64,000 bases of DNA from assembly GCF_027595985.1 (NCBI RefSeq), contig NC_073313.1, forward strand, positions 80,003,994 through 80,067,993. The letters are read 5' to 3'. Origin of the DNA: Sorex araneus. Its lineage: Eukaryota; Chordata; Mammalia; Eulipotyphla; Soricidae. Made by a program: the position numbers and the translations under genes. Position 1 is the stretch's first letter, and every line of letters starts with the position of its first letter. This document shows, one piece after another, positions 1 through 64,000 of this stretch. A model generated the notes under the pieces. The model was not told the DNA's origin. It did no database searches and saw only the letters and a list, made by a program, of their open reading frames with translations.

Positions 1-1287
1 TGATAGATCAACCAGACTAAAACTCAACAAGGAAGTACTAGCTTTGAACAAATACATGGAAGAGAGAGGACTAATAGATGTATACAGAGACTTTCACCCC
101 CCAAAAATTGAATACACATTCTTTTCCAATGCACATGGAACATTCTCCAAAATAGACCATGTGCTGGGCCACAAAACATACCTCAATAGAATCAGAAGAC
201 AGAAATTGTATCAACTGTTTTTTCAGACCACGATGTACTGAAGATAGAAGTTAATCACACAGAAACAGAGAATCAAATAAAAAACCTAAAAATTAAACAA
301 CTCAATGTTGATCAATGAGTGGGTCAGAGAGGAAATCAAGGAATAAATCAAAAGATACCTGGAAACAAATGAGAATGAAGACATGAGCTACCAGAACTTG
401 TGGGATGCATCTAAAGCAGTGTTGAGGGGGAAATATATAGCTCTGCAAGCATTTCTCAGGAAGGAAGAAAGGGTCCACATAAATAACCTGACTTCACAGC
501 TCAAGATCTTAGAAAAATTCCAACAAAAGGGGTTCAAACCAGGCAGGAGGAAGGAAATAACAAAACTTAGAGCAGAAATTAACAACACAAAAACCCAAAG
601 ATTTATCCAAAAGATCAATGAAACCAAGAGCTGGTACTTTGAGAAAAAAAACAAGATTGATAAATCACTAGCAAGACTCATAAAGAAAGAGAGAACCCTA
701 ATAAACTGAATCAGAAAGGAAAAGGGGGACATCATATCAGAAACCAAAGAAATTCAAAAGATAATCAGAGATTACTTTGAAAGGCTGTACACTACAAAAC
801 AAGAGAACCTAGAAGAAATGGATATATTCCTGGATTCCTATAGCCTCCCAAGGCTGAGCCAAGAAGATCTGGAATACCTGAATAGACCTATTACCATCAC
901 ATAAATTGAAAACAGTAATTAAATATCTTCCCCAAAACAAAAGCCCAGGTCCAGATGGATTCACTAGCAAATTCTTTCAAATACTTCAAGAGGACCTATT
1001 GCCAGTCCTTTTCAAGCTTTTCCAGGAAATTGAAGAAACAGAAACTTTTCCAAACAGTTTCTATGAGGCACATATCACGCTAATACCAAAAGCAAACAGA
1101 AACACCACCAAAAAAGAAAATTACAGGCCGATATCCCTGATAAACACGGATATGAAGATCCTCAATAAAATATTAGCAAAAAGAATCCAGTAATTTATCA
1201 AAAAGATCATACAACACGACCAAGTGGGATTCATCCGGGGGATGCAAGGATGGTTTAACATTCGCAAGTCAATCAATATCATATCAT
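1..1287 (+). mobile_element. LINE-1 ORF2 fragment, endonuclease to reverse transcriptase
   Basis: Degenerate LINE-1 ORF2, truncated by the window edge. Frames joined by frameshifts give the C-terminal endonuclease (GLIDVYRDFHP, FSKIDHVLGH, then SDHDVLKIEVN in another frame near 228), the linker ([16 protein letters not shown]) and the start of reverse transcriptase ([35 protein letters not shown]). The element resumes after an insertion at 1288-1843. Stops and frame changes mean no active product. Confidence 0.93.
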
Positions 1288-1843
1288 ATCATATCATATC
1301 ATATCATATCATATCATATCATATCATATCATATCATATCATATCATCATCATCATCCCCATTGATCATCAAATTTCTTGAGCATTCTCCGTTCATCCTA
1401 CCCCTGAGATTTTAGAAGCCTCTCTTTACTCATCTTTCCCGACGATGTCGCATTGGAGGCTCTTTCAGGATCAGGGGAATGAGACCCAGCACTGTTACTG
1501 GTTTTGGCATATGAATACACCATGGGGAGTTTGTGAGGCTCTCCCATGTGGGCAGGAAACTCTCGGTAGCTTGCCAGGTTCTCCCAGAGGGAGAAGTAGG
1601 CTATAAAATATCTGGGAGCTTCTGGGAGCTTGGTTTTAAGTCTCTGGATGTTGGCCGTTGGTGGGATTACACGGCGCTGGGGGCAGTCCCTGGGTGTGAC
1701 CGCCTAGCTACTGGAAAATGGTAAATCTGGGCGGAAGAGGCCCAGGTCCGATCCGAGCAGGCTTGGAGGTCTCAGCCCCTCCAAGGGCTATCATATCATT
1801 TATATGATATTGTGAGGTCCCACACACAATATCATATAAATGA
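1288..1843. repeat. Composite insertion: ATATC tract, SINE-like body and hairpin
   Basis: A (TATCA)n/(ATATC)n tract runs to about 1345. It is followed by about 440 bp containing part of the second SINE body in minus orientation (tactggttttggcatat; ctctcggtagcttgccaggt) and a GC-rich stretch I do not recognise (about 1620-1788). The block ends in a perfect inverted repeat. LINE-1 ORF2 is collinear across it: [12 protein letters not shown] before, [15 protein letters not shown]-like after. The word 'caatatcata' occurs at both edges and is probably the target duplication. Confidence 0.7.
1796..1843. repeat. Perfect 19-bp inverted repeat
   Basis: Arm 1796-1814 (tcatttatatgatattgtg) is the exact reverse complement of 1825-1843, with a 10-nt loop. 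The right arm runs into resumed LINE-1 coding sequence, so the left arm is probably an inverted copy of the target made at insertion. Confidence 0.85.
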
Positions 1844-3575
1844 AAGATAAAAACCATATAATCATATCAATACATGCAGATAAAGCATTTGACAAGATCC
1901 AGCACCTTTTTATGATAAAAACTCTCACCAATATGGGAATTTAAGGAACTTTTCTTAATATAGTTAAAGCCATCTACCACAAGCCTTACGGCAAGCACTA
2001 TCCTCAATGGAGAAAAATTAAGAGCCTTCCCTCTAAGATCAGGGATAAGACAAATATGCCCACTCTCACCACTACTATTCAATATACTACTGGAAATACT
2101 TGCCATAGCAGTTAGACAAGAAGAAGACACTAAGGGCATCCAAATAGGAAAGGAAGAAATCAAACTCCCACTATTTGCAGATGACATGATACTATATATT
2201 TAGAGAACCCTAAAGTCTCTACCAAGAAACTCCTAGAAACAGTAAACTTGTATAGTAAAGTCACAATCTATAAATCAATACCCAAAAGTCCATGGCTTTC
2301 CTATACGCAAATAATGAGAGAGGAGAAAGTGATACGAAAAAGGCAATCCCGTTCACAATCATGCCTCAGAAAATCCAGTAACTCAGAATCAGCTTAACTA
2401 ATAAGGTAAAGGACCTGTACAAAGAAAACTACAAAACACTACTTAAAGAAATAAAAGAGAACACGAGGAAATGGAAACACATCCCCTGCTCATGGATTGA
2501 GAGAATTAACATTGTCAAAATGGCAATATTCCCCAAAGCATTATATAGATTCAATGCAATTCCTATAAGGGTACCCATGATATTCTTCAAAGAAATTGAT
2601 CAAACACTCCTGAAATTCATGTGAAACAACAATATCACACGAATAGCTAAAGAAATTCTCGGGGAAAAAATATGGGGGGGCATCACCTGCCCCAACTTTA
2701 AACGATACTACAAAGTGGTAATAATTAAAATGGAACAAAAACATTTGTATTGGAACAAAAACAGACCCATAGATCAGTGGAATAGGGTTGAACATCCTTA
2801 CACATAGCCTCAAATATATAAGCATATAATCTTTGATAAGAGAGCAAGAGATGCAAAGTGGAACAAGGAAAGTCTCTTTAACAAATGGTGCTGGCAAAAC
2901 TGTATAGCTCCATGCAAAAAAAAGTGGGCTCAGAGTCTACCTAACAATGTGCACAAAAGTAAGATAAAAATGGATTAAATACCTCAACATCAGACCTGAA
3001 TCCATCAGGTATATTGAAGAAAAGGTTGGCAAAACCTTCTATGACATTGAAGCTAAAGGTATCTTCAAGGATGACACGCCACTGACCAGACAAGGGGAAA
3101 CGGGGAAACAGAGATAAAGAAATGGGACTATCTTAAACTAAGAAGTTTCTGTACCTCAAAAGAAACAGTGACCAGAATACAAAGACAGTCTACAGAATGG
3201 GAAAGGCTATTCACCCAATACCCCTCCGATAGGGGGTTAATATCAAGGATATACAAGACACTGGTTGAACTCTGCAAGAAGAAAACATACAATTCCATCA
3301 GAAAATGGGACAACGAGATGAACAGAAACTTTCTCAAAGAAGAAATCTGAATGGCCAAAAGACACATGAAAAATGCTCTTCATCAATAATCATCGAGGAG
3401 ATGCAGATCAAAACAACCATGAGATACCACCTCACACCACAGAGACTGGCACACATCCAGAAGTACAAAAACAACCCGTGTTGGCATGGATGCGGGGAGA
3501 AAGGGACTCTCCTTCACTGCTGTGGGAATGCCGACTGGTCCAGCCTTTTTGGAAAACAATATGGACTTTTAAAAA
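1844..3575 (+). mobile_element. LINE-1 ORF2 fragment, reverse transcriptase to C-terminus
   Basis: Second half of the element that starts at 1. Reverse transcriptase continues with the catalytic FADD motif ([12 protein letters not shown], near 2170), followed at once by a stop. Thumb and C-terminal blocks follow ([58 protein letters not shown]). Many stops and frameshifts. It breaks off near 3575, where a minus-strand LINE-1 3' end begins. Confidence 0.93.
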
Positions 3576-3603
3576 AATTTCAATGTTTTTCACTGTCTAT
3601 TTT

Positions 3604-4352
3604 CTTTCTTTTTAAAAAAATTATTATTTTTTTATTAATGAATCACTGTGCGGGTACAGTTACAGATTTACGCATTTTTGTGCTTGTGTTTCAGTCATAC
3701 AATCCTCGAGAACCCATCCCTCCACCAGTGCCCATTCTCCTCCACCGATGACCCCAGCATCCCTCCCACCTCCTCTCCCACCCCCACCCCCAACTCACCC
3801 TGCCTCAGGGCATTTGCTTTTGTTCTTTCTCTCCTTCTGGGTGTTGTGGTTTGCAATGCAGGAATTGGGTGGCCATCATCATCAATCTATAGTCTGCTTT
3901 CAGGACACCTCTCCCATCTCGAGTGGGTCCTCCAACTGCACTTTAGTTGGTGTTCCCTTCTGTATCTGAGCTTCCTTTTCCCGCAGCATGTGATGCTGGC
4001 TTCCAAACCATGGAGCAAACCTCCTGGTACTTATTTCTACCATTCTTGGGTGTTAGTCTCCCATTCTGTTATTTTATATTCCGCAGATGAGTGCAATTCT
4101 TCTATGTCTGTCTCTCTTTCTGACTCATTTCACTTAGCATGATACTTTCCATGCTGATTCACTTATATGCAAATTTAATGACCTCATCTTTTCTGAAAGC
4201 TGCATAGTATTCCATTGTGTAGCTGTACCAAAGTTTCTTTAACCAGTCATCTGTTCTTGGGCACTCTGGTTTTTTCCCAGTTCTGGCTATTGTAAACAGT
4301 TCTGTGATGAACATACAGGTGCAGATGTCATTTCTACTATACTTTTTTGCCT
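3604..4352 (-). mobile_element. LINE-1 3' end, inverted
   Basis: Read on the minus strand this is the ORF2 C-terminus, the G-rich 3' UTR (complement of ccctccaccagtgcccattc) and the terminal motif 'cagtgattcattaataaaaa'. It lies tail-to-tail with the element ending at 3575 and head-to-head with the one starting at 4353. Because the inverted part is a complete 3' end with its tail, a separate insertion explains it better than twin-priming inversion. Confidence 0.85.
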
Positions 4353-5245
4353 CAAACAGTTTCTATGAGGCACATATCTCCCTAATACCAAAAGCAAATA
4401 AAGACACCACTATCAAGGAAAACCACAGGCCAATGTGGACATTTTAAAAAACACTAGAAATCAAGCTCCCATTTGACCCAGCAATACCACTTCTGGGAAT
4501 ATATACTGGAGATGCAAAAGTATAGTAGAAATGATATATGAACTTGTATGTTTAGTGCAGTACTATGTCAATAGCTAGAATCTGGATAAAACCTGAATGC
4601 CCGAGAACAAATGACTGGTTAAAGAAACTTTGGTATGTCTACATAATGGTATACTATGCAGCTGTCAGAAAAGATGAAGTCATGAAATTTCCATGTATGT
4701 GGATCAACATGGAGAGTATCATGCTAAGTGAAATGTGTTAGAAAGAGAGGGTTAGTCATAAAAGTAATGCATTCATTTGTTGAGTATTAAGTAAGATAAT
4801 AGGAGACTAACACCTAAGGATAGTTAAAATAAGGGTCAGTAGGGACTGCCCCATGGCTTGATAGCCGATCTCATGCACTGGAGGTAAAGGTAGCTGGGGT
4901 GGTGAGAGGAGTACTAAATAAGTGATGGTTGGAAGGATCGCTCTGGATAGAAGATGCATGTTGAAAGTAGACTATGTACCAAACATGATAGTTGCTTATT
5001 TCCTGTATTGCAAACCATAACACTCAAAAGGACAGAGAGAGTAAGAGGGATTGTGTCTGCCACAGAGGCAGAAAGTGGGAAGGGACAGGGGTGAGGGGAG
5101 GGATACTGGGAACATTGAGGGTGGAAAATGGGCACTGGTGGAGGGATGAGTACTTGAACATTGTTTGACTGAAACACAATCACTAAAGTCTGTAATTCTG
5201 TAAATATATCTCGCAATGATTCACTAAAATAAAAAAGAAAAAAAG
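4353..5245 (+). mobile_element. LINE-1 fragment with internal deletion
   Basis: Starts with about 85 bp of reverse transcriptase (cagtttctatgaggcacata; [16 protein letters not shown]-like). It then jumps near 4438 to the last part of ORF2 (aaatcaagctcccatttgac) and the 3' UTR, ending 'caatgattcactaaaataaaaaag'-like at 5220-5245. About 2.5 kb of normal LINE-1 is missing between the two parts. Confidence 0.8.
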
Positions 5246-7145
5246 AAATGTACAAAACAATCCTGAAATTCATATGGAAAAATAACCTCTAACAAATAGC
5301 TAAAGCAGTCCTTGGGGAAAAAGAAGGTAGGTGGCATCACATTCCCCAAATTCAAGCTCTACTTCAAAGCAGTAGTAATTAAAACATCATGGTATTGGGG
5401 TACTGGCATAGAAACATCCCTGCAGACCAATGGAATAGAGTTGAATATACTGACAAGACCCTCAAATACATGATCACTTAATCATTGATAAAGGAGCAAG
5501 AAATGTGAAGCGGAGCAAGGAAAGCCTCTTAAATAAGTGGTGCTGGGAAAACTGGAGAGCTACTTGCAAAAAATGAATTCATACCTCTAACACCAGGTAA
5601 AAAAGTCAGATCAAAATGGATTAACGACCTCAATATCAGACCTGAATCCATAAGTTACATGGAAGAAAATGTAGGCAGAACCCTCCATGATATTGAAGCT
5701 AAAGCATGAAACACCATTGATGGTACAAGTGGAAACAATGATAAACAAATGGGACTACATTAAACTAAGAAGCCTCTGTACCTCAAAAGAAATAGTGACC
5801 AAAATACAGAGACAGCCAGCAGATTTAGAAAAATTATATATCCAATACCCATTAGGTAAGAGATTAATATCCAAGATATATAAAACACTGGTAGAACTTT
5901 ACAAGAAATAAAAAAACCTCCAACCCCATAAAAATTGGGGAGAAGAAATGAACAGACACGTCCTCAAAAAATACAATGGTCAATGGGCATAGGGAAAAAT
6001 GCTCTACATCGCTAATCAGGGAGATAAAAATCAAAACATCAATGAGATATCATCTCACACCACAGAGTTTGGAACACAAAAAGAACAAGAACAGGGGCTA
6101 GAGCGATAGCACAGCAGGTAGGGCATTTGCCTTGGCACGCGGCCGACCTGGGTTTGATTCCCAGCATCCCATATGGTTCCAAGAGCACCACCAGTGGTAA
6201 TTTCTGAGTGCAGAGCCAGGAGTGACCCCTGTGAATCGCCAGGTGTGACACAAAAAGCCAAAAAAAATTAGAACAAGAACCACCAATGCTGTTACAGGTA
6301 TGGGGAGAAAGGGACTCTCTTTCATTGTTGGTGGGAATGCCAACTGGTTCAGCCTTTTTGGAAAACAATATGGGCATTCGTTAAAAAACTAGAAATTGAG
6401 CTTCCATATGACCCAGCAATACCACTTTTGGGAATATATCTTGGGGGTCCAAAACAGCACAGTAAAAGGATATCTGCACCTGTATGTTCACTGCAGCACT
6501 GTGCACAATAGTCAATCTGGAAACAATCCGAGTGCCCAAGAACAAACAACTGGTTGAAGAAACAATGGTACATCTACACAATGGAATACTATTCATTTGT
6601 TATGAAATATGAGGTAATGAAATTTGATTATAATTGTATAGACTCAGAGAGTATCATGCTAAGTGAAATGAGTCATAATGAGACAGACATAGAATGACTG
6701 CACTTGTTTGTGGAACATAAAATAACATAGTATGAACTAACAGTAGAGACAAGGAGACAAGGGCCAGGAGGATTGGTCCACGTTTGGAAGTCTCCCTGAA
6801 ATGCTGGGGGAGAAAGCAATTGAAATAGAAAAGGAACTATAAAGTCAATGATGGTTGGAGGGATTTCTCAGGATGGGAGATGCATGCTGAAAGTAGGCAA
6901 AAGGACCAAACATGATGGCCTCTAAGTGTCTGTATTTCAAACCATAATAACTAAAAGGAGACACAGAGCAAGGCCGGAGTGGGGGTGGGGGGAGAGATAC
7001 TGGGAACATTGATGTTGGAGAATGGGAACTGGTGGAGGGATAGGTACTTGATCATTGTATGACTGAAACATAATCACGAAAGTTTGTAAATCTGTGAATC
7101 TGTAAAGTTTGTAAAACTATATCTCATGGTTATTTAAAAAATTCT
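5246..7145 (+). mobile_element. LINE-1 ORF2 C-terminal half and 3' UTR
   Basis: Begins in the ORF2 thumb region (ILKFIWKNNL-like), runs through the C-terminus with frameshifts, and ends in the G-rich 3' UTR (ctggtggagggataggtact) and the motif 'ctatatctcatggttattt'. It is split by a SINE at 6094-6269. Not coding. Confidence 0.9.
6094..6269 (+). mobile_element. tRNA-derived SINE, poly(A) type
   Basis: tRNA head (gagcgatagcacagcaggta; B box ggtttgattcc) followed by the body (cagcatcccatatggtt) and an A-rich end. Flanked by target duplications 'agaacaagaac' at 6082 and 6270. It interrupts the LINE-1 around it and is therefore younger. Confidence 0.93.
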
Positions 7146-7149
7146 TTTA

Positions 7150-7870
7150 AAAATAAGGAAAGTGTCTACCATAGAGTCAGGGGGTGGGATGGAGTGGCGG
7201 TGGCAGGAGGGATAGTGGGGACATTGGTGGTGTGAAATGTACACTGGTGGAGGGATGGATGTTTGATCATTGTATGACTGAAACTCAATCATGAAAGCTT
7301 TGTAACTATCTCATGTTGATTTTATTAAAAAACAGAAAAAGGCCATCTATAACAAGCCCAAAGCCAGTAATCATCCTTAATAGTGAAAAGCTGAAAGAAT
7401 TCTTTCTGAGATCAGGTTCAAGACAAGGATGTTCACTCTTTGCACTTCTATTCAACAGTTTTAGAAATCCTGGCTATAGCAATCACAAGAAAAACCAATA
7501 AAAGAGATCCAAACTAGAAAAGAAGAACTCAAATTATCATTACATGATGATGACATGATCACATACATAGAAAACCCTTAAGAGTCCATAAACAAGCTCC
7601 AAGAAACAATAAGGTTATACAGCACAAGTGGCAGGTTACAAAATCAACATACAAAAATAGGTGACATTCTTAAATTCAAAGAATGAAGAAAGCGATCAAG
7701 AAGCCTATCCCATTTAAAATCATATCCAAAAACATCAAATACCTATGAATCAGCTTAACAACACTGGAGGGAAGCTGAAACTGGTGGTATGGCTGGTGTT
7801 GAAATATTATATGCCTAAAGTTCAACTATCAATAACTTTGTAAATCACATTAATTAAAAAATGAAAAATA
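7150..7870 (+). mobile_element. Three short LINE-1 pieces
   Basis: 7150-7327 is a 3' UTR piece ending 'ctatctcatgttgatttta'. 7335-7765 is reverse transcriptase (IILNSEKLKEFFLRSGSRQG; later 'YLIHYDDDMITYI'-like, so the FADD box is damaged). 7766-7870 is a 3' end of an older subfamily (aactttgtaaatcacattaa). Confidence 0.75.
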
Positions 7871-8689
7871 ATTTTTAAAATCTGATAAAAATGCAGAAAA
7901 CCTAGTGGAATTACAATCTGGAATTGATAGAAAAAGAAAGGTCATAAGCTCCCTATTCATATTGACTTTCACCATGGTTCTTTGCATCTGTTGAGAAAAA
8001 GATGGTGCTAAAAGGGAAAGCCAGCAGAAGCCCAAGAAAGGATTTCAATGATATGCTCATGAGAAAACAGTCAGAAGAAAGACTGTAGTGTGATTGGGAA
8101 AGAATCCAAGTGGAGCAGGTGTTGCTTCAGGTGCCTGATTCCTGATATACCTGCAATCCTGGAGTTACACTCACAGATTATTGCATTTCTAATTCTCACA
8201 TTCACCCCTCATAAATCTCAAAAAGGAAGCAGCTGGATTCAACGATGTGGTAAGTTCATCTATTTCAAAGGAACTGGGTTCATGGAATTCAGAATCATAA
8301 CCTCTTCCACACACAATGTTGGAGTAATTGGATGGCCAGTGGCACAGGATGAAACTGGATATGCATCTCACACCTTGCACAAAAGTTCATTGCAGGTTGA
8401 ATACTCACCTGGACATTAATCAGTAATCCATCAAGAACACTTTGAAAATATAGGCACAACTCTGCAGGGCATGCATCTCAGAGGTGTCTACAGTGATTTA
8501 CCTACAGTAGCAAAGACAACAAGAATATAAATAAATGGGATATCAAACTCAAAAGACAAGGTAGCTAAAGAAACTCAGTCTAAAAATAAAAAGATGTCCT
8601 ATTTAATGGGACAAAATAAAACTTGGATACCAGGCATTAGATAAAATATATCAAGCTCAACAATAAAAAAAACTCACAACCCATCACAA

Positions 8690-9130
8690 AATGTTAAGAG
8701 TTGATGAACAAGTCCTTCCACAAGGAAATGTATGGACCCCCAAAAGGTATATGAAAATGTGTCCATCATAACTTATACTTAGGAACATGCAAATAAAAAC
8801 AGCAGTGAGATATCATTTCACACTTAGAATGACATATACCTAAAAGACAGGAAACAACCAGTATTGGTGGGTATGCGATGAAAAATTAACCAGATTTTTA
8901 TCTGGTTAAGCCTTGAAGGAAAAATACAATATGGTGATCTCAGCAAAGACTAGCGCTTCCATGGTATCAGTGATTCCGCTACTCAAAATCTACCCCTAAA
9001 TCACAAAAATGTTACTTTAATGACAAAATATTCACATTCATGTTTACTGTAGCACTTAGTACAATAAACAGAATATGTAAACAACCCAGGTGAACAATTT
9101 TAGATTAATGGATCTAGAATTTGTAGTGTA
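8690..9130 (+). mobile_element. Old LINE-1 ORF2 C-terminal fragment
   Basis: Weak but clear match to the ORF2 C-terminus (aggaacatgcaaataaaaac; agtgagatatcatttcacac; aacaacccaggtgaacaa). The same piece is in copy B at 27720-28500, so it predates the duplication. Confidence 0.7.
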
Positions 9131-10290
9131 CTGCCTTATGACTGGCTCTGCAGAGAGGCCAAACTGCCAAATAATTTCAGGTACAAAGGTCTTTAGGCTG
9201 AGAAATCTAGGGTCTTCTCACAGCGGGACAGGAAGCCTCCTCCCACCTCCCCATTACTTCTGGAAGCCCCTACAACCACACCCACATTGTACAATCACCA
9301 CCACATAAGCTCAGTCGAAAATTTCAGGTACAAAGGTCTTTAGGCTGAGAAATCTGGGGGGAGGGTCTTCTCTGAGTGGGGACGGGAAGCCTCTTCCACC
9401 TCCCGGAAGCCCCTACAACCATACCCACATTCTACAATCATCACCACATAAGCTCATGTAAAGCCCATCTTTACAGACTCAGGATCAAATCTCAGAAGAG
9501 ATCAACTAGCCATAAAAATTCATGGATACACTGGTTTTCCAGATGAAAACTCTGGGGTACCTAGGGGAGGGTAACAGGTCAAGACCTTGCCCTGACAAAG
9601 CCCTGGCAGCCACACTCACATCTCCACAGCTATGACAATTGCCTAACTCCACTGCCTCAAGACAGCTCTGCAGAGATGCCAAACTGCTGAAAATTTCAGA
9701 TTTACTGGTCTTCAGTCCAAGAACTCTGGTGTCTTCTTGGTGTGGGATATTGGAGAAGGAGCAGGCAGCCTCCCTTCACCAATCCCATACTTCTGGAAGC
9801 CCCAGAAGTCACACCCACATCTCACAAATGCTGCCATGTAAACTCACTGCCCAGTTAAATATTCTGGATTTTCTGTATCACGAACCTGCAAATGCTGCCA
9901 CCCAACACATCCAAACTCTACAATACTGACATCTGAGTAGGAGCATACCAAATTAGATGGGAAAGCAACATAGATGGTAACTAAGCTCAATAACACAGAA
10001 GGTAACAACAGCTTATTAAATACTCAGGAAAGACTTAAGATCCCCACAGTGAGAATAATTTTCACTAATTTTTTGTATTTAAGTATTTTTTGTAAACTGC
10101 ATTTACCATATAGTTCTAAAAAGCAGTATAAATAATTTTGTGCCTGCCAAGGGCACAAGGATGGGGGAGGTTAGGAAAATGAGGACAGTGGTGGAGGGAA
10201 GGTCACACTGGTTGTAGGACAGTGTTGGACTACTGAATGCCTATAACAAATACATCATGAAAAACTTTGTAAACCAGTGTTTAAATAAAG
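9131..10290 (+). mobile_element. LINE-1-related element with tandem leader repeats
   Basis: Absent from copy B at the matching point. A block of about 147 bp is repeated in tandem: 'aatttcaggtacaaaggtct' starts at 9173 and 9320, with a more distant unit near 9690. The right end (10150-10290) resembles an old LINE-1 3' end (gtggagggaaggtcacactg; aaaactttgtaaaccagtgt). No coding potential seen. It resembles the leader units of the element at 10402. Confidence 0.6.
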
Positions 10291-10401
10291 GGGGGGAAAG
10301 AATCTGCCATGCATACATGTGTGTACATGTTACACATGTACATGTGAAAAATAAAATATAAACAGAATAAAGATAAAAAGTCACTGAGGAAAAAACACTG
10401 G

Positions 10402-12374
10402 GAGGAGCCAAGATGGTGATGGTCTGGATGCAGGTAACAGGATGGGTGGAGTGGTGGCAGCTCTTGGACCTCCAAATTGTGGGTGCTACAGCATAGAAAC
10501 TCTCCATATTTCCTCGGGAATGAATGTGTCAATTCTTATAAAAAGCACGTTTCAAGGCCAGTCTGGAACCTGAAATTGCTGTAGTGCCCCAGGTTTCTGC
10601 CTGAGTAGCCAGTTTGAGCAGCAGGGTAGTCCCAGAAACAGAAACAGCTGGGCACTGTTCTAGGGCCAGAAGCTTTGCCAGCTAAAAATCTTCTGCCACC
10701 ACTCCCATGGCAGTCAGGTCCTGCTGCAGGACCCCAGGTACCTGCCATGAACGGTCAGCTTGGGCAGCTGAATAGCTCCAGAAACTGTGGCATCCGGGTG
10801 CCCATGCTGGGTCCAGAAGTTGCACCAAGACCACAAACCATCACTTCTCCTATGGCTCAGACTCTGGCAAGGAGGCTCCACTGTCATTTCTTCCCTGGAC
10901 CAGCCTGCATTACCCACAGTGTATAATGGAGGAAAACCTCCTTGAGCACCAACTGTCTGGAGACCTAGGATGGGGGCATGTGCCCCCAGTCAGGCTCTGC
11001 TGGACTGGTGGTTGCAGCCCACCCAGAGTGCCCAGACTGCAAACAATAGCAGCTTTGGCCCTGGTCCTGGTTCCCGCTGAGGCTGCTGCCACCATCGTCA
11101 CTGGGGCCAAGGGGGCAAAGCACTACCAGCAGGTCAACCTGAACCTGCAGGGTGAGTATATCAGCAGCTTTATGGTGCCTTCAGATTACCTGATACCCCA
11201 AACTCACCATTTTGCCTCTGGCCAGACTCCAACAATTCAGGACTAAGTTTCATGAGAAATCAAACAGCCAAAAGTTATGTACGTGGGAACCAGGTCCACA
11301 AAACACGTTCAATTCAGCCATACGAGCTCATTTATCAGCCTTGCTTCAGAGACCCATAAATAAATCTCGAAAGAGATCAAAAACCGCAGTTAATATCAGA
11401 CCTGCACAGACCATGGTGGAGCAGAGGGGGGACTGGAGTGGGGGAAGTCAGCCTGGTGCCACCCAAACAAAGCCCCTGGCAGCCACTTGCTCCCACAATG
11501 CAAAATGACCGTCATGCCCCCGGCCAGACTCCACCACCTTGGAATGGAACTCACCGAGATATTAACCTGCTGAAAATTTGGATATGCAGGCTTTGTAACT
11601 GAAATCTCCAGGTTTTCTCTGAGCTGACATGGCCAACTCCCTCCATTTCCCTATAAACCTAGATACACTGGCAGTAACCCCCACGAATCAACTCCAGTGC
11701 CACCATGTAAGCTCTTCTACCTGCCTCACTTCAGAGACATAAATAAACCTCAGAAAAGGTCAAAAACTGCAGTTAATCTCGGACCCACACAAGGATGAAC
11801 AGACCAGGGTAGATCAGAGGCGGGCAGGTTAGCCTGGTCCCCACCCAAATACAGCCCCGGCAGCCGCTTGCTCCCACAATCCAAATTGCCGGCATGACCT
11901 TAGCTGGACTCCACTGTACTGGGACAGACCTCAGTGAGATATTAATCTGCTAAAAATTTGGTATGTAGATACCACAAAGGCTGAGATCTCCAGGCATTCT
12001 TGGTATCTGGATTGGTTACTTTCCCCCACCTTCCTGTACTTCCGGAAACCTGGCAGTCATGTTCACACTCCAAGGCTAGCACCCAGCTTAAAAAAGAACT
12101 ACTCCAGGGGGGCCTCCCCAATAAAAACACTGAATGCCCTGAAAAAAACCACAATGACCTCTTAGCACCTGTATTGTCAACCATAATGTACAAAAAGAGA
12201 GAGAGAAAGAAGGAAGAAAGTTGCCTGCATAGAGACAGGTGAGGTGGGTGGGTGGTAGGGGGGCAGTGGGAGGGAAACTGAGGACACTGGTGGTGGGGAT
12301 GGATACTGGAACATTGTATGACTGAAACTAAATCATAAATAGCCTTGTGATGGTCCATCTCATGGTGACTCAAT
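10402..12374 (+). mobile_element. Non-autonomous LINE-1 derivative: 5' UTR joined to 3' end
   Basis: Starts 'gaggagccaagatggtg', like the start of a mammalian LINE-1 5' UTR with its YY1-type site. It ends in a LINE-1 3' end (12190-12374: gtatgactgaaactaaatca; catggtgactcaataaaaaa) with no ORF1 or ORF2 between. Inside is a direct repeat of period about 383 bp ('gcagttaat' at 11386 and 11769). Target duplications 'aaaaaacactgg' at 10390 and 'aaaaaaccactgg' at 12376 bracket it. Copy B lacks it. Confidence 0.75.
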
Positions 12375-12470
12375 AAAAAAACCACTGGCAATATTACCTT
12401 ATAACACACCAACAGGACTTCATACCTTAAATAAACTAAATTGCTTATTTGTTTAAAAAACTCGGTCAGG

Positions 12471-12662
12471 GGACTGGAGCTATAGCATAGCAGGTAGGGT
12501 GTTTGCCTTGCATGGAGCCAACCCAGGTTCGATTCTCAGCATCCCATATGGTCCCTTGAGCACTGCCAGTAGTAATTCCTGAGTGTAGAGCCAGGAGTAA
12601 CCACTGAGCATCACTGGGTGTGATCCAAAAAGCAAAATAAATAAATAAAAAAAATAAAAATA
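12471..12662 (+). mobile_element. tRNA-derived SINE, poly(A) type
   Basis: Head 'ggactggagctatagcatag', B box 'ggttcgattct', usual body and a long A/T-rich tail. Target duplications end in 'ggtcagg' at 12464 and 12666. Confidence 0.92.
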
Positions 12663-12882
12663 ACCTGGTCAGGTGCAAGCTAGATAGAAATGTTGTGTAG
12701 CATGTTAAGCGATACAAGAAGGAGAAAGAAGCACAAAGAACTATTCATCTCTCTTGTATGGTATAAAACGAAACCAAACTGAAGATAGGCAGTAACAAAT
12801 GGTGAGAAAATCCTTGGATGGATTACAAAACTGAAAATGGAAATCAATTAGGGATTTTTTAGGGGTGGGTAATTTTCAGGCT

Positions 12883-13111
12883 GTAGTACTGTCGTCCCAT
12901 TTGCTCAAGTGGGCACCAGTAATGTCTCCATTGTGAGACTTGTTACTGTTTTTGGCATATCAAATATACCATGCTTAGCATGCCAGGCTCTGCCATGTAG
13001 GAGGGATACTCTCAGTAGTTTGTTGGGCTCTCCAAGAGGGATGGAGGAATCGAAGCCGGGTTGGCTGCATGCAAGGGAAACGCCCTACCTGCTGCACTAT
13101 CGCTCCAGTCC
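12883..13111 (-). mobile_element. tRNA-derived SINE, CTACAGTG-tailed type
   Basis: On the minus strand the tRNA head (ggactggagcgatagtgcag) leads into a body with 'caaaaacagtaacaagtctc' and a tail 'acgacagtactacag'. Target duplications 'ttttcaggct' at 12873 and 13112. The body differs from the poly(A) SINE although the head is shared. Confidence 0.9.
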
Positions 13112-13289
13112 TTTTCAGGCTAACCCATGAAATAAAGGTGTTAGGTGCTTGGGTCCTTTAGTGGAGAGCAGATTTGGTTAACTCTGCACATCAAAACAAA
13201 TAAATGCTAAAATGACTTGAAACATATTACCTAGAAGAAATAACAAAAGTGGTAAATTAAAATAAGAGCCAGAGAAAAATTAAAGTGTA

Positions 13290-13421
13290 AAGCACTTGCC
13301 ATGGATGTGACCTACACTGGTTTGGTTCCCAACAACAGTGCAATATGTAAACCACCTTTCCACATAACCAGGAGTGATCCCAGAGCCCAGAGTCAATAGT
13401 AACCCTTAAGAACCACTAGAT
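13290..13421 (+). mobile_element. Degenerate old SINE
   Basis: Poor copy of the poly(A) SINE (gcacttgccatggatgtgac; aggagtgatcccagagccca). Its partner in copy B is at 28990-29140, so it is older than the duplication. Confidence 0.65.
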
Positions 13422-13422
13422 G

Positions 13423-13592
13423 GGGGCCAGAATGACAGTACAGCGGGTAGGGTGTTTGCCTTGCACACAGCTGACCTGGGTTCAATCCCCGCCATCCCAT
13501 TTGTTCCCCCAAGCATCTCCAGGAGTAATTCCTGAGTGTAGAGCCAGGAGTAACCCCTGAGCATCACTGGGTGTTACCCAAAAAGAAAAAAA
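13423..13592 (+). mobile_element. tRNA-derived SINE, poly(A) type
   Basis: Well-preserved copy with target duplications 'aagaaccactagatg' at 13408 and 'aagaaccactggatg' at 13593. Missing from copy B, so it inserted after the duplication. Confidence 0.94.
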
Positions 13593-14189
13593 AAGAACCA
13601 CTGGATGTTGCAAAGCCAAAAGCTGCAATCAAAAAAAAAGAGCATAATGTCAAATAAATATAAAAGCTAAAATAAACTGGCATACTAAGTCTTATAAACT
13701 GGCATACTAAGTCTTGTGGCAATGTGTGCTGTTATTATCTCAGTAACACTGAGTTTCACAAGTACAGGCGACAACCACGAAATAAAAAAAAATCACTTGA
13801 AAACAAAAGAGTTTAGGGATAACTACAGAGAAACTTTGGGTGAGTTTGCTTCCTGTGGATAGGAATTCATTTAAAACAAAAAGTCCCAATCACATAGAAA
13901 AATTCTTTTTCTTTGAAGAAAATGAAAATCAGACCCAGATTTTACCAATTGAATTCAAGAAAGACACTGAATTCTTCTGCAAGAAAATCCCAAATGGTGT
14001 CCAGGTCAGACACAGACACACAGATAATAGTTTTAGTATGATAGAAAGGCAAGAACTCATATAATGGATGTTAGATTTGACTTCCCTTTCTGTACAAATT
14101 TTTTAACCCCCAAGCTTATAAAGAACAAGCACCTACAAAATTTATGAAAATAACTGTAAGGTGATAAGGGAAAAAAGTCATCAGTTAAT

Positions 14190-14359
14190 GGGCTGAAACG
14201 ATAGTACAGTGGGTAGGGTGATTGCCTTGCAGGCAACAGACTCACTTTTTATCCAAATCATCCCAGTGCCCCCCCCCACCAACCCAGCCAGGAATGATCC
14301 CTGTGCACAGCCAGGTATAAGCCCTGAGGACCATCAGTGTGGCCCCAAAATAAAAATAC
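14190..14359 (+). mobile_element. tRNA-derived SINE, poly(A) type, decayed
   Basis: Head 'gggctgaaacgatagtacag' and the box B region are recognisable; the middle is mutated and has a C-run. Target duplications 'gtcatcagtt' at 14177 and 14360. Copy B lacks it. Confidence 0.85.
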
Positions 14360-14489
14360 GTCATCAGTTTTTCCACATCTTCGTGGGCTAACCAGAATGA
14401 AAATAAATACAATGAAAAGTCATTAAAACAGGCCATGTTACTAAGCCATATATATATATATATATGTACACATATATTAAATATTTTTT

Positions 14490-14634
14490 TATTATTTTTC
14501 ATTTGGGGTTATACCCGGCAGTAGTCAAGGCTAACTCCTGGATGACTAGGTGACCACATGCAGTTCAGAGGAAGAATCCTGGTTGGCCGCGTGAAAGGCA
14601 AGCACCCAACCCACTTAGAATCGCTCCGGTCCTC
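14490..14634 (-). mobile_element. Old SINE shared by both copies
   Basis: Minus-strand poly(A)-type SINE, diverged (ends 'cacttagaatcgctccggtc' on plus). The partner in copy B is 32095-32266. Confidence 0.75.
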
Positions 14635-14648
14635 CCATCTTTACTTTC

Positions 14649-14823
14649 TGTTTTTCTTTTTGGGTCACACACGGCGATGCACAGGGGTTATTCTTGGCTC
14701 ATGCACTCAGGAGTTACTCCTAGCGGTGCTCGGGGGACCATATGGGATGCTGGGAATCGAGCCCGGGTCTGCCACGTGCAAGGCAAATGCCCTACCCGCC
14801 AGGCTATCGCTCCAGCCCCCGGC
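14649..14823 (-). mobile_element. tRNA-derived SINE, poly(A) type
   Basis: Minus-strand full copy; plus strand reads 'tttttgggtcacacacggcg' to 'ctatcgctccagccccc'. Target duplications 'catctttactttc' at 14636 and 14824. Copy B has the empty site (catctttacttttaa near 32266). Confidence 0.95.
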
Positions 14824-14871
14824 CATCTTTACTTTCAATACGTGCAGATGAACATGTAAAATCCAGAAGCC

Positions 14872-15053
14872 GGGCTGGAGCGATAGCCCAGCGGGTAGGG
14901 CATTTGCCTTGCACGCGGCTGACCCAGTTCGATTCCCAACATCACACATGGTCCCCTGAGCACCGCCAGGAGTAATTCCTGAGTGCAAAGCCAGGAGTAA
15001 CCCCTGCGCATCACCAGTGTGACCCAAAATGCCAACCCCGCCCCCCCAAAAAA
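14872..15053 (+). mobile_element. tRNA-derived SINE, poly(A) type
   Basis: Begins 'gggctggagcgatagcccag' and ends in C- and A-rich sequence. Target duplications end 'aagcc' on both sides. Copy B has the uninterrupted 'atccagaagccgttcac' near 32301. Confidence 0.95.
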
Positions 15054-15175
15054 AAGCCATTCACCGATAAGACGGTAGAGTAAAATCAACATTTAGTGCA
15101 TGAAATGCCGGGCCATAAAACCTTTCCCCAATACTATTCATCACATGTGGACGGGACACTGGGTATGGCGTATAC

Positions 15176-15870
15176 ATGAAAAGTCCGCGTCACCCAAGTC
15201 ACTTGCTCTCACAGACACCCACCCTTCACTCATTTTCTAGATCTCAAACCATAACACAATACAAACCAGAATCAAGACTTACAAGAATGAAAAGGCACAT
15301 CCCTGAAAAACCAGAAGAAAACACAATAGTCGACCCCGGGATGGCTGCTGGTCCTTCTGCGTTAGCAGATCTGATGCCCACTTTCTTCTCTGAATTTGCG
15401 ACGACTCCTCGGACCCTCCTCCCCTCCATTCACAGTAATTGAAGGGGCTGAGAGACAGTGATGGAGGAATGGTGCTTCCTGTCCCGAGACTGTAGGCACA
15501 GAAAATGGCCGCCCTGCCGCCCCGCCTCCCACACGCAGGCCGGAAGTGATGCTCAGAGCCCCGAGGGCGCCTGAGCGGGCGCGGGAGGAGGTACGGCCCC
15601 CAAAGCGCAAAGAAACACAAAACCCGCACTGAGAAGGGCATACCTGCCACACAATCCTCTCAAATGGCTAACGGACAACACATAGGAATTAAAATCAGAC
15701 ACTCTTAAACGGAAGGGCGTCAGGAAAAGGTCTCACCGTGTTCCTGCACGTCTAAGCACAACCAGCTAAGGATGCCATGCGGATAATGTGCAACGTCATT
15801 TCCGCATGGCGCGCATGCACACTGTAGGGTCCTGCCCTCCAGCATCACCATTGGACGACCTGCGGTGATT
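15176..15870 (-). promoter_or_regulatory. CpG-rich putative promoter and first exon, copy A
   Basis: A CpG-rich block in AT-rich surroundings. Read on the minus strand it has a CCAAT box (ATTGG at 15850-15854 on plus), an NRF1-like site (gcgcatgcac, 15811-15820), an ETS/GABP site (ccggaagtg, 15540-15548 on plus) and a YY1-like 'aaaatggccgcc' near 15502. About 250 bp further on is a strong splice donor, CATTCTT|GTAAGT (exon end at 15283). This is the layout of a housekeeping-type promoter with a non-coding first exon. I recognise no protein and find no downstream exon. Transcription could be bidirectional. The copy at 32434-33130 keeps nearly all these sites. Confidence 0.55.
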
Positions 15871-16789
15871 GACAGGCTTACTGTCCACTCGCTTCACTTC
15901 TTGTCTGAAACCTCTCTGCGCTTTCCAAGACCCAGAGGCATTGCACAATTTCCCTCATGTTGTTCTAATACTTTTTTAGAGAATAAAGAATAAAGAATCC
16001 ATCCTTATTGCTAATATTTGGAAAAATGTAAACTACTCACTTGCCTATATTTCACATAATGAAATGTGACTTTTTCTTTTCTACTGCGTTACGAGAGATG
16101 GCTTTCTCACTCTACTCTTGGCTAGAGACACGTGCTTGCATTGCCCCGGTATCCGGCATACAATACCCCATAATAACTCTGTCCTATGTCCCCGGTCATC
16201 TCTGCCTACCTCGTCATTGGCATAGTACACTTTTGTTCCATCTTTCCTTCAAAGTATGTTCAAAGACTTTCTGAAGGAAGTTATCCTTTGCCTCTCACCT
16301 AATATTCTCTTTGTATACTGTCAAATTCTGCAAGCTTGAGATGCGCTAATGGATTTTCCTACACAAATAGTCATGCCACCTACTACAAGTTCATCACACT
16401 TTCTGTGTCTCAGCTTCTTAGTACATTGAGTTACGGGTATGACCAAATCATACTTTGCATTGCAAGAAAAGAATTATTCTTTGTCTTCTGTAAAGAGAAC
16501 AGACTCAAGTGATATTTAGCACTTAGATAAAAGGTTAGGACGATCTTGTCACTTGTAACCTAATCAAATTTAAGACTGAGGGCCGCCACTGGAATTATGT
16601 GAAAATATACTAACTATATTGTTATTCATGATCTCCACAAAAAACTTTAAGATCAAATGCTTAAAAAACATGGCATAAGATTGAAATTTTTGTAAGAGCA
16701 GCATAAAAATATTAAAAATCAGAGTAGAGATTGTTTCATACTTAGGCTAAGATGATAAACATTATTGTACGTAGTGTGCATATATCTTT
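15871..16789. other. Unique sequence shared by both copies
   Basis: No repeat family or coding frame recognised. It matches 33131-34050 closely, at roughly 90-95% by eye, more than the outer parts of the duplication. It lies upstream of the putative minus-strand promoter. Confidence 0.6.
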
Positions 16790-16975
16790 TCCAATTACCT
16801 GTATTGGGGTGACAATGGTTTACAACAGAAGGAATCTGTTTCATGGTTATGGTTCACACCTCTCTATATCACTGTTACCACACCAATCCCACTGCCAAAG
16901 CACCAGTATCTTTCCACCACAATCCACTGAAACCCCTTTGCCCTTGGCTCTCAGTCCTCACCCTGTCTAGTCATC
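16790..16975 (-). mobile_element. Old LINE-1 3' end
   Basis: Minus-strand 3' UTR (plus: caccaatcccactgccaaag; ctttccaccacaatccactg). Copy B lacks most of it: its sequence jumps from 'acattggtttacaaaaaggg' to 'ttttaaattacc' near 34100, a deletion there or an insertion here. Confidence 0.65.
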
Positions 16976-17211
16976 ACAGAACTGCATCAGACCCCAGGTT
17001 TTCTTTTTAATTTTAAATTACCTTTTCAAAACCTCCTGCATTCCTCCCTTGCTACTTGTGGAAATCTTAACCTCCCTTCAAATCCCAGGCAAAGAGTCTT
17101 TTCTGGCTTCTGTGATTTTATATTGCCAGCTCCACCCCTCAAGAGGTGTTATTTCTAGCATGAAAGGATGAAAGGAAAGGAAACTTCACAGCTCAGCTTC
17201 AAAGAGCAGGG

Positions 17212-17386
17212 CACTGCACTGCACTGTCCTCCCCTTGTTCATCAATTTGCTCAAGCAGGCACCAATAACATCTCCATTGTGAGACTTCTTGTTACTGTTT
17301 TTGGCATATCAAATACGCCATGGGTAACTTGCCAGGCTCTGCCGTGCGGGAGGGATACTCTCGGTTGCTTGCTGGGCTCTCCAAGC
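17212..17386 (-). mobile_element. SINE, CTACAGTG-tailed type, 5'-truncated
   Basis: Contains 'acatctccattgtgagactt' and 'ggcatatcaaatacgccatg' on plus but lacks the tRNA head. 'gcact' flanks both sides, and copy B has the empty site (tcaaagagcactaagcc near 34290). Confidence 0.88.
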
Positions 17387-17399
17387 ACTAATCCTTATA

Positions 17400-18070
17400 A
17401 TTTCAAGTTCAAACCATAGGTCCACTTCTTTAGAGGAGGTCATTTGCCAAGTAAATTTTGCAAGTGCTCTCAATTTTCCTTTTGTCCATCTTGAACACTG
17501 ACCAACCTCTTTTGTTTCAACTATCTTTTGTCTACCATGGTGGGAAGAGCACAGAAATACTGCTTGTTGTTAGTTGGCTTGTACATTCACAGTGAGCAAT
17601 GTCTTTGGAAGATTTTTCTAACGTTAGCACTATTCTGATCTCCAGAATGTTCGTTTTTGGCATGGGGACATATTGTATAGTCAGATTTATGCCATAGCTT
17701 ATAGTATCTTACCGTGATGTGCAAAGTATATATCGTAGTTTCAATTCAGTCAAAATGCTCTCCCTAAACACCATGTATTTTTTGAACTTACGAACTTGCT
17801 GTACTATAATATTTTCAGTTTAAGAAATGCTGTAATTGTGATATGTAAGACTATAAGGCCCGACTTCTAGAAACCCTAGAAGCAACATTTACTTACTATA
17901 AGCTGTTCACCAGCCACATAAGATATCATGGTATAAGCTCTTCACTTTGCTCCTGTGTGATAAATGAGGAACCAAATACCCCATAAAATGCTCTTAAAAC
18001 CCCAGCTCATGATTTTATGAGCTTTGCCTAATTTCAGTGCAGTTGTAGGAATAAACCTCCTTTTTTCCCA
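17400..18070. other. Unique sequence, partly shared with copy B
   Basis: 17400-17700 matches 34310-34600 at about 80% by eye. 17700-18070 has no recognised content. Confidence 0.5.
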
Positions 18071-18079
18071 CCATAAAAC

Positions 18080-18825
18080 TCAGTGTGCCAAGGGGTGGGT
18101 GAGGAAGGGCAGTTAGAACAATGAAGGGATCATTATGACAATGATAGTGAGAGATGATCACTCTGGGTAAGAACTGGATGCTAAAATGCATGATAGCTTT
18201 TTAGTAACAGTATTGCAAATCACAATGTCTAAACGGGAAAAAAATGGCCCAGATGGAGCCCCGGCGACAATGAGCAGCAACTAACATGGCTCCGGGATGC
18301 GGGACTGGGACAGCTCCGAACCACACGGCCGCTAATGCGGCTGCACGACCTTTTCTAAAAACTGAAAACATACAATCTTTTATTGCCATCCAACATGTCT
18401 GCCTGCTGGAGGAAAATCTCCAAATAATGATAGTGAGATCCCTGTTGAAAATTGAATGTAATCAAAGTAAGGAAAGAGTAAAGTGAAAAATGTCTGCCAC
18501 ATAGGCAGAGGGGGAGTGGGCGGGGGGTATGCGGGGGTTTGGTGGTGGATCAAATATGAAAACTTTGCAACTGTATCTCAGTGATTCAATAAAAAATAAA
18601 ATTAAAAATATAAAAAAAGAATAAAAAATAAAAATAAATAAAAATAAAAGGGAAAAAATGGAAAAGTGTCAGTTATAGAGGCACGATGGAGACACATGAG
18701 GGAAACTGGGAACATTGGTGTAGGGTAATGGACACTGGTGAATGGATGGGTGCTTGAACATGACTGAAAGTCATTCATGAACAACTTTGTAACTTATGAT
18801 GATTCAATGAATTTAAAAAATGTAA
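18080..18825 (+). mobile_element. Two LINE-1 3' ends, one with a GC-rich 3' UTR variant
   Basis: 18080-18600 begins like the LINE-1 3' UTR, then carries a CpG-rich insert (18236-18350, cacggccgctaatgcggctg) before the G-rich terminal part and 'ctcagtgattcaataaaaaa'. The same variant occurs at 40370-40735. 18640-18825 is a second, plainer 3' end. Both are absent from copy B. Confidence 0.7.
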
Positions 18826-18886
18826 AAGGAATAAAAACAACTAAGTATGCTTACTAAATGAACTCTGGCTACGATACCTTCCTACT

Positions 18887-19107
18887 GTAGCAATGTCGTC
18901 CCATTGTTCATCGATTTTCTTGAGCAGGCACCAGTAACGTCTCCATTGTGAGACTTGTTACTGTTTTTGGCATATCAAATATGCCACGGGTAGCTTGCCA
19001 GGCTCTGCCATGCGGGCGGGATACTCTCGGTAGCTTGCCGGGCTCTCTGAGAGGGGCGGAAGAATCAAACCCAGATCGGCTGTGTGCAAGGCAAACGCCC
19101 TACTCGC
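18887..19107 (-). mobile_element. tRNA-derived SINE, CTACAGTG-tailed type
   Basis: Full body (plus: cgtctccattgtgagacttg; tactctcggtagcttgccgg). Target duplications 'taccttcctact' at 18875 and 19108. Private to copy A. Confidence 0.93.
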
Positions 19108-19119
19108 TACCTTCCTACT

Positions 19120-20819
19120 ATGACGGGTAATTCCTGAGTCTACTTGAGTGCCCAAAGGTTGTCCAGATTTCAAAGAACACATTTCTGGAGAAGCACGGAA
19201 ATATTTGCAAAGGAATTTTTTGGATAAGATTGACACTTGAATTGGTGGTTTTTTAAGGACCTTTGCTATCCCAAATATAGGTGGGCATTATCCAATCCAA
19301 TGAGGCCCCAGATAATAAAATCAGTCAGAGAAGGAATTCCTTCCTCCCCCTACCCCATCCCCACCAGCATTTTCCTGTCTCAGCCTTAGCCTTGAAACCC
19401 AATCTTATCTTGCCCTCACGTTGGAATGTAAACAAGTGGCCCACCTGCTTCTTAGTCCTCTAGACTGAAACTGAATGACACCTCCAAATTGCCTGACTCC
19501 TAGGTTCCAGTTAGGAGATCAAAGAAATTCTCATATCCTCCACAGGTGGACAAATCCAATTCCATATAAAATTTCCTTTCCTAACAGGATAATCACTGTA
19601 AAATAAAGAAACTGGATTACCCAGCATCCTGCCTTATAGCTTTAAACTCTGGTACTTATGTTCAGGTCACAACTGGACTTAGTTCTATGCCATGATGATG
19701 CAGCAGAATCAGATTGGGATTTTACAGTCAGTCACTTTGGGTATTTTGCTTTTTGTTTTGGGGCAATACCCAGCACTGTTCGGGGCTTTTCCCTGGCACT
19801 CCGCTCTGGAATGACTCCTTAAAGTGCTCAGGGGATCATATGGGGTGGAGTGATCAAAGCCAGGACAGCCGTATGTAATGTAAGCACCTTACGCTCCATA
19901 CCATCTTACCAGTTAATATATTTGGGACAGTTTCTGTGATCACCACTAAATAAAGGGCAAGTAAACTGTGTCATAGATTTTTTCATAAGTTTTTGCTTCC
20001 ATAACGTTTTTTCCTTTCCTGGAATATTATACTATTAGGATTGCTGTCCAACTGAAAAGCAGTGTCCGAATGTTTTATTATAGATGTGAGCTCTGGGTTC
20101 TTTTTTGAAATCTCTTGCACTTGCATTTTATTTGGTGTTTGAATTGAAGAGTCAAGAAAATATGTAAATTATCATTTTCACTAAATCTTTGGGCTCTATT
20201 AGTAAATATATATCAGACAGAGTATTAGTAAATGCAATTTCTCTCAGGTTAAAGACCTGAGTGATAAATTTTTGTGACTTGATATGCAGGGGGGTTGCTC
20301 TCATTTAAATGAATATGGTTTCAAAAAGCAAATGGTGCCCACTCTCCTCTTCTCCTCCATTAAGTGTTCAGATGTGGCACCTGAGATGATGTGCTGGAGT
20401 CCAGTTAGCAACAATATGAGATCTTTTTCTTTCAGTGTCTGGTTTCTCCTATCTTTAACCAACCTCAGTGGAGGCAAATCTCACCATGTTTCCAAACACA
20501 AAACATAGTTAACTACCGATGAATCAGAACCAAAGTAACCAAAGTAACTTTTAAAACTTTTATATCAAGGCACTGCAATTTACAAAGTTATTCAGGTATG
20601 AGTTTCAGTTAGGGAATGTTATGATAACCAATATCATCACAAAAAACTTCTTTAAATAGATGATTCCACACTACTGCAGATAAAAATAAGGACCTGAGGA
20701 TGGAGAGACAAAGAAAATCAATTGGTTAGTTTTTTAAAAATTGTTTAATTGGCATGCATGCACAAATGACAGTATGAACAGTACTTCTGAAGTACTTCTC
20801 CCTCTCCCCACCTGGCTGA
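19120..20819. other. Mostly unique sequence with one old SINE
   Basis: 19120-19640 is the right end of copy A. 19748-19912 is a badly decayed minus-strand SINE (tggggcaatacccagcactg). 20245-20263 has a 7-bp inverted repeat, CTCAGGT/ACCTGAG. 20160-20250 weakly resembles 40170-40245. No credible coding exon. Confidence 0.55.
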
Positions 20820-21205
20820 AGCGTCATTAAGAAAGAACAAAAATCTTCTAATTTGCAGCATTATAGATGGAACTACAGGATATGAGGCTAAGTAAAGTCA
20901 GTCATTAAAAAAAGGATAGATACAGAATGATCTCTGTCATGTGTGGAACTTAAACACGGCAAGGCAGAAATAAAAATGACAAAGGCAACAAACCTGAAAA
21001 ACTGATCCCCAAGATTAAGTTGGTGGAATATATGAAGAGAGGAGTGTTGGGGTACTTAGGGACTGAAGGAGGTGGATACATTGTTGATGGATGTGGTATT
21101 GGAATCATGTGTACAAGAAATAATCATTAACAGTATTGTTAATACTGATATACTGTTATACTGATATACTGTAAAGCACAGAATATCAATGAAACAGTTT
21201 TTAAA
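20820..21205 (+). mobile_element. Old LINE-1 3' end
   Basis: Matches the end of ORF2 and the 3' UTR of a diverged subfamily (gaactacaggatatgaggct; agtcagtcattaaa; gaatgatctctgtcatgtgt). Its right edge abuts the residual 3' UTR of the CK2 retrogene and may have replaced the rest of it. Confidence 0.65.
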
Positions 21206-21216
21206 TAAAAATTTTG

Positions 21217-21271
21217 AAGAGAGCTGACTTCCCTACCTACCTCTACCTGAGCATCACGAGACAAAGTGTGG
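21217..21271 (-). other. Residual CSNK2A1-like 3' UTR
   Basis: Just after the stop, 'tttgtctcgtgatgctcagg' and following bases resemble the start of the human CSNK2A1 3' UTR as I remember it. The likeness fades near 21217, so most of the 3' UTR is lost. No AATAAA was seen nearby on this strand. Confidence 0.5.
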
Positions 21272-22852
21272 TTACTCCTGCGCATCGGATGAAGATGGAG
21301 CAGGATTCTCAGGGGCGGTGGGATCATCAATCACTGTTGAACCAGTCATGGATCCAGAGCGTGAAGGGAAAGATGCTAAAGTCTCTGGCAGAGTGGCATC
21401 AGCAGGCAGAGTGGCATCAGTGGGCAGAGTGGTATCAGTTGGCAGAGTGGTGTCAGTAGGCAGAGTGGCATCAGTGGGCAGAGTGACATCAGCGAGCAGA
21501 GTGGTGTCAGTTGGCAGAGTGGTATCAGTAGGCAGAGTGGTGTCAATGGGCAGAGTGGTATCAGCGGGCAGAGTGGCATCAGCAGGCAAAGTGGCATCAG
21601 TGAGCAGAGTGGCATCAGTGAGCAGAGTGGAATCAGCGAGCAGAGTGGTATCAGTTGGCAAAGTGGCGTCAGCAGGCAGAGTGGCATTAGCGGGCAGAGT
21701 GATGTCAGCGAGCAGAGTGGTGTCAGTTGGCAGAGTGGTGTCACTGGGCAGAGTGGTGTCAGCGGGCAGGGTGACATCAGCGGGCAGAGTGGTGTCAGTA
21801 GTTGCAGGCATACTGCTTTCCAGACCACTAGTTTCACCAAGTCCTTGAGCCTGGTCACTTACAATCGTTGAGAAATAGGGGTGTACCATGGCTTCTCTGG
21901 CGGTAAGCCTTAACTGAGGGTCATATTGTAGCACCCTATCCAGGAAATCAAAGGCTTCTGGGCTGACAAGGTGATCGTTTTCATTGCGGACAAAGTGATG
22001 CCAACGAATACGGGAATGCTTGCCCACGATTACTTGAAGATGTTTATCTATCTTTATCTTGTATTTCTTAATGTACTCATAAAAACGGCTTGTTCCTAGA
22101 ATGGTGACTATCTTCGCCAACTGATCATTATCATCACGACCACGAAAAAACGGCTCCCTGTGAAAGATCATGCTTGCCAGGATACACCCCAGGCTCCACA
22201 TGTCCAAACTATAATCATACATCTCATAATCGACCAGCAGCTCAGGGCCTTTGAAATATCTTGTAACAACTTGAGTACTATACTCCTCACCAGGATGGTA
22301 AAATTCCGACAATCCCCAGTCAATTATCCATAGCTTTCTTTTCTCATGATCAATCATGATGTTTTCAGGTTTGAGATCTCGGTGCATAATTCCCATGCTA
22401 TGACAGTAATCCAGAGCTTTCAGAGTCTCATAGGTGTAAAACCGTACATCATAGTCTGTTAATTTCTGGTACAACTTCTTGTGGTGAGTGTTGTTTATAT
22501 ATTCAAAAACCAAGCCAGGGGTTCCTGACTCATGATTTTTCACAACGTCTGTCAAAGTTATGATGTTAGGACCACCTCGCAAATTCTCCAAAATCTTTAT
22601 TTCACGCTTGACTTTCTCCTCTAGGATTGGGCTGAGGAGTTTAACAACAAACTTTTCATTTGTTGAGAGTTTGACAGCTTCAAATACTTCACTATAGCTT
22701 CCGTGGCCAATTCTTTTTCCCAGATCGTAGTCATCTAGATTCCCCCAGTGCACCACATGTGACTCATAATCCCAGTATTTTCTGGGTTGATGTGCATTAA
22801 CATCTGCATAAACTCTAGCCCTGCTTGACAAGGGTAGGGACACATCAGACAT
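21272..22852 (-). CDS. Casein kinase 2 alpha-like retrogene with hexapeptide-repeat tail
   Basis: A single open frame of 526 aa without introns, closest to CSNK2A1. CK2 alpha is the acidophilic Ser/Thr kinase subunit of the CK2 holoenzyme. Seen: glycine loop GHGSYSEV (49-56), ATP lysine K71, HRDLKPEN (catalytic D159), the CK2-type DWG (D178) and RYFKGPELL (198-206), so catalysis looks possible. Residues 1-351 are the kinase core, about two thirds identical to human by eye. Differences: the basic run human K74-K77 is LEEK here, human K49 is S52 and human R191 is Q194, all in substrate binding; HRDVKPHN became HRDLKPEN. Residues 352-489 are 23 hexapeptide repeats and 490-526 match the CK2alpha C-terminus. 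The start is the first ATG (22850-22852); only a TTG lies further upstream in frame. Leader and 3' UTR remnants show mRNA origin. Transcription is unproven; a recent pseudogene that has not yet broken is the alternative. Confidence 0.88.
21386..21799 (-). repeat. 18-bp coding minisatellite, 23 units
   Basis: Encodes residues 352-489 of the CK2-like protein as [T/A/S]-D-[T/A/V]-T-L-[P/L] units, such as TDTTLP and ADATLP. No unit breaks the frame or introduces a stop. Because 18 is divisible by three, neighbouring frames are also open here on both strands; those are by-products, not genes. Thr-rich and acidic, probably disordered, possibly phosphorylated or O-glycosylated. Confidence 0.95.
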
Positions 22853-23143
22853 ATTGGTAGACAAAGATAAAGCTGATGGTTGCAGGTCTGTCCGTCACAG
22901 TGTTTAGACGCACTTTAGATCTTGCTTCAGACTTTTCTTCAGACTTGTTATCTCCTATAAGAAAAAAATGAGATAATCAACTCTTTAATATCTGATTTGC
23001 AGAATTAGTCTACTCTTTCACTGTATGTACTAATAATCATTAGGTGGCATTAAATCCCTAGCTGTGTCTTGTGGCCTGCTGAGTATTATCAGGTGGGACC
23101 CCTCTCTGTGGTAGAAGCTGCAGTGGATGCTGCTGCTCTCCCC
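22853..23143 (-). promoter_or_regulatory. CSNK2A1-like 5' leader, split by about 150 bp
   Basis: Next to the start codon, 22853-22944 resembles the human CSNK2A1 5' UTR (ctgaagaaaagtctgaagca; then aacactgtgac and cagctttatctttgtc). Going upstream it stops near a good splice-acceptor-like sequence, 'catttttttcttatag' (AG at 22955-22956). At 23106-23143 another piece resembles the more 5' UTR (gcagcttctaccacag). The interval 22955-23105 is either an insertion or a 5' UTR intron; no strong GT donor is visible at its upstream edge. Confidence 0.5.
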
Positions 23144-24147
23144 TCTCCTCTACAGTGTGACTGCTGCAGAATAAAAGGAGACACACTGTAGGGAAATCAG
23201 CCTCAGAGACCAACTTGAGGCTGGCATTTTTGTTCCACCTTTACTTTAAATCACGCCCATATATTGTCAGGGTGTGTGGGAAAAAGAACAATTTAGCACG
23301 AACCTAACATTCTTGAAAGATACTGACAATTTACATGAGCCGCATATGTATCCATTGAACATGTCCCAATCCTTACTACTACTGGCTGTAAATGACTATT
23401 GCTTTCTGTGTCTCTGAATCCTAGTCAGTAAAAAATGATTTGCTAAGGTAAAGCAAACCTGAGGTCGCTGTGCTCTTCTGTGAGTTAAGATAAAGCATTA
23501 GGTTAGGTGTTGGAATCGACTAAGCTTACAGTTGCAATGAACATTATGTTATTTTATAATCCTCAGGCCTGTTTTCTGTATCATGTATCTGTTAAATTTT
23601 GGAGCATACCACCTGTTCATCACAGTCTGCATTAATATGCTCCCTGTTGATCCTTTTCTACTTAACATTCATGAAAGACACAAAAGCCACATATGAAACA
23701 CCTTGTCCAGTTTACTAACAGTTTGTTACACCACATGGGTAACTTCATCCATGCTAAAGTCTATGTTAATTTACAGATGGACACTTGCACCACTTCATGC
23801 ATATGTCCTCTACCAAATATACCTGTTTTCAAATTTAACACAAGGGTCAAATTTAAAATCAGTGCATAAGTAGAAATTTAAGAACTACATAGAAAATGTG
23901 AAAACACTGAAGAATCATGAATACTCAGCAGCTAGGGCATTAAAACAATTCAATGTGATTGGTGGGAAATACATTATTTGAATATTTAACTGTGCACTAT
24001 TTCAGCTATAAAATATTTAAATTTTTCTCTAAACATGTTAATTCTATATTACTTCAAAGATACATAAATTTTAAACACAAATTGCATATTTCTAGTATTT
24101 ATATCTGAATAATATTCTGAAAATCACTGTATTCTTATGTATCTTCT
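23144..24147. other. Unique sequence upstream of the retrogene
   Basis: No repeat or gene recognised. An inverted repeat 'ctacagtgtg' (23150-23159) with 'cacactgtag' (23182-23191) encloses 'aataaaagg'. Any promoter of the CK2-like gene should lie here. No CpG cluster. Confidence 0.45.
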
Positions 24148-24305
24148 AAAGAGTCATTCCTTTAGAGGCTGAGTACTTTCTTTGATATGGGATGTCTGGG
24201 CTCAATTCTAGTCCTACTTATTGCTCCAAGTACTGCCGGGAGAAACCCTCTAGCATAGACAGGCCTCTGAGCTCCTCAGGATATGTCCCTCCCCCCAAAA
24301 ATAAA
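24148..24305 (+). mobile_element. Degenerate SINE
   Basis: Weak match to the poly(A) SINE (ttgctccaagtactgccggg; ctccccccaaaaataaa). Assignment is tentative. Confidence 0.45.
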
Positions 24306-24557
24306 CAAGACAAACAAAAGCAGATTTATCCCTTTTGTTTGTTGTAGCCATGAATGACTATTAAATTGTTTCTTGCTTTGGATTTTAAGGGTTTGCTCAC
24401 AAGAAGACAACCAGAAGAAAGGCCTAAGGAGTTTTGAGTAGAGCAGGATCTAAGTGGTGCAGGTGTTGCTTTAGGTGCCTAATTTATGGTATCCCTGCAA
24501 TGTCTGAGTTGCACTCACATGAGGTTACTGTATGTCTGGTTGTCACGCCTGCCCATA

Positions 24558-24774
24558 CTGTAGCACTGTCGTAGCACTGTCGTCCCGTTGTTCATCGATT
24601 TGCTCGACCGGGCACCAGTAACGTCTCTATTGTGAGACTTGTTGTTACTGTTTTTGGCATATCGAATACACCATGGGTAGCTTGCTGGGCTCTCCGAGTG
24701 GGGTGAAGAATCGAACCCGGGTCAGCCGCGTGCAAGGCAAATGCCTACTCACTGTGCTATTGCTCCAGCAATTA
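24558..24774 (-). mobile_element. tRNA-derived SINE, CTACAGTG-tailed type
   Basis: Target duplications 'ctgcccata' at 24549 and 24775. The minus-strand tail reads 'acgacagtgctacgacagtg', showing the repeat unit of the tail. Interrupts copy B only. Confidence 0.93.
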
Positions 24775-25019
24775 CTGCCCATAATAAATCTCAAGAAAGA
24801 AGCAGCTGGGTTCACTGATATGGACAGTTAATCTATTTCAAAGGAACTGGTGTATGGAATTGAGAAGCAAAGTCCCTTCCGAACACAGTGTTAGATAATT
24901 CTATACCCACTGGCAAGGGATGAAACTGGATTTATTTCTCACACCTTACACAAAAGTTCTTTGCAGGTTGACTACTAGCCTGCCTGGGCATTACTCAGTA
25001 ATCCATTAAGAACACTGAA

Positions 25020-25585
25020 ATTGGAAGAGAGCAACAAGCTGCAGAAATGTCTCCGGAACCCATGCCAGGCTGTCTCACCTAGGGCAACCTGGGAGGAGCA
25101 GGTGAGTCCCTCCACCTACCACAACAGAGCCCCGGCAGTCACAAACCTCCAGAACCCAATCGCTACCCTCAACTAACAGCTGATCTCCACAGTCTCAGAT
25201 GAGCCTCATCCATGAGTGAATCTGCCAAAAAACTTCAATATGCAGGGTCTGTGACTAAAACCTCCAGGATCACAGAGTCAGGAATGGGAAAACTCCTGAG
25301 CCTGGCAGTCATGCCCATGAATTGCTTCTGGAATCATATAAGCTCATTGACAGTCATGATACAGAGACTCACAAATAAATCTCGAAAGAGAGCAACAGAC
25401 ATCAGATACGCTTCTGGACCCCAAAGCCACCATCTAGTTAAAAATTAACTCCAGCTATTTAAAATTATAGAATCCTCATAGTCTACATCACTGATGTACC
25501 AAGAGTAGCACACCATATTTGATGGGGTGTAAAGGAGAAGGCAACAAATCTCTCTCTCTCGCTCGCTCTCTCGCTCTCACTCTTT
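25020..25585 (+). mobile_element. LINE-1 leader-like repeat and CT microsatellite
   Basis: Related to the leader units at 11386-11980 and to 45345-45805 (cagagactcacaaataaatc; aatatgcagggtctgtgact). Ends in a CT/CG-rich simple repeat at 25549-25582. No coding frame. Confidence 0.6.
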
Positions 25586-25599
25586 CAGCTTCTTGGAAG

Positions 25600-26693
25600 A
25601 AACTTCATTTTGTTTTTCATCATTGGCAGCATGGGTGAAATGCAGAACAAAGCTATTGTTTTCTTTGTGTTTTACACATGGAGGGCCATTGAAATTTTCA
25701 GGTGGGTGAAAGTGCCAGGCTCAGGCTGGGATGCAGCCCCCTTTCTGAGAAGGGTCGCTGCAGCAGCCTGTGGAAATCCTGCTTGGTTCAGGATAAGAGT
25801 TTTAGCCACGCCTCCACTCTGCAAGTGGGAGGAAGAGCTCTTTAGAAGCCTGTCCTGGTCTCCACTATGGCAGCCCCTCTCTGGGGAGCACCAAGGAAAA
25901 CCCAGAAAAAGAAGGCATGTCTCCCACTGCTAGATTGTGTGGTCTTGTTGGAGACAGAGGGCGAGTTCACGTGGGAAAATTCTGGACAGGGCAGAAGCAA
26001 CATGGATACATGGAGTAACAGAAGTTGGGTCGAACTAGTTCAGCCAGTTTTCCAGGAGGAAGGATAAACACTAATTTTCTACTACAGGATTGCTGATCCG
26101 TCAGCTCTTGTTTCATTCTCATTTGTCAGTTGAAGGAACATCTTAAAAATAATAGATCCAAAGTGGTAGGCCTGATGCTAACAGCACTGCATATGTACAA
26201 CAGTAATATTGGCATGATTATTAAAAAAATTAAAATACATAGACTGAAATAGAGCCAATGTAAGCCTTTTTTACCACATCTGGCAGTGCTGGGGACCATA
26301 TATGGTGCAGGGGTTTTACCTGGATTAGTGGCAGGCAAGGCAACAACCTACCTTCTAAATGGCCCTGACTTTAATTTATTTTATTACATAGAAATTCTCG
26401 CTGTACAATATATAAATCAGTTTCACTATATTTTTGAAACTTAATATTAATTGAGAAGAAACACATTTATTATGCCACCTCTTTTAAAATAATGTCTTAT
26501 GGCAATCTTTTGTATACTTGAATATTTTTTTTCTGGAGAGATGTCACAGGGACCAACTATATGTGGTGCCAGGATATGAATCATTGTTACAGCCACAACT
26601 TCAGCAGAAGAAGTGCCTTGACCTCCAGACTGTCTCTCCAGCCCCTGTGTCCTTACTTTTGGTAGTTTATTCTAATACTTGGATAGTTTATTT
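25600..26693. other. Unassigned sequence with two old SINEs
   Basis: 25600-26110 has no recognised match; it contains an open stretch of about 100 codons without known motifs, which I do not call a gene. 26260-26375 and 26528-26645 are decayed minus-strand poly(A) SINEs (gctggggaccatatatggtg; agactgtctctccagcccct). Confidence 0.5.
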
Positions 26694-26955
26694 TTGATAG
26701 CTGATTCCCTGATGGGTAGGGCATTCACTTTGCACACGGCCAACCTGGGTTTGATTCCTCCATCCCTCTCCGAGAGCCTGGCAAGCTACCGAGAGTATCT
26801 CACCCACATGGTAGGACCTGGCAAACTATCCATGGTGTATTCGATATGCCAAAAACAGTAACAAGAAGTCTCACAATGGAGATGTTACAGGTGCCCGCTA
26901 GAGCAAATCGATGAGCAACGGGATGACAGTGATACAGTGATACAGTGCTATATAT
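26694..26955 (+). mobile_element. tRNA-derived SINE, CTACAGTG-tailed type
   Basis: Nearly full length in the plus direction: tRNA part (gatgggtagggcattcactt), body (gagcctggcaagctaccgag; caaaaacagtaacaagaagt) and tail 'tgacagtgatacagtgatac'. Best place in the window to read the type's tail. Confidence 0.9.
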
Positions 26956-27423
26956 ATGCACTAGTGCACAAGGCTCAACCTGTAACAACACATTAGTAAT
27001 ATCTTATACAAAGGCTTAATGGCTCCAGGGTGAGATACAACAATCTTCACACTCTTTCCTCTAAGAAAACTTTTTTGGATCATTTTTAGTGGATTATTCA
27101 TAACAGGCAATACAAAATAAAATTTTTAGGTCCTGCCTAAAAATTCTGCAGGCTTTGGGGGCTGGGAAATTTTGAAATAATGGATGTGTGAAGGTGTGAT
27201 AATGCTGGTATTGGTGTTGGAATACTGAATATAATAAATTATTGCAAACAATTTTATAAAATAAAGCTTTAAAAAATAACAATATGAAAATATGGGCATA
27301 ACAGTTTGGACATGCATCTCAGAAGTGTATATAGTGATTTCACTCCAGTGGCAAACAAAACAAAAATAAAAATAAAGGGATATTAATCTCAAAAGTTCTT
27401 GCATGGTTTAAGAAACTCAGGCT

Positions 27424-27604
27424 GGGGCTGGAGCAATAGCACAGTGGGTAGGGCATTTGCCTTGCACGTGGCTGACATGGGTTGGAATTCCAGCATCCCA
27501 TATGGTCCCCCGAGCACTGCCAGGAGTAATTTCTGAGGGCATGAGCCAGGAGTAACCCCTGTGCATCACTGGGTGTGACCCAAATAGCAAAAAAAGAAAA
27601 TGAA
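27424..27604 (+). mobile_element. tRNA-derived SINE, poly(A) type
   Basis: Starts 'ggggctggagcaatagcaca'. Target duplications 'aagaaactcaggct' at 27410 and 'aagaaattcaggct' at 27605. Copy A has the empty site (aaagaaactcagtct near 8570). Confidence 0.95.
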
Positions 27605-27719
27605 AAGAAATTCAGGCTAATAATAAAAAAATGTCCTGACATCAAAAACTTTGATATCAGGCATAAGATGAAAGGTCCAAGGTATATATAAAACTCATTC
27701 ATAAAGCTCAACAATGGAA

Positions 27720-28500
27720 AAACTGCGTGAACTCATCAAAAATTGTGAGAACTAGTGAACAAGCCCTCCACAAAGAGACATATGGATCCCCAACAGGCAC
27801 TTAACAAAGTAACCATCATATTTATATTTAAGGACATGCAAATAAAAACAGCAGTAAGACATCATCACACACCACTAGGAATGGCATTTACTTAAAGACA
27901 GGAAAGATCTTTTGTCAGTGGGATGTGGTGAAAAAATGTACTAGACTTTTATCTTGTTAAGCCTTGCTCTAAAACAATATGGCGATTTCTCAGCAAAGAA
28001 AGACTAGGGCTAGCATAGACCCAGTGATTCCACTACTCAAAATCTCTCCCTAAATCACAAAAATATTACGTAAAAACAAAGGTTTTACACCAATATATTC
28101 ACTGCAGCACTAAGTACAAGAGATAGAACTGCACTAAGTACAATAAACAGTACATTTAGTACAACACAGTATAACTGAAGGCCAACCAATGGACAGGAAA
28201 TAAGAAGGGTTGGGGGTATCTGATGAAAAGTGTATCAGCCTGTTGTCTGTTTAAGCCTTTATAGAAAAATTTTAAATATGGTCATCTCAGTAAAGGAAGC
28301 AAAGAGCTTGCATAGGACAAGGTGTTTCCACTTTTCAACAACTACCCCCAAATCACAAGAACATTACTTCAGAGTCAAAATGTTCACACCTATCTTCACT
28401 GCAGCAGTTAGTACAAGTGTAAACAACCCAGATGAACTACATATGAATGGATAAAGAATTTGTTTACAAGTATAAACAACCCAGATCAGCTATAGAAGAA
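27720..28500 (+). mobile_element. Old LINE-1 ORF2 C-terminal fragment, partly repeated
   Basis: Partner of 8690-9130. The segment from about 27930 (agacttttatcttgttaagc) recurs from about 28220 (gtatcagcctgttgtctgtt), suggesting a local tandem duplication of about 290 bp in this copy. Confidence 0.6.
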
Positions 28501-28989
28501 TGGATAAAGAATTTGTCACATATATATACACTTCTGTGTGCATGTTATACACACAATACTATACTAAACAGAGAAAAGATAAAAATCACTTGATTGGGTG
28601 CAAGTTAGGTGGAACTGTGGGGCATTTATTTAAGTGCATTTATTTCATTTATTTATTTAGAGGGAGAAGCACAAATACTGATTTTTGAGTCTCATCTATA
28701 GTGAACAGAGAAACCGAACTGAGAATTGGCAGTATCCAATGATGATAAAAAGCATTGATCTCGGATTTCAAAACTGAAAATGCCAATCAAACAGTGATTT
28801 GTTGGGGGTGGGGTAATTTCAGGCCAATCCATGGAACAAAGGGACATTGTGTAGGTGCTTGGGTCTTTTGGTGAAGGAGAGTGTGGATAATTCTGTACAT
28901 CAGTAGTATAAATGTTAAAACTATTTGAAAGATATCATCTAGTGGGTAATAACGAAAATGGTTATTTAAAATAAAATAAGCCAGAGAAA

Positions 28990-29140
28990 GCAGTGTATAA
29001 AGAACTTGCCTTGCACATAACAGGCCCTGATACAGTCCTCAGCAATGCATATGGAAACCCACTCCCGAGCACTACCAGAAGTGATCCCTGAGCCCAGAGT
29101 CAGGAATATGCCACGAGCACCACTAGATGTGGTTATAATA
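28990..29140 (+). mobile_element. Degenerate old SINE, partner of 13290-13421
   Basis: Contains 'aagaacttgccttgcacata' and 'gtgatccctgagcccagagt'. Shared with copy A, hence ancestral. Confidence 0.65.
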
Positions 29141-29509
29141 AAAAATACAATGCATAAAATGGAATAAAATAAGAAGTCAAATAAATATAAAAGCTAAACT
29201 AAAGCAGCACACCTAAATCTTGTGACAATGTATGTGCTCTCTCTCTACATATATACATATATACATATATCTCTCACTGATATTCTCAGGTATAGTCAAC
29301 CTGTGAAATAAATGGCAAACTAGATATCAAAAGAGTTTTATAATAAAAATAAGAAATTTTAGGTGAGTTGGCAGCCTGAGGACAGATAAATGGCTTCAAA
29401 CACAAACACCCACATACAGAAAAAATTGTCTTGATCTGTGAGAATAAATGAAAACTTTTATCTGAGATTTTATGAGGAGACTACACCTAGATTTCACCGA
29501 GTGGATTCA

Positions 29510-31168
29510 AAACAGACAGTAGATTTGTTTTGTTTGGCAGCATGGTACTGGAACAAAGGCAGAGTCGCAGACCAATGGAACAGGGTGGAAAATCCCTACA
29601 CACGACCTCAAATCAAATGTATAATCATCTAATCTTTGATAAGGGAGCAAGAGATGTGAAGTGGAGTAAGGAAAGCCTCTTAAACAAATGGTGCTGGCAC
29701 AACTGGACAAACGCATGCAAAAGAATGGGCTTAGACCTCGACCCTGACACCATGCACTAAAGTCAGATCAAAATGGATTAAAGACCTCAACATCAGACCA
29801 CAAACCATACGATACATTGAAGACAAGGTCGGCAAAACTGTCCAGGATGTTGAAGATAACTGTATCTTCAAAGCTGACATGCAACTGGCCAACCAAGTGG
29901 AAATAGAGATAAACAAATGGGACTACATTAAGCTAAAAAGCTTCTGCACCGCAAAAGATACAGTGACCAGAATACCAAGACAATCTACAGAATGGGAAAG
30001 GATATTCACCCAATACCTATCAGATAAGGGGTTGATATCAAGGGTATATAAAGCACTGGTTGAACTCTACAAGAAGAAAACATCCAACCCCATCAGAAAA
30101 TGGGGCGAAAAAATGAACAGAAACTTTCCCAAGGAAGAGATACGAATGGCCAAAAGGCACAAGAAAAAGTGCTCTACATCACTAATCATCAGGGAGATGC
30201 AGATCAAAACAACCATGAGATACCACCTCACACCACAGAGACTAGCACACATCCAAAAGAACAAAAGCAACCACTGTTGGAGAGGATGTGGGGATAAAGG
30301 GAACCTTCTACTCTGCTGGTGAGAATGCCGAATGGTTCAGCCCTTTTGGAAAACAATATGGATGATTCTAAAAAAACTAGAAATAGAGCTCCCATTTGAC
30401 CCAGCAATACCACTCCTGGGAATATATCCCAGAGAAGCAAAAAAAGTATAGTCTAAATGACATCTGCACTTATATGTTCATCGCAGCACTAATTACAATA
30501 GCCAGAATCTGGAAAACCCCAAGTGCCCTAGAACAGATGACTGGTTGAAGAAACTTTGGTACATCTATACAATGGAATACTATGCAATCGTTAGAAAAAA
30601 TGAGGTCATGAACTTTGCATATAAGTGGATCAGCATGGAAAGTATCATGCTAAGTGAAATGAGTCAGAGAGAGAGAGACAGACATAGAAAGATTGCACTC
30701 ATCTGTGGAATATAGAATAACAAAGTAGGAAACTAACACCTAAAAATAGTAGAAATAAGTACCAGGAGGTTGACTCCATGGCTTGGAAGCTGGCCTCACA
30801 TTCTGGGGAGAGGGCAGCTCAGACAGAGAAGGGAACACCAAGTAAAATGTGGTTGGAGACCACACAGGGGATGGTGATGCGTTCTGAATGTAGACTAGAG
30901 ACTGAACACAATGGCCACTCAACACCCCTATTGCAAACCACAATACCTAATTAGAGAGAGAGAACAAAAGGAAATGCCCTGCTACAGTGGCAGGGTGGGG
31001 TGTGGGGAAATGGGATTGGGGGGGGGGTGGGAGGGATGCTGGGTTTATTGGTGGTGGACAATGGGCACTGGTGAAGGGATGGGTTCTCGAACACTGTATG
31101 AGGGAAACATGAACACGAAAATGTGTAAATCTGTAACTGTACCCTCAAGGTGATTCACTAATTAAAAA
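29510..31168 (+). mobile_element. 5'-truncated LINE-1, ORF2 C-terminus and 3' UTR
   Basis: One of the better preserved LINE-1 pieces. A 147-codon open stretch (29879-30322) covers the ORF2 C-terminal region ([49 protein letters not shown]). Ends in 'caaggtgattcactaattaa'. 'attcaaaa' occurs at both edges and may be the target duplication. It interrupts copy B between parts matching 13840-13980, so it is younger than the duplication. Confidence 0.9.
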
Positions 31169-31191
31169 TAAATAAATTCAAAAAACATTTT

Positions 31192-31898
31192 TTTGGGGGG
31201 GCACATCCTGCTGTGCTCAGAGCTTACAGATGGCTTTGTGCTTATATATCACCCCTGGCAGTGCTAAAAGAAACATGCGGTGCCGAGGATGGAACCCAAG
31301 TCAGCCTCATGCAAGGCAGGAGCCCTGTCTGTTGTGCTGTATTCTCTCTCTGTTCCAGACATCGAATTTTTGCGTATCACAGTAAAATCACAGTGTACAG
31401 GACAGATACAGAGAAACAGACAATGTTTTACAATGTGGCAGAAGAGCAACAAGTCAAATAAACGATGTTTGATAACAATCCAGTCCATACCAAAACACTT
31501 ATTTTTAATATTTTTAAATATTTTAAAAATATTTTTAATATTTTTTGTTTGGGGCTCAAATACAGCAATGCTCAGTTATTACTCAGGACACTGCACTGAG
31601 GAATTTACTCCTGGCGGTGCTAAGAGGACCATATCAGATGCTGGGAATCAACACAAGTCAGCCTCATGCAAGGCAAGTGCCCACTTGCTGTACTATCACT
31701 CTAGCCCCTCTGTGTCAAAACTTTTTGGTTTGTTTTTGTTTTTTGGAACCACACTCAGCGAATCTCAGGGACTACACCTGGATCTACACTCAGGCATCAT
31801 TCCTGGTGGTGCTGGGTGCACCACATGGGATACCAGGGATCAAACCCAGATTTGCCATATGCAAGGCTATCACCTTACCCACTATATTATCTGGCCCC
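31192..31898 (-). mobile_element. Three diverged SINEs in a row, all minus
   Basis: 31192-31345, 31545-31707 and 31738-31898 each read, on plus, from a T/G-rich start through 'ctcctggcggtgct'-like body to a tRNA head ending 'actctagccc' or similar. All are poly(A) type and older than the clean copies. Absent from copy A. Confidence 0.75.
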
Positions 31899-32094
31899 CA
31901 TACCAAAACTCTTAACAACCAGGCATATAAAGAATAAGCAACTCCAGAATTTACAGGAATAATTGTATGACAAATAAAATAATAAGACAAAATAAGACAA
32001 AAGTCATCTCTTAATGAAACAAATAAAAACAGTAAAAGGACATTTATATAGGCCATGGTTACCCAGCTTTATTCTCATTTATATATTTTACTAT

Positions 32095-32266
32095 TTTTTT
32101 AATTTGGGGCACCTCCTGTTAGTGCTCAGGACTTAATCCTGTCTATGCACAAGGATCACTTCTTCTTGATAGTTCAGAGGGCTATATGTGATGCCGCGGA
32201 TAGAATTCAGGTTGGCCACGCGAAAGGAAAGCATCTAACCCACCTTACAATCGCTCTGGTCCTCCC
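32095..32266 (-). mobile_element. Old SINE shared by both copies
   Basis: Partner of 14490-14634. Plus strand ends 'accttacaatcgctctggtc'. Confidence 0.72.
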
Positions 32267-32433
32267 ATCTTTACTTTTAACATGTGCAGATGAACATACA
32301 AAATCCAGAAGCCGTTCACTGAGAAGACAGTAGAATAAAACCAAGATTTAGCGAATGAAATGCCGGGCGGTAAAACCTTCCCCCAATGCTATTCATCACA
32401 TGTGGATGGGACACTGGGTATGGAGTATACCGG

Positions 32434-33130
32434 AAGAGCCCTCGTCACCCAAGAGACACTTGCTCTCACAGACACCCGCCCTTCACTCATTTTCTAGATC
32501 TCAAACCATAACACAATACAAACCAGAATCAAGACTTACAAGAATGAAAAGGCACATCCCTGAAAGACCAGAAGAAAACACAACAGTCGACCCCGGGGTG
32601 GCTGCTGGTCCTTCTGCGTTAGCAGATCTGATGCCCACTTTCTTCTCTGAATTCGCGACGACTCCTCGGACCCTCCTCCCCTCCTCTCCCAGTAGCTGAT
32701 AGGGCTGAGAGACAGCGAAGGAGGAATGGCGGTTCCTGTCCCGAGACTGTCGGCACAGAAAATGGCCGCCCTGCCGCCCCGCCTCCCACACGCAGGCCGG
32801 AAGTGATGCTCAAAGCCCCGAGGGCGCCTGAGCGGGCGCGGGAGGAGGTACGGCCCCCAAAGCCCAAAGAAACACAAAACCCTCACGCTGAGAAGGGCAT
32901 ACCTGCCACACAATCCTCTCAAATGGCTAACGGACAACACATAGGAATTAAAATCAGACACTCTTAAACGGAAGGGCGTCAGGAAAAGGTCTCACCGTGT
33001 TCCTGCACGTCTAAGCACAACCAGCTAAGGATGTCATGCCGATAGCGTGCAACGTTATTACCGCATGGCGCGCATGCACAGTGTAGGGTCCTGCCCTCCA
33101 GCATCACCATTGGGCGGCCTGCCGTGATTG
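32434..33130 (-). promoter_or_regulatory. CpG-rich putative promoter and first exon, copy B
   Basis: Partner of 15176-15870. Keeps the splice donor (GTAAGT on minus, 32534-32539), the ETS site (ccggaagtg, 32797-32805), the YY1-like site near 32758, the NRF1-like site (33070-33079) and the CCAAT box (ATTGG 33109-33113 on plus). About 115 bp (32910-33025) look identical to copy A. Some CpGs differ (gggcggcct here, ggacgacct in A). No known protein recognised. Confidence 0.55.
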
Positions 33131-35164
33131 ACAGGCTCACTGTCCACTCGCTTCACTTCTGGTCTGAAACCGCTCCGCGCATTCCAAGGCCCAGAGGCAT
33201 GGCACAGTTTTCTTCATGTTGTTTTATACTTTTTTAGAGATAGGCAGGAATAAAGAATCCAACCTCGTAGCTAATATTTGCCAAAATGTAAACTACTCAC
33301 TTGCCTATCTTTTCACATTAATGAAATGTGACTTTTTCTTTCCTACTGCGTTACGAGAGATGGCTTTCTCACTCTACTCTTGGCTGAAGACACGTGCTTG
33401 TGTTCTCCCGGTATCTGGCAAACAATGTCACCAGTCATCTCTGCCTATCTCGTCATTGGTATAGTTCAGTTTTTTTCCATCTTTCCTCCAATGTATGTCC
33501 AAAGACTTTCTGAAGGAAGATATCCTTTACATCTCACCTAATATTCTCTATGTATACAGTCAAATTCTGCAAGCTTGAGATGCGTTAGTTGGATTTTCCT
33601 ACACAAATAGTCATGCCACCTACTACAAGTTCATCACACTTTCTGTGTCTCAGCTTCTTAGTCAGTACATTGAATTACGGGTATGACCAAATCATACTTT
33701 GCATGCAAGAAAAGTATAATTCTTTGTCTTCTGTAAATAGAACAGACTAAAGTGATATTTAGCACTAAGTCAGATAAAAGGATAGAATGATCTTGTCATT
33801 TGTAACCTAATCTAATTTAAGACTGAGGGCAGCCACTGGAATTACGTGAGAATATACAAACTATATTGTTCTTCATAATCTCCACAAAAACTTTAAGATT
33901 AAGTGTTTAAAAAACATTGCATAAAATTGAAATTTTTGTGAGAGCAGCATAAGAATATTAAAAATCAGAGTAGTGATAGTTTCATACTTAGGCAAAGATG
34001 ATAAATACTGTTGTACATAGTTGACATATATCTGTTTGTATCTTTTCCAATTTTTTTGTGTTAAGATGACATTGGTTTACAAAAAGGGATGTTTTATTTT
34101 AAATTACCACTTTAAAAGCTCAGGCATTCCTCCTTTGCTACTTGTGGAAATCCTAACCTCCCTTCAAATCCCAAGCAAAGAATCTTCTCTGGCTTTTGTG
34201 ATTTTATATTGCCAGCTCCACCCTCAAGAGGTGTTATTTCTGGCATGAAGGGATGAAAGAAAAGGGAACTTCACACCTCAGCTTCAAAGAGCACTAAGCC
34301 TCATGATTTCAAGTTCAAACCATGGGCCCGCTTCTTTAGAGGAGGTTGTTTGTTAAGTAAATTTTGCAAGTACTTTCAATTTTCCTGTTGTCCAGTTTGA
34401 ACACTGACCAACATCTTTGGAGTGAAATATGTTGTGTCTACTATGGTGGGTAGAGCACAGATGCACTGCTTGTTATTAGTTGTCTTGTACATTCACAGTG
34501 ACCGATGTTCCTGGGATATGGTTCTAATGTTAGTACTATCCTGATCTCCAGAAACATCGTGTCTGGGGTTGGGGACACATTGTGTAAGCAAATTCATGCC
34601 ATAGTATATGATATAATATCTGCTAACCCTGACAGGTAATTCTTGAGTCAACATGACTATCATGTGCTGCCCATATTACACAGATCTTGTTTCTGGAGAA
34701 ACAATGGAAACATCTGCAAAATTGTTTTTGTAGAAGATTGATATTTTAATCATTGCTATTTTAATAGAATTGTTATCTCCAATTAGTTGGTCAGTTTCCA
34801 ATTGGAGAAAAAAAGAATTCCTCCCTCTCCTCATCTCCATACCCCTCATCTACTTCCAATTTTTTTTGCCTCAGCGTTAGTCTTACAATTCCATATTATT
34901 CTGTCCTAAGACCGTAATGTGAACCACTGGCCCACCTGCTTCCTATTCCTGTAGACTAAAACTGAATGACACTCCCAAACTGCCCCAGTTCCAGCCTTCA
35001 GTTAAGAAATCAAGGGACTTCTTAGTTTTTTAAGTTCATTCCAAATGCACAAATTTAATTCCATATAAAATTTCTATTTCTAACTGGATAATTACTTGTA
35101 ACACAATGAAACTGGATCAGTTTTCCTACCATATATAAAAATTTTTCCAGGGTAAATCTAACTT
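33131..35164. other. Unique right part of copy B
   Basis: Matches 15871-17700 and 19120-19620 without the SINEs and LINE-1 ends inserted there. No coding exon recognised. Confidence 0.55.
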
Positions 35165-36450
35165 GGGGTGAGAGGAATATTTTAGCAGAAAAGATGCTTG
35201 CCTTATATGCACCTAATCCAAGTTCAAACCCTGGCAGCCTATATGTCATCTTAACCAGCCAGAAGTGATCCCTGATTACATCTGAGTGGCCCCCAAACCA
35301 AACAAACAAATTAAAAGGACCACAAAAACCAAAATGTATCTAACTCAACAAAATGTGTTGAGTAAAATATCGGAAGAAATCTCCAGGAATTGAACATCAA
35401 AGAAGTCTTCAATGGCCTGATTACATTGTTGGCGATTACAAAAATAAAAATACAGAAGTGGGATTATATGAAGTTGGATAGTTTCAGCACATTAAAGAAA
35501 GTTGGGATTAAAATAAAAAGACAATGCTTTGACTGGGGAGAAGATATTTACACACTACACTATAGGTAAATGACTAATATTTAAAATTTATAAGCTCTTC
35601 ACAGCTCAGCCACAGGGGGAAAATGCTGATAAACCCATGAGAAGATGGGGATAAGAAATTAATAGACATTTCTACGAAAAAGACATATGATGGCCACCAA
35701 GCATAGTGGGGACAAAAGTTGGCATGGGAAGAAATGGTAACTCAAATGTGACAACTGAGAATTAGGCTGGTCTATCTTTCCTTTTGTGTGATGTGAAACT
35801 GAATTTGGAAGAGAAGGATAATTTGGTTGCAGCAATATTCCACATGCAAGTAATTTTTCATGGGATATCCTGAGTTACAAAAATTTGAGTTTCAAAAAAG
35901 TTGTTATTAAGTCATGCAATTCGCCACAACATGGATGGAAGTGAATATATCACATTCAACAAAGTAAGCCAGAAGAATAAGGATAAGCACAGGATCATAT
36001 CATTATATGTAGCATTTAGAATAACTGAATGAGTAAATGCAATGTTTTAAAAAGGTGATGCCGAAAAAATAAAAAGGTGATGCCTAAATGACCTTTGGTT
36101 ACAGCTTATAGGAAGGAGAAAGAAAGAATTCTAATTGTGGGGTGGGGAGAAGAGACAGAGTAGATGCAATGGGGACAGGTGTCAAGGGGATTCAGGTACA
36201 ATAGTGATTTTAGGAATGACAGAGCTAAATATCCAAATCATAGAGTCAACAACACTGAAATCATGAGACCCAAATTTTAAGAACACAACTTTAAAAGGTG
36301 CCTATCAAGATGACAGGCTGGTGGGAATGGCATGAGTAGGAACCCTGGAATATTGGTGAAGGGAAGTTGAAACTGGTTGTGAGATCAGTGCTGGGATATT
36401 GTAAGTCTAAAACTTAGTTGTGAATAACTTTGTGAATTATGGTGCTTTAA
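35165..36450 (+). mobile_element. Old SINE followed by old LINE-1 fragment
   Basis: 35165-35315 is a decayed poly(A) SINE (agatgcttgccttatatgca; agccagaagtgatccctgat). 35340-36450 is a diverged LINE-1 ORF2 C-terminus and 3' end (acagaagtgggattatatga; gaataactttgtgaattatg). Confidence 0.65.
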
Positions 36451-37094
36451 AATTTTTAAATGTATTTGCCCTTTAACAAATTCAGGAAACTCTCATGTCT
36501 TTTACAGTTTTTCTAAAATATATGGTATGAGATGCTCTGATAAGACATTGGCTAAAAATTCTTGAAGTTCTGGTTCAGTCATGTGTCACTGTGTCATGGA
36601 GAGATGAACAGGGGGATCTAGGTATCGCCATTTTAAATCATTGCACTCCTTCATCCAGCTATTCTTAAATATGTAGTCACTGGGCTGACTAGTCATCCAG
36701 GAGAGAGAAGAAGCAGGGTGAAGTCATCAACAGGATCAAGATCACACATACCTGAATAAGCTCACCTTTCACAAAGAAGGATAAACACACTGAAGTGAGT
36801 TCATTTATAATAGGGAAGTGATGAGGAAAACATAACCAAAACAACAAACCTTGGGTCCAGTGATACAGACTCCCAAAGAGTTCAAGGAAAAATTACACAT
36901 ATTCTATTTGTTTTTCAGATCTGTCGTTTGTGTCTCAGTAGGTTTAGCCATGAAAACACAGTTCTAGGGGAAATGAGGCCATCTACTTTGAAGAAATTTG
37001 TTAATACTACAGTCATAGTAGTGAAGTTGACTGTCCCAAAGAAGGAATGATGGCTGTATGAAAACCATGGGTGACACTCGGAAATGGAGACATC
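36451..37094. other. Unassigned sequence
   Basis: No gene or clear repeat. The first 40 bp resemble 39300-39340 (tgccctttaacaaattcagg against tgccctttgacaaatccaga). Confidence 0.4.
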
Positions 37095-39030
37095 CCATGT
37101 TCATAAATAGGGAGGATTAACATTATCAATATGGCAATACTGCCCAAAGCACTATACAAATTTAATGCGGTCTCTATCAGGATACCTATAACATTTTTCA
37201 AAGAAATAGACAAAACACTCCTGAAATTCATGTGGAACAATAAACCCCCCATTAATAAATAATTGGGAAATCCTTGGGAAAAAGTATATGGGTGGCATCA
37301 CCTTCCCCAACTTCAAACTGTACTACAAAGCAGTACTAATTAAAACAGCATAGTATTGGGCTAGAAACAGAACCGCAGACCAATGGAACAGAATTGAATA
37401 TTCTGTCACAGACTCCCAAATATATGACCACTTAATCTTTGACAAAGGAGCAAGAAAAGTGAAGTGGAACAAGGAAAGCCTCTTCAACAAGTGTGCTGGG
37501 AAAATTGGATAGCTACCTGCAAAAAACAATGAATTCTGACCTCTGTCTAGTGCCAGGCACAAAAGTCGGATCAAAGTGGATTAAAGACCTCAATATCAGA
37601 CATGAATCCATAAGGTACATAGAGGAAAACGTAGGCAGAACTCTCCATGACATTGAAGCATCTTAAAGGATGAAATACCACTGACTAAGCAAGTGGAAAC
37701 AAACATAAACAAACAGGACTACATCATACTAAGAAAGCTTCTGCATTTCAAAGGATACAGTGATCTAAACACAGAGAGAGCCCACAGAGTGGAAAAGAAT
37801 ATTTACCCAATACCCATCTGATAAGGGAGTAATATCCAGGACATACACGACACTAGTAGAATTATATAAGAAAAAACCTCCAACCATATCAAAAATGGGG
37901 AGAAGAAATGAACAGAAGCTTCCTTAAAAAAGAAATACGAATGACCATAAGGCACATGAAAAAAATGCTCCACATCCCTAGTCATCAGGAATATGCAAAT
38001 CAAAACAACAATGAGATATCATATCACACCACAGAGACTGGCACACATTCCAAAGAACAAAAGAAACCACTACTGGTGTGGATCCAGGGGAAAAGGGACG
38101 CTCTTTCACTGTTGGTGGGAATGCCGACTGGTCCAGCCTTTTTTGGAAAACAGAGGGATGGATACTCGATAATTGTATGACTGAAAAGCAAGCACGAAAG
38201 TTTGTAAGCCTGTAACTGTACCTCACAGTGATTCACTAACAAAAAAAATTAATATGGATAATCCTTCAAAAACTAGAAATCGAGCTTCCATATGACCCCG
38301 CAATACCACTTCTGGGAATATATTCCGAGGCTACAAAAAAAACACAGTAGAAATGAAATCTGTACATATATGTTCATTGCAGCACTTTTCACAATAGCCA
38401 AAATCTGGAAACAACCCAAGTGCCCGAGAACAGATGATTGGTTAAAGAAACTTTGGTACATTTACACAATGGAATACTATGCAGCTGTTAGGAGAGATGA
38501 AGCCATGAAATTTGCTTATAAGTGGATAGATATGAAGAGTATCATGCTATGTGAAATGAGTCAGAAAGAGAAGGACAGATAAAGAAGGACTGCACTCATT
38601 TGTGGAGTATAAAATAACATCACATGAGACTGACACCCAAGGACAGTAGATAGAAGGGTCAGAAAGATTGCTCCACAGTTGGAAGCCTGCCTCATGAGTG
38701 GGTGGGGAGAAGGCAGCTGGAATAGAGAAGAGATCACTAATAAAATGATGGTTGGAGGAATCGGTCGGGATGGGAGATGTGTGCTGAAAGTAGATAAAGG
38801 AACAAACAGGATAACCTCTCTGTATTACAAACCATAATGACCCCAAGTAGAGAGTATGGGGTATATTTTCTGCCATGGAGGCAGTGGAAGGATGGGAAAG
38901 GTGGGGGTATACTGGGCATATTGGTGGTGGGGAATGTGCACTGGTTGACGGATCGGTGTTTGATCATTGTGTGATTGTAACTCAGACATGAAAGCTTGTA
39001 ACTATGTCTCACAGTGAATCAATAAAATTT
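37095..39030 (+). mobile_element. LINE-1 ORF2 C-terminal half and 3' UTR
   Basis: From the thumb region (ggaggattaacattatcaat) through the C-terminus (38292-38582: EICTYMFIAALFTIAKIWKQ, WYIYTMEYYAAVRRDEAMKF) to the G-rich 3' UTR and 'ctcacagtgaatcaataaaa'. Several frameshifts. Holds a small nested insertion at 38151-38247. Confidence 0.9.
38151..38247 (+). mobile_element. Tiny nested LINE-1 3' end
   Basis: About 95 bp of LINE-1 terminal sequence (gagggatggatactcgataa to cacagtgattcactaacaaa) splits 'ggaaaacaatatggataatc'. A severely 5'-truncated insertion. Confidence 0.8.
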
Positions 39031-39529
39031 AAAAAATGAAACCTGGAATTGAGGGATAAAGAAAGGATATAAGTTCTTGTGAATGTGAGGTCTTGGCATT
39101 TGATGAGACAGATAAAGTGCAAAAGAGGGCCAGCAGAATTCCATGAAAAACTTTTAAGGATGTGCTCACCAGTGAAAAATCTTAAGGGAAATAAGAGTCA
39201 GGGTCAGGGGTACAGAATGCAAGATGAGGCAGTTGCTATGTGAGACTCCTGAGAAACTTAATTGTGAATAACTTTGTGAATCATGGTGCTTTAATTTTCT
39301 AAAAAAATTTTGCCCTTTGACAAATCCAGAAAATAGCTGCCCCATATAATCCCCAAAGCATCTCTGTATCTCAGTTATCATTTTGGAAAATATGATGCAA
39401 AGGCTGTCCTAGAGAAAGTATTTTGGTCCCTTTACCTCTGGTCTATCTCCTCTCCTTCCCCTTTTCCATTGACTCTGAATTGCTTTCTGTCTTGTTTCCT
39501 CAGTCCCAGTGATCCTTGAACTAACACTT
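39031..39529. other. Sequence related to the left edge of the duplication
   Basis: 39040-39180 resembles 7910-8070 (ggaattgagggataaagaaa against ggaattgatagaaaaagaaa). It may be a third, shorter copy or a dispersed repeat. The rest is unassigned. Confidence 0.4.
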
Positions 39530-39699
39530 CTAATTTTTTTTCTTTTTTGGGTCACAAACAGCCACGCACAGGGGTTACTCCTGGCTTATGCACTCAGGAA
39601 TTACTTCTGGCGGTGCTCATATTGGGATGCTGGGAATCAAACCTGGGTCGGCTGTGTGCAAGGCAAATGCCCTACTCACTGTGCTATCGCTCCAGCCCA
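39530..39699 (-). mobile_element. tRNA-derived SINE, poly(A) type
   Basis: Plus strand reads 'tcttttttgggtcacaaaca' to 'gtgctatcgctccagccca'. Target duplications 'gaactaacactt' at 39518 and 'gaaccaacactt' at 39700. A short deletion in the body joins 'gtgctcat' to 'attgggatgctggg'. Confidence 0.94.
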
Positions 39700-39711
39700 G
39701 AACCAACACTT

Positions 39712-40369
39712 TATCCCTTTTATTCGGTGCTATTCTAGTTTATCATGACAATGCAGTACTGGAACCATCGTAGGACTTACATATCCCCATGATTTAGATG
39801 CATTCTTGCACGTCTTGTCACATGAAATCTGTTCTTCTTGTCACATGAAATCAGTTCCTAGGTAGTGTAAGCTATAAACCAGGCTGTGCATATGGTTAAA
39901 AATATTCTGGAAGTGGATATTCTGTAATAAAAATGTATATAGGTATTTAAATTTTTTGATACTCATAGTTAAGTTTGCATTCTGAAAACAAACCATTAAT
40001 TTTTTAATATCTCTGAGAGGGGTGTCAACGAAAACAGATGTAACTTATAGCAATAAAATTTATTTTAATCAACTATCTAAATGTTTGCAAGAGGGTGTGG
40101 GAAGACGAGATATTTGATTACTATCACATAAATAATGTATTTACTGATGTGACATATATCAACATCACAAAGTCTGTCAAGTTAAAACTTCGATCAGTTT
40201 TAATTCGGTCAGTCAGTAATTGCAGGATCTAACTCAGGTTAAAGATTTTTTTCTCCTTTGCAAACCATTTTGCATCTTCAGTAGCTGAGAGGTACAAGCT
40301 TACAATGTTGCAATTTCTGACAGATATTTCTCTGGACTTAGTTACTAAAATACTAAAATACAGAAATCC
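39712..40369. other. Unassigned unique sequence
   Basis: AT-rich, no gene. 40170-40245 weakly resembles 20160-20250. Contains the first copy of a 32-bp direct repeat at 40248-40279. Confidence 0.4.
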
Positions 40370-40896
40370 AAAACCGTGGGGCTGCTAGTGCGGCCTCTCG
40401 ACCTCATATCTCTTCATTCTCGGCAATGGAAAACAAATTATCAAATGCTTTCTTTTCAGCAGATCGACTTTAGGGAGGAGAAATGCCAAATCAATAATAG
40501 TAAGTTTTTTGTTGAAATATTGAATGTAATCAAAGTAAAGTGAAAGTAAAGTGAAATTTACCAGTTACACATGCGGGGTGGGGGGCTGGGGACATGGGAG
40601 GTGGGAAGGTATACTGTGATTCTTGGTGGTGGAATATGTGCACTGGTGAAGGGATGGGTGTTCGAGCATTGTATAACTGACTTAAACCTGAAAGCTTTGT
40701 AACTTTCCACATGGTGATTCAATAAAATAATAAATTAATTTAAAAAATAAAATAAAATAAAACCCAGGGAATTTAATGTCATTCATTGCTATTTGAATGG
40801 GAGTCAAATAAAATCTTAATTAATTAATTAATTAATTAATCTTAATTAATTACAAAAACAGATGTTTTTCTCCTTTGCAAACCATTTTGCATCTTC
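40248..40896. repeat. 32-bp perfect direct repeats, 585 bp apart
   Basis: 40248-40279 and 40865-40896 are identical (they begin 'tttttctcctttgcaaacc'). The span between them holds a LINE-1 3' end and a (TTAA)n tract at 40815-40852. Too long for an ordinary LINE-1 target duplication. Confidence 0.85.
40370..40735 (+). mobile_element. LINE-1 3' end, GC-rich UTR variant
   Basis: Same arrangement as 18236-18600: a GC-rich start (ggggctgctagtgcggcctc), then 'ttgaatgtaatcaaagtaaa', the G-rich part and 'catggtgattcaataaaata'. Shows that the variant is a real subfamily. Confidence 0.7.
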
Positions 40897-40899
40897 CAG

Positions 40900-42001
40900 A
40901 CCTTTTAAGAAGTTCTGGTTATTTCTTCCCTTTCTCCAATTAGACCCTGAGTGGTGTGTCTAATACAAAAACACAATACAAATCTTAGGGAGCCATGCTC
41001 AATCTTCATTTTCAATGCCTTTCCTTTTAATCAAACACTAAGAGCATGATCCTTGAAGTTAAAAGTCTATGATCTTCTATTTCTTAGGTTATGTGTTCTT
41101 TTTCAAATGTCTGAAATCATTTTAGGAATGAATTGTAGTAAGCACCTGGTAATACTCTCATAGGAACAGGAAAAATATGGAAACAGCAAAATTCATATGT
41201 GATAATAATTAATATGTACTGAAATGCTGTGCCAATACCCCTGGTTCAGTAAGTATTTTTGGAGTGATAAAAATGAATCTATTAATCTTTTTTTTTATTT
41301 TGGGAGGACTAGTGAGTTTCGAAGAATAAATTATAAACATCACGAGAAAATGCAATGCCACTTTTTTTTCCTAGAAAGGAGACTCTGAATAATCCGTTTT
41401 GTCTCCAGTTACAAAGCTACTGAATCATGAAAAAGTTGCTCACAAATTATTTAGATGGTGTTTAGTATGAATTTGTGTGACATTGAATATGACAGTAACA
41501 AATGATTAAATACTTTTCATGTAGCTATGCTTTGGAAGATAATATAGTCAATTTGTGACAATACTTGGGGGGATGCTACTGTTAGAAAATAGTAAATTCC
41601 ATTTTGAAAATATCATAACAGATTCCATCTAGAATACATGATGCTGAAAAATGCCAGTCCTTTAAGTGGAAAAATATGACAAAATAGATTTGTATAATTC
41701 AAATAGATATAGAAGGTTAGCTTTCAACTTACATGCATGCCCCTTGGAAACTATAGACAGTGGACAAGAAGTAAATACTTTCATAGAACAATTAGATACT
41801 GTTCAAGATAAGAATCTTGCCTGAAAATTCAGAGTCTATAGAAGTAGTGATAGATTTCTGGAAGCTTCAGTTAATCGAAAAACAAGATATAGCTTAAGTA
41901 ATAGCCCATGCCAGTAACCAAACTCTCTGAGGCATCAATGCAATTGAAGTGAATCATGTTTAGAGAACATTAGTATTCTTCCAACAAGAGTTTTATTCAA
42001 G
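40900..42001. other. Unique AT-rich sequence
   Basis: No repeat, gene or CpG cluster recognised. Confidence 0.5.
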
Positions 42002-42450
42002 CAGCATGGGAGACTAACACCCAGGAATAGTAGAGATAAGTACCAGCAGATTTGCTCCATGGCTTGGGAGCTGGCCTCACTTGTTGGGGGAAAGCAAGCT
42101 TAGATAAAGAAGGGAAGACCAAGTAAAGGGTGTTTAGAGGGCCCTCTCAGGATGGGAGATCTGTACCAAAAGTAGACTACAGACATAACATGATGGCCAT
42201 TCAATACTTGCATCACAGACCGCAACACCCTAAAGAAGAGAGAGAGAGAGAGAGTAAAAGGGAATGTGCCTGCCACAGAGGTGGGGGAGGAGGAATGGTA
42301 GGGATGGGAGGGATACAGGGAACACTGGTGGTGGAGAACAGGCACTCATGGAGGGATGGGTACTTGATCATTGTATGACTGAAAAGTAAGTACAAAAGTT
42401 TGTAAGTCTGTAAATGTACCTCATGGTGATTCATTAAAAATTAAAAATAA
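42002..42450 (+). mobile_element. LINE-1 3' UTR insertion
   Basis: Begins 'gggagactaacacccaggaa'-like, includes a GA microsatellite (42238-42254), and ends 'catggtgattcattaaaaat'. Target duplications 'agagttttattcaa' at 41987 and 'agaattttattcaa' at 42451. Confidence 0.85.
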
Positions 42451-42459
42451 AAGAATTTT

Positions 42460-43487
42460 ATTCAATTATGTATCATTATTATATAAATAATGAAAATTCA
42501 TACCCAAGAGCAACCAATATACACCCAGTAATACAAGATAAAACCCATAATCAGGTACCTGGTGTTAGATCTCACTGTGCTGAACCGACACTGGTAGCCA
42601 ACATCATTAGCAATTTCTTCATTTTCTAGATGAAAACACCCAAATCCATGCTCTATGTTAAAGCTTTTTCATTTACTAACTCCTTAACAACTTATGTAGG
42701 TATATCTATACAGACTACAATAGCTGTAGAAACAGAAACTTCATTGTTTTGGACAGCAGCTATGATATTTGTCCCTTTTCTTCTTCTCCTCCTCCTACTC
42801 ACCACACTGTTGTAGGTTCAATACTCGCTGCTCATAGCTCTTTCTGTCTTCTCCATACTACACCTCTCTCTTCCTTCTTCTCTTCTTTTTGTCTCAGTGC
42901 CGATCACAGAAGCAGCCATTTCTGGACCATGACCTGTGTTTATACACTTTACGAGTCCCTGCCTTTGAGTTGTTTCTGCCATCTGATTGGACAATTGTGT
43001 TCTGTCAAGCCTGATAATTAGCTTAAGACTGCCTCAATTTTATCTGCTCTTCGTTTTCTGAGAATAACTCCCCACAAACTGATTTCTTTGGGTGCCATGA
43101 ACTCAAGATGCAGTGAGGAATCTGCTCTTTGCAAAAGAATGAAAAGTTAATCCTGACTTCTGTCCGGGTTACTGAGTTCATCATCTATCATGGAAGAAAA
43201 TAATTTCAGGAAGATGAATAGGGAAGGAAGACAAGGTTATTGAGGAAGTAAAAGTTTATTAGAGAGAAAAAGGGAGGAATACATTCAGAGAAACATGGGT
43301 TTCTCAAGAGGAGATATATCTGAGAAAATACATTTAAACAGAGCAACGAGAGATCAAGATGGAAAGCTCAATATTTTTATCTCTGAAAAGTTAGTTTTTA
43401 CAATAATTTCCCAAACTGCCCTCCAAAATCTGTTGCTAAGGTGTTAATGGGGGAGCTTGAAATTAGTGATGACCTTCTTTGATACTC
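42460..43487. other. Unique sequence
   Basis: Contains a pyrimidine-rich stretch (42776-42810, 42865-42900). No convincing exon or repeat. 43250-43370 is purine-rich. Confidence 0.45.
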
Positions 43488-43656
43488 ATGTTTTGTTTTT
43501 GGTTTCTGGGTCACACCTGGCAATAATCCTCAGGGATAACTCCTGGCTCTGCACTAAAGAATTACTCCTGACAATGCTAAGGGAACCATATGGGATATTG
43601 GTGATCAACACTGAGTTAGTCAAGTGCAAAGCTAGGACCCTGCCCACTGTACTATG
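43488..43656 (-). mobile_element. SINE, poly(A) type, decayed
   Basis: Plus strand runs from 'tttttggtttctgggtcaca' to 'cctgcccactgtactatg'. Target duplications 'tctttgatactc' at 43476 and 43657. Confidence 0.88.
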
Positions 43657-44250
43657 TCTTTGATACTCTTACAACAGCCATTAGTTCTGAGAATTCTGTC
43701 TAATCCACATTGCCAGGGCCTCACCTGTCTGCCTGTTTGCAACCTGCAACAGAACCACAGGTCTTCAAAAACTGTGGTCATAGGGAGCAGTTCCTGTTTC
43801 ACACAGATATATGGGAAGTAGATTTTGGAATGATGGTTACCTTTAAGGGTTCAGAAGGATCTTCATGATCAAATCATACAGGGGCTTGTGCAGAAATTTG
43901 CCAGCCCTAACTTCCCTGCTATTTCAGAGGATTTGTGTTCTCTTGATTTCATTTGCTCACCAGTTATGCTGCCTGAATGCAATCAGGTACTTTCATCTAC
44001 TGTCTACTATACAATTTGTGTTTCTTTTTTGTTGTTTTTCTAGTTGTGCTGCTTTCAGTTGCATGTTCTGTTTCTCATAATTACTAAATATTTAGGATGA
44101 GAGCATGGGATTAGAGACCTCCTTGAAATAGTCTGGGGTAAAGTGACTTAACCTGGAGCTACATGTGTGTTTTTAAATAAATCTGTAACTCATCTTAGGC
44201 TCAGAGGGAAAAAAACTAAATCCTGTGACCAATTAAAATGTTCTTATAAG
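43657..44250. other. Unique sequence
   Basis: No gene or repeat recognised beyond the SINE target duplications at each end. Confidence 0.45.
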
Positions 44251-44417
44251 GGCCGGAGCAATAGTATATAGGATCAGGCATTTGCTTTGCATGCAGTCAT
44301 CCCGGGTTTGATCTCCGGCATCCCATATAGTGCCCCAGCACCGCCGGGAGTAATTCCTGAGTGCAGAGTCTGGAGTAACCCCTGATTATCGCTGAGAGTG
44401 ACCCAAAAAGTAAAAAT
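44251..44417 (+). mobile_element. tRNA-derived SINE, poly(A) type
   Basis: Starts 'ggccggagcaatagtatata'. Target duplications 'aaaatgttcttataag' at 44235 and 'aaaatgtctttataag' at 44418. Confidence 0.92.
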
Positions 44418-44499
44418 AAAATGTCTTTATAAGTGTTGTTTCCTCCTACTGAATAGAATACTTAAGCAATAAGATGCATTTGTTCATGAAAGAACAGTC

Positions 44500-45340
44500 T
44501 TTGGGTATGGAATGGGTTAAAGGAAAAAAAGAGAAAGAAGAGAATAAAGGAAGGAGGGAAGAGAAAGCCAAGGAGGAAGAGGGAGGAGAAAAGGAAACGA
44601 GGAAACGAGGTATGGGTAAAAAGGGGAAAGGATGGAATAAGCAAAAAGAAAGTGGGTGTAATTCTACTGACCACTAGGTGGCAAGTTGAGGCTGTTTTTC
44701 TGAATCTATATTATAACAAAGATACTGCTCAAGGAGCAGCTACAGTGCTATTGTTCCTCAAGAGCATCAAGAAAGATATCCAAGGCACAAAAGAGTGAAA
44801 ATGGTAATGTAAAGGTAAACATTGCCTTTGGAGAAAACCTCTAACCTGATCCTGGTAATGTGATTTGTGTTTCTCTAAGAGAAAAAATGATAAATGAGTG
44901 GGATAAATATACAGACAGCCCCATTAAAGTATATTTAGTGTGGGGTGGAAGAGGGAATGGAGAAAATGTTTTTTAAAAAAGGTGCTGATTGGCTTTTATG
45001 TGTGAGAATGTTTTTTAAACATTGGTTGAGATGGGAACCCCACCTGGTGGGGTATATAATAATCTGCTGTCAATTTCAGAGAATACTTTTGCCTCAAACC
45101 AGCAAGAAGATTAAATGCGGAAGTGACAGAAACTATGCCCATGTGTGTCTCCACTACAATGCAAGGCTTACCTATGGTTCCATGAGTCAGAATATGTGGT
45201 GGATATAAAGAGAAGGCAAACTCCTGGAAGTCTGTGTATTTGTCCTCCTCGTCAAGTCTAGAACCTCAGTGCCTAGAATAATCACTGGCACATAAGAGGG
45301 AGTCTGTAAAAATGTAGAGTGAGTGAAAGTTTAAACTCTA
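44500..45340. other. Purine-rich tract, then unique sequence with an L2/MIR-like scrap
   Basis: 44515-44650 is almost all A and G (gaaggaagagggaggag-like). 44651-45230 is unassigned. 45235-45330 resembles an L2 or MIR 3' end (cagtgcctagaataatcact; ggcacataagagggagtctg). Confidence 0.5.
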
Positions 45341-45344
45341 CATG

Positions 45345-45862
45345 ATATTCCTGAATCAAGAGGGGAGCTGGTCACTGGTTGGTTTAGAGACCTCGCTAAA
45401 TGCATAAAACAAATTGACCAAAATCTCTCGGAGTTGGGAATAGGCAACCTTCCCCATCTCCTTGTGCTTCCTGTAGCCTGAAAGTCATGCTCAGGAACTG
45501 CCTCTGATAAACTCATGAACGGCCATGATCCAGAGACTCACCAATCACACATGATCCAGAGACTTCCAAATCTCTTGGAAGAGAGCAACACAAAATGATA
45601 TGCCACAGAGATACCTTCGAACCCCAAAACCACCATCCAGTTAAAAAAATTAATTAACCTCAGCTGTATAACCGTTTTTAAAATTTTAGAATTCCTGGAG
45701 TGCTCGGCCATATTCACAGGCACATGATATCTCATACTCTACACCATTGATGTACTAAGAGTGGCACACTACATCATAGGGTGTAAAGTAGAAGGCAACC
45801 AATTTCGGGGAGTGAATATATATATATATATATAAACGTATATATATATACATATATATGTG
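45345..45862 (+). mobile_element. LINE-1 leader-like repeat and TA microsatellite
   Basis: Collinear with 25230-25545 (gggtgtaaagtagaaggcaa against gggtgtaaaggagaaggcaa). It has a short internal repeat (gatccagagactc, 45527 and 45552). Followed by (TA)n at 45815-45862. Confidence 0.6.
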
Positions 45863-45869
45863 TTCACTC

Positions 45870-46779
45870 AAAAATATGTTCACAAAAAGTCACCTGTCTT
45901 CAGAAACTCTTGAGCTCATTTGCCAACGTGGTCTGGCATGGGCCTCACGCAATCACAAGCTAACGTCCGAGCTCACAAAGCTGTGCAGAGAAGCAATAAA
46001 GGAAAACCTCAAAGAAAGAAGAGTAGCAGTGTTGACCGATGTGGCAGAAGCCGAAAAAAGTATTCGCAACACCGCCTGTCCTTCACCAACTATAAGACCA
46101 AATTCCACAGGATGGATATGTTGTTCCCAGCATTCTGCCTTCCAAAATCTGACACACCATTTCTTTGGTAAAGATGCATACAGCACCTGGTCCAGACAAG
46201 ATCAGACCCGAACACCTGAAGAATCTGCCAGTACACTGGATCAGCTCTTCACATGCTACCTGTCTGAATGCAAAGTTCCATCTCAGTGAAAAACCAGCAG
46301 GACCATCCTGTGGTACAAGAAGAGAGACATCCACGACATTGGCAGCTATGGCCTGATCTGCCTCTTGTCCGTCATCTACAAGTTATTCACTCGAGTCATC
46401 CTGAATAGGATTGACAGAACACTAGACGAAGGACAACGATGCGAGCAAGCTGGTTTTCGAAAAGGATTCAGCACAATTGACCATATCTACAGGGTGACCA
46501 AGCTCATTGCGGTCTTGAGAGAGTTCAAAATACCGTTCTATATAACATTCATTGATTTAAAGAAAGCCTTTGATTCTGTTGAGACTGAAGCGGTCATCAA
46601 AGCCCTAGCCAAACAGGGCATTCACATTCAGTACATCAAGATCCTCCACAAACTAGTATTACGGATTCACTACAGGATCTCACCATTCTACAAAGAAGTG
46701 TTCATCGAAATAAAGAGAGGGGTTCTACAGAGCGACACCACTTCACCGAAACTCTTCAGTGCCACCCTCGAGAATGTCA
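45870..46779 (+). mobile_element. RTE-clade retrotransposon fragment, reverse transcriptase
   Basis: A non-LTR element unlike LINE-1. Frames give the pre-RT linker (SSETLELICQRG; LTSELTKLCREAIKENLKER), then TAPGPDKIRPEHLKNLP, LICLLSVIYKLFTRVILNRI, EQAGFRKGFSTIDHIYRVTK, the first catalytic-Asp motif FIDLKKAFDSVE, and a damaged GVRQGDTxSPKLF block (GVLQSDTTSPKLF). These are RTE-family reverse transcriptase motifs. Part of the linker is deleted, there are frameshifts near 46180 and 46300, and it is cut before the second catalytic motif. Inactive. Confidence 0.88.
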
Positions 46780-46842
46780 TGCATTTGCCTTGCGCACGGA
46801 TGACCAGGGTTCAGTTCTTACGTCCCTCTCAGAGAGCCCAAA
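46780..46842 (+). mobile_element. SINE scrap joined to the RTE fragment
   Basis: About 60 bp of the CTACAGTG-tailed SINE, from inside the tRNA part to the start of the body (gcatttgccttgcgcacgga; gtccctctcagagagccc). It follows the RTE coding sequence without a gap. Confidence 0.7.
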
Positions 46843-47054
46843 TTATATTTTGTATCTTTTTTGTTTTATCATTCATTTAATTTATTAGCTGTGGTAGCTC
46901 CACCCCTAGACTCAGGGTACAGGGTCACACCAGGAGATGCTCCTGAACCACAAGGCCACATTCATCTGAATGTACTAGGGTACATTGAAGTGTCCAGTAC
47001 TGAAGGAATATGAGGTCCTGATTTGTGCTTTTTTATCTTGGTTGACTTTTAGGG

Positions 47055-47602
47055 GGCCTTGGGGAGACAGCATACCCAGCATTGCCCAGGGGTTACTCCT
47101 GGCTCTGCACTCAGGAATTACTCCTGGCGATTTATGGGGGACCATAAGGAATGCCAGGGCTAGAACCAGGATCAGCTGCATACAAGGCAAACACCCTACA
47201 GTCTTTACTATCACTCCAGCCCCTGATTTTTAAAATCTTGAATCCGCATCTTTTAGGCTAGCCCAGCTGTCACCCTGCTCTTGACTCTCAGCTTTCCATC
47301 CTCCATTCAGCTTGGCTCTCACTTCTGAATTATTAAATGCTACTCACAGTGGAGACGTTACTGGTGCCCGCTCGAGCAAATCGATGAACAACTGGATAAC
47401 AGTGACAGTGACAGTGACCTATGCTCAGGGCTAAAGAGATAGTACAACAGGTAGGTATTAGCTTTGCACTTAGCCAACCCAGGTTTGATCTCTGGCATCC
47501 TAGAGTCATCCGCTGAGCACTGTTTGGAGTAATTCCTGAGTGCAGAGCTAGGAGTAACCCCTAGGCATCACCAAGTATGGCCAAAAAACAAATGCAAAAA
47601 AA
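47055..47602. mobile_element. Cluster of three SINE pieces
   Basis: 47055-47221 is a minus-strand poly(A) SINE (plus: actatcactccagcccc at its end). 47345-47422 is the plus-strand 3' end of the CTACAGTG-tailed SINE, with tail 'acagtgacagtgacagtgac'. 47428-47602 is a plus-strand poly(A) SINE (gggctaaagagatagtacaa). Confidence 0.85.
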
Positions 47603-48551
47603 TCCCAACAACTACCTAAGCTCTGGGCCTGCTCGTTTCTTTTCAGCAGTGTAGGCAACAAGATTTTAGAGTGAACCAAGAGGATGACCCTCCAAAAATG
47701 CGTAAGAAGGGAAATCTTGAGTGCTAGAGTCATCTAGTACTAAAAATTCTTCATTTTATTTCAATTGAAGGTGGAGGAAACCAGATGTGCAGCATGATCT
47801 CACCATCTCCCGAGCTGAAATTAATACATAAAATTTTGGAGTGAACATTTCTCTGGGGTTATTCTGGAGTGGAGAGAACATTTCTCCACTTCAGAGTAAA
47901 CCAAGAAAGCCCTATAAACATAACAACCCAAAGAAATGAAATTGTTCAGAACAAATAGCACACTTGATTTTAGCCAGGAAAGAAAATTAGGGCCTTTTTC
48001 CCACTCTGGAGAAAGCCTTATTCTCTCTTGAACACCATCTCTCTTTCTCTCCTCACATTTCTCTCATTTATTTTCAATTAAAACTATTTTGGGGGAAAAG
48101 GAAAGTTCGTAGTAGAGATGATGAGGACAGGGGTGGAGGGCTATGGGCATTTTAGTGACAGTTATGTGTGCCATAACTTTGTCTATCAACACCATAAACT
48201 TTAACTTGATTAATAAACTACAAAGTATAATTTTTTTAAGTAAAATAGAGGTGGTGAGAATACTTACCTCATAAGGTTGCTGACTGTATGGCTTAAATGA
48301 GATAAAAGCGCTTCCTCCTGCCTCTGACTCATGGTAAGCCATCAATAAAATAGATGCTATTGTTTTCAACAGCTCGAGGTTAAAGGAAAACGCCTACACA
48401 ACTATGGAGAGAACTTTTGTCCTCACTGGAATGGTTGAACATTTCCCCCAAATGCAGAGAATATTCACTTTATTATAAATGAAGCACTGTGTTTATCACA
48501 TTGACTTTATCAGGCTATAAGTCTCTCTGTTTTAAATAAAAAATTTTGATG
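47603..48551. other. Unique sequence with LINE-1 and MIR scraps
   Basis: 48090-48240 resembles an old LINE-1 3' end (gggtggagggctatgggcat). 48252-48362 is the 3' part of a MIR, plus (tacttacctcataaggttgc; aaatgagataaaagcgcttc). The remainder is unassigned. Confidence 0.55.
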
Positions 48552-48918
48552 GGGGGAAAAGGCAGTTGGGATAGAGAAGGGACGACCATGACAAAGATAG
48601 CTGGAAATAATCACACTGCGTGCTGAAAGTAGGTAAGGGAACAAACATGATAACTTTCAGTATCTGTATTGCAAACCATAATACTAAAAAGGAGAGAGAA
48701 TAGAGACAGACAGAAAGGAAGAGACAGAGACAGATACAAAGAAGGAAATTACCTGCCATAGAGACAGGCTGGCTGGTGGTGGGGTGGTGGGAGAGAAGCT
48801 GGGAACATTGGTGGTCGGAAATGTATACTGGTGGAGGGATGGATGTTGGAACATTGTATGACCTAAATATGAACAGCTTTGTAACTGTGTATCTCACAGT
48901 GATTCCGTTAAAAAATAT
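48552..48918 (+). mobile_element. LINE-1 3' UTR insertion
   Basis: Starts 'gggggaaaaggcagttggga' and ends 'ctcacagtgattccgttaaa'. 'attttgatg' at 48543 and 48920 is the likely target duplication. Confidence 0.83.
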
Positions 48919-48929
48919 ACATTTTGATG

Positions 48930-49794
48930 ACTGAGATATTGTCATTTATAATGCCATTAATGGTGGTTTTATGTGTACATAATCCCACACTAAAATAAAT
49001 AAAAACAAAATAAAGTAAAATCCCAACATCACCAGTGTACCTTCTTTCCTCTCCCAAGCCTCCTCTTAGTCAATCCTGTTCCCCACCCCACCACAAGCCA
49101 AATCACTTCTGTGGATCAGTTATACCATTGAATTGCCTTTGGCCCTTTGTTGTGTTGGTGTCTTTTTTAAAGTGTTGACTGTGTGCTGGGTTATCCTTCA
49201 TGAAATGCTGTCAGAGGGAAGTGTCAATTGACCTGGAATTGCTAATCAAATCTTATTACTAAATTTAAAAAACAAAAGGAATGAAGAAACAGCTTTTATT
49301 TTAGCAGCTGAAAGAATGAAACAGTTTTCAATTTTAAAACGTTTCTTTAGCATTTTCCAAATTTACCAGGAGGCATGAGCAGGTAGGTTAATGGCATTTT
49401 GGCCATGACCAATATCACACTGATATGGTTTAGTTCATATCCACACCCATCTAAAGAGATTTATATCATTTTTGTGACTTCTCAGGTGACTGGCAAATAA
49501 AACTATCAGAATATTGTTTGGTGCTAGTGGATTTTTGGGTTTTCTTTTCAATCTTGGTTGTAGTTATGGGTGACGTGGGGCTCTCGTCAGATTATGTGCT
49601 GGCTGGGGGTCTCCTCAAATTGTCCTTTTATCCATAGCTGGATGATAGAGAAGATGACTTCAGTTGAACAGAAAATCTGAAAAAAGTATGTTCAAATCAG
49701 TTAATGCAACACATTCAGGGCCCTTACCTTTCCTTCCTCCCCAGAAACAAAGATTTCCATTTCAGAAATGGCTATAAAGACTTTCTCGGACCAT
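48930..49794. other. Unique sequence
   Basis: No repeat or gene recognised. Ends with a splice-acceptor-like run, 'tacctttccttcctccccag' (AG at 49743). Confidence 0.45.
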
Positions 49795-49975
49795 GCCCTG
49801 ATATAGGCCTGACTCTGGACGCGAACCCGAGGTGGGAAATACCTGTGCTCCGCGTGGCGGGATCACCGCAACCCAAGAAGGGCAAGAGTACGCGATGGCT
49901 GGCGCTCACCGCGGCTTCCCATCAGCGGCACGCATCTCCCCGGAAGCGCATGCGCGGCGACACGGACCCCCTTGG
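49795..49975. promoter_or_regulatory. Isolated CpG-rich islet with ETS and NRF1 motifs
   Basis: About 180 bp dense in CpG within AT-rich DNA. Contains a perfect NRF1 palindrome 'gcgcatgcgc' (49946-49955) directly after an ETS-like 'ccggaagcg'. Could be a small promoter, an exon of an unknown gene, or a retrocopied GC-rich fragment. No recognisable protein. Confidence 0.45.
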
Positions 49976-50224
49976 ACCATATTCATGTTTTCTGTGTTAA
50001 GAATCTCTTTTCTGTTTCACTGATTTTTCTTTTTGTTTTCTGCATTTATTACTAAGCTTATAAGATAGATTTTATATCTTGAGGTGTTAACACCAATTAT
50101 TCCAGCTCCCTTGCTCTCAATTAATCAGGAATGTGGTAGTAATAAGAATAAAATAAGCAACACAATCCATATCCCAGTGCTCAGTGTGTTTGCCTGCCAG
50201 ACAACTCTCAAACCTAACACAGAC

Positions 50225-50405
50225 CACTTATTTAACTCCTCCTCAAGGTGGGATACGTAGATGACCATCTTTCCATGGCAGAGAACTGAGGCATAGAAAA
50301 AGTTATGCAACTGGCCGAAGGTCTCATAACTAGTAATTGGCAAGGCCAGGATGTGAAAGCATTTGTCTGGTGTCAGAGCCCTGCCTCCAAACCCTCCATG
50401 GTGTC
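50225..50405 (+). mobile_element. MIR element
   Basis: Core of the ancient mammalian MIR SINE: 'gaactgaggcatagaaaaag', 'caactggccgaaggtctcat', 'aactagtaattggcaaggcc', 'aggatgtgaaagca'. Confidence 0.8.
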
Positions 50406-51254
50406 TCCCCTGGATACTTGTAGAAGGAATTAAATCATTTTCATCTTATTTGTCACTGTGCACAGTATCTTAGTAAATGTCTGTGATTAAACACTTCATT
50501 TATAGGATTTTATATTAAAAATTAGTAATTACAGTGTCATGGCAAAGCTACTATGAGAAAGATTTGAAAATCTCACCTGAAACTGAGTTGCCTTGCAACT
50601 CTCTGAGTGATTATGTCTTCAGGTCACAATCCCTGACTACTGACCAATGGGCCTATTGAAACACAGTGATCACTTGTAAGTGATTAGTAACTTCTCCCAT
50701 GTGAGAAGTTGTAGTGGAGAACTTTGGAGAGAATAAGGAAGACCTCTGAAACCGAGTGTCAGGGAACAGGTACATAGGTGGTATTCAAACACAAGTACTA
50801 CCATTCTTCTAGTTTAGCACCTTTTGTTCTCCATGCTGAGTCCTGAACACAGAAGAAACAGCTGGTTGTGATAAGGATTTGTATCAGTCCTACTGCTTGC
50901 TTCTGAAAGCCATCTGAGTCACCATGACTATTTTCAGTTCTTAACCAGTTAGCACCTGTGTCTCAAGGAAAATATCAGGAAGGGGTAAGAGAAATTTTTT
51001 TTCTCTTTCTCTTTGCCCTCCCTTTCCAATCAACTATTTTTCCTGAAATTATGATTGTCCAATGGTCGCAAAGATTAAAATAAATTATGTCTCAACTCAT
51101 CAAGAAAATGTGGCACCTTTATCTGTCATCAGTAAACAAATCAATTAAACTGATGAACCCAACCTTGTTCTTTAATGGAAAAATATGCAATTTTATTTGC
51201 TCATATTTTAAAAATATGTTTTATAAAAAGTGATTAGGAACACAATCTCAAGAA

Positions 51255-51445
51255 GCAGATGGTATGATTTCCAATCTAGTTTTCTATGGCATTAGGCAAG
51301 TTGTATGAAGTCTCAGTCCTCAGGCACCCCTTTGTAAAGTAAGGGAAAACAGTAGGAACTCTTTAGGAATTGATGAGAAATAAATTACTACATGATTGGT
51401 AAAAAAAGAAAGTGTAACTAACAGGTAGTGCTCAAATCACCTTGG
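51255..51445 (+). mobile_element. MIR element, second copy
   Basis: Resembles the middle and 3' part of MIR (ggcattaggcaagttgtatg; ctttgtaaagtaagggaaaa; aattgatgagaaataaatta). Confidence 0.65.
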
Positions 51446-52036
51446 CATACATCACTGTAATAGCCTCAGCCCTCCCTGATTTAAGCAATCTGAATTGAGT
51501 ATATATTCAATCCCTTCAAAGCTCATCACCACCGTGCCAGTTACCTTCTCTGCATCCCATTTCCAAAGGTGAGGTTTTGGTCTTAGTAAAGCCCTTGATG
51601 CTTACAAATTCAGGCACAACTCACTCCTGTATTTCAAGCTGATCTGTGCACCATGACTGAGGGTCAGATCATTGACTATGTTATAACATATGTTCATTTA
51701 GGAGAGGATTATCCACTTACACCCCCCCATTAGTGCTGCACAGAGAAAGTCCCAGGCAGAGAACCAATGTCTAATCCTACCAAATACATCACTTTTCCTT
51801 TATAAAGAATTAGTGAACTCCCATTGGTTTAAGAGGAATGTTGTGGAGAAACCAAAGTGCAGGATCTGACCTCCTCGGGCCCCCTGTTTTCTGGGCAGGA
51901 AGCCAATACAAATTCTGTTGGGACTATATCCTGGTGTTTTCACAAACTTTCATGCAAAGGACAGCATTTTTCCCTTCTGCCCTTTCTAAAGGCTGTGTTT
52001 CACCATAAGCTGTTTTTTTTGTTTGGCCTCTGATAT

Positions 52037-52050
52037 ATTTGCATATAAAA
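52037..52050 (+). promoter_or_regulatory. Octamer motif overlapping a TATA box
   Basis: 'atttgcat' (52037-52044), a perfect POU octamer, runs into 'tataaaa' (52044-52050). A transcript, if any, would start near 52075-52080 on plus. Chance occurrence in AT-rich DNA cannot be excluded. Confidence 0.3.
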
Positions 52051-53124
52051 TATCCCTTTCTGGAAGGGATCACAGCTTTTATCACAAATGTAGCTGCCAT
52101 ACGAAGATGTCAGGGCAATAAACTAGCCAAGACTTTCAGACTCTAAGCATTACACTCTGCCTTCCTCAGCTGGCTGTGATTCAAACCCTAACTTTTAAAG
52201 GAAAGCACAAAGACCAGAGCCTCTGTGATAGCTTGGACTGAGACCCAGAACTAGAAATCTATAAAGATCAGCTCTTGGACTACAACTGTAAGGAATCAGC
52301 AGATACTTTTACAGTTTGGTTTCCCCATTCGAATGTTCCTTCTTGGAATGGAGAAATAAGTGCATCCTCATGTGTTCCAAACCGTTCCTGTAGCTCTTCT
52401 CACACCAGTTTACAAAAACCCACTAGTCATGGGGATTTTCCACCAATGCCTGAAAGTTTGCCCCAACATTTGCCTCTGAGAAGCTCAGCAGAAATTATTC
52501 AGCATGTATCATATTCCCAGAGAATTAGGACAACTATCATACATGACCTCAATTCCATTACTTATTCGAACTGGGAATCCAGTGTCTATCTCTGGTCTTG
52601 ATGGGTGCCATTATGGGCACGTAGGTCTAAAGCACTGTTGCTATTGATACATATGGTACTGAGTCATTATACCAGATCAGTCACAAAACCATAAAATTCC
52701 CCAGATTAGGTTATAGACATAAAGTCTGTCCATATAGCCTATAGTGTGACTGATAACAAATATGTGTGTTATCAGGAAAAAAGTACATATTGAGTATTGG
52801 TACTGGTATATGCAGCAATGGTACAAAGGACAGCTTCATGTCCAATTGGAGTGAGGTTAAATTATGAAAAGCAACATCCTGATATGTAAAGGTAATTGTG
52901 TACTGCACACAATTCTGTGGCATTATTATTATTAATTTGCAAGACTTTGGACACTATAAGAACACTCTTCTACCTACTTGCTTTGGAAATCAACTTATTT
53001 TTAATGCAAATGTCTTACATTTTGCTTCATATCAAATAAGGACCCAAGTACAGACATAAGGTAGTGGTGTGTCCAAATCCCATCCCTGGCAGGAATTGTG
53101 AGAATTTGGGCCTTTTGTGTTGAT

Positions 53125-53437
53125 TTTTAAAAAAATATTTTTGAATCACCATGAGATACAGAGTTACAAAGCTGATCATGGTCAGGTTTCAGCAATAGAG
53201 TGTTCCAACACCCATCCCTCCACCAGTGTACATTTCCTACCACCAATGTCCCCAGTTTCCCTCCTGCTACCCTCCCCCCAGACTGTCTCTGTAGCAGGCA
53301 CATTCCTTCTTTCTTTCTGTCTCTGTATCCATCCCTTTTTCTTTGTTTCTGTAACTGTCTATATCTCTCTCAACCATTTGGGACATAATGATTTGCAATA
53401 CAGGAACTGAGAGGTTATCATGTGTGTTCCTTTACCT
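53125..53437 (-). mobile_element. LINE-1 3' end, inverted
   Basis: Plus strand 'gaatcaccatgagatacaga' through 'acccatccctccaccagtgt' is the complement of the LINE-1 3' UTR. It abuts plus-strand LINE-1 at 53438. Confidence 0.83.
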
Positions 53438-55380
53438 GCTCATGGATTGGGAGGATTAACGTTGTCAAAATGGCAATACTCCCCAAAGCATTATACAGAT
53501 TCAATGCAGACTCTATAAGAATACCCATGACATTTCTAAAAGAAATAGAACAAACAATCCAGAAATTCATATGTAACAACAAAACCAACAAATAGCTAAA
53601 GCAATCCTTGGGAAAAAGAAGATGGGAGGCATCACCCTCCCCATTTTCAAACTGTACTACAAAGTGGTAGTAATTAAAACAGAATGGTACTGGGATAAAG
53701 ACATACTGCTGATCAATGTAACAGATTTGAATATCCTTACACTGACCCTCAAATTTATGATCATCTAATCTTTGACCAAGGAAAAGGAAATATGAAATGA
53801 AGCAAGGAAAGCCTCTTCAACAAGTGGTGCTGGGCTAAGTAAATGATGGTTGGAGGGATCGCTCAGGATAGTAGACGCATGCTGAAAGTAGACTATGGAT
53901 CAAACATGATGGCTGCTTGATACCTGTATTGTAAACTCTAACACCCAAAAGGACAGAGAGAGTAAGAATGAGTAAGAAGGAATGTGCCTGCCACAGAGGC
54001 AGGGGGTGGGAAGGAGTGGGGGTGAGGGAGGGATACTGGGTACATTGATGTTGGAGAATGGGCACTGGTGGAGGGATGAGTACTTGAACATTGTTTGACT
54101 GAAACACAATCATGAAAGTCTGTAAGTCTGCAACTATTGCAGGCGATGCATTAAAATAAACAAACAAACAAACAAATAAATAAACTAGTGGTGCTAGGAA
54201 AACTGGGCAGCTACATGCAAAAAAATGAATTCAGTTATCTAAGGCCAGGCACAAAAGTCAGATCAAAATGGATTAAAGACCTCAATAGCAGACCTGAATC
54301 CATAAGAAATATGGACAAAAATGTGGGCAGAACCCTCCACAACATTGAAGATAAAGGCATCTTCAAAGACAAAATACAACTGACCAAGAAAATGGAAGCA
54401 AATATAAACAAATAGGACTAAATTAAACGAAAAAGCTTCTGTACCTCAAAAGAAACAGTGACAAAGATACAAAAGACAGCCCACAATTTGAGAAAAAATA
54501 TTTACCCAATACCCATCTGATAGGGGTTTAATAAGATATACGAGGCACTGGTAGAACTTAACAAGAAAAAACATCCAACCCCATCAAAAAATGGGGAGAA
54601 GAAATGAATGATAACTTTCTCAAAGAAGAAATACGAATGGTCAAAAGACATGTGACAAAAATGCTCTATGTCACTAATCATCAGGGACATGCAAATCAAA
54701 AGAACAATGAGATATCATCTCACACCACAGAGACTGGCACACATCAGAAAGAACAAGAGCAACCAATGCTGGTGTGGATGTGGGGAGAAAGGGACTTTCT
54801 TCATTGTTGGTGGGAATGGCGACTGGTCCAGCTGATTTGAAAAACAATATGGGCATTCCTCAAAAAGCTAGAAATTGAGCTTCCATACTACCCATCAATA
54901 CCACTTTTGGGAATATATCCTGAGGGCCCAAAAATATACAGCAGAAGTTACATCTGCACTTCTATATTCACAATTTTCACTTATATATTCACAACAGCTA
55001 GAACCTGGAAACAACCTGAGTGCCAGAGAATAGATAACTGGCTAAAGAAACTGAAACATTTACACAATGGAATACTATGCAGATGTTAGGAAAAAATGAA
55101 TTCATGAAATTTGCTTATGAATGGATGAACATGGCAAATATCAGGCTGAGTGAAATGAGTCAGAAGGAGAGGGATAAGCATAGGATGATTTCACTCATTT
55201 GTGGGATATAAAAAAAACATAATGTGAGACCTATACCTAAGTACCATAGAAACAAGGGCCAGGAAAATTTGTCCACTGTTCTAGCCTACCTCAAATTTTG
55301 GAGAAGACAGTTGGGATAGAGAAGGTACCACCTTGACAAAGATAGTTACAAATGATCACTCTGGATAAGAACTGCCTGTT
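53438..55380 (+). mobile_element. LINE-1 ORF2 C-terminal half and 3' UTR, with nested insertion
   Basis: Runs from the thumb region (gggaggattaacgttgtcaa) to the ORF2 C-terminus and part of the 3' UTR, with frameshifts. Interrupted at 53835-54186 by a separate LINE-1 3' end. Confidence 0.88.
53835..54186 (+). mobile_element. Nested LINE-1 3' end
   Basis: 3' UTR piece ending in (AAAC)n/(AAAT)n. The host sequence 'agtggtgctgg' at 53823 is repeated as 'agtggtgctagg' at 54187, a clear target duplication inside another LINE-1. Confidence 0.88.
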
Positions 55381-55494
55381 GAAAACTTCTGTTTATTTCT
55401 TTAAGACAAAATTATTTATCAGCAAAGTCATAAATCCTCCTACCCCAGAGTTTGTCAGGAAAGTATGTAATAATGTGACTCTGGTTTTAATGCT

Positions 55495-56024
55495 TGCTGA
55501 CCTTTTTTTTTGGGTAACTTTTATTTTTTATATGTATTTTTAAAATTTTTTATTAGAGAATCACTGTGCTGACCATTTTGAAACCCATTTACCCCTTCTT
55601 TCCTGAGCAAGAAATCTGATCAGAAAGTCCAGGTATTCCCTTCTTTGAATTAAGTCACAAATTAAAACTATGCCAGCCACCCCTTTGTAAAGCAAACTCC
55701 TTGCCCCAGCTCCACTTCCTTAGCAAAATAAAGCCTCAAAGGCAGTTTCCTGTCCTTTTTTTTCTTTGACACCATTTCAACCCTGCTTGGGGAGCTTGCT
55801 CTGCTCTCTCCAGGAAGCCTCAGTTTGCCGGTATTCAATCATTTAAAATTTTTTCTAGTGATGGGAGTGGGTGGGAGAGATGATGGGGTTATCAGCAGAG
55901 GACAGGCACTGGTGGAGGGATAGGTACTCAAGCTGTATATGACTGAAACACAAGCACGAGAATGTGTAAACCTGTATCTTTACCCCTACGGTGATTCATT
56001 AATAAAAAAAAATTTTAAATAAAT
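55495..56024. mobile_element. Two LINE-1 3' end pieces and unique sequence
   Basis: 55495-55575 is a minus-strand tail (tttttattagagaatcactg). 55862-56024 is a plus-strand 3' end (ggtggagggataggtactca; tacggtgattcattaataaa) with target duplications 'ttttctagtg' at 55852 and 56030. 55590-55850 is unassigned. Confidence 0.75.
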
Positions 56025-56039
56025 AAAATTTTTCTAGTG

Positions 56040-56689
56040 CTTGTGGGATTGATACCCCAGACTTAGAGATTCTTATTACCCTTCAAATGAACAAAACCTG
56101 GAAGGTGTAAGGAGGGATGACACAAAGCCTAAAAGATAAGATTAAGCTTTGTGCAACTAGAAATTCAAAATTACTGAAATAGTTTATCACAAGTTTTAAG
56201 TGCCCTATTCTACTTCAGTGCAGACTCACAGACTTAAGCGTTCATTGTATCCAAACATACCTTCCAAATTGACACAGCCCTGCTGGGCCTGGTATCAAAC
56301 ACCTAGACATAATCATTTTATATATTTAATTGATTTTCTGGTTTTGTGAAAGAACTGACTTTAGTTCCCATTACACCAAGTGAGTCAGAAGCAGAAGATC
56401 AGAGTATAAAATTCATCATCCATCTAATTAATTAAATATTTGGTAAATATCTTTGTCTTCATATTGACTGCTTGATTCAAAAGATCAGGACCCATTTTTT
56501 TTTCTGGCTCCATTTGGCCACGAAACAACTATGACAGTGCCAGTAGGGACTGAATCGATTTAAGGATAAACCAAGTTAATGTAGAGATATGTAAATAGAC
56601 TTCTGTGTCCCTTGTGATATGATGGGCATTGTACATTTTCCGGAAAAAGTTATTATAGACTTGCTTAATTAAAAAATTCATTAAGGCAT
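56040..56689. other. Unique sequence
   Basis: AT-rich, no gene or repeat recognised. Confidence 0.45.
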
Positions 56690-57340
56690 TGTGATTTATA
56701 AAGTTATTCATATTTGCATTTTATACATACAATATTGGAGCACTGATCACACCATTAGTGTCAACTTCCCTCCACCAGTATTTCCAAGTTCTCTCCCATA
56801 TCCTCTGCCTCCAGTCTACCTCTTGACTGGCACCTTTCTAAGTTCAATTGTTAAAGTTTGGGTCTCTTGCTTTCAGTATTGTGGTTTGGCTACTTGGTTT
56901 GATCCAATCACTTTGAAAACCAGTATGGAGAGAACACAGGAAACTTAGAATTGAACTCCAAGTTGACTCACTTTTGGGTATCTATCCCCAGGACAGAAAA
57001 ACAATAATTCAAAGGAATGTATGCACAACTTTATGCATTGCAGCACTCAGTACAAGATTTGGAATCAACCTTGATTATCCAACTACTATTAGTAGATTTG
57101 CTTATTTTTTATTTTATTTTAAATTTTATTTTATAAGGTAGTTCACAATATTTCATTACATTTAATATTCAAACACCAATCCCACCACCAATGCACCTTC
57201 CCACCACCATATTTGGGATGTTTCTATCCCAAGCCCTAAGCCCTGTCCCAAAACACAACCGAAATAATATATTTTGTATTGTTTGTTAGGAAAAACTGCT
57301 GAAAATACTACAAAAAAGTATCCATAGAGGAAATAGTGTG
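56690..57340. mobile_element. Mosaic of old LINE-1 pieces
   Basis: 56690-56890 is a minus 3' UTR (tccctccaccagtatttcca). 56900-57090 is plus ORF2 C-terminus (ttttgggtatctatccccag). 57100-57340 is a minus 3' UTR of another old subfamily (caccaatcccaccaccaatg). Confidence 0.65.
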
Positions 57341-57871
57341 AAGATTGTTCTATTTTGTCAGGAGACATTAAGACCTTCTTTAGGATATCACAAACATGTT
57401 TTTAAAGATTAAGTGATGTAAACTTTCATATATATATCTAAAAATATTATATGCAAATATATACATTTCCCTCTATGATTGGTTGCCCACTATTTGAACC
57501 CTATCAAATGCGTGTGATACTCTTGGAGAATGGATAGGGAGTGTCTTATGATGTGTCCAGGAATACGTTCACTCATGCATGAGGCTCGGCCTGAGCATGT
57601 ACGGGGTGATCTTGAGCATGGTGGTGGTTGGGTAGTGGAGTTTTTTGGCTGCTCCACCTCTGGGGCGTCCCGAGTGAAACAGTCTGGCGCAGGGTCCCAT
57701 GGCATGGCTATGGCAGGTGTCATATTGCTCTGCTTATTTTTTTAAATGTGAGTTTTTATTAAAGGAAGATGACTGGAGGATTTGAGTAGGAGAGAAAAAA
57801 ATTAAATAATAGGTCACAATTAGGATTTAGATTTAAAATATGAAGTTTCTAATAACACTATATGTAATCTC
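57341..57871. other. Unassigned, with a GC-rich patch
   Basis: 57540-57725 is moderately GC-rich (tctggggcgtcccgagtgaa). It may be a LINE-1 UTR variant, but I could not place it. No gene called. Confidence 0.35.
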
Positions 57872-58057
57872 TTTTTGTTTTAGGGGAGGGAATGTTTGCT
57901 TTGGGACCATACTTGGCTGTGCTCCTAGTTTATTTATAGTTCTGTGATCAGGAATCACCCCTGGAGGAACTTGGAGGATCATTTAGGGTTCCTGGGATTG
58001 AACCTGAGTTGACTGTGTGCAAGGATACAGCCTTAAAGTTGTACTATCTCTCCAGCC
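57872..58057 (-). mobile_element. SINE, poly(A) type, decayed
   Basis: Plus strand 'gctttgggaccatacttggc' to 'ctatctctccagccc'. Its head end abuts the target duplication of the large LINE-1. Confidence 0.8.
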
Positions 58058-60837
58058 CTCAAAGAATTTTATTATTTCATTAATTTTTTTAAAAAATTAT
58101 TGATTCACTGTGAGATATAGTTACAAGCTTTCATGTCTGAGTTACAGTCACACAATGATCAAATACCCATCCCTCAACCAGTGCACATTCCCCACCACCA
58201 ATATCCCCAGTATATCCCCACCATTCCCACCCTCCCACTGCCTCCATGGCAGACAATATTCCCCATACTCTCTCTCTACTTTGGGGCATGATGGTTTGAA
58301 ATGCAGATACTGTGAAGTTATAATGTTTGGTCCTTTATCTACTTTCAGCACATATCTCCCATCCCGACCCATTCCTCCAACCATCATTTTCTTAGTGATA
58401 CCTTCTCTATTTCAGCTGTCCTCTCCCCGCTCGCTCATGAGGCAGTCTTCCAACTATGGAGCAATCTTCCTGACCCTTCTGTCTACTGTCCTTGAGTGTC
58501 AGTCTTGTGTTATGTTATTTTATACTCCACAAATGAGTTCAGTCCTTCTCTATCTGTCCTTCTCTTTCTGACTCATTTCACATAGCATGATACTCTCCAT
58601 ATCTATGCACTTATAAGCAAATTTCATGGCTTCATCTCTCCTAACAGCTACAAGTATTCTATTGTATATATGTACCAAAGTTACTTTAACCAGTTGTCTG
58701 TTCTCAGGCACTTGAGTTGTTTCCAGATTTTGGCTATTGTGAGCAGTTCTGCAATGAACACGTCGGTACAGATGTCATTTCTACTGTGCTTTTTTGCAGC
58801 CCCGGAAAATATTCCCAGAAGTGGTATTGCAGGGTTATGCAGAAGCTCAGTTTCTTGTTTTTGAAAGACTGTCCATATTGTTTTCCAGAAAGGCTGGACC
58901 AGACGGCATTCCCACCAACAGTGAAGGAGCATACATTTTCCCCCATATCCACGCCAGCACTGGTTGCTTCTGTTCTTTTGAATGTGTGACAGTATCTGTG
59001 GTGTGAGATGATATCTCATTGTTGTTTTGATTTGCATCTCCCTAAGGACTAGTGATGTGGAGCATGTGCCTTTTGGCCATTTGTATATCTTATTTGAGGA
59101 AGTTTCTGTTCATTTCTTCTCCCCATTTTTGATGAGGTTGGAGATTTTTTTCTTATATAATTCTACTAGTGTCTTGTATGTCCTGGATATTAATCCCTTA
59201 TCAGATGGATATTGGGTAAATATTCTTTCCCATTCTGTGGGCTATCTCTGTATTTTGGTCACTGTTTCTTTTGAAGTGCAGAAGCTTCTTAGTTTGATGT
59301 AGTCCTGCTTGTTTATGTTTGTTTCCACTTGCTTAGTCAGTGGTATTTCATCCTTAAAGATGCTTTTAGTTTCAATGTCATGGAGGGTTCTGCCTACATT
59401 TTCCTCTGTGTACTTTATGGATTCATGTCTGATATTGAGGTCTTTAATCCACTTTGATCCGACTTTTGTGCCTGGCACTAGACAGAGGTCAGGGTTCATT
59501 TTTTGCAGGTAGCTATCCAGTTTTCCCAGCACCATTTGTTGAAGAGGATTTCATTGTTCCACTTCACCTTTCTTGTTCCTTTGTCAAAGATTAAGTGGTC
59601 ATATATTTGGGATTCTGTGACAGAATATTCAATTCTGTTCCATTGGTCTGCGGTTCTGTTTCTAGCCCAATACTATGCTGTCTTATTTGCTGCTGCTTTG
59701 TAGTACAATTTGAAGTTGGGGAAGGTGATGCTACCCATCTTCTTGTTCCTGAGGATTGCTTTAACTATTCGTGGGGGTTTATTGTTCCATATGAATTTCA
59801 GGGTGTTTTGTTTATTCCTTTGAAAAATGTCATGGGTATCCTGATAGGGACCGCATTAAATTTGTATAGTGCTTTGGGCAGTATTGCCATGTTGATAATG
59901 TTCATCCTCCCTATCCATGAACAGGGGATGTGTCTCCATTTTCTAGTGCCTGCTTTTATTTATTGAAGTAGTGTTTTGTAATTTTCCTTGTATAGGTCCT
60001 TCACCTCTTTGGTTAAGCTGATTCTGAGGTACTTGATTTTCTGAGGTACTATTGTGAACGCGATAGTTTTTTCAATGTCTCTTTCTTCTCTTTTGTTGTT
60101 TATACAAACATATTTTGGGAGTTTGTGACAGTCCATAAAAAGCCATGGACTTTTGGGTGTTGATTTTTTAGCCTGCTACTTTACTTACAGAGCTATTGTT
60201 TCTAGGAGCTTTTTTGTAGAGTCTTTAGTGTTTTCTAAGCACAGTATCATATTGTCTGCAAATAGTGATTTGACCTCTTCCTTTCCTATCTGTATGCTCT
60301 TGATATCTTTTTCTTGCCTCACTGCTATGGCCAGTACTTACAGTACTATATTGAATAAGAATGGCGAGAGTGGGCAGCATTGTCTTGTGCCCAATCATAG
60401 AGAGAAGGCTTTTAGTTTTTCCCCACTGAGAATGATACTTGCTGTGGGCTTGTGGTAGATGGCTTTTACAATATTGATGAAAGTTCCTTCAATGCCCATT
60501 TTGCTGAGAGCTTTCATCAGAAACGAGTGCTGGATCTTGTCAAATGCTTTCTCTGCGTCTATTGATATGATCATATGGTTTTATTCTTTTCTTTTTTTGA
60601 TATGATGGATTATGGTGATTGATTTCCAAATATTAAACCATCCTTGCATCATGGGATGAATCCTACCAGGTCATGGTGTATGATCTTTTTGATGAGTCCT
60701 TGGATTCTATTTGCTAATATTTTGTTGAAGATCTTTGCGTCTGTGTTAATTACGGATATCGGCCTGTAATTCTCTTTCTTTGTGGTATTGGTATCAGGGT
60801 GGTATTTGCTTCATAGAAACTCTTTGGAAGTGTTTCT

Positions 60838-61009
60838 TTTTTTTGCTTTTTGGGTCAAACCTGGCAATGCACAGGTGTTACTCCTGGCTCTGCACTCAGG
60901 AATCACCCTTGGCGGTGCTCAGAGGACCATATGGGATGCTGGGAATCGAACCTGGATTGGCTGCGTGCAAGGCAAACGCCCTACCCGCTGTGCTATCACT
61001 CCAGCCCGA
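60838..61009 (-). mobile_element. tRNA-derived SINE inside the large LINE-1
   Basis: Plus strand 'ctttttgggtcaaacctggc' to 'gtgctatcactccagcccg'. Target duplications 'tttggaagtgtttct' at 60823 and 61010. Younger than its host. Confidence 0.95.
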
Positions 61010-62875
61010 TTTGGAAGTGTTTCTGATACTCAATTTCCTGGAAAAGCTTAAAGAGGATTGGGAGTAAGTCCTCTTAAAAAATTTGGAAGAATTCACTAGT
61101 GAATCTGTCTGGGCCAGGACTTTTGTGCTTGGGGAGACTTTTTTATTACCATTTCAATTTCCTTGATGGTGATAGGTCTGTTTAGGTATTCCAGGTCTTC
61201 TTGGTTCAGCCTTCTGAGGCTATAGAAATCCAGGAATTTATCCATTTCCTCAAGGTTTTCTTGTTTCGTGGCATAAAGCTTCTCAAAGTAATCCCTGAGG
61301 ATCCTTTGAATTTCTGTAGTTTCTGTTTTAATGTCCTCCTTTCCATTTCTGATTTGGTTTATTAGGGTTTTCTCTCTCCCTTTCTTTGTGAGTCTTGTTA
61401 GAGGCTTATCGGTCTTGTTTATTTTCTCGAAGAAACAGCTCTTGCTCTCATTGATCTTTTAGATTGTTTTTTTGGTTTCCATCTTTAATTTCTGTTCTGA
61501 GTTTTATTATTTCCTATTTCCTGTTCGGATTGTGCTCCTCTTGTTGGTCATCCTCCAAGCTCTTAAGCTGTGAAGTTAGGTTACTTATGTGGGCTCGCTC
61601 TTCCTTCCTGAGGAATGCTTGTAGAGCTATAAACTGCCCTCTTAACACAGCTTTTGCCATGTTCCATAAGTTTTGGTAACTCTTGCCCTCATTTTCGTTC
61701 GTTTCCAGGAATCTTTTGATTTCTTCTTTGATTTCCTTTCTAAGCCACTCATTGTCCAATAGTGAGCTGTTTAATTTCTAGGTGTTTGATTTAGCTTTCT
61801 GTTTGTGTGTGTGATTTACTTCTAATTTCAGTGCATCATGGTCTGAGAAGATCATTGATACAATTTCTGTCTTCTTAATTTTATGGAGGTATGTTTTGTG
61901 GCTCAGCATGTGGTCTATCTTGCACATCTGAGAAGAATATGCATTCAGCTTTTTGAGGATGAAGAGTCCTATATATACCTATTAGGCCCCTTTCTTCCAT
62001 TTCTTCCCTCAGATGAAGTATATCATTGCTAAGCTTGAGTCTGATTGATCTATTGAGAGGTGATAAAGTGGTGTTGAAGTCTCCCACCAGCATTGTGTTG
62101 CTATCGATGTCTTTCTTTGAGTCTAATAGTAGTTGTTTTAAGTACTTTGCTGGTCCCTTGTTAGGTGTGTATTGTTAAGTTCTTCCTGTTGTACAGAGTC
62201 CTTGATCAATAAGAAATGACCTTCACTGTCTCTTGTGACCTTTTTCAGTCTGAAATAAATGTGGTCTGATACCAGGATGGCTACCCCAGCATTTTTATGG
62301 GAGTTGTTTGCCTGTAGGATTATTTTCCAGCCTTTGACTTTTAGCCTATGTTTGCTCTGACTGTTAAGATGTGTTTCTTGCAGGCAGCAGAATGTTGGGT
62401 TCAATTTTTCATTCTGCCACTCTGTCTTTTAATTGGTGCGTTTAGCCCATTGACATTGAGAGAGATTGTTATCGGATTTTTGCCCCAACTTTCTGCTGAA
62501 ATTTGGTGTATTTGAGGGGCTTGTCTTGTCTTAAAGTAGCCCATTTAGTTGTTCTTGTAACCATGGTTTTGAGTCTATGAAATTCCTGAGCTGTTGTTTG
62601 TCTGTGAAACTGTATGTTGTTCCTTCTGTTATGAATGAGAGTCTAGCTGGGTAAAGTATTTTTGGTGAGGCATTTATTTAGTTGAGTTTTTTCACTATAT
62701 CCCACCACTTTTTTCAGGCCGTGAGGGTTTCATCAGATAAGTCGGCTATGAAACTTAAGGATGTCCCTTTATAGGCAATTTCTTTCTTTGATATTGCTGT
62801 TTTCAGAATTTTGTCTCTGTCTAAAGTTTTGGTCATTTTTGATCAGGATATGTCTTGGGGTATTTTTATTTGGAT

Positions 62876-63316
62876 TTATTCTAGCTGGTACCCTTCAGGG
62901 TGGTCGTATATTTTCTTCAGCTCTAGGAATGTTGTAGCCATGATGTCTTTGATGGTTTCTTCTTCATCAGGGTTTTCTTCCTGCCCCTTTGGGACTCCAA
63001 TAATTCTTATGTTACTCCTCTTGGCTTCATCCCGATCTTCTCTTGACATCTGTTCCCAGATTGCGAGTTTCTTTTCCATTTTCTGCTCTTTTCTGAAGAA
63101 TCTCTGCACTTCATCTTCGAGCTCACTGATTCTGTCCTCAGCAGCTGTTACTCTGCTGCTGAGAACTTCCACTGAGTTTTTCAATTCGCCTATCAGGTTT
63201 TTCAGATCGAACTTTTCTGTTTGTAATTTTGTTTTCATTTTCTGCATTTCTACTTTCAAATCCTCTTGTATTTTATTGGCAGTGCTTTTCATTGCTTCTT
63301 TTAGCTCCCTATGCAT
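62876..63316 (-). pseudogene. LINE-1 ORF1 remnant, coiled coil and start of RRM
   Basis: A 146-codon open piece of ORF1, the RNA-binding trimeric protein of LINE-1. Residues 1-95 show coiled-coil heptads (NLIGELKNSVEVLSSRVTAA; EDRISELEDEVQRFF). Then comes the RRM entry SNIRIIGVPKGQEE. The N-terminal part upstream (63317-63560) and the C-terminal domain downstream are in other frames with stops. Confidence 0.85.
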
Positions 63317-63876
63317 CCTCAGTAGCTCCCTTCTAAATTCCTTGTCAGAGAGGTTATCTAGTACTTCTTTACTGTTGGGGTCTTCTGGGCTAGCCTTTTC
63401 AATAAGTAAGCTTGGTAGCCTTTCTGCGTTGTTTTGCCATTGTGACTTCTGTGGTTTAGCCCTTCATGCTCACTGTTACTATGCTTCTTTTGGTGCAGTA
63501 TTAATTGAGGTGGGCTTAATCAATTATTGGCTAATGTATTTTTGGTGGTTAAGCTAACCTAGTGAAATTTTCACCTAAGAGGGTAACTTTTGGTTCTTAG
63601 GGGATATTGGGGGGGAGAGAATAACGCAGCTGCGGCTCCAGGAAAGAGCCCTGGATACCGGGCAGATACCTGGTTGGGATGAGGAGAGAGGGTGCCTGGA
63701 ATGTTGCAGCTTTGGGGACGTGCTGTGTGCCTCAGTTCCCATCCCCCACAGATCAAGGATGAAAGCCGGCTGGGCGAGGGTCTACTTAGACATGTGGCCC
63801 CCAGAAGGAGCCCTGGATACTGGGCGAGTACCAGGTTGGGATGAAGAGAGAGGGTGCCTAAAACTCAAAGAATTTT

Positions 63877-64000
63877 TTAAAGAAAAGAACAGATCATACT
63901 TTACTTCAACAAGAATAGGCCCCAAGTTTCCTAATTTCTAATCTTTTCTATATATCTTTGACTTTGGTTTTGTGCACAGTAAATGATATTAGTATTATTT
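63877..64000. other. Flank of the large LINE-1
   Basis: Short AT-rich sequence after the target duplication. Nothing recognised before the window ends. Confidence 0.4.

Follow-up and report, generated by a model that had tools for sequence, protein, structure and literature searches.

The excerpted text of PMC3359341 describes Drosophila Stellate and CK2-beta-tes as X-linked, multiplied and diverged genes for a CK2 subunit. As for the catalytic subunit, the products of CSNK2A3 and CSNK2A1 are reported to differ at four residues (excerpted text of PMC8817493), and CSNK2A1 itself appears, together with GAPDH, among the accelerated regions of the Soricidae node in an analysis of four shrew genomes (excerpted text of PMC11544316). 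No description of an X-linked multi-copy CK2 alpha family was found in the literature searched. Here, we analysed a stretch of 64,000 nt from Sorex araneus, hereafter the window (placed by genome search at C12:80003994-80067993), which contains an open reading frame (ORF) resembling CK2 alpha. The observations as a whole are best explained if this ORF belongs to an X-linked family that comprises at least 11 genes for protein kinases derived from CK2 alpha, a reading that we consider probable.

A full-length CK2 alpha copy in the window

The ORF runs from ATG to TAA on the minus strand (21272..22852; C12:80025265-80026845) and encodes 526 aa. A preliminary description of the window had reported a frame open over 1581 bp, and translation of the minus strand from 22852 to 21272 confirmed its exact coordinates, its 526 aa and the lack of internal stops. 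Residues 7-336 of human CK2 alpha could be matched without gaps to its kinase core (21836..22825, minus; Pfam Pkinase, 221 bits), and the best PDB matches of the ORF were CK2 alpha chains. In a gapped alignment with these human residues, 228 of 330 positions were identical and 102 changed, in agreement with the earlier estimate that about a third of core positions differ; an ungapped comparison gave 227/330, and residues 7-333 aligned gap-free. Over 321 comparable positions, human CK2 alpha has 249 residues in common with maize CK2 alpha and only 223 with the window copy, maize thus being nearer to human. Changes in the window copy affected 50 of the 229 positions at which human alpha, alpha prime and maize agree versus 48 of the 92 variable ones (Fisher p 2e-7). 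At the 42 sites that distinguish alpha from alpha prime, it matches alpha at 19, alpha prime at 6 and neither at 17, which points to a derivation from CSNK2A1 and not from CSNK2A2. Furthermore, the intronless structure proposed earlier held for the coding part of this CSNK2A1-derived ORF.

Relatives of the ORF in bacterial and archaeal genomes amounted to six remote bacterial kinases, and none was detected in the viral contigs scanned. An Rfam scan returned no match at gathering thresholds, and single-sequence structure prediction of the window copy yielded a pLDDT of 34 and no usable model. Elsewhere, fragments resembling LINE-1 reverse transcriptase or ORF1 were noticed by eye (46290-46880 on the plus strand, among other places), and the remainder of the 64,000 nt looks gene-poor.

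Related copies on the X chromosome and their origin

The preliminary description had presented the ORF as a single CK2 alpha retrogene. We dropped this reading, as the genome search returned ten further intact intronless CK2 alpha copies on C12 outside the window, making the window copy one of at least 11. The search scores best candidates only, so that 11 is a lower bound; a second, different query returned the same 11 intact copies on C12. We refer to the window copy as W and to the other ten as F08-F17 (loci L042-L051). Nine of the 11 are located within about 1.6 Mb (C12:78.71-80.34 Mb), and F16 and F14 at 83.3 and 87.8 Mb. Their cores are 64-82% identical to human CK2 alpha, F13, F16 and F11 being the most parent-like (81-82%); nine cores are free of gaps, and those of F13 and F17 have a one-codon gap each. 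C12 also carries a dead copy and a fragment, near F14. Off C12, the matches among those scored were exons of the normal genes (C5 and C8) and more distant kinases, besides a copy on C2 that is broken.

HPRT1 and AGTR2 are X-linked in placental mammals. HPRT1 exons were located at C12:80.98-81.03 Mb and AGTR2 at 114.5 Mb on the same contig, which identifies C12 as carrying the X chromosome; the copy closest to HPRT1 is F17, about 0.65 Mb away. A second HPRT-like locus was seen at C9:55938652-56018114, with three exon-like matches (60-88% identity), one of which has a stop.

In the codon tree, W and F08 were grouped with a support of 100 and F10 joined them with 94; F15 was placed with 51 only. 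F11 and F12 are situated in an inverted repeat (L046 with L057, L058 with L045; C12:79935659-79944168 and 79962123-79970425). Identity between its two arms is about 88% across the gene but reaches 100% near the stop codon and stays there for at least 2.86 kb, a stretch that suggests recent conversion or duplication.

Several features are those of a processed retrogene, namely the intronless coding part of the window copy, its 3' UTR remnants and the poly(A)-site end preserved in four other copies. The last 31 residues and the stop of the window copy (21272..21367, minus) are homologous to the C-terminal tail of CSNK2A1 (67/96 nt and 11/31 aa against the human sequence), its stop codon standing at the place homologous to the CSNK2A1 stop. 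Two colinear pieces matching the human CSNK2A1 3' UTR follow, at 21218..21263 (minus; weak alone, p 0.018) and 20641..20831 (minus), with about 390 bp of other sequence between them. In F13, F14 and F16, 0.8-1 kb of the parent 3' UTR is recognisable, and the 3' homology of these copies and F17 stops at C5:115322066-115322078, just after the parent AATAAA. Beyond this end, F14, F16 and F17 have similar flanks (by eye).

On the other side of the coding part, a probable 5' untranslated leader (22853..22954, minus) aligns with other copies that match the readable 5' part of a parent exon; in BLAST against that exon, several other copies matched and the window leader did not. An AG downstream of a pyrimidine tract (22955..22956, minus), about 102 nt before the start and close to the parent exon edge, is aligned in all 11 copies and probably marks the 3' splice site of an intron in the 5' untranslated region. 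Past the 102-nt leader, every copy has upstream DNA in common with one or more of the others, in several pairs over 0.6-1.5 kb.

Most simply, the parental poly(A)-site ends and the flanks beyond the mRNA ends that copies have in common point to one retroposition followed by DNA duplication. The sequences show that a CSNK2A1 mRNA was retroposed and that the insert was then multiplied by DNA duplication on the X, and the 11 copies seem to descend from one such event. Independent retropositions are disfavoured, as DNA beyond the mRNA ends is common to copies.

We also compared the readable exons of the parent CSNK2A1 (C5) with the human sequence, leaving out the rest of the gene. They gave dN 0.000 and dS 0.393 over 254 codons, after codons 171, 208 and 242 at exon edges had been dropped as probable boundary misreadings, and one difference, P340A, was found outside the core. 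CSNK2A1 and GAPDH are retrocopy-prone genes. Given the dN of the readable parent, the acceleration signal published for CSNK2A1 in shrews may stem from X copies aligned to the parent, and the family may thereby explain that claim; in this case, the family would be placed in all Soricidae.

Constraint on reading frames and catalytic residues

All 11 copies have an ATG start and none has a stop or frameshift. In place of the inferred ancestral ATG, W, F08 and F15 have GTG or TTG, and all three start at an in-frame ATG located 9 nt further upstream; both ATGs occur in F09, and the other seven copies keep the ancestral one. When the human CDS was drifted neutrally to the same protein distance, 5.8-7.9 stops accumulated on average and no run stayed stop-free (0/1000 and 0/900 in two simulations), which excludes chance as the source of the open frame of the window copy. 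Its replacements were more conservative than neutral ones, with a mean BLOSUM62 score of 0.25 versus neutral means of -0.35 to -0.47 (s.d. 0.17-0.18). Likewise, Pfam Pkinase scores were 238 bits for human, 221 for the window copy and 208-226 for the ten paralogues, versus 98-145 for eight neutral decoys barred from stops.

The window copy and the parent differ with NG86 dN 0.165 and dS 0.773 (ratio 0.21; YN00 0.38), and the window copy and its nearest paralogue F08 with dN 0.164 and dS 0.391 (ratio 0.42; YN00 0.55). A dN/dS near 1, which the preliminary description had set against its own interpretation, proved the opposite of what we obtained: omega was 0.509 for W/F08/F10, and omega 1 was rejected with an LRT statistic of about 23.6 (three paralogues; kappa taken from a grid of five values). 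Lower values were obtained for F11/F12/F09 (0.215), F13/F17/F11 (0.269) and F14/F16/F13 (0.280), and omega was 0.352 for all 11 copies and 0.321 with both CSNK2A1 sequences added. Omega near 0.5 in the W clade is weak constraint, averaged over history.

Non-coding sequence was considered as well. In three copies, the 3' UTRs had 48-50 gap runs (lenient gap costs) compared with 0-1 codon in any core; their 3' UTR identity to the parent was only moderately lower than that of the CDS (0.77-0.78 versus 0.81-0.87), the gap counts differing far more. As a neutral yardstick, the flanks of W and F08 gave a distance of 0.23-0.25 (global alignment), below the dS of 0.39; taken at face value, this puts dN/neutral at about 0.7, a weaker constraint than dS suggests, although a gap-happy alignment probably lowers the flank distance. 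Nor does the flank evolve faster everywhere, with F15/W at 0.28 upstream and 0.31 in the CDS.

These values bear on whether the copies are relaxed, decaying retrocopies, with the window copy functional until recently and now drifting. Omega of up to about 0.5 in the W clade, and the dead copy and fragment on C12, would fit such decay, which we nevertheless judge quite improbable: omega 1 is rejected even with just three paralogues, all 11 frames are open, and a CSNK2A1 pseudogene on C2, which differs from the human sequence at about 12.5% of nucleotides, is full of stops and frame breaks, whereas the window core is open at 23%. The sequences indicate instead that purifying selection holds the proteins of the family, under which the start codon, reading frame and kinase core of the 11 copies have stayed intact, along with nearly all of their catalytic residues.

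Thirteen catalytic positions were unchanged in all 11 copies, as were the DWG and the regulatory spine (L85, L97, H154 and W176). This set leaves out two candidate positions judged doubtful picks, G46 (S in F14) and 280 (different from human in 7 of 11), both kept in W. In the window copy, K68, E81, D156, N161 and D175 are kept, consistent with the earlier statement that catalytic residues and the DWG persist (K68, D156, D175 and the W of DWG are window residues 71, 159, 178 and 179). Its catalytic loop reads HRDLKPEN in place of HRDVKPHN, HRDLKPEN being the usual form in other kinases. A catalysis-free scaffold, to which the fast-changing tails with repeats might be suited, is extremely unlikely given that the 13 positions and the spine are intact throughout the family of kinases. 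Activity may nevertheless be low in the window kinase. It carries F121H and R191Q; residue 121 belongs to the catalytic spine, and the human Okur-Chung allele R191Q leaves about 50% of the activity of human CK2 alpha (excerpted text of PMC9608649).

Substrate and partner surfaces, and comparison with known systems

We took K77 to act at P+3 and K49 to be a substrate-binding position. In the excerpted texts of PMC9608649 and PMC9014129, R80 and R155 form the P+3 anion site, H160 contacts P-3, R191, R195 and K198 serve P+1, and K74-R80 is the extended substrate-binding region. The preliminary description had stated that the lysines behind acid preference are changed, citing K49S, R191Q and LEEK for human K74-K77. 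These substitutions are all real (K74L, K75E and K76E, K77 kept), and the alteration of K49 and K74-76 stands, but the claim does not extend to the rest: K77, R80, R155 and K198 were unchanged in all 11 copies, and R195 is kept in W. Five of the six P+1 and P+3 residues (R191, R195, K198; K77, R80, R155) are thus retained in the window copy. It is changed also at H160, R47, D120 and K71, and its lysine-rich motif KKKKIKR has become LEEKVKR, which no longer matches the motif. KKKK was retained in one copy of 11 (F16), and F14 has KRKK.

The extended patch, identical in maize and human CK2 alpha, is among the most variable parts of the X-linked copies. Positions 47, 49, 71, 74-76, 120 and 160, of which 47, 71 and 120 were added after seeing the window copy, held 5.0 residue types on average compared with 2.1 for all 229 ultra-conserved positions (0/20000 permutations). 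With W excluded from the count, positions 49, 74-77 and 191 held 4.5 types versus 2.06 (P = 5e-5), and 74-77 with 160 gave P of 1.5e-4 or less. The contrast was less striking for all 12 acid-binding residues including invariant ones (P 0.004; 0.02 versus polar positions), and P+1 alone did not exceed the other ultra-conserved positions in variability (P 0.41). Furthermore, R47, D120 and H160 were changed jointly to H, H and E in W and F10; in human CK2 alpha with the loop collapsed, these three residues form bonds (excerpted text of PMC9608649). Both parts of the earlier argument, kept catalysis and altered substrate binding, are therefore present in sequence across the family (P = 5e-5), but the new specificity drawn from them was too strong. 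With the P+3 site and K198 unchanged in all 11 copies and R195 kept in W, it is more probable that extended recognition has shifted than that acidophily has been lost. Judged from these substitutions, core acidophily probably survives, and an altered extended recognition in the family is well supported.

The CK2-beta interface of the window copy combines kept residues (L41, F54, V67, V101 and V112) with changed ones (Q36L, I69L, D103N, P104H, V105E and R107G). The hot spots L41 and F54 were each kept in 10 of 11 copies (I in F08 and Y in F09, respectively), and D103 (6 types) and T108 (5), both in the CK2-beta loop, were among the most variable positions. With L41 and F54 kept, the window copy may simply join normal CK2. 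More generally, the copies could still be ordinary CK2-beta-binding alpha subunits whose only effect is on dosage, which they would increase or take over, in germ cells for instance; the changes in the patch would then be drift in a tolerant surface. Kept catalysis, the P+3 site and K198, the two hot spots and the 81-82% identity of F13, F16 and F11 to human all accord with such redundancy; a patch that is identical in maize and human yet so variable here does not, nor do tails that differ in length and in net charge, from -30 in the window copy to +56 in F16. Overall, we regard redundancy as rather unlikely.

The tail of the window copy is lengthened by an in-frame 18-bp tandem array (21387..21799, minus) of 23 hexapeptide units, (T/A)D(T/A)TL(P/L), which is indel-free throughout; F08 has one motif resembling the unit (by eye). 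The four [ST]P sites in the human CK2 alpha tail have no counterpart in the window copy. The 411-residue tail of F16 (L050:1975-4179, minus) is proline-rich with 24-bp repeats, unlike those of the other ten copies, and has 17 S/T-P-x-K/R motifs. On the reading of a distinct kinase family, the acidic repeat tail and the changed CK2-beta loop should give the window kinase partners of its own.

CK2 alpha barely changes from plants to mammals (249/321 positions, maize versus human), and the family offers 11 open natural variants that explore the substrate-binding surface with catalysis fixed. They constitute a ready-made mutational series for asking which residues make CK2 acidophilic, in which R191Q of the window copy is a natural counterpart of the human disease allele, and a case of an essential kinase escaping constraint after copying to the X.

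Compared with its parent CSNK2A1, the window copy retains the kinase core, the DWG, the HRD catalytic loop, the N-terminal segment, the P+3 acid-binding site and the stop position, but its coding part is intronless and X-linked, about 31% of the core is changed, a repeat tail has been added, and the extended basic patch, H160 and the SP/TP sites of the tail are lost. Human CSNK2A3 is likewise an intronless CK2 alpha copy, and is expressed, whereas the X-linked family has 11 diverged copies. Mammalian X-linked ampliconic families resemble it in having many copies in a short X interval and an inverted repeat that is 100% identical over part of its length (F11/F12), but most CK2 alpha copies here are well diverged. 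A CK2-beta expansion, that is, Stellate proper, was sought on C12 and gave no CK2-beta match. By analogy with Stellate, the window kinase would most likely act in the male germline, which is the weakest step of the explanation. We further propose, tentatively and as an unlikely extension, that X-Y conflict in the male germline drove repeated re-tuning of the patch and tails of active CK2 alpha paralogues, as a mammalian catalytic-subunit counterpart of Stellate. The two systems have X linkage, multiplication and divergence of CK2 subunit genes in common; Stellate concerns the beta subunit, with a known testis role and Y suppressor, whereas the family described here concerns the catalytic subunit.
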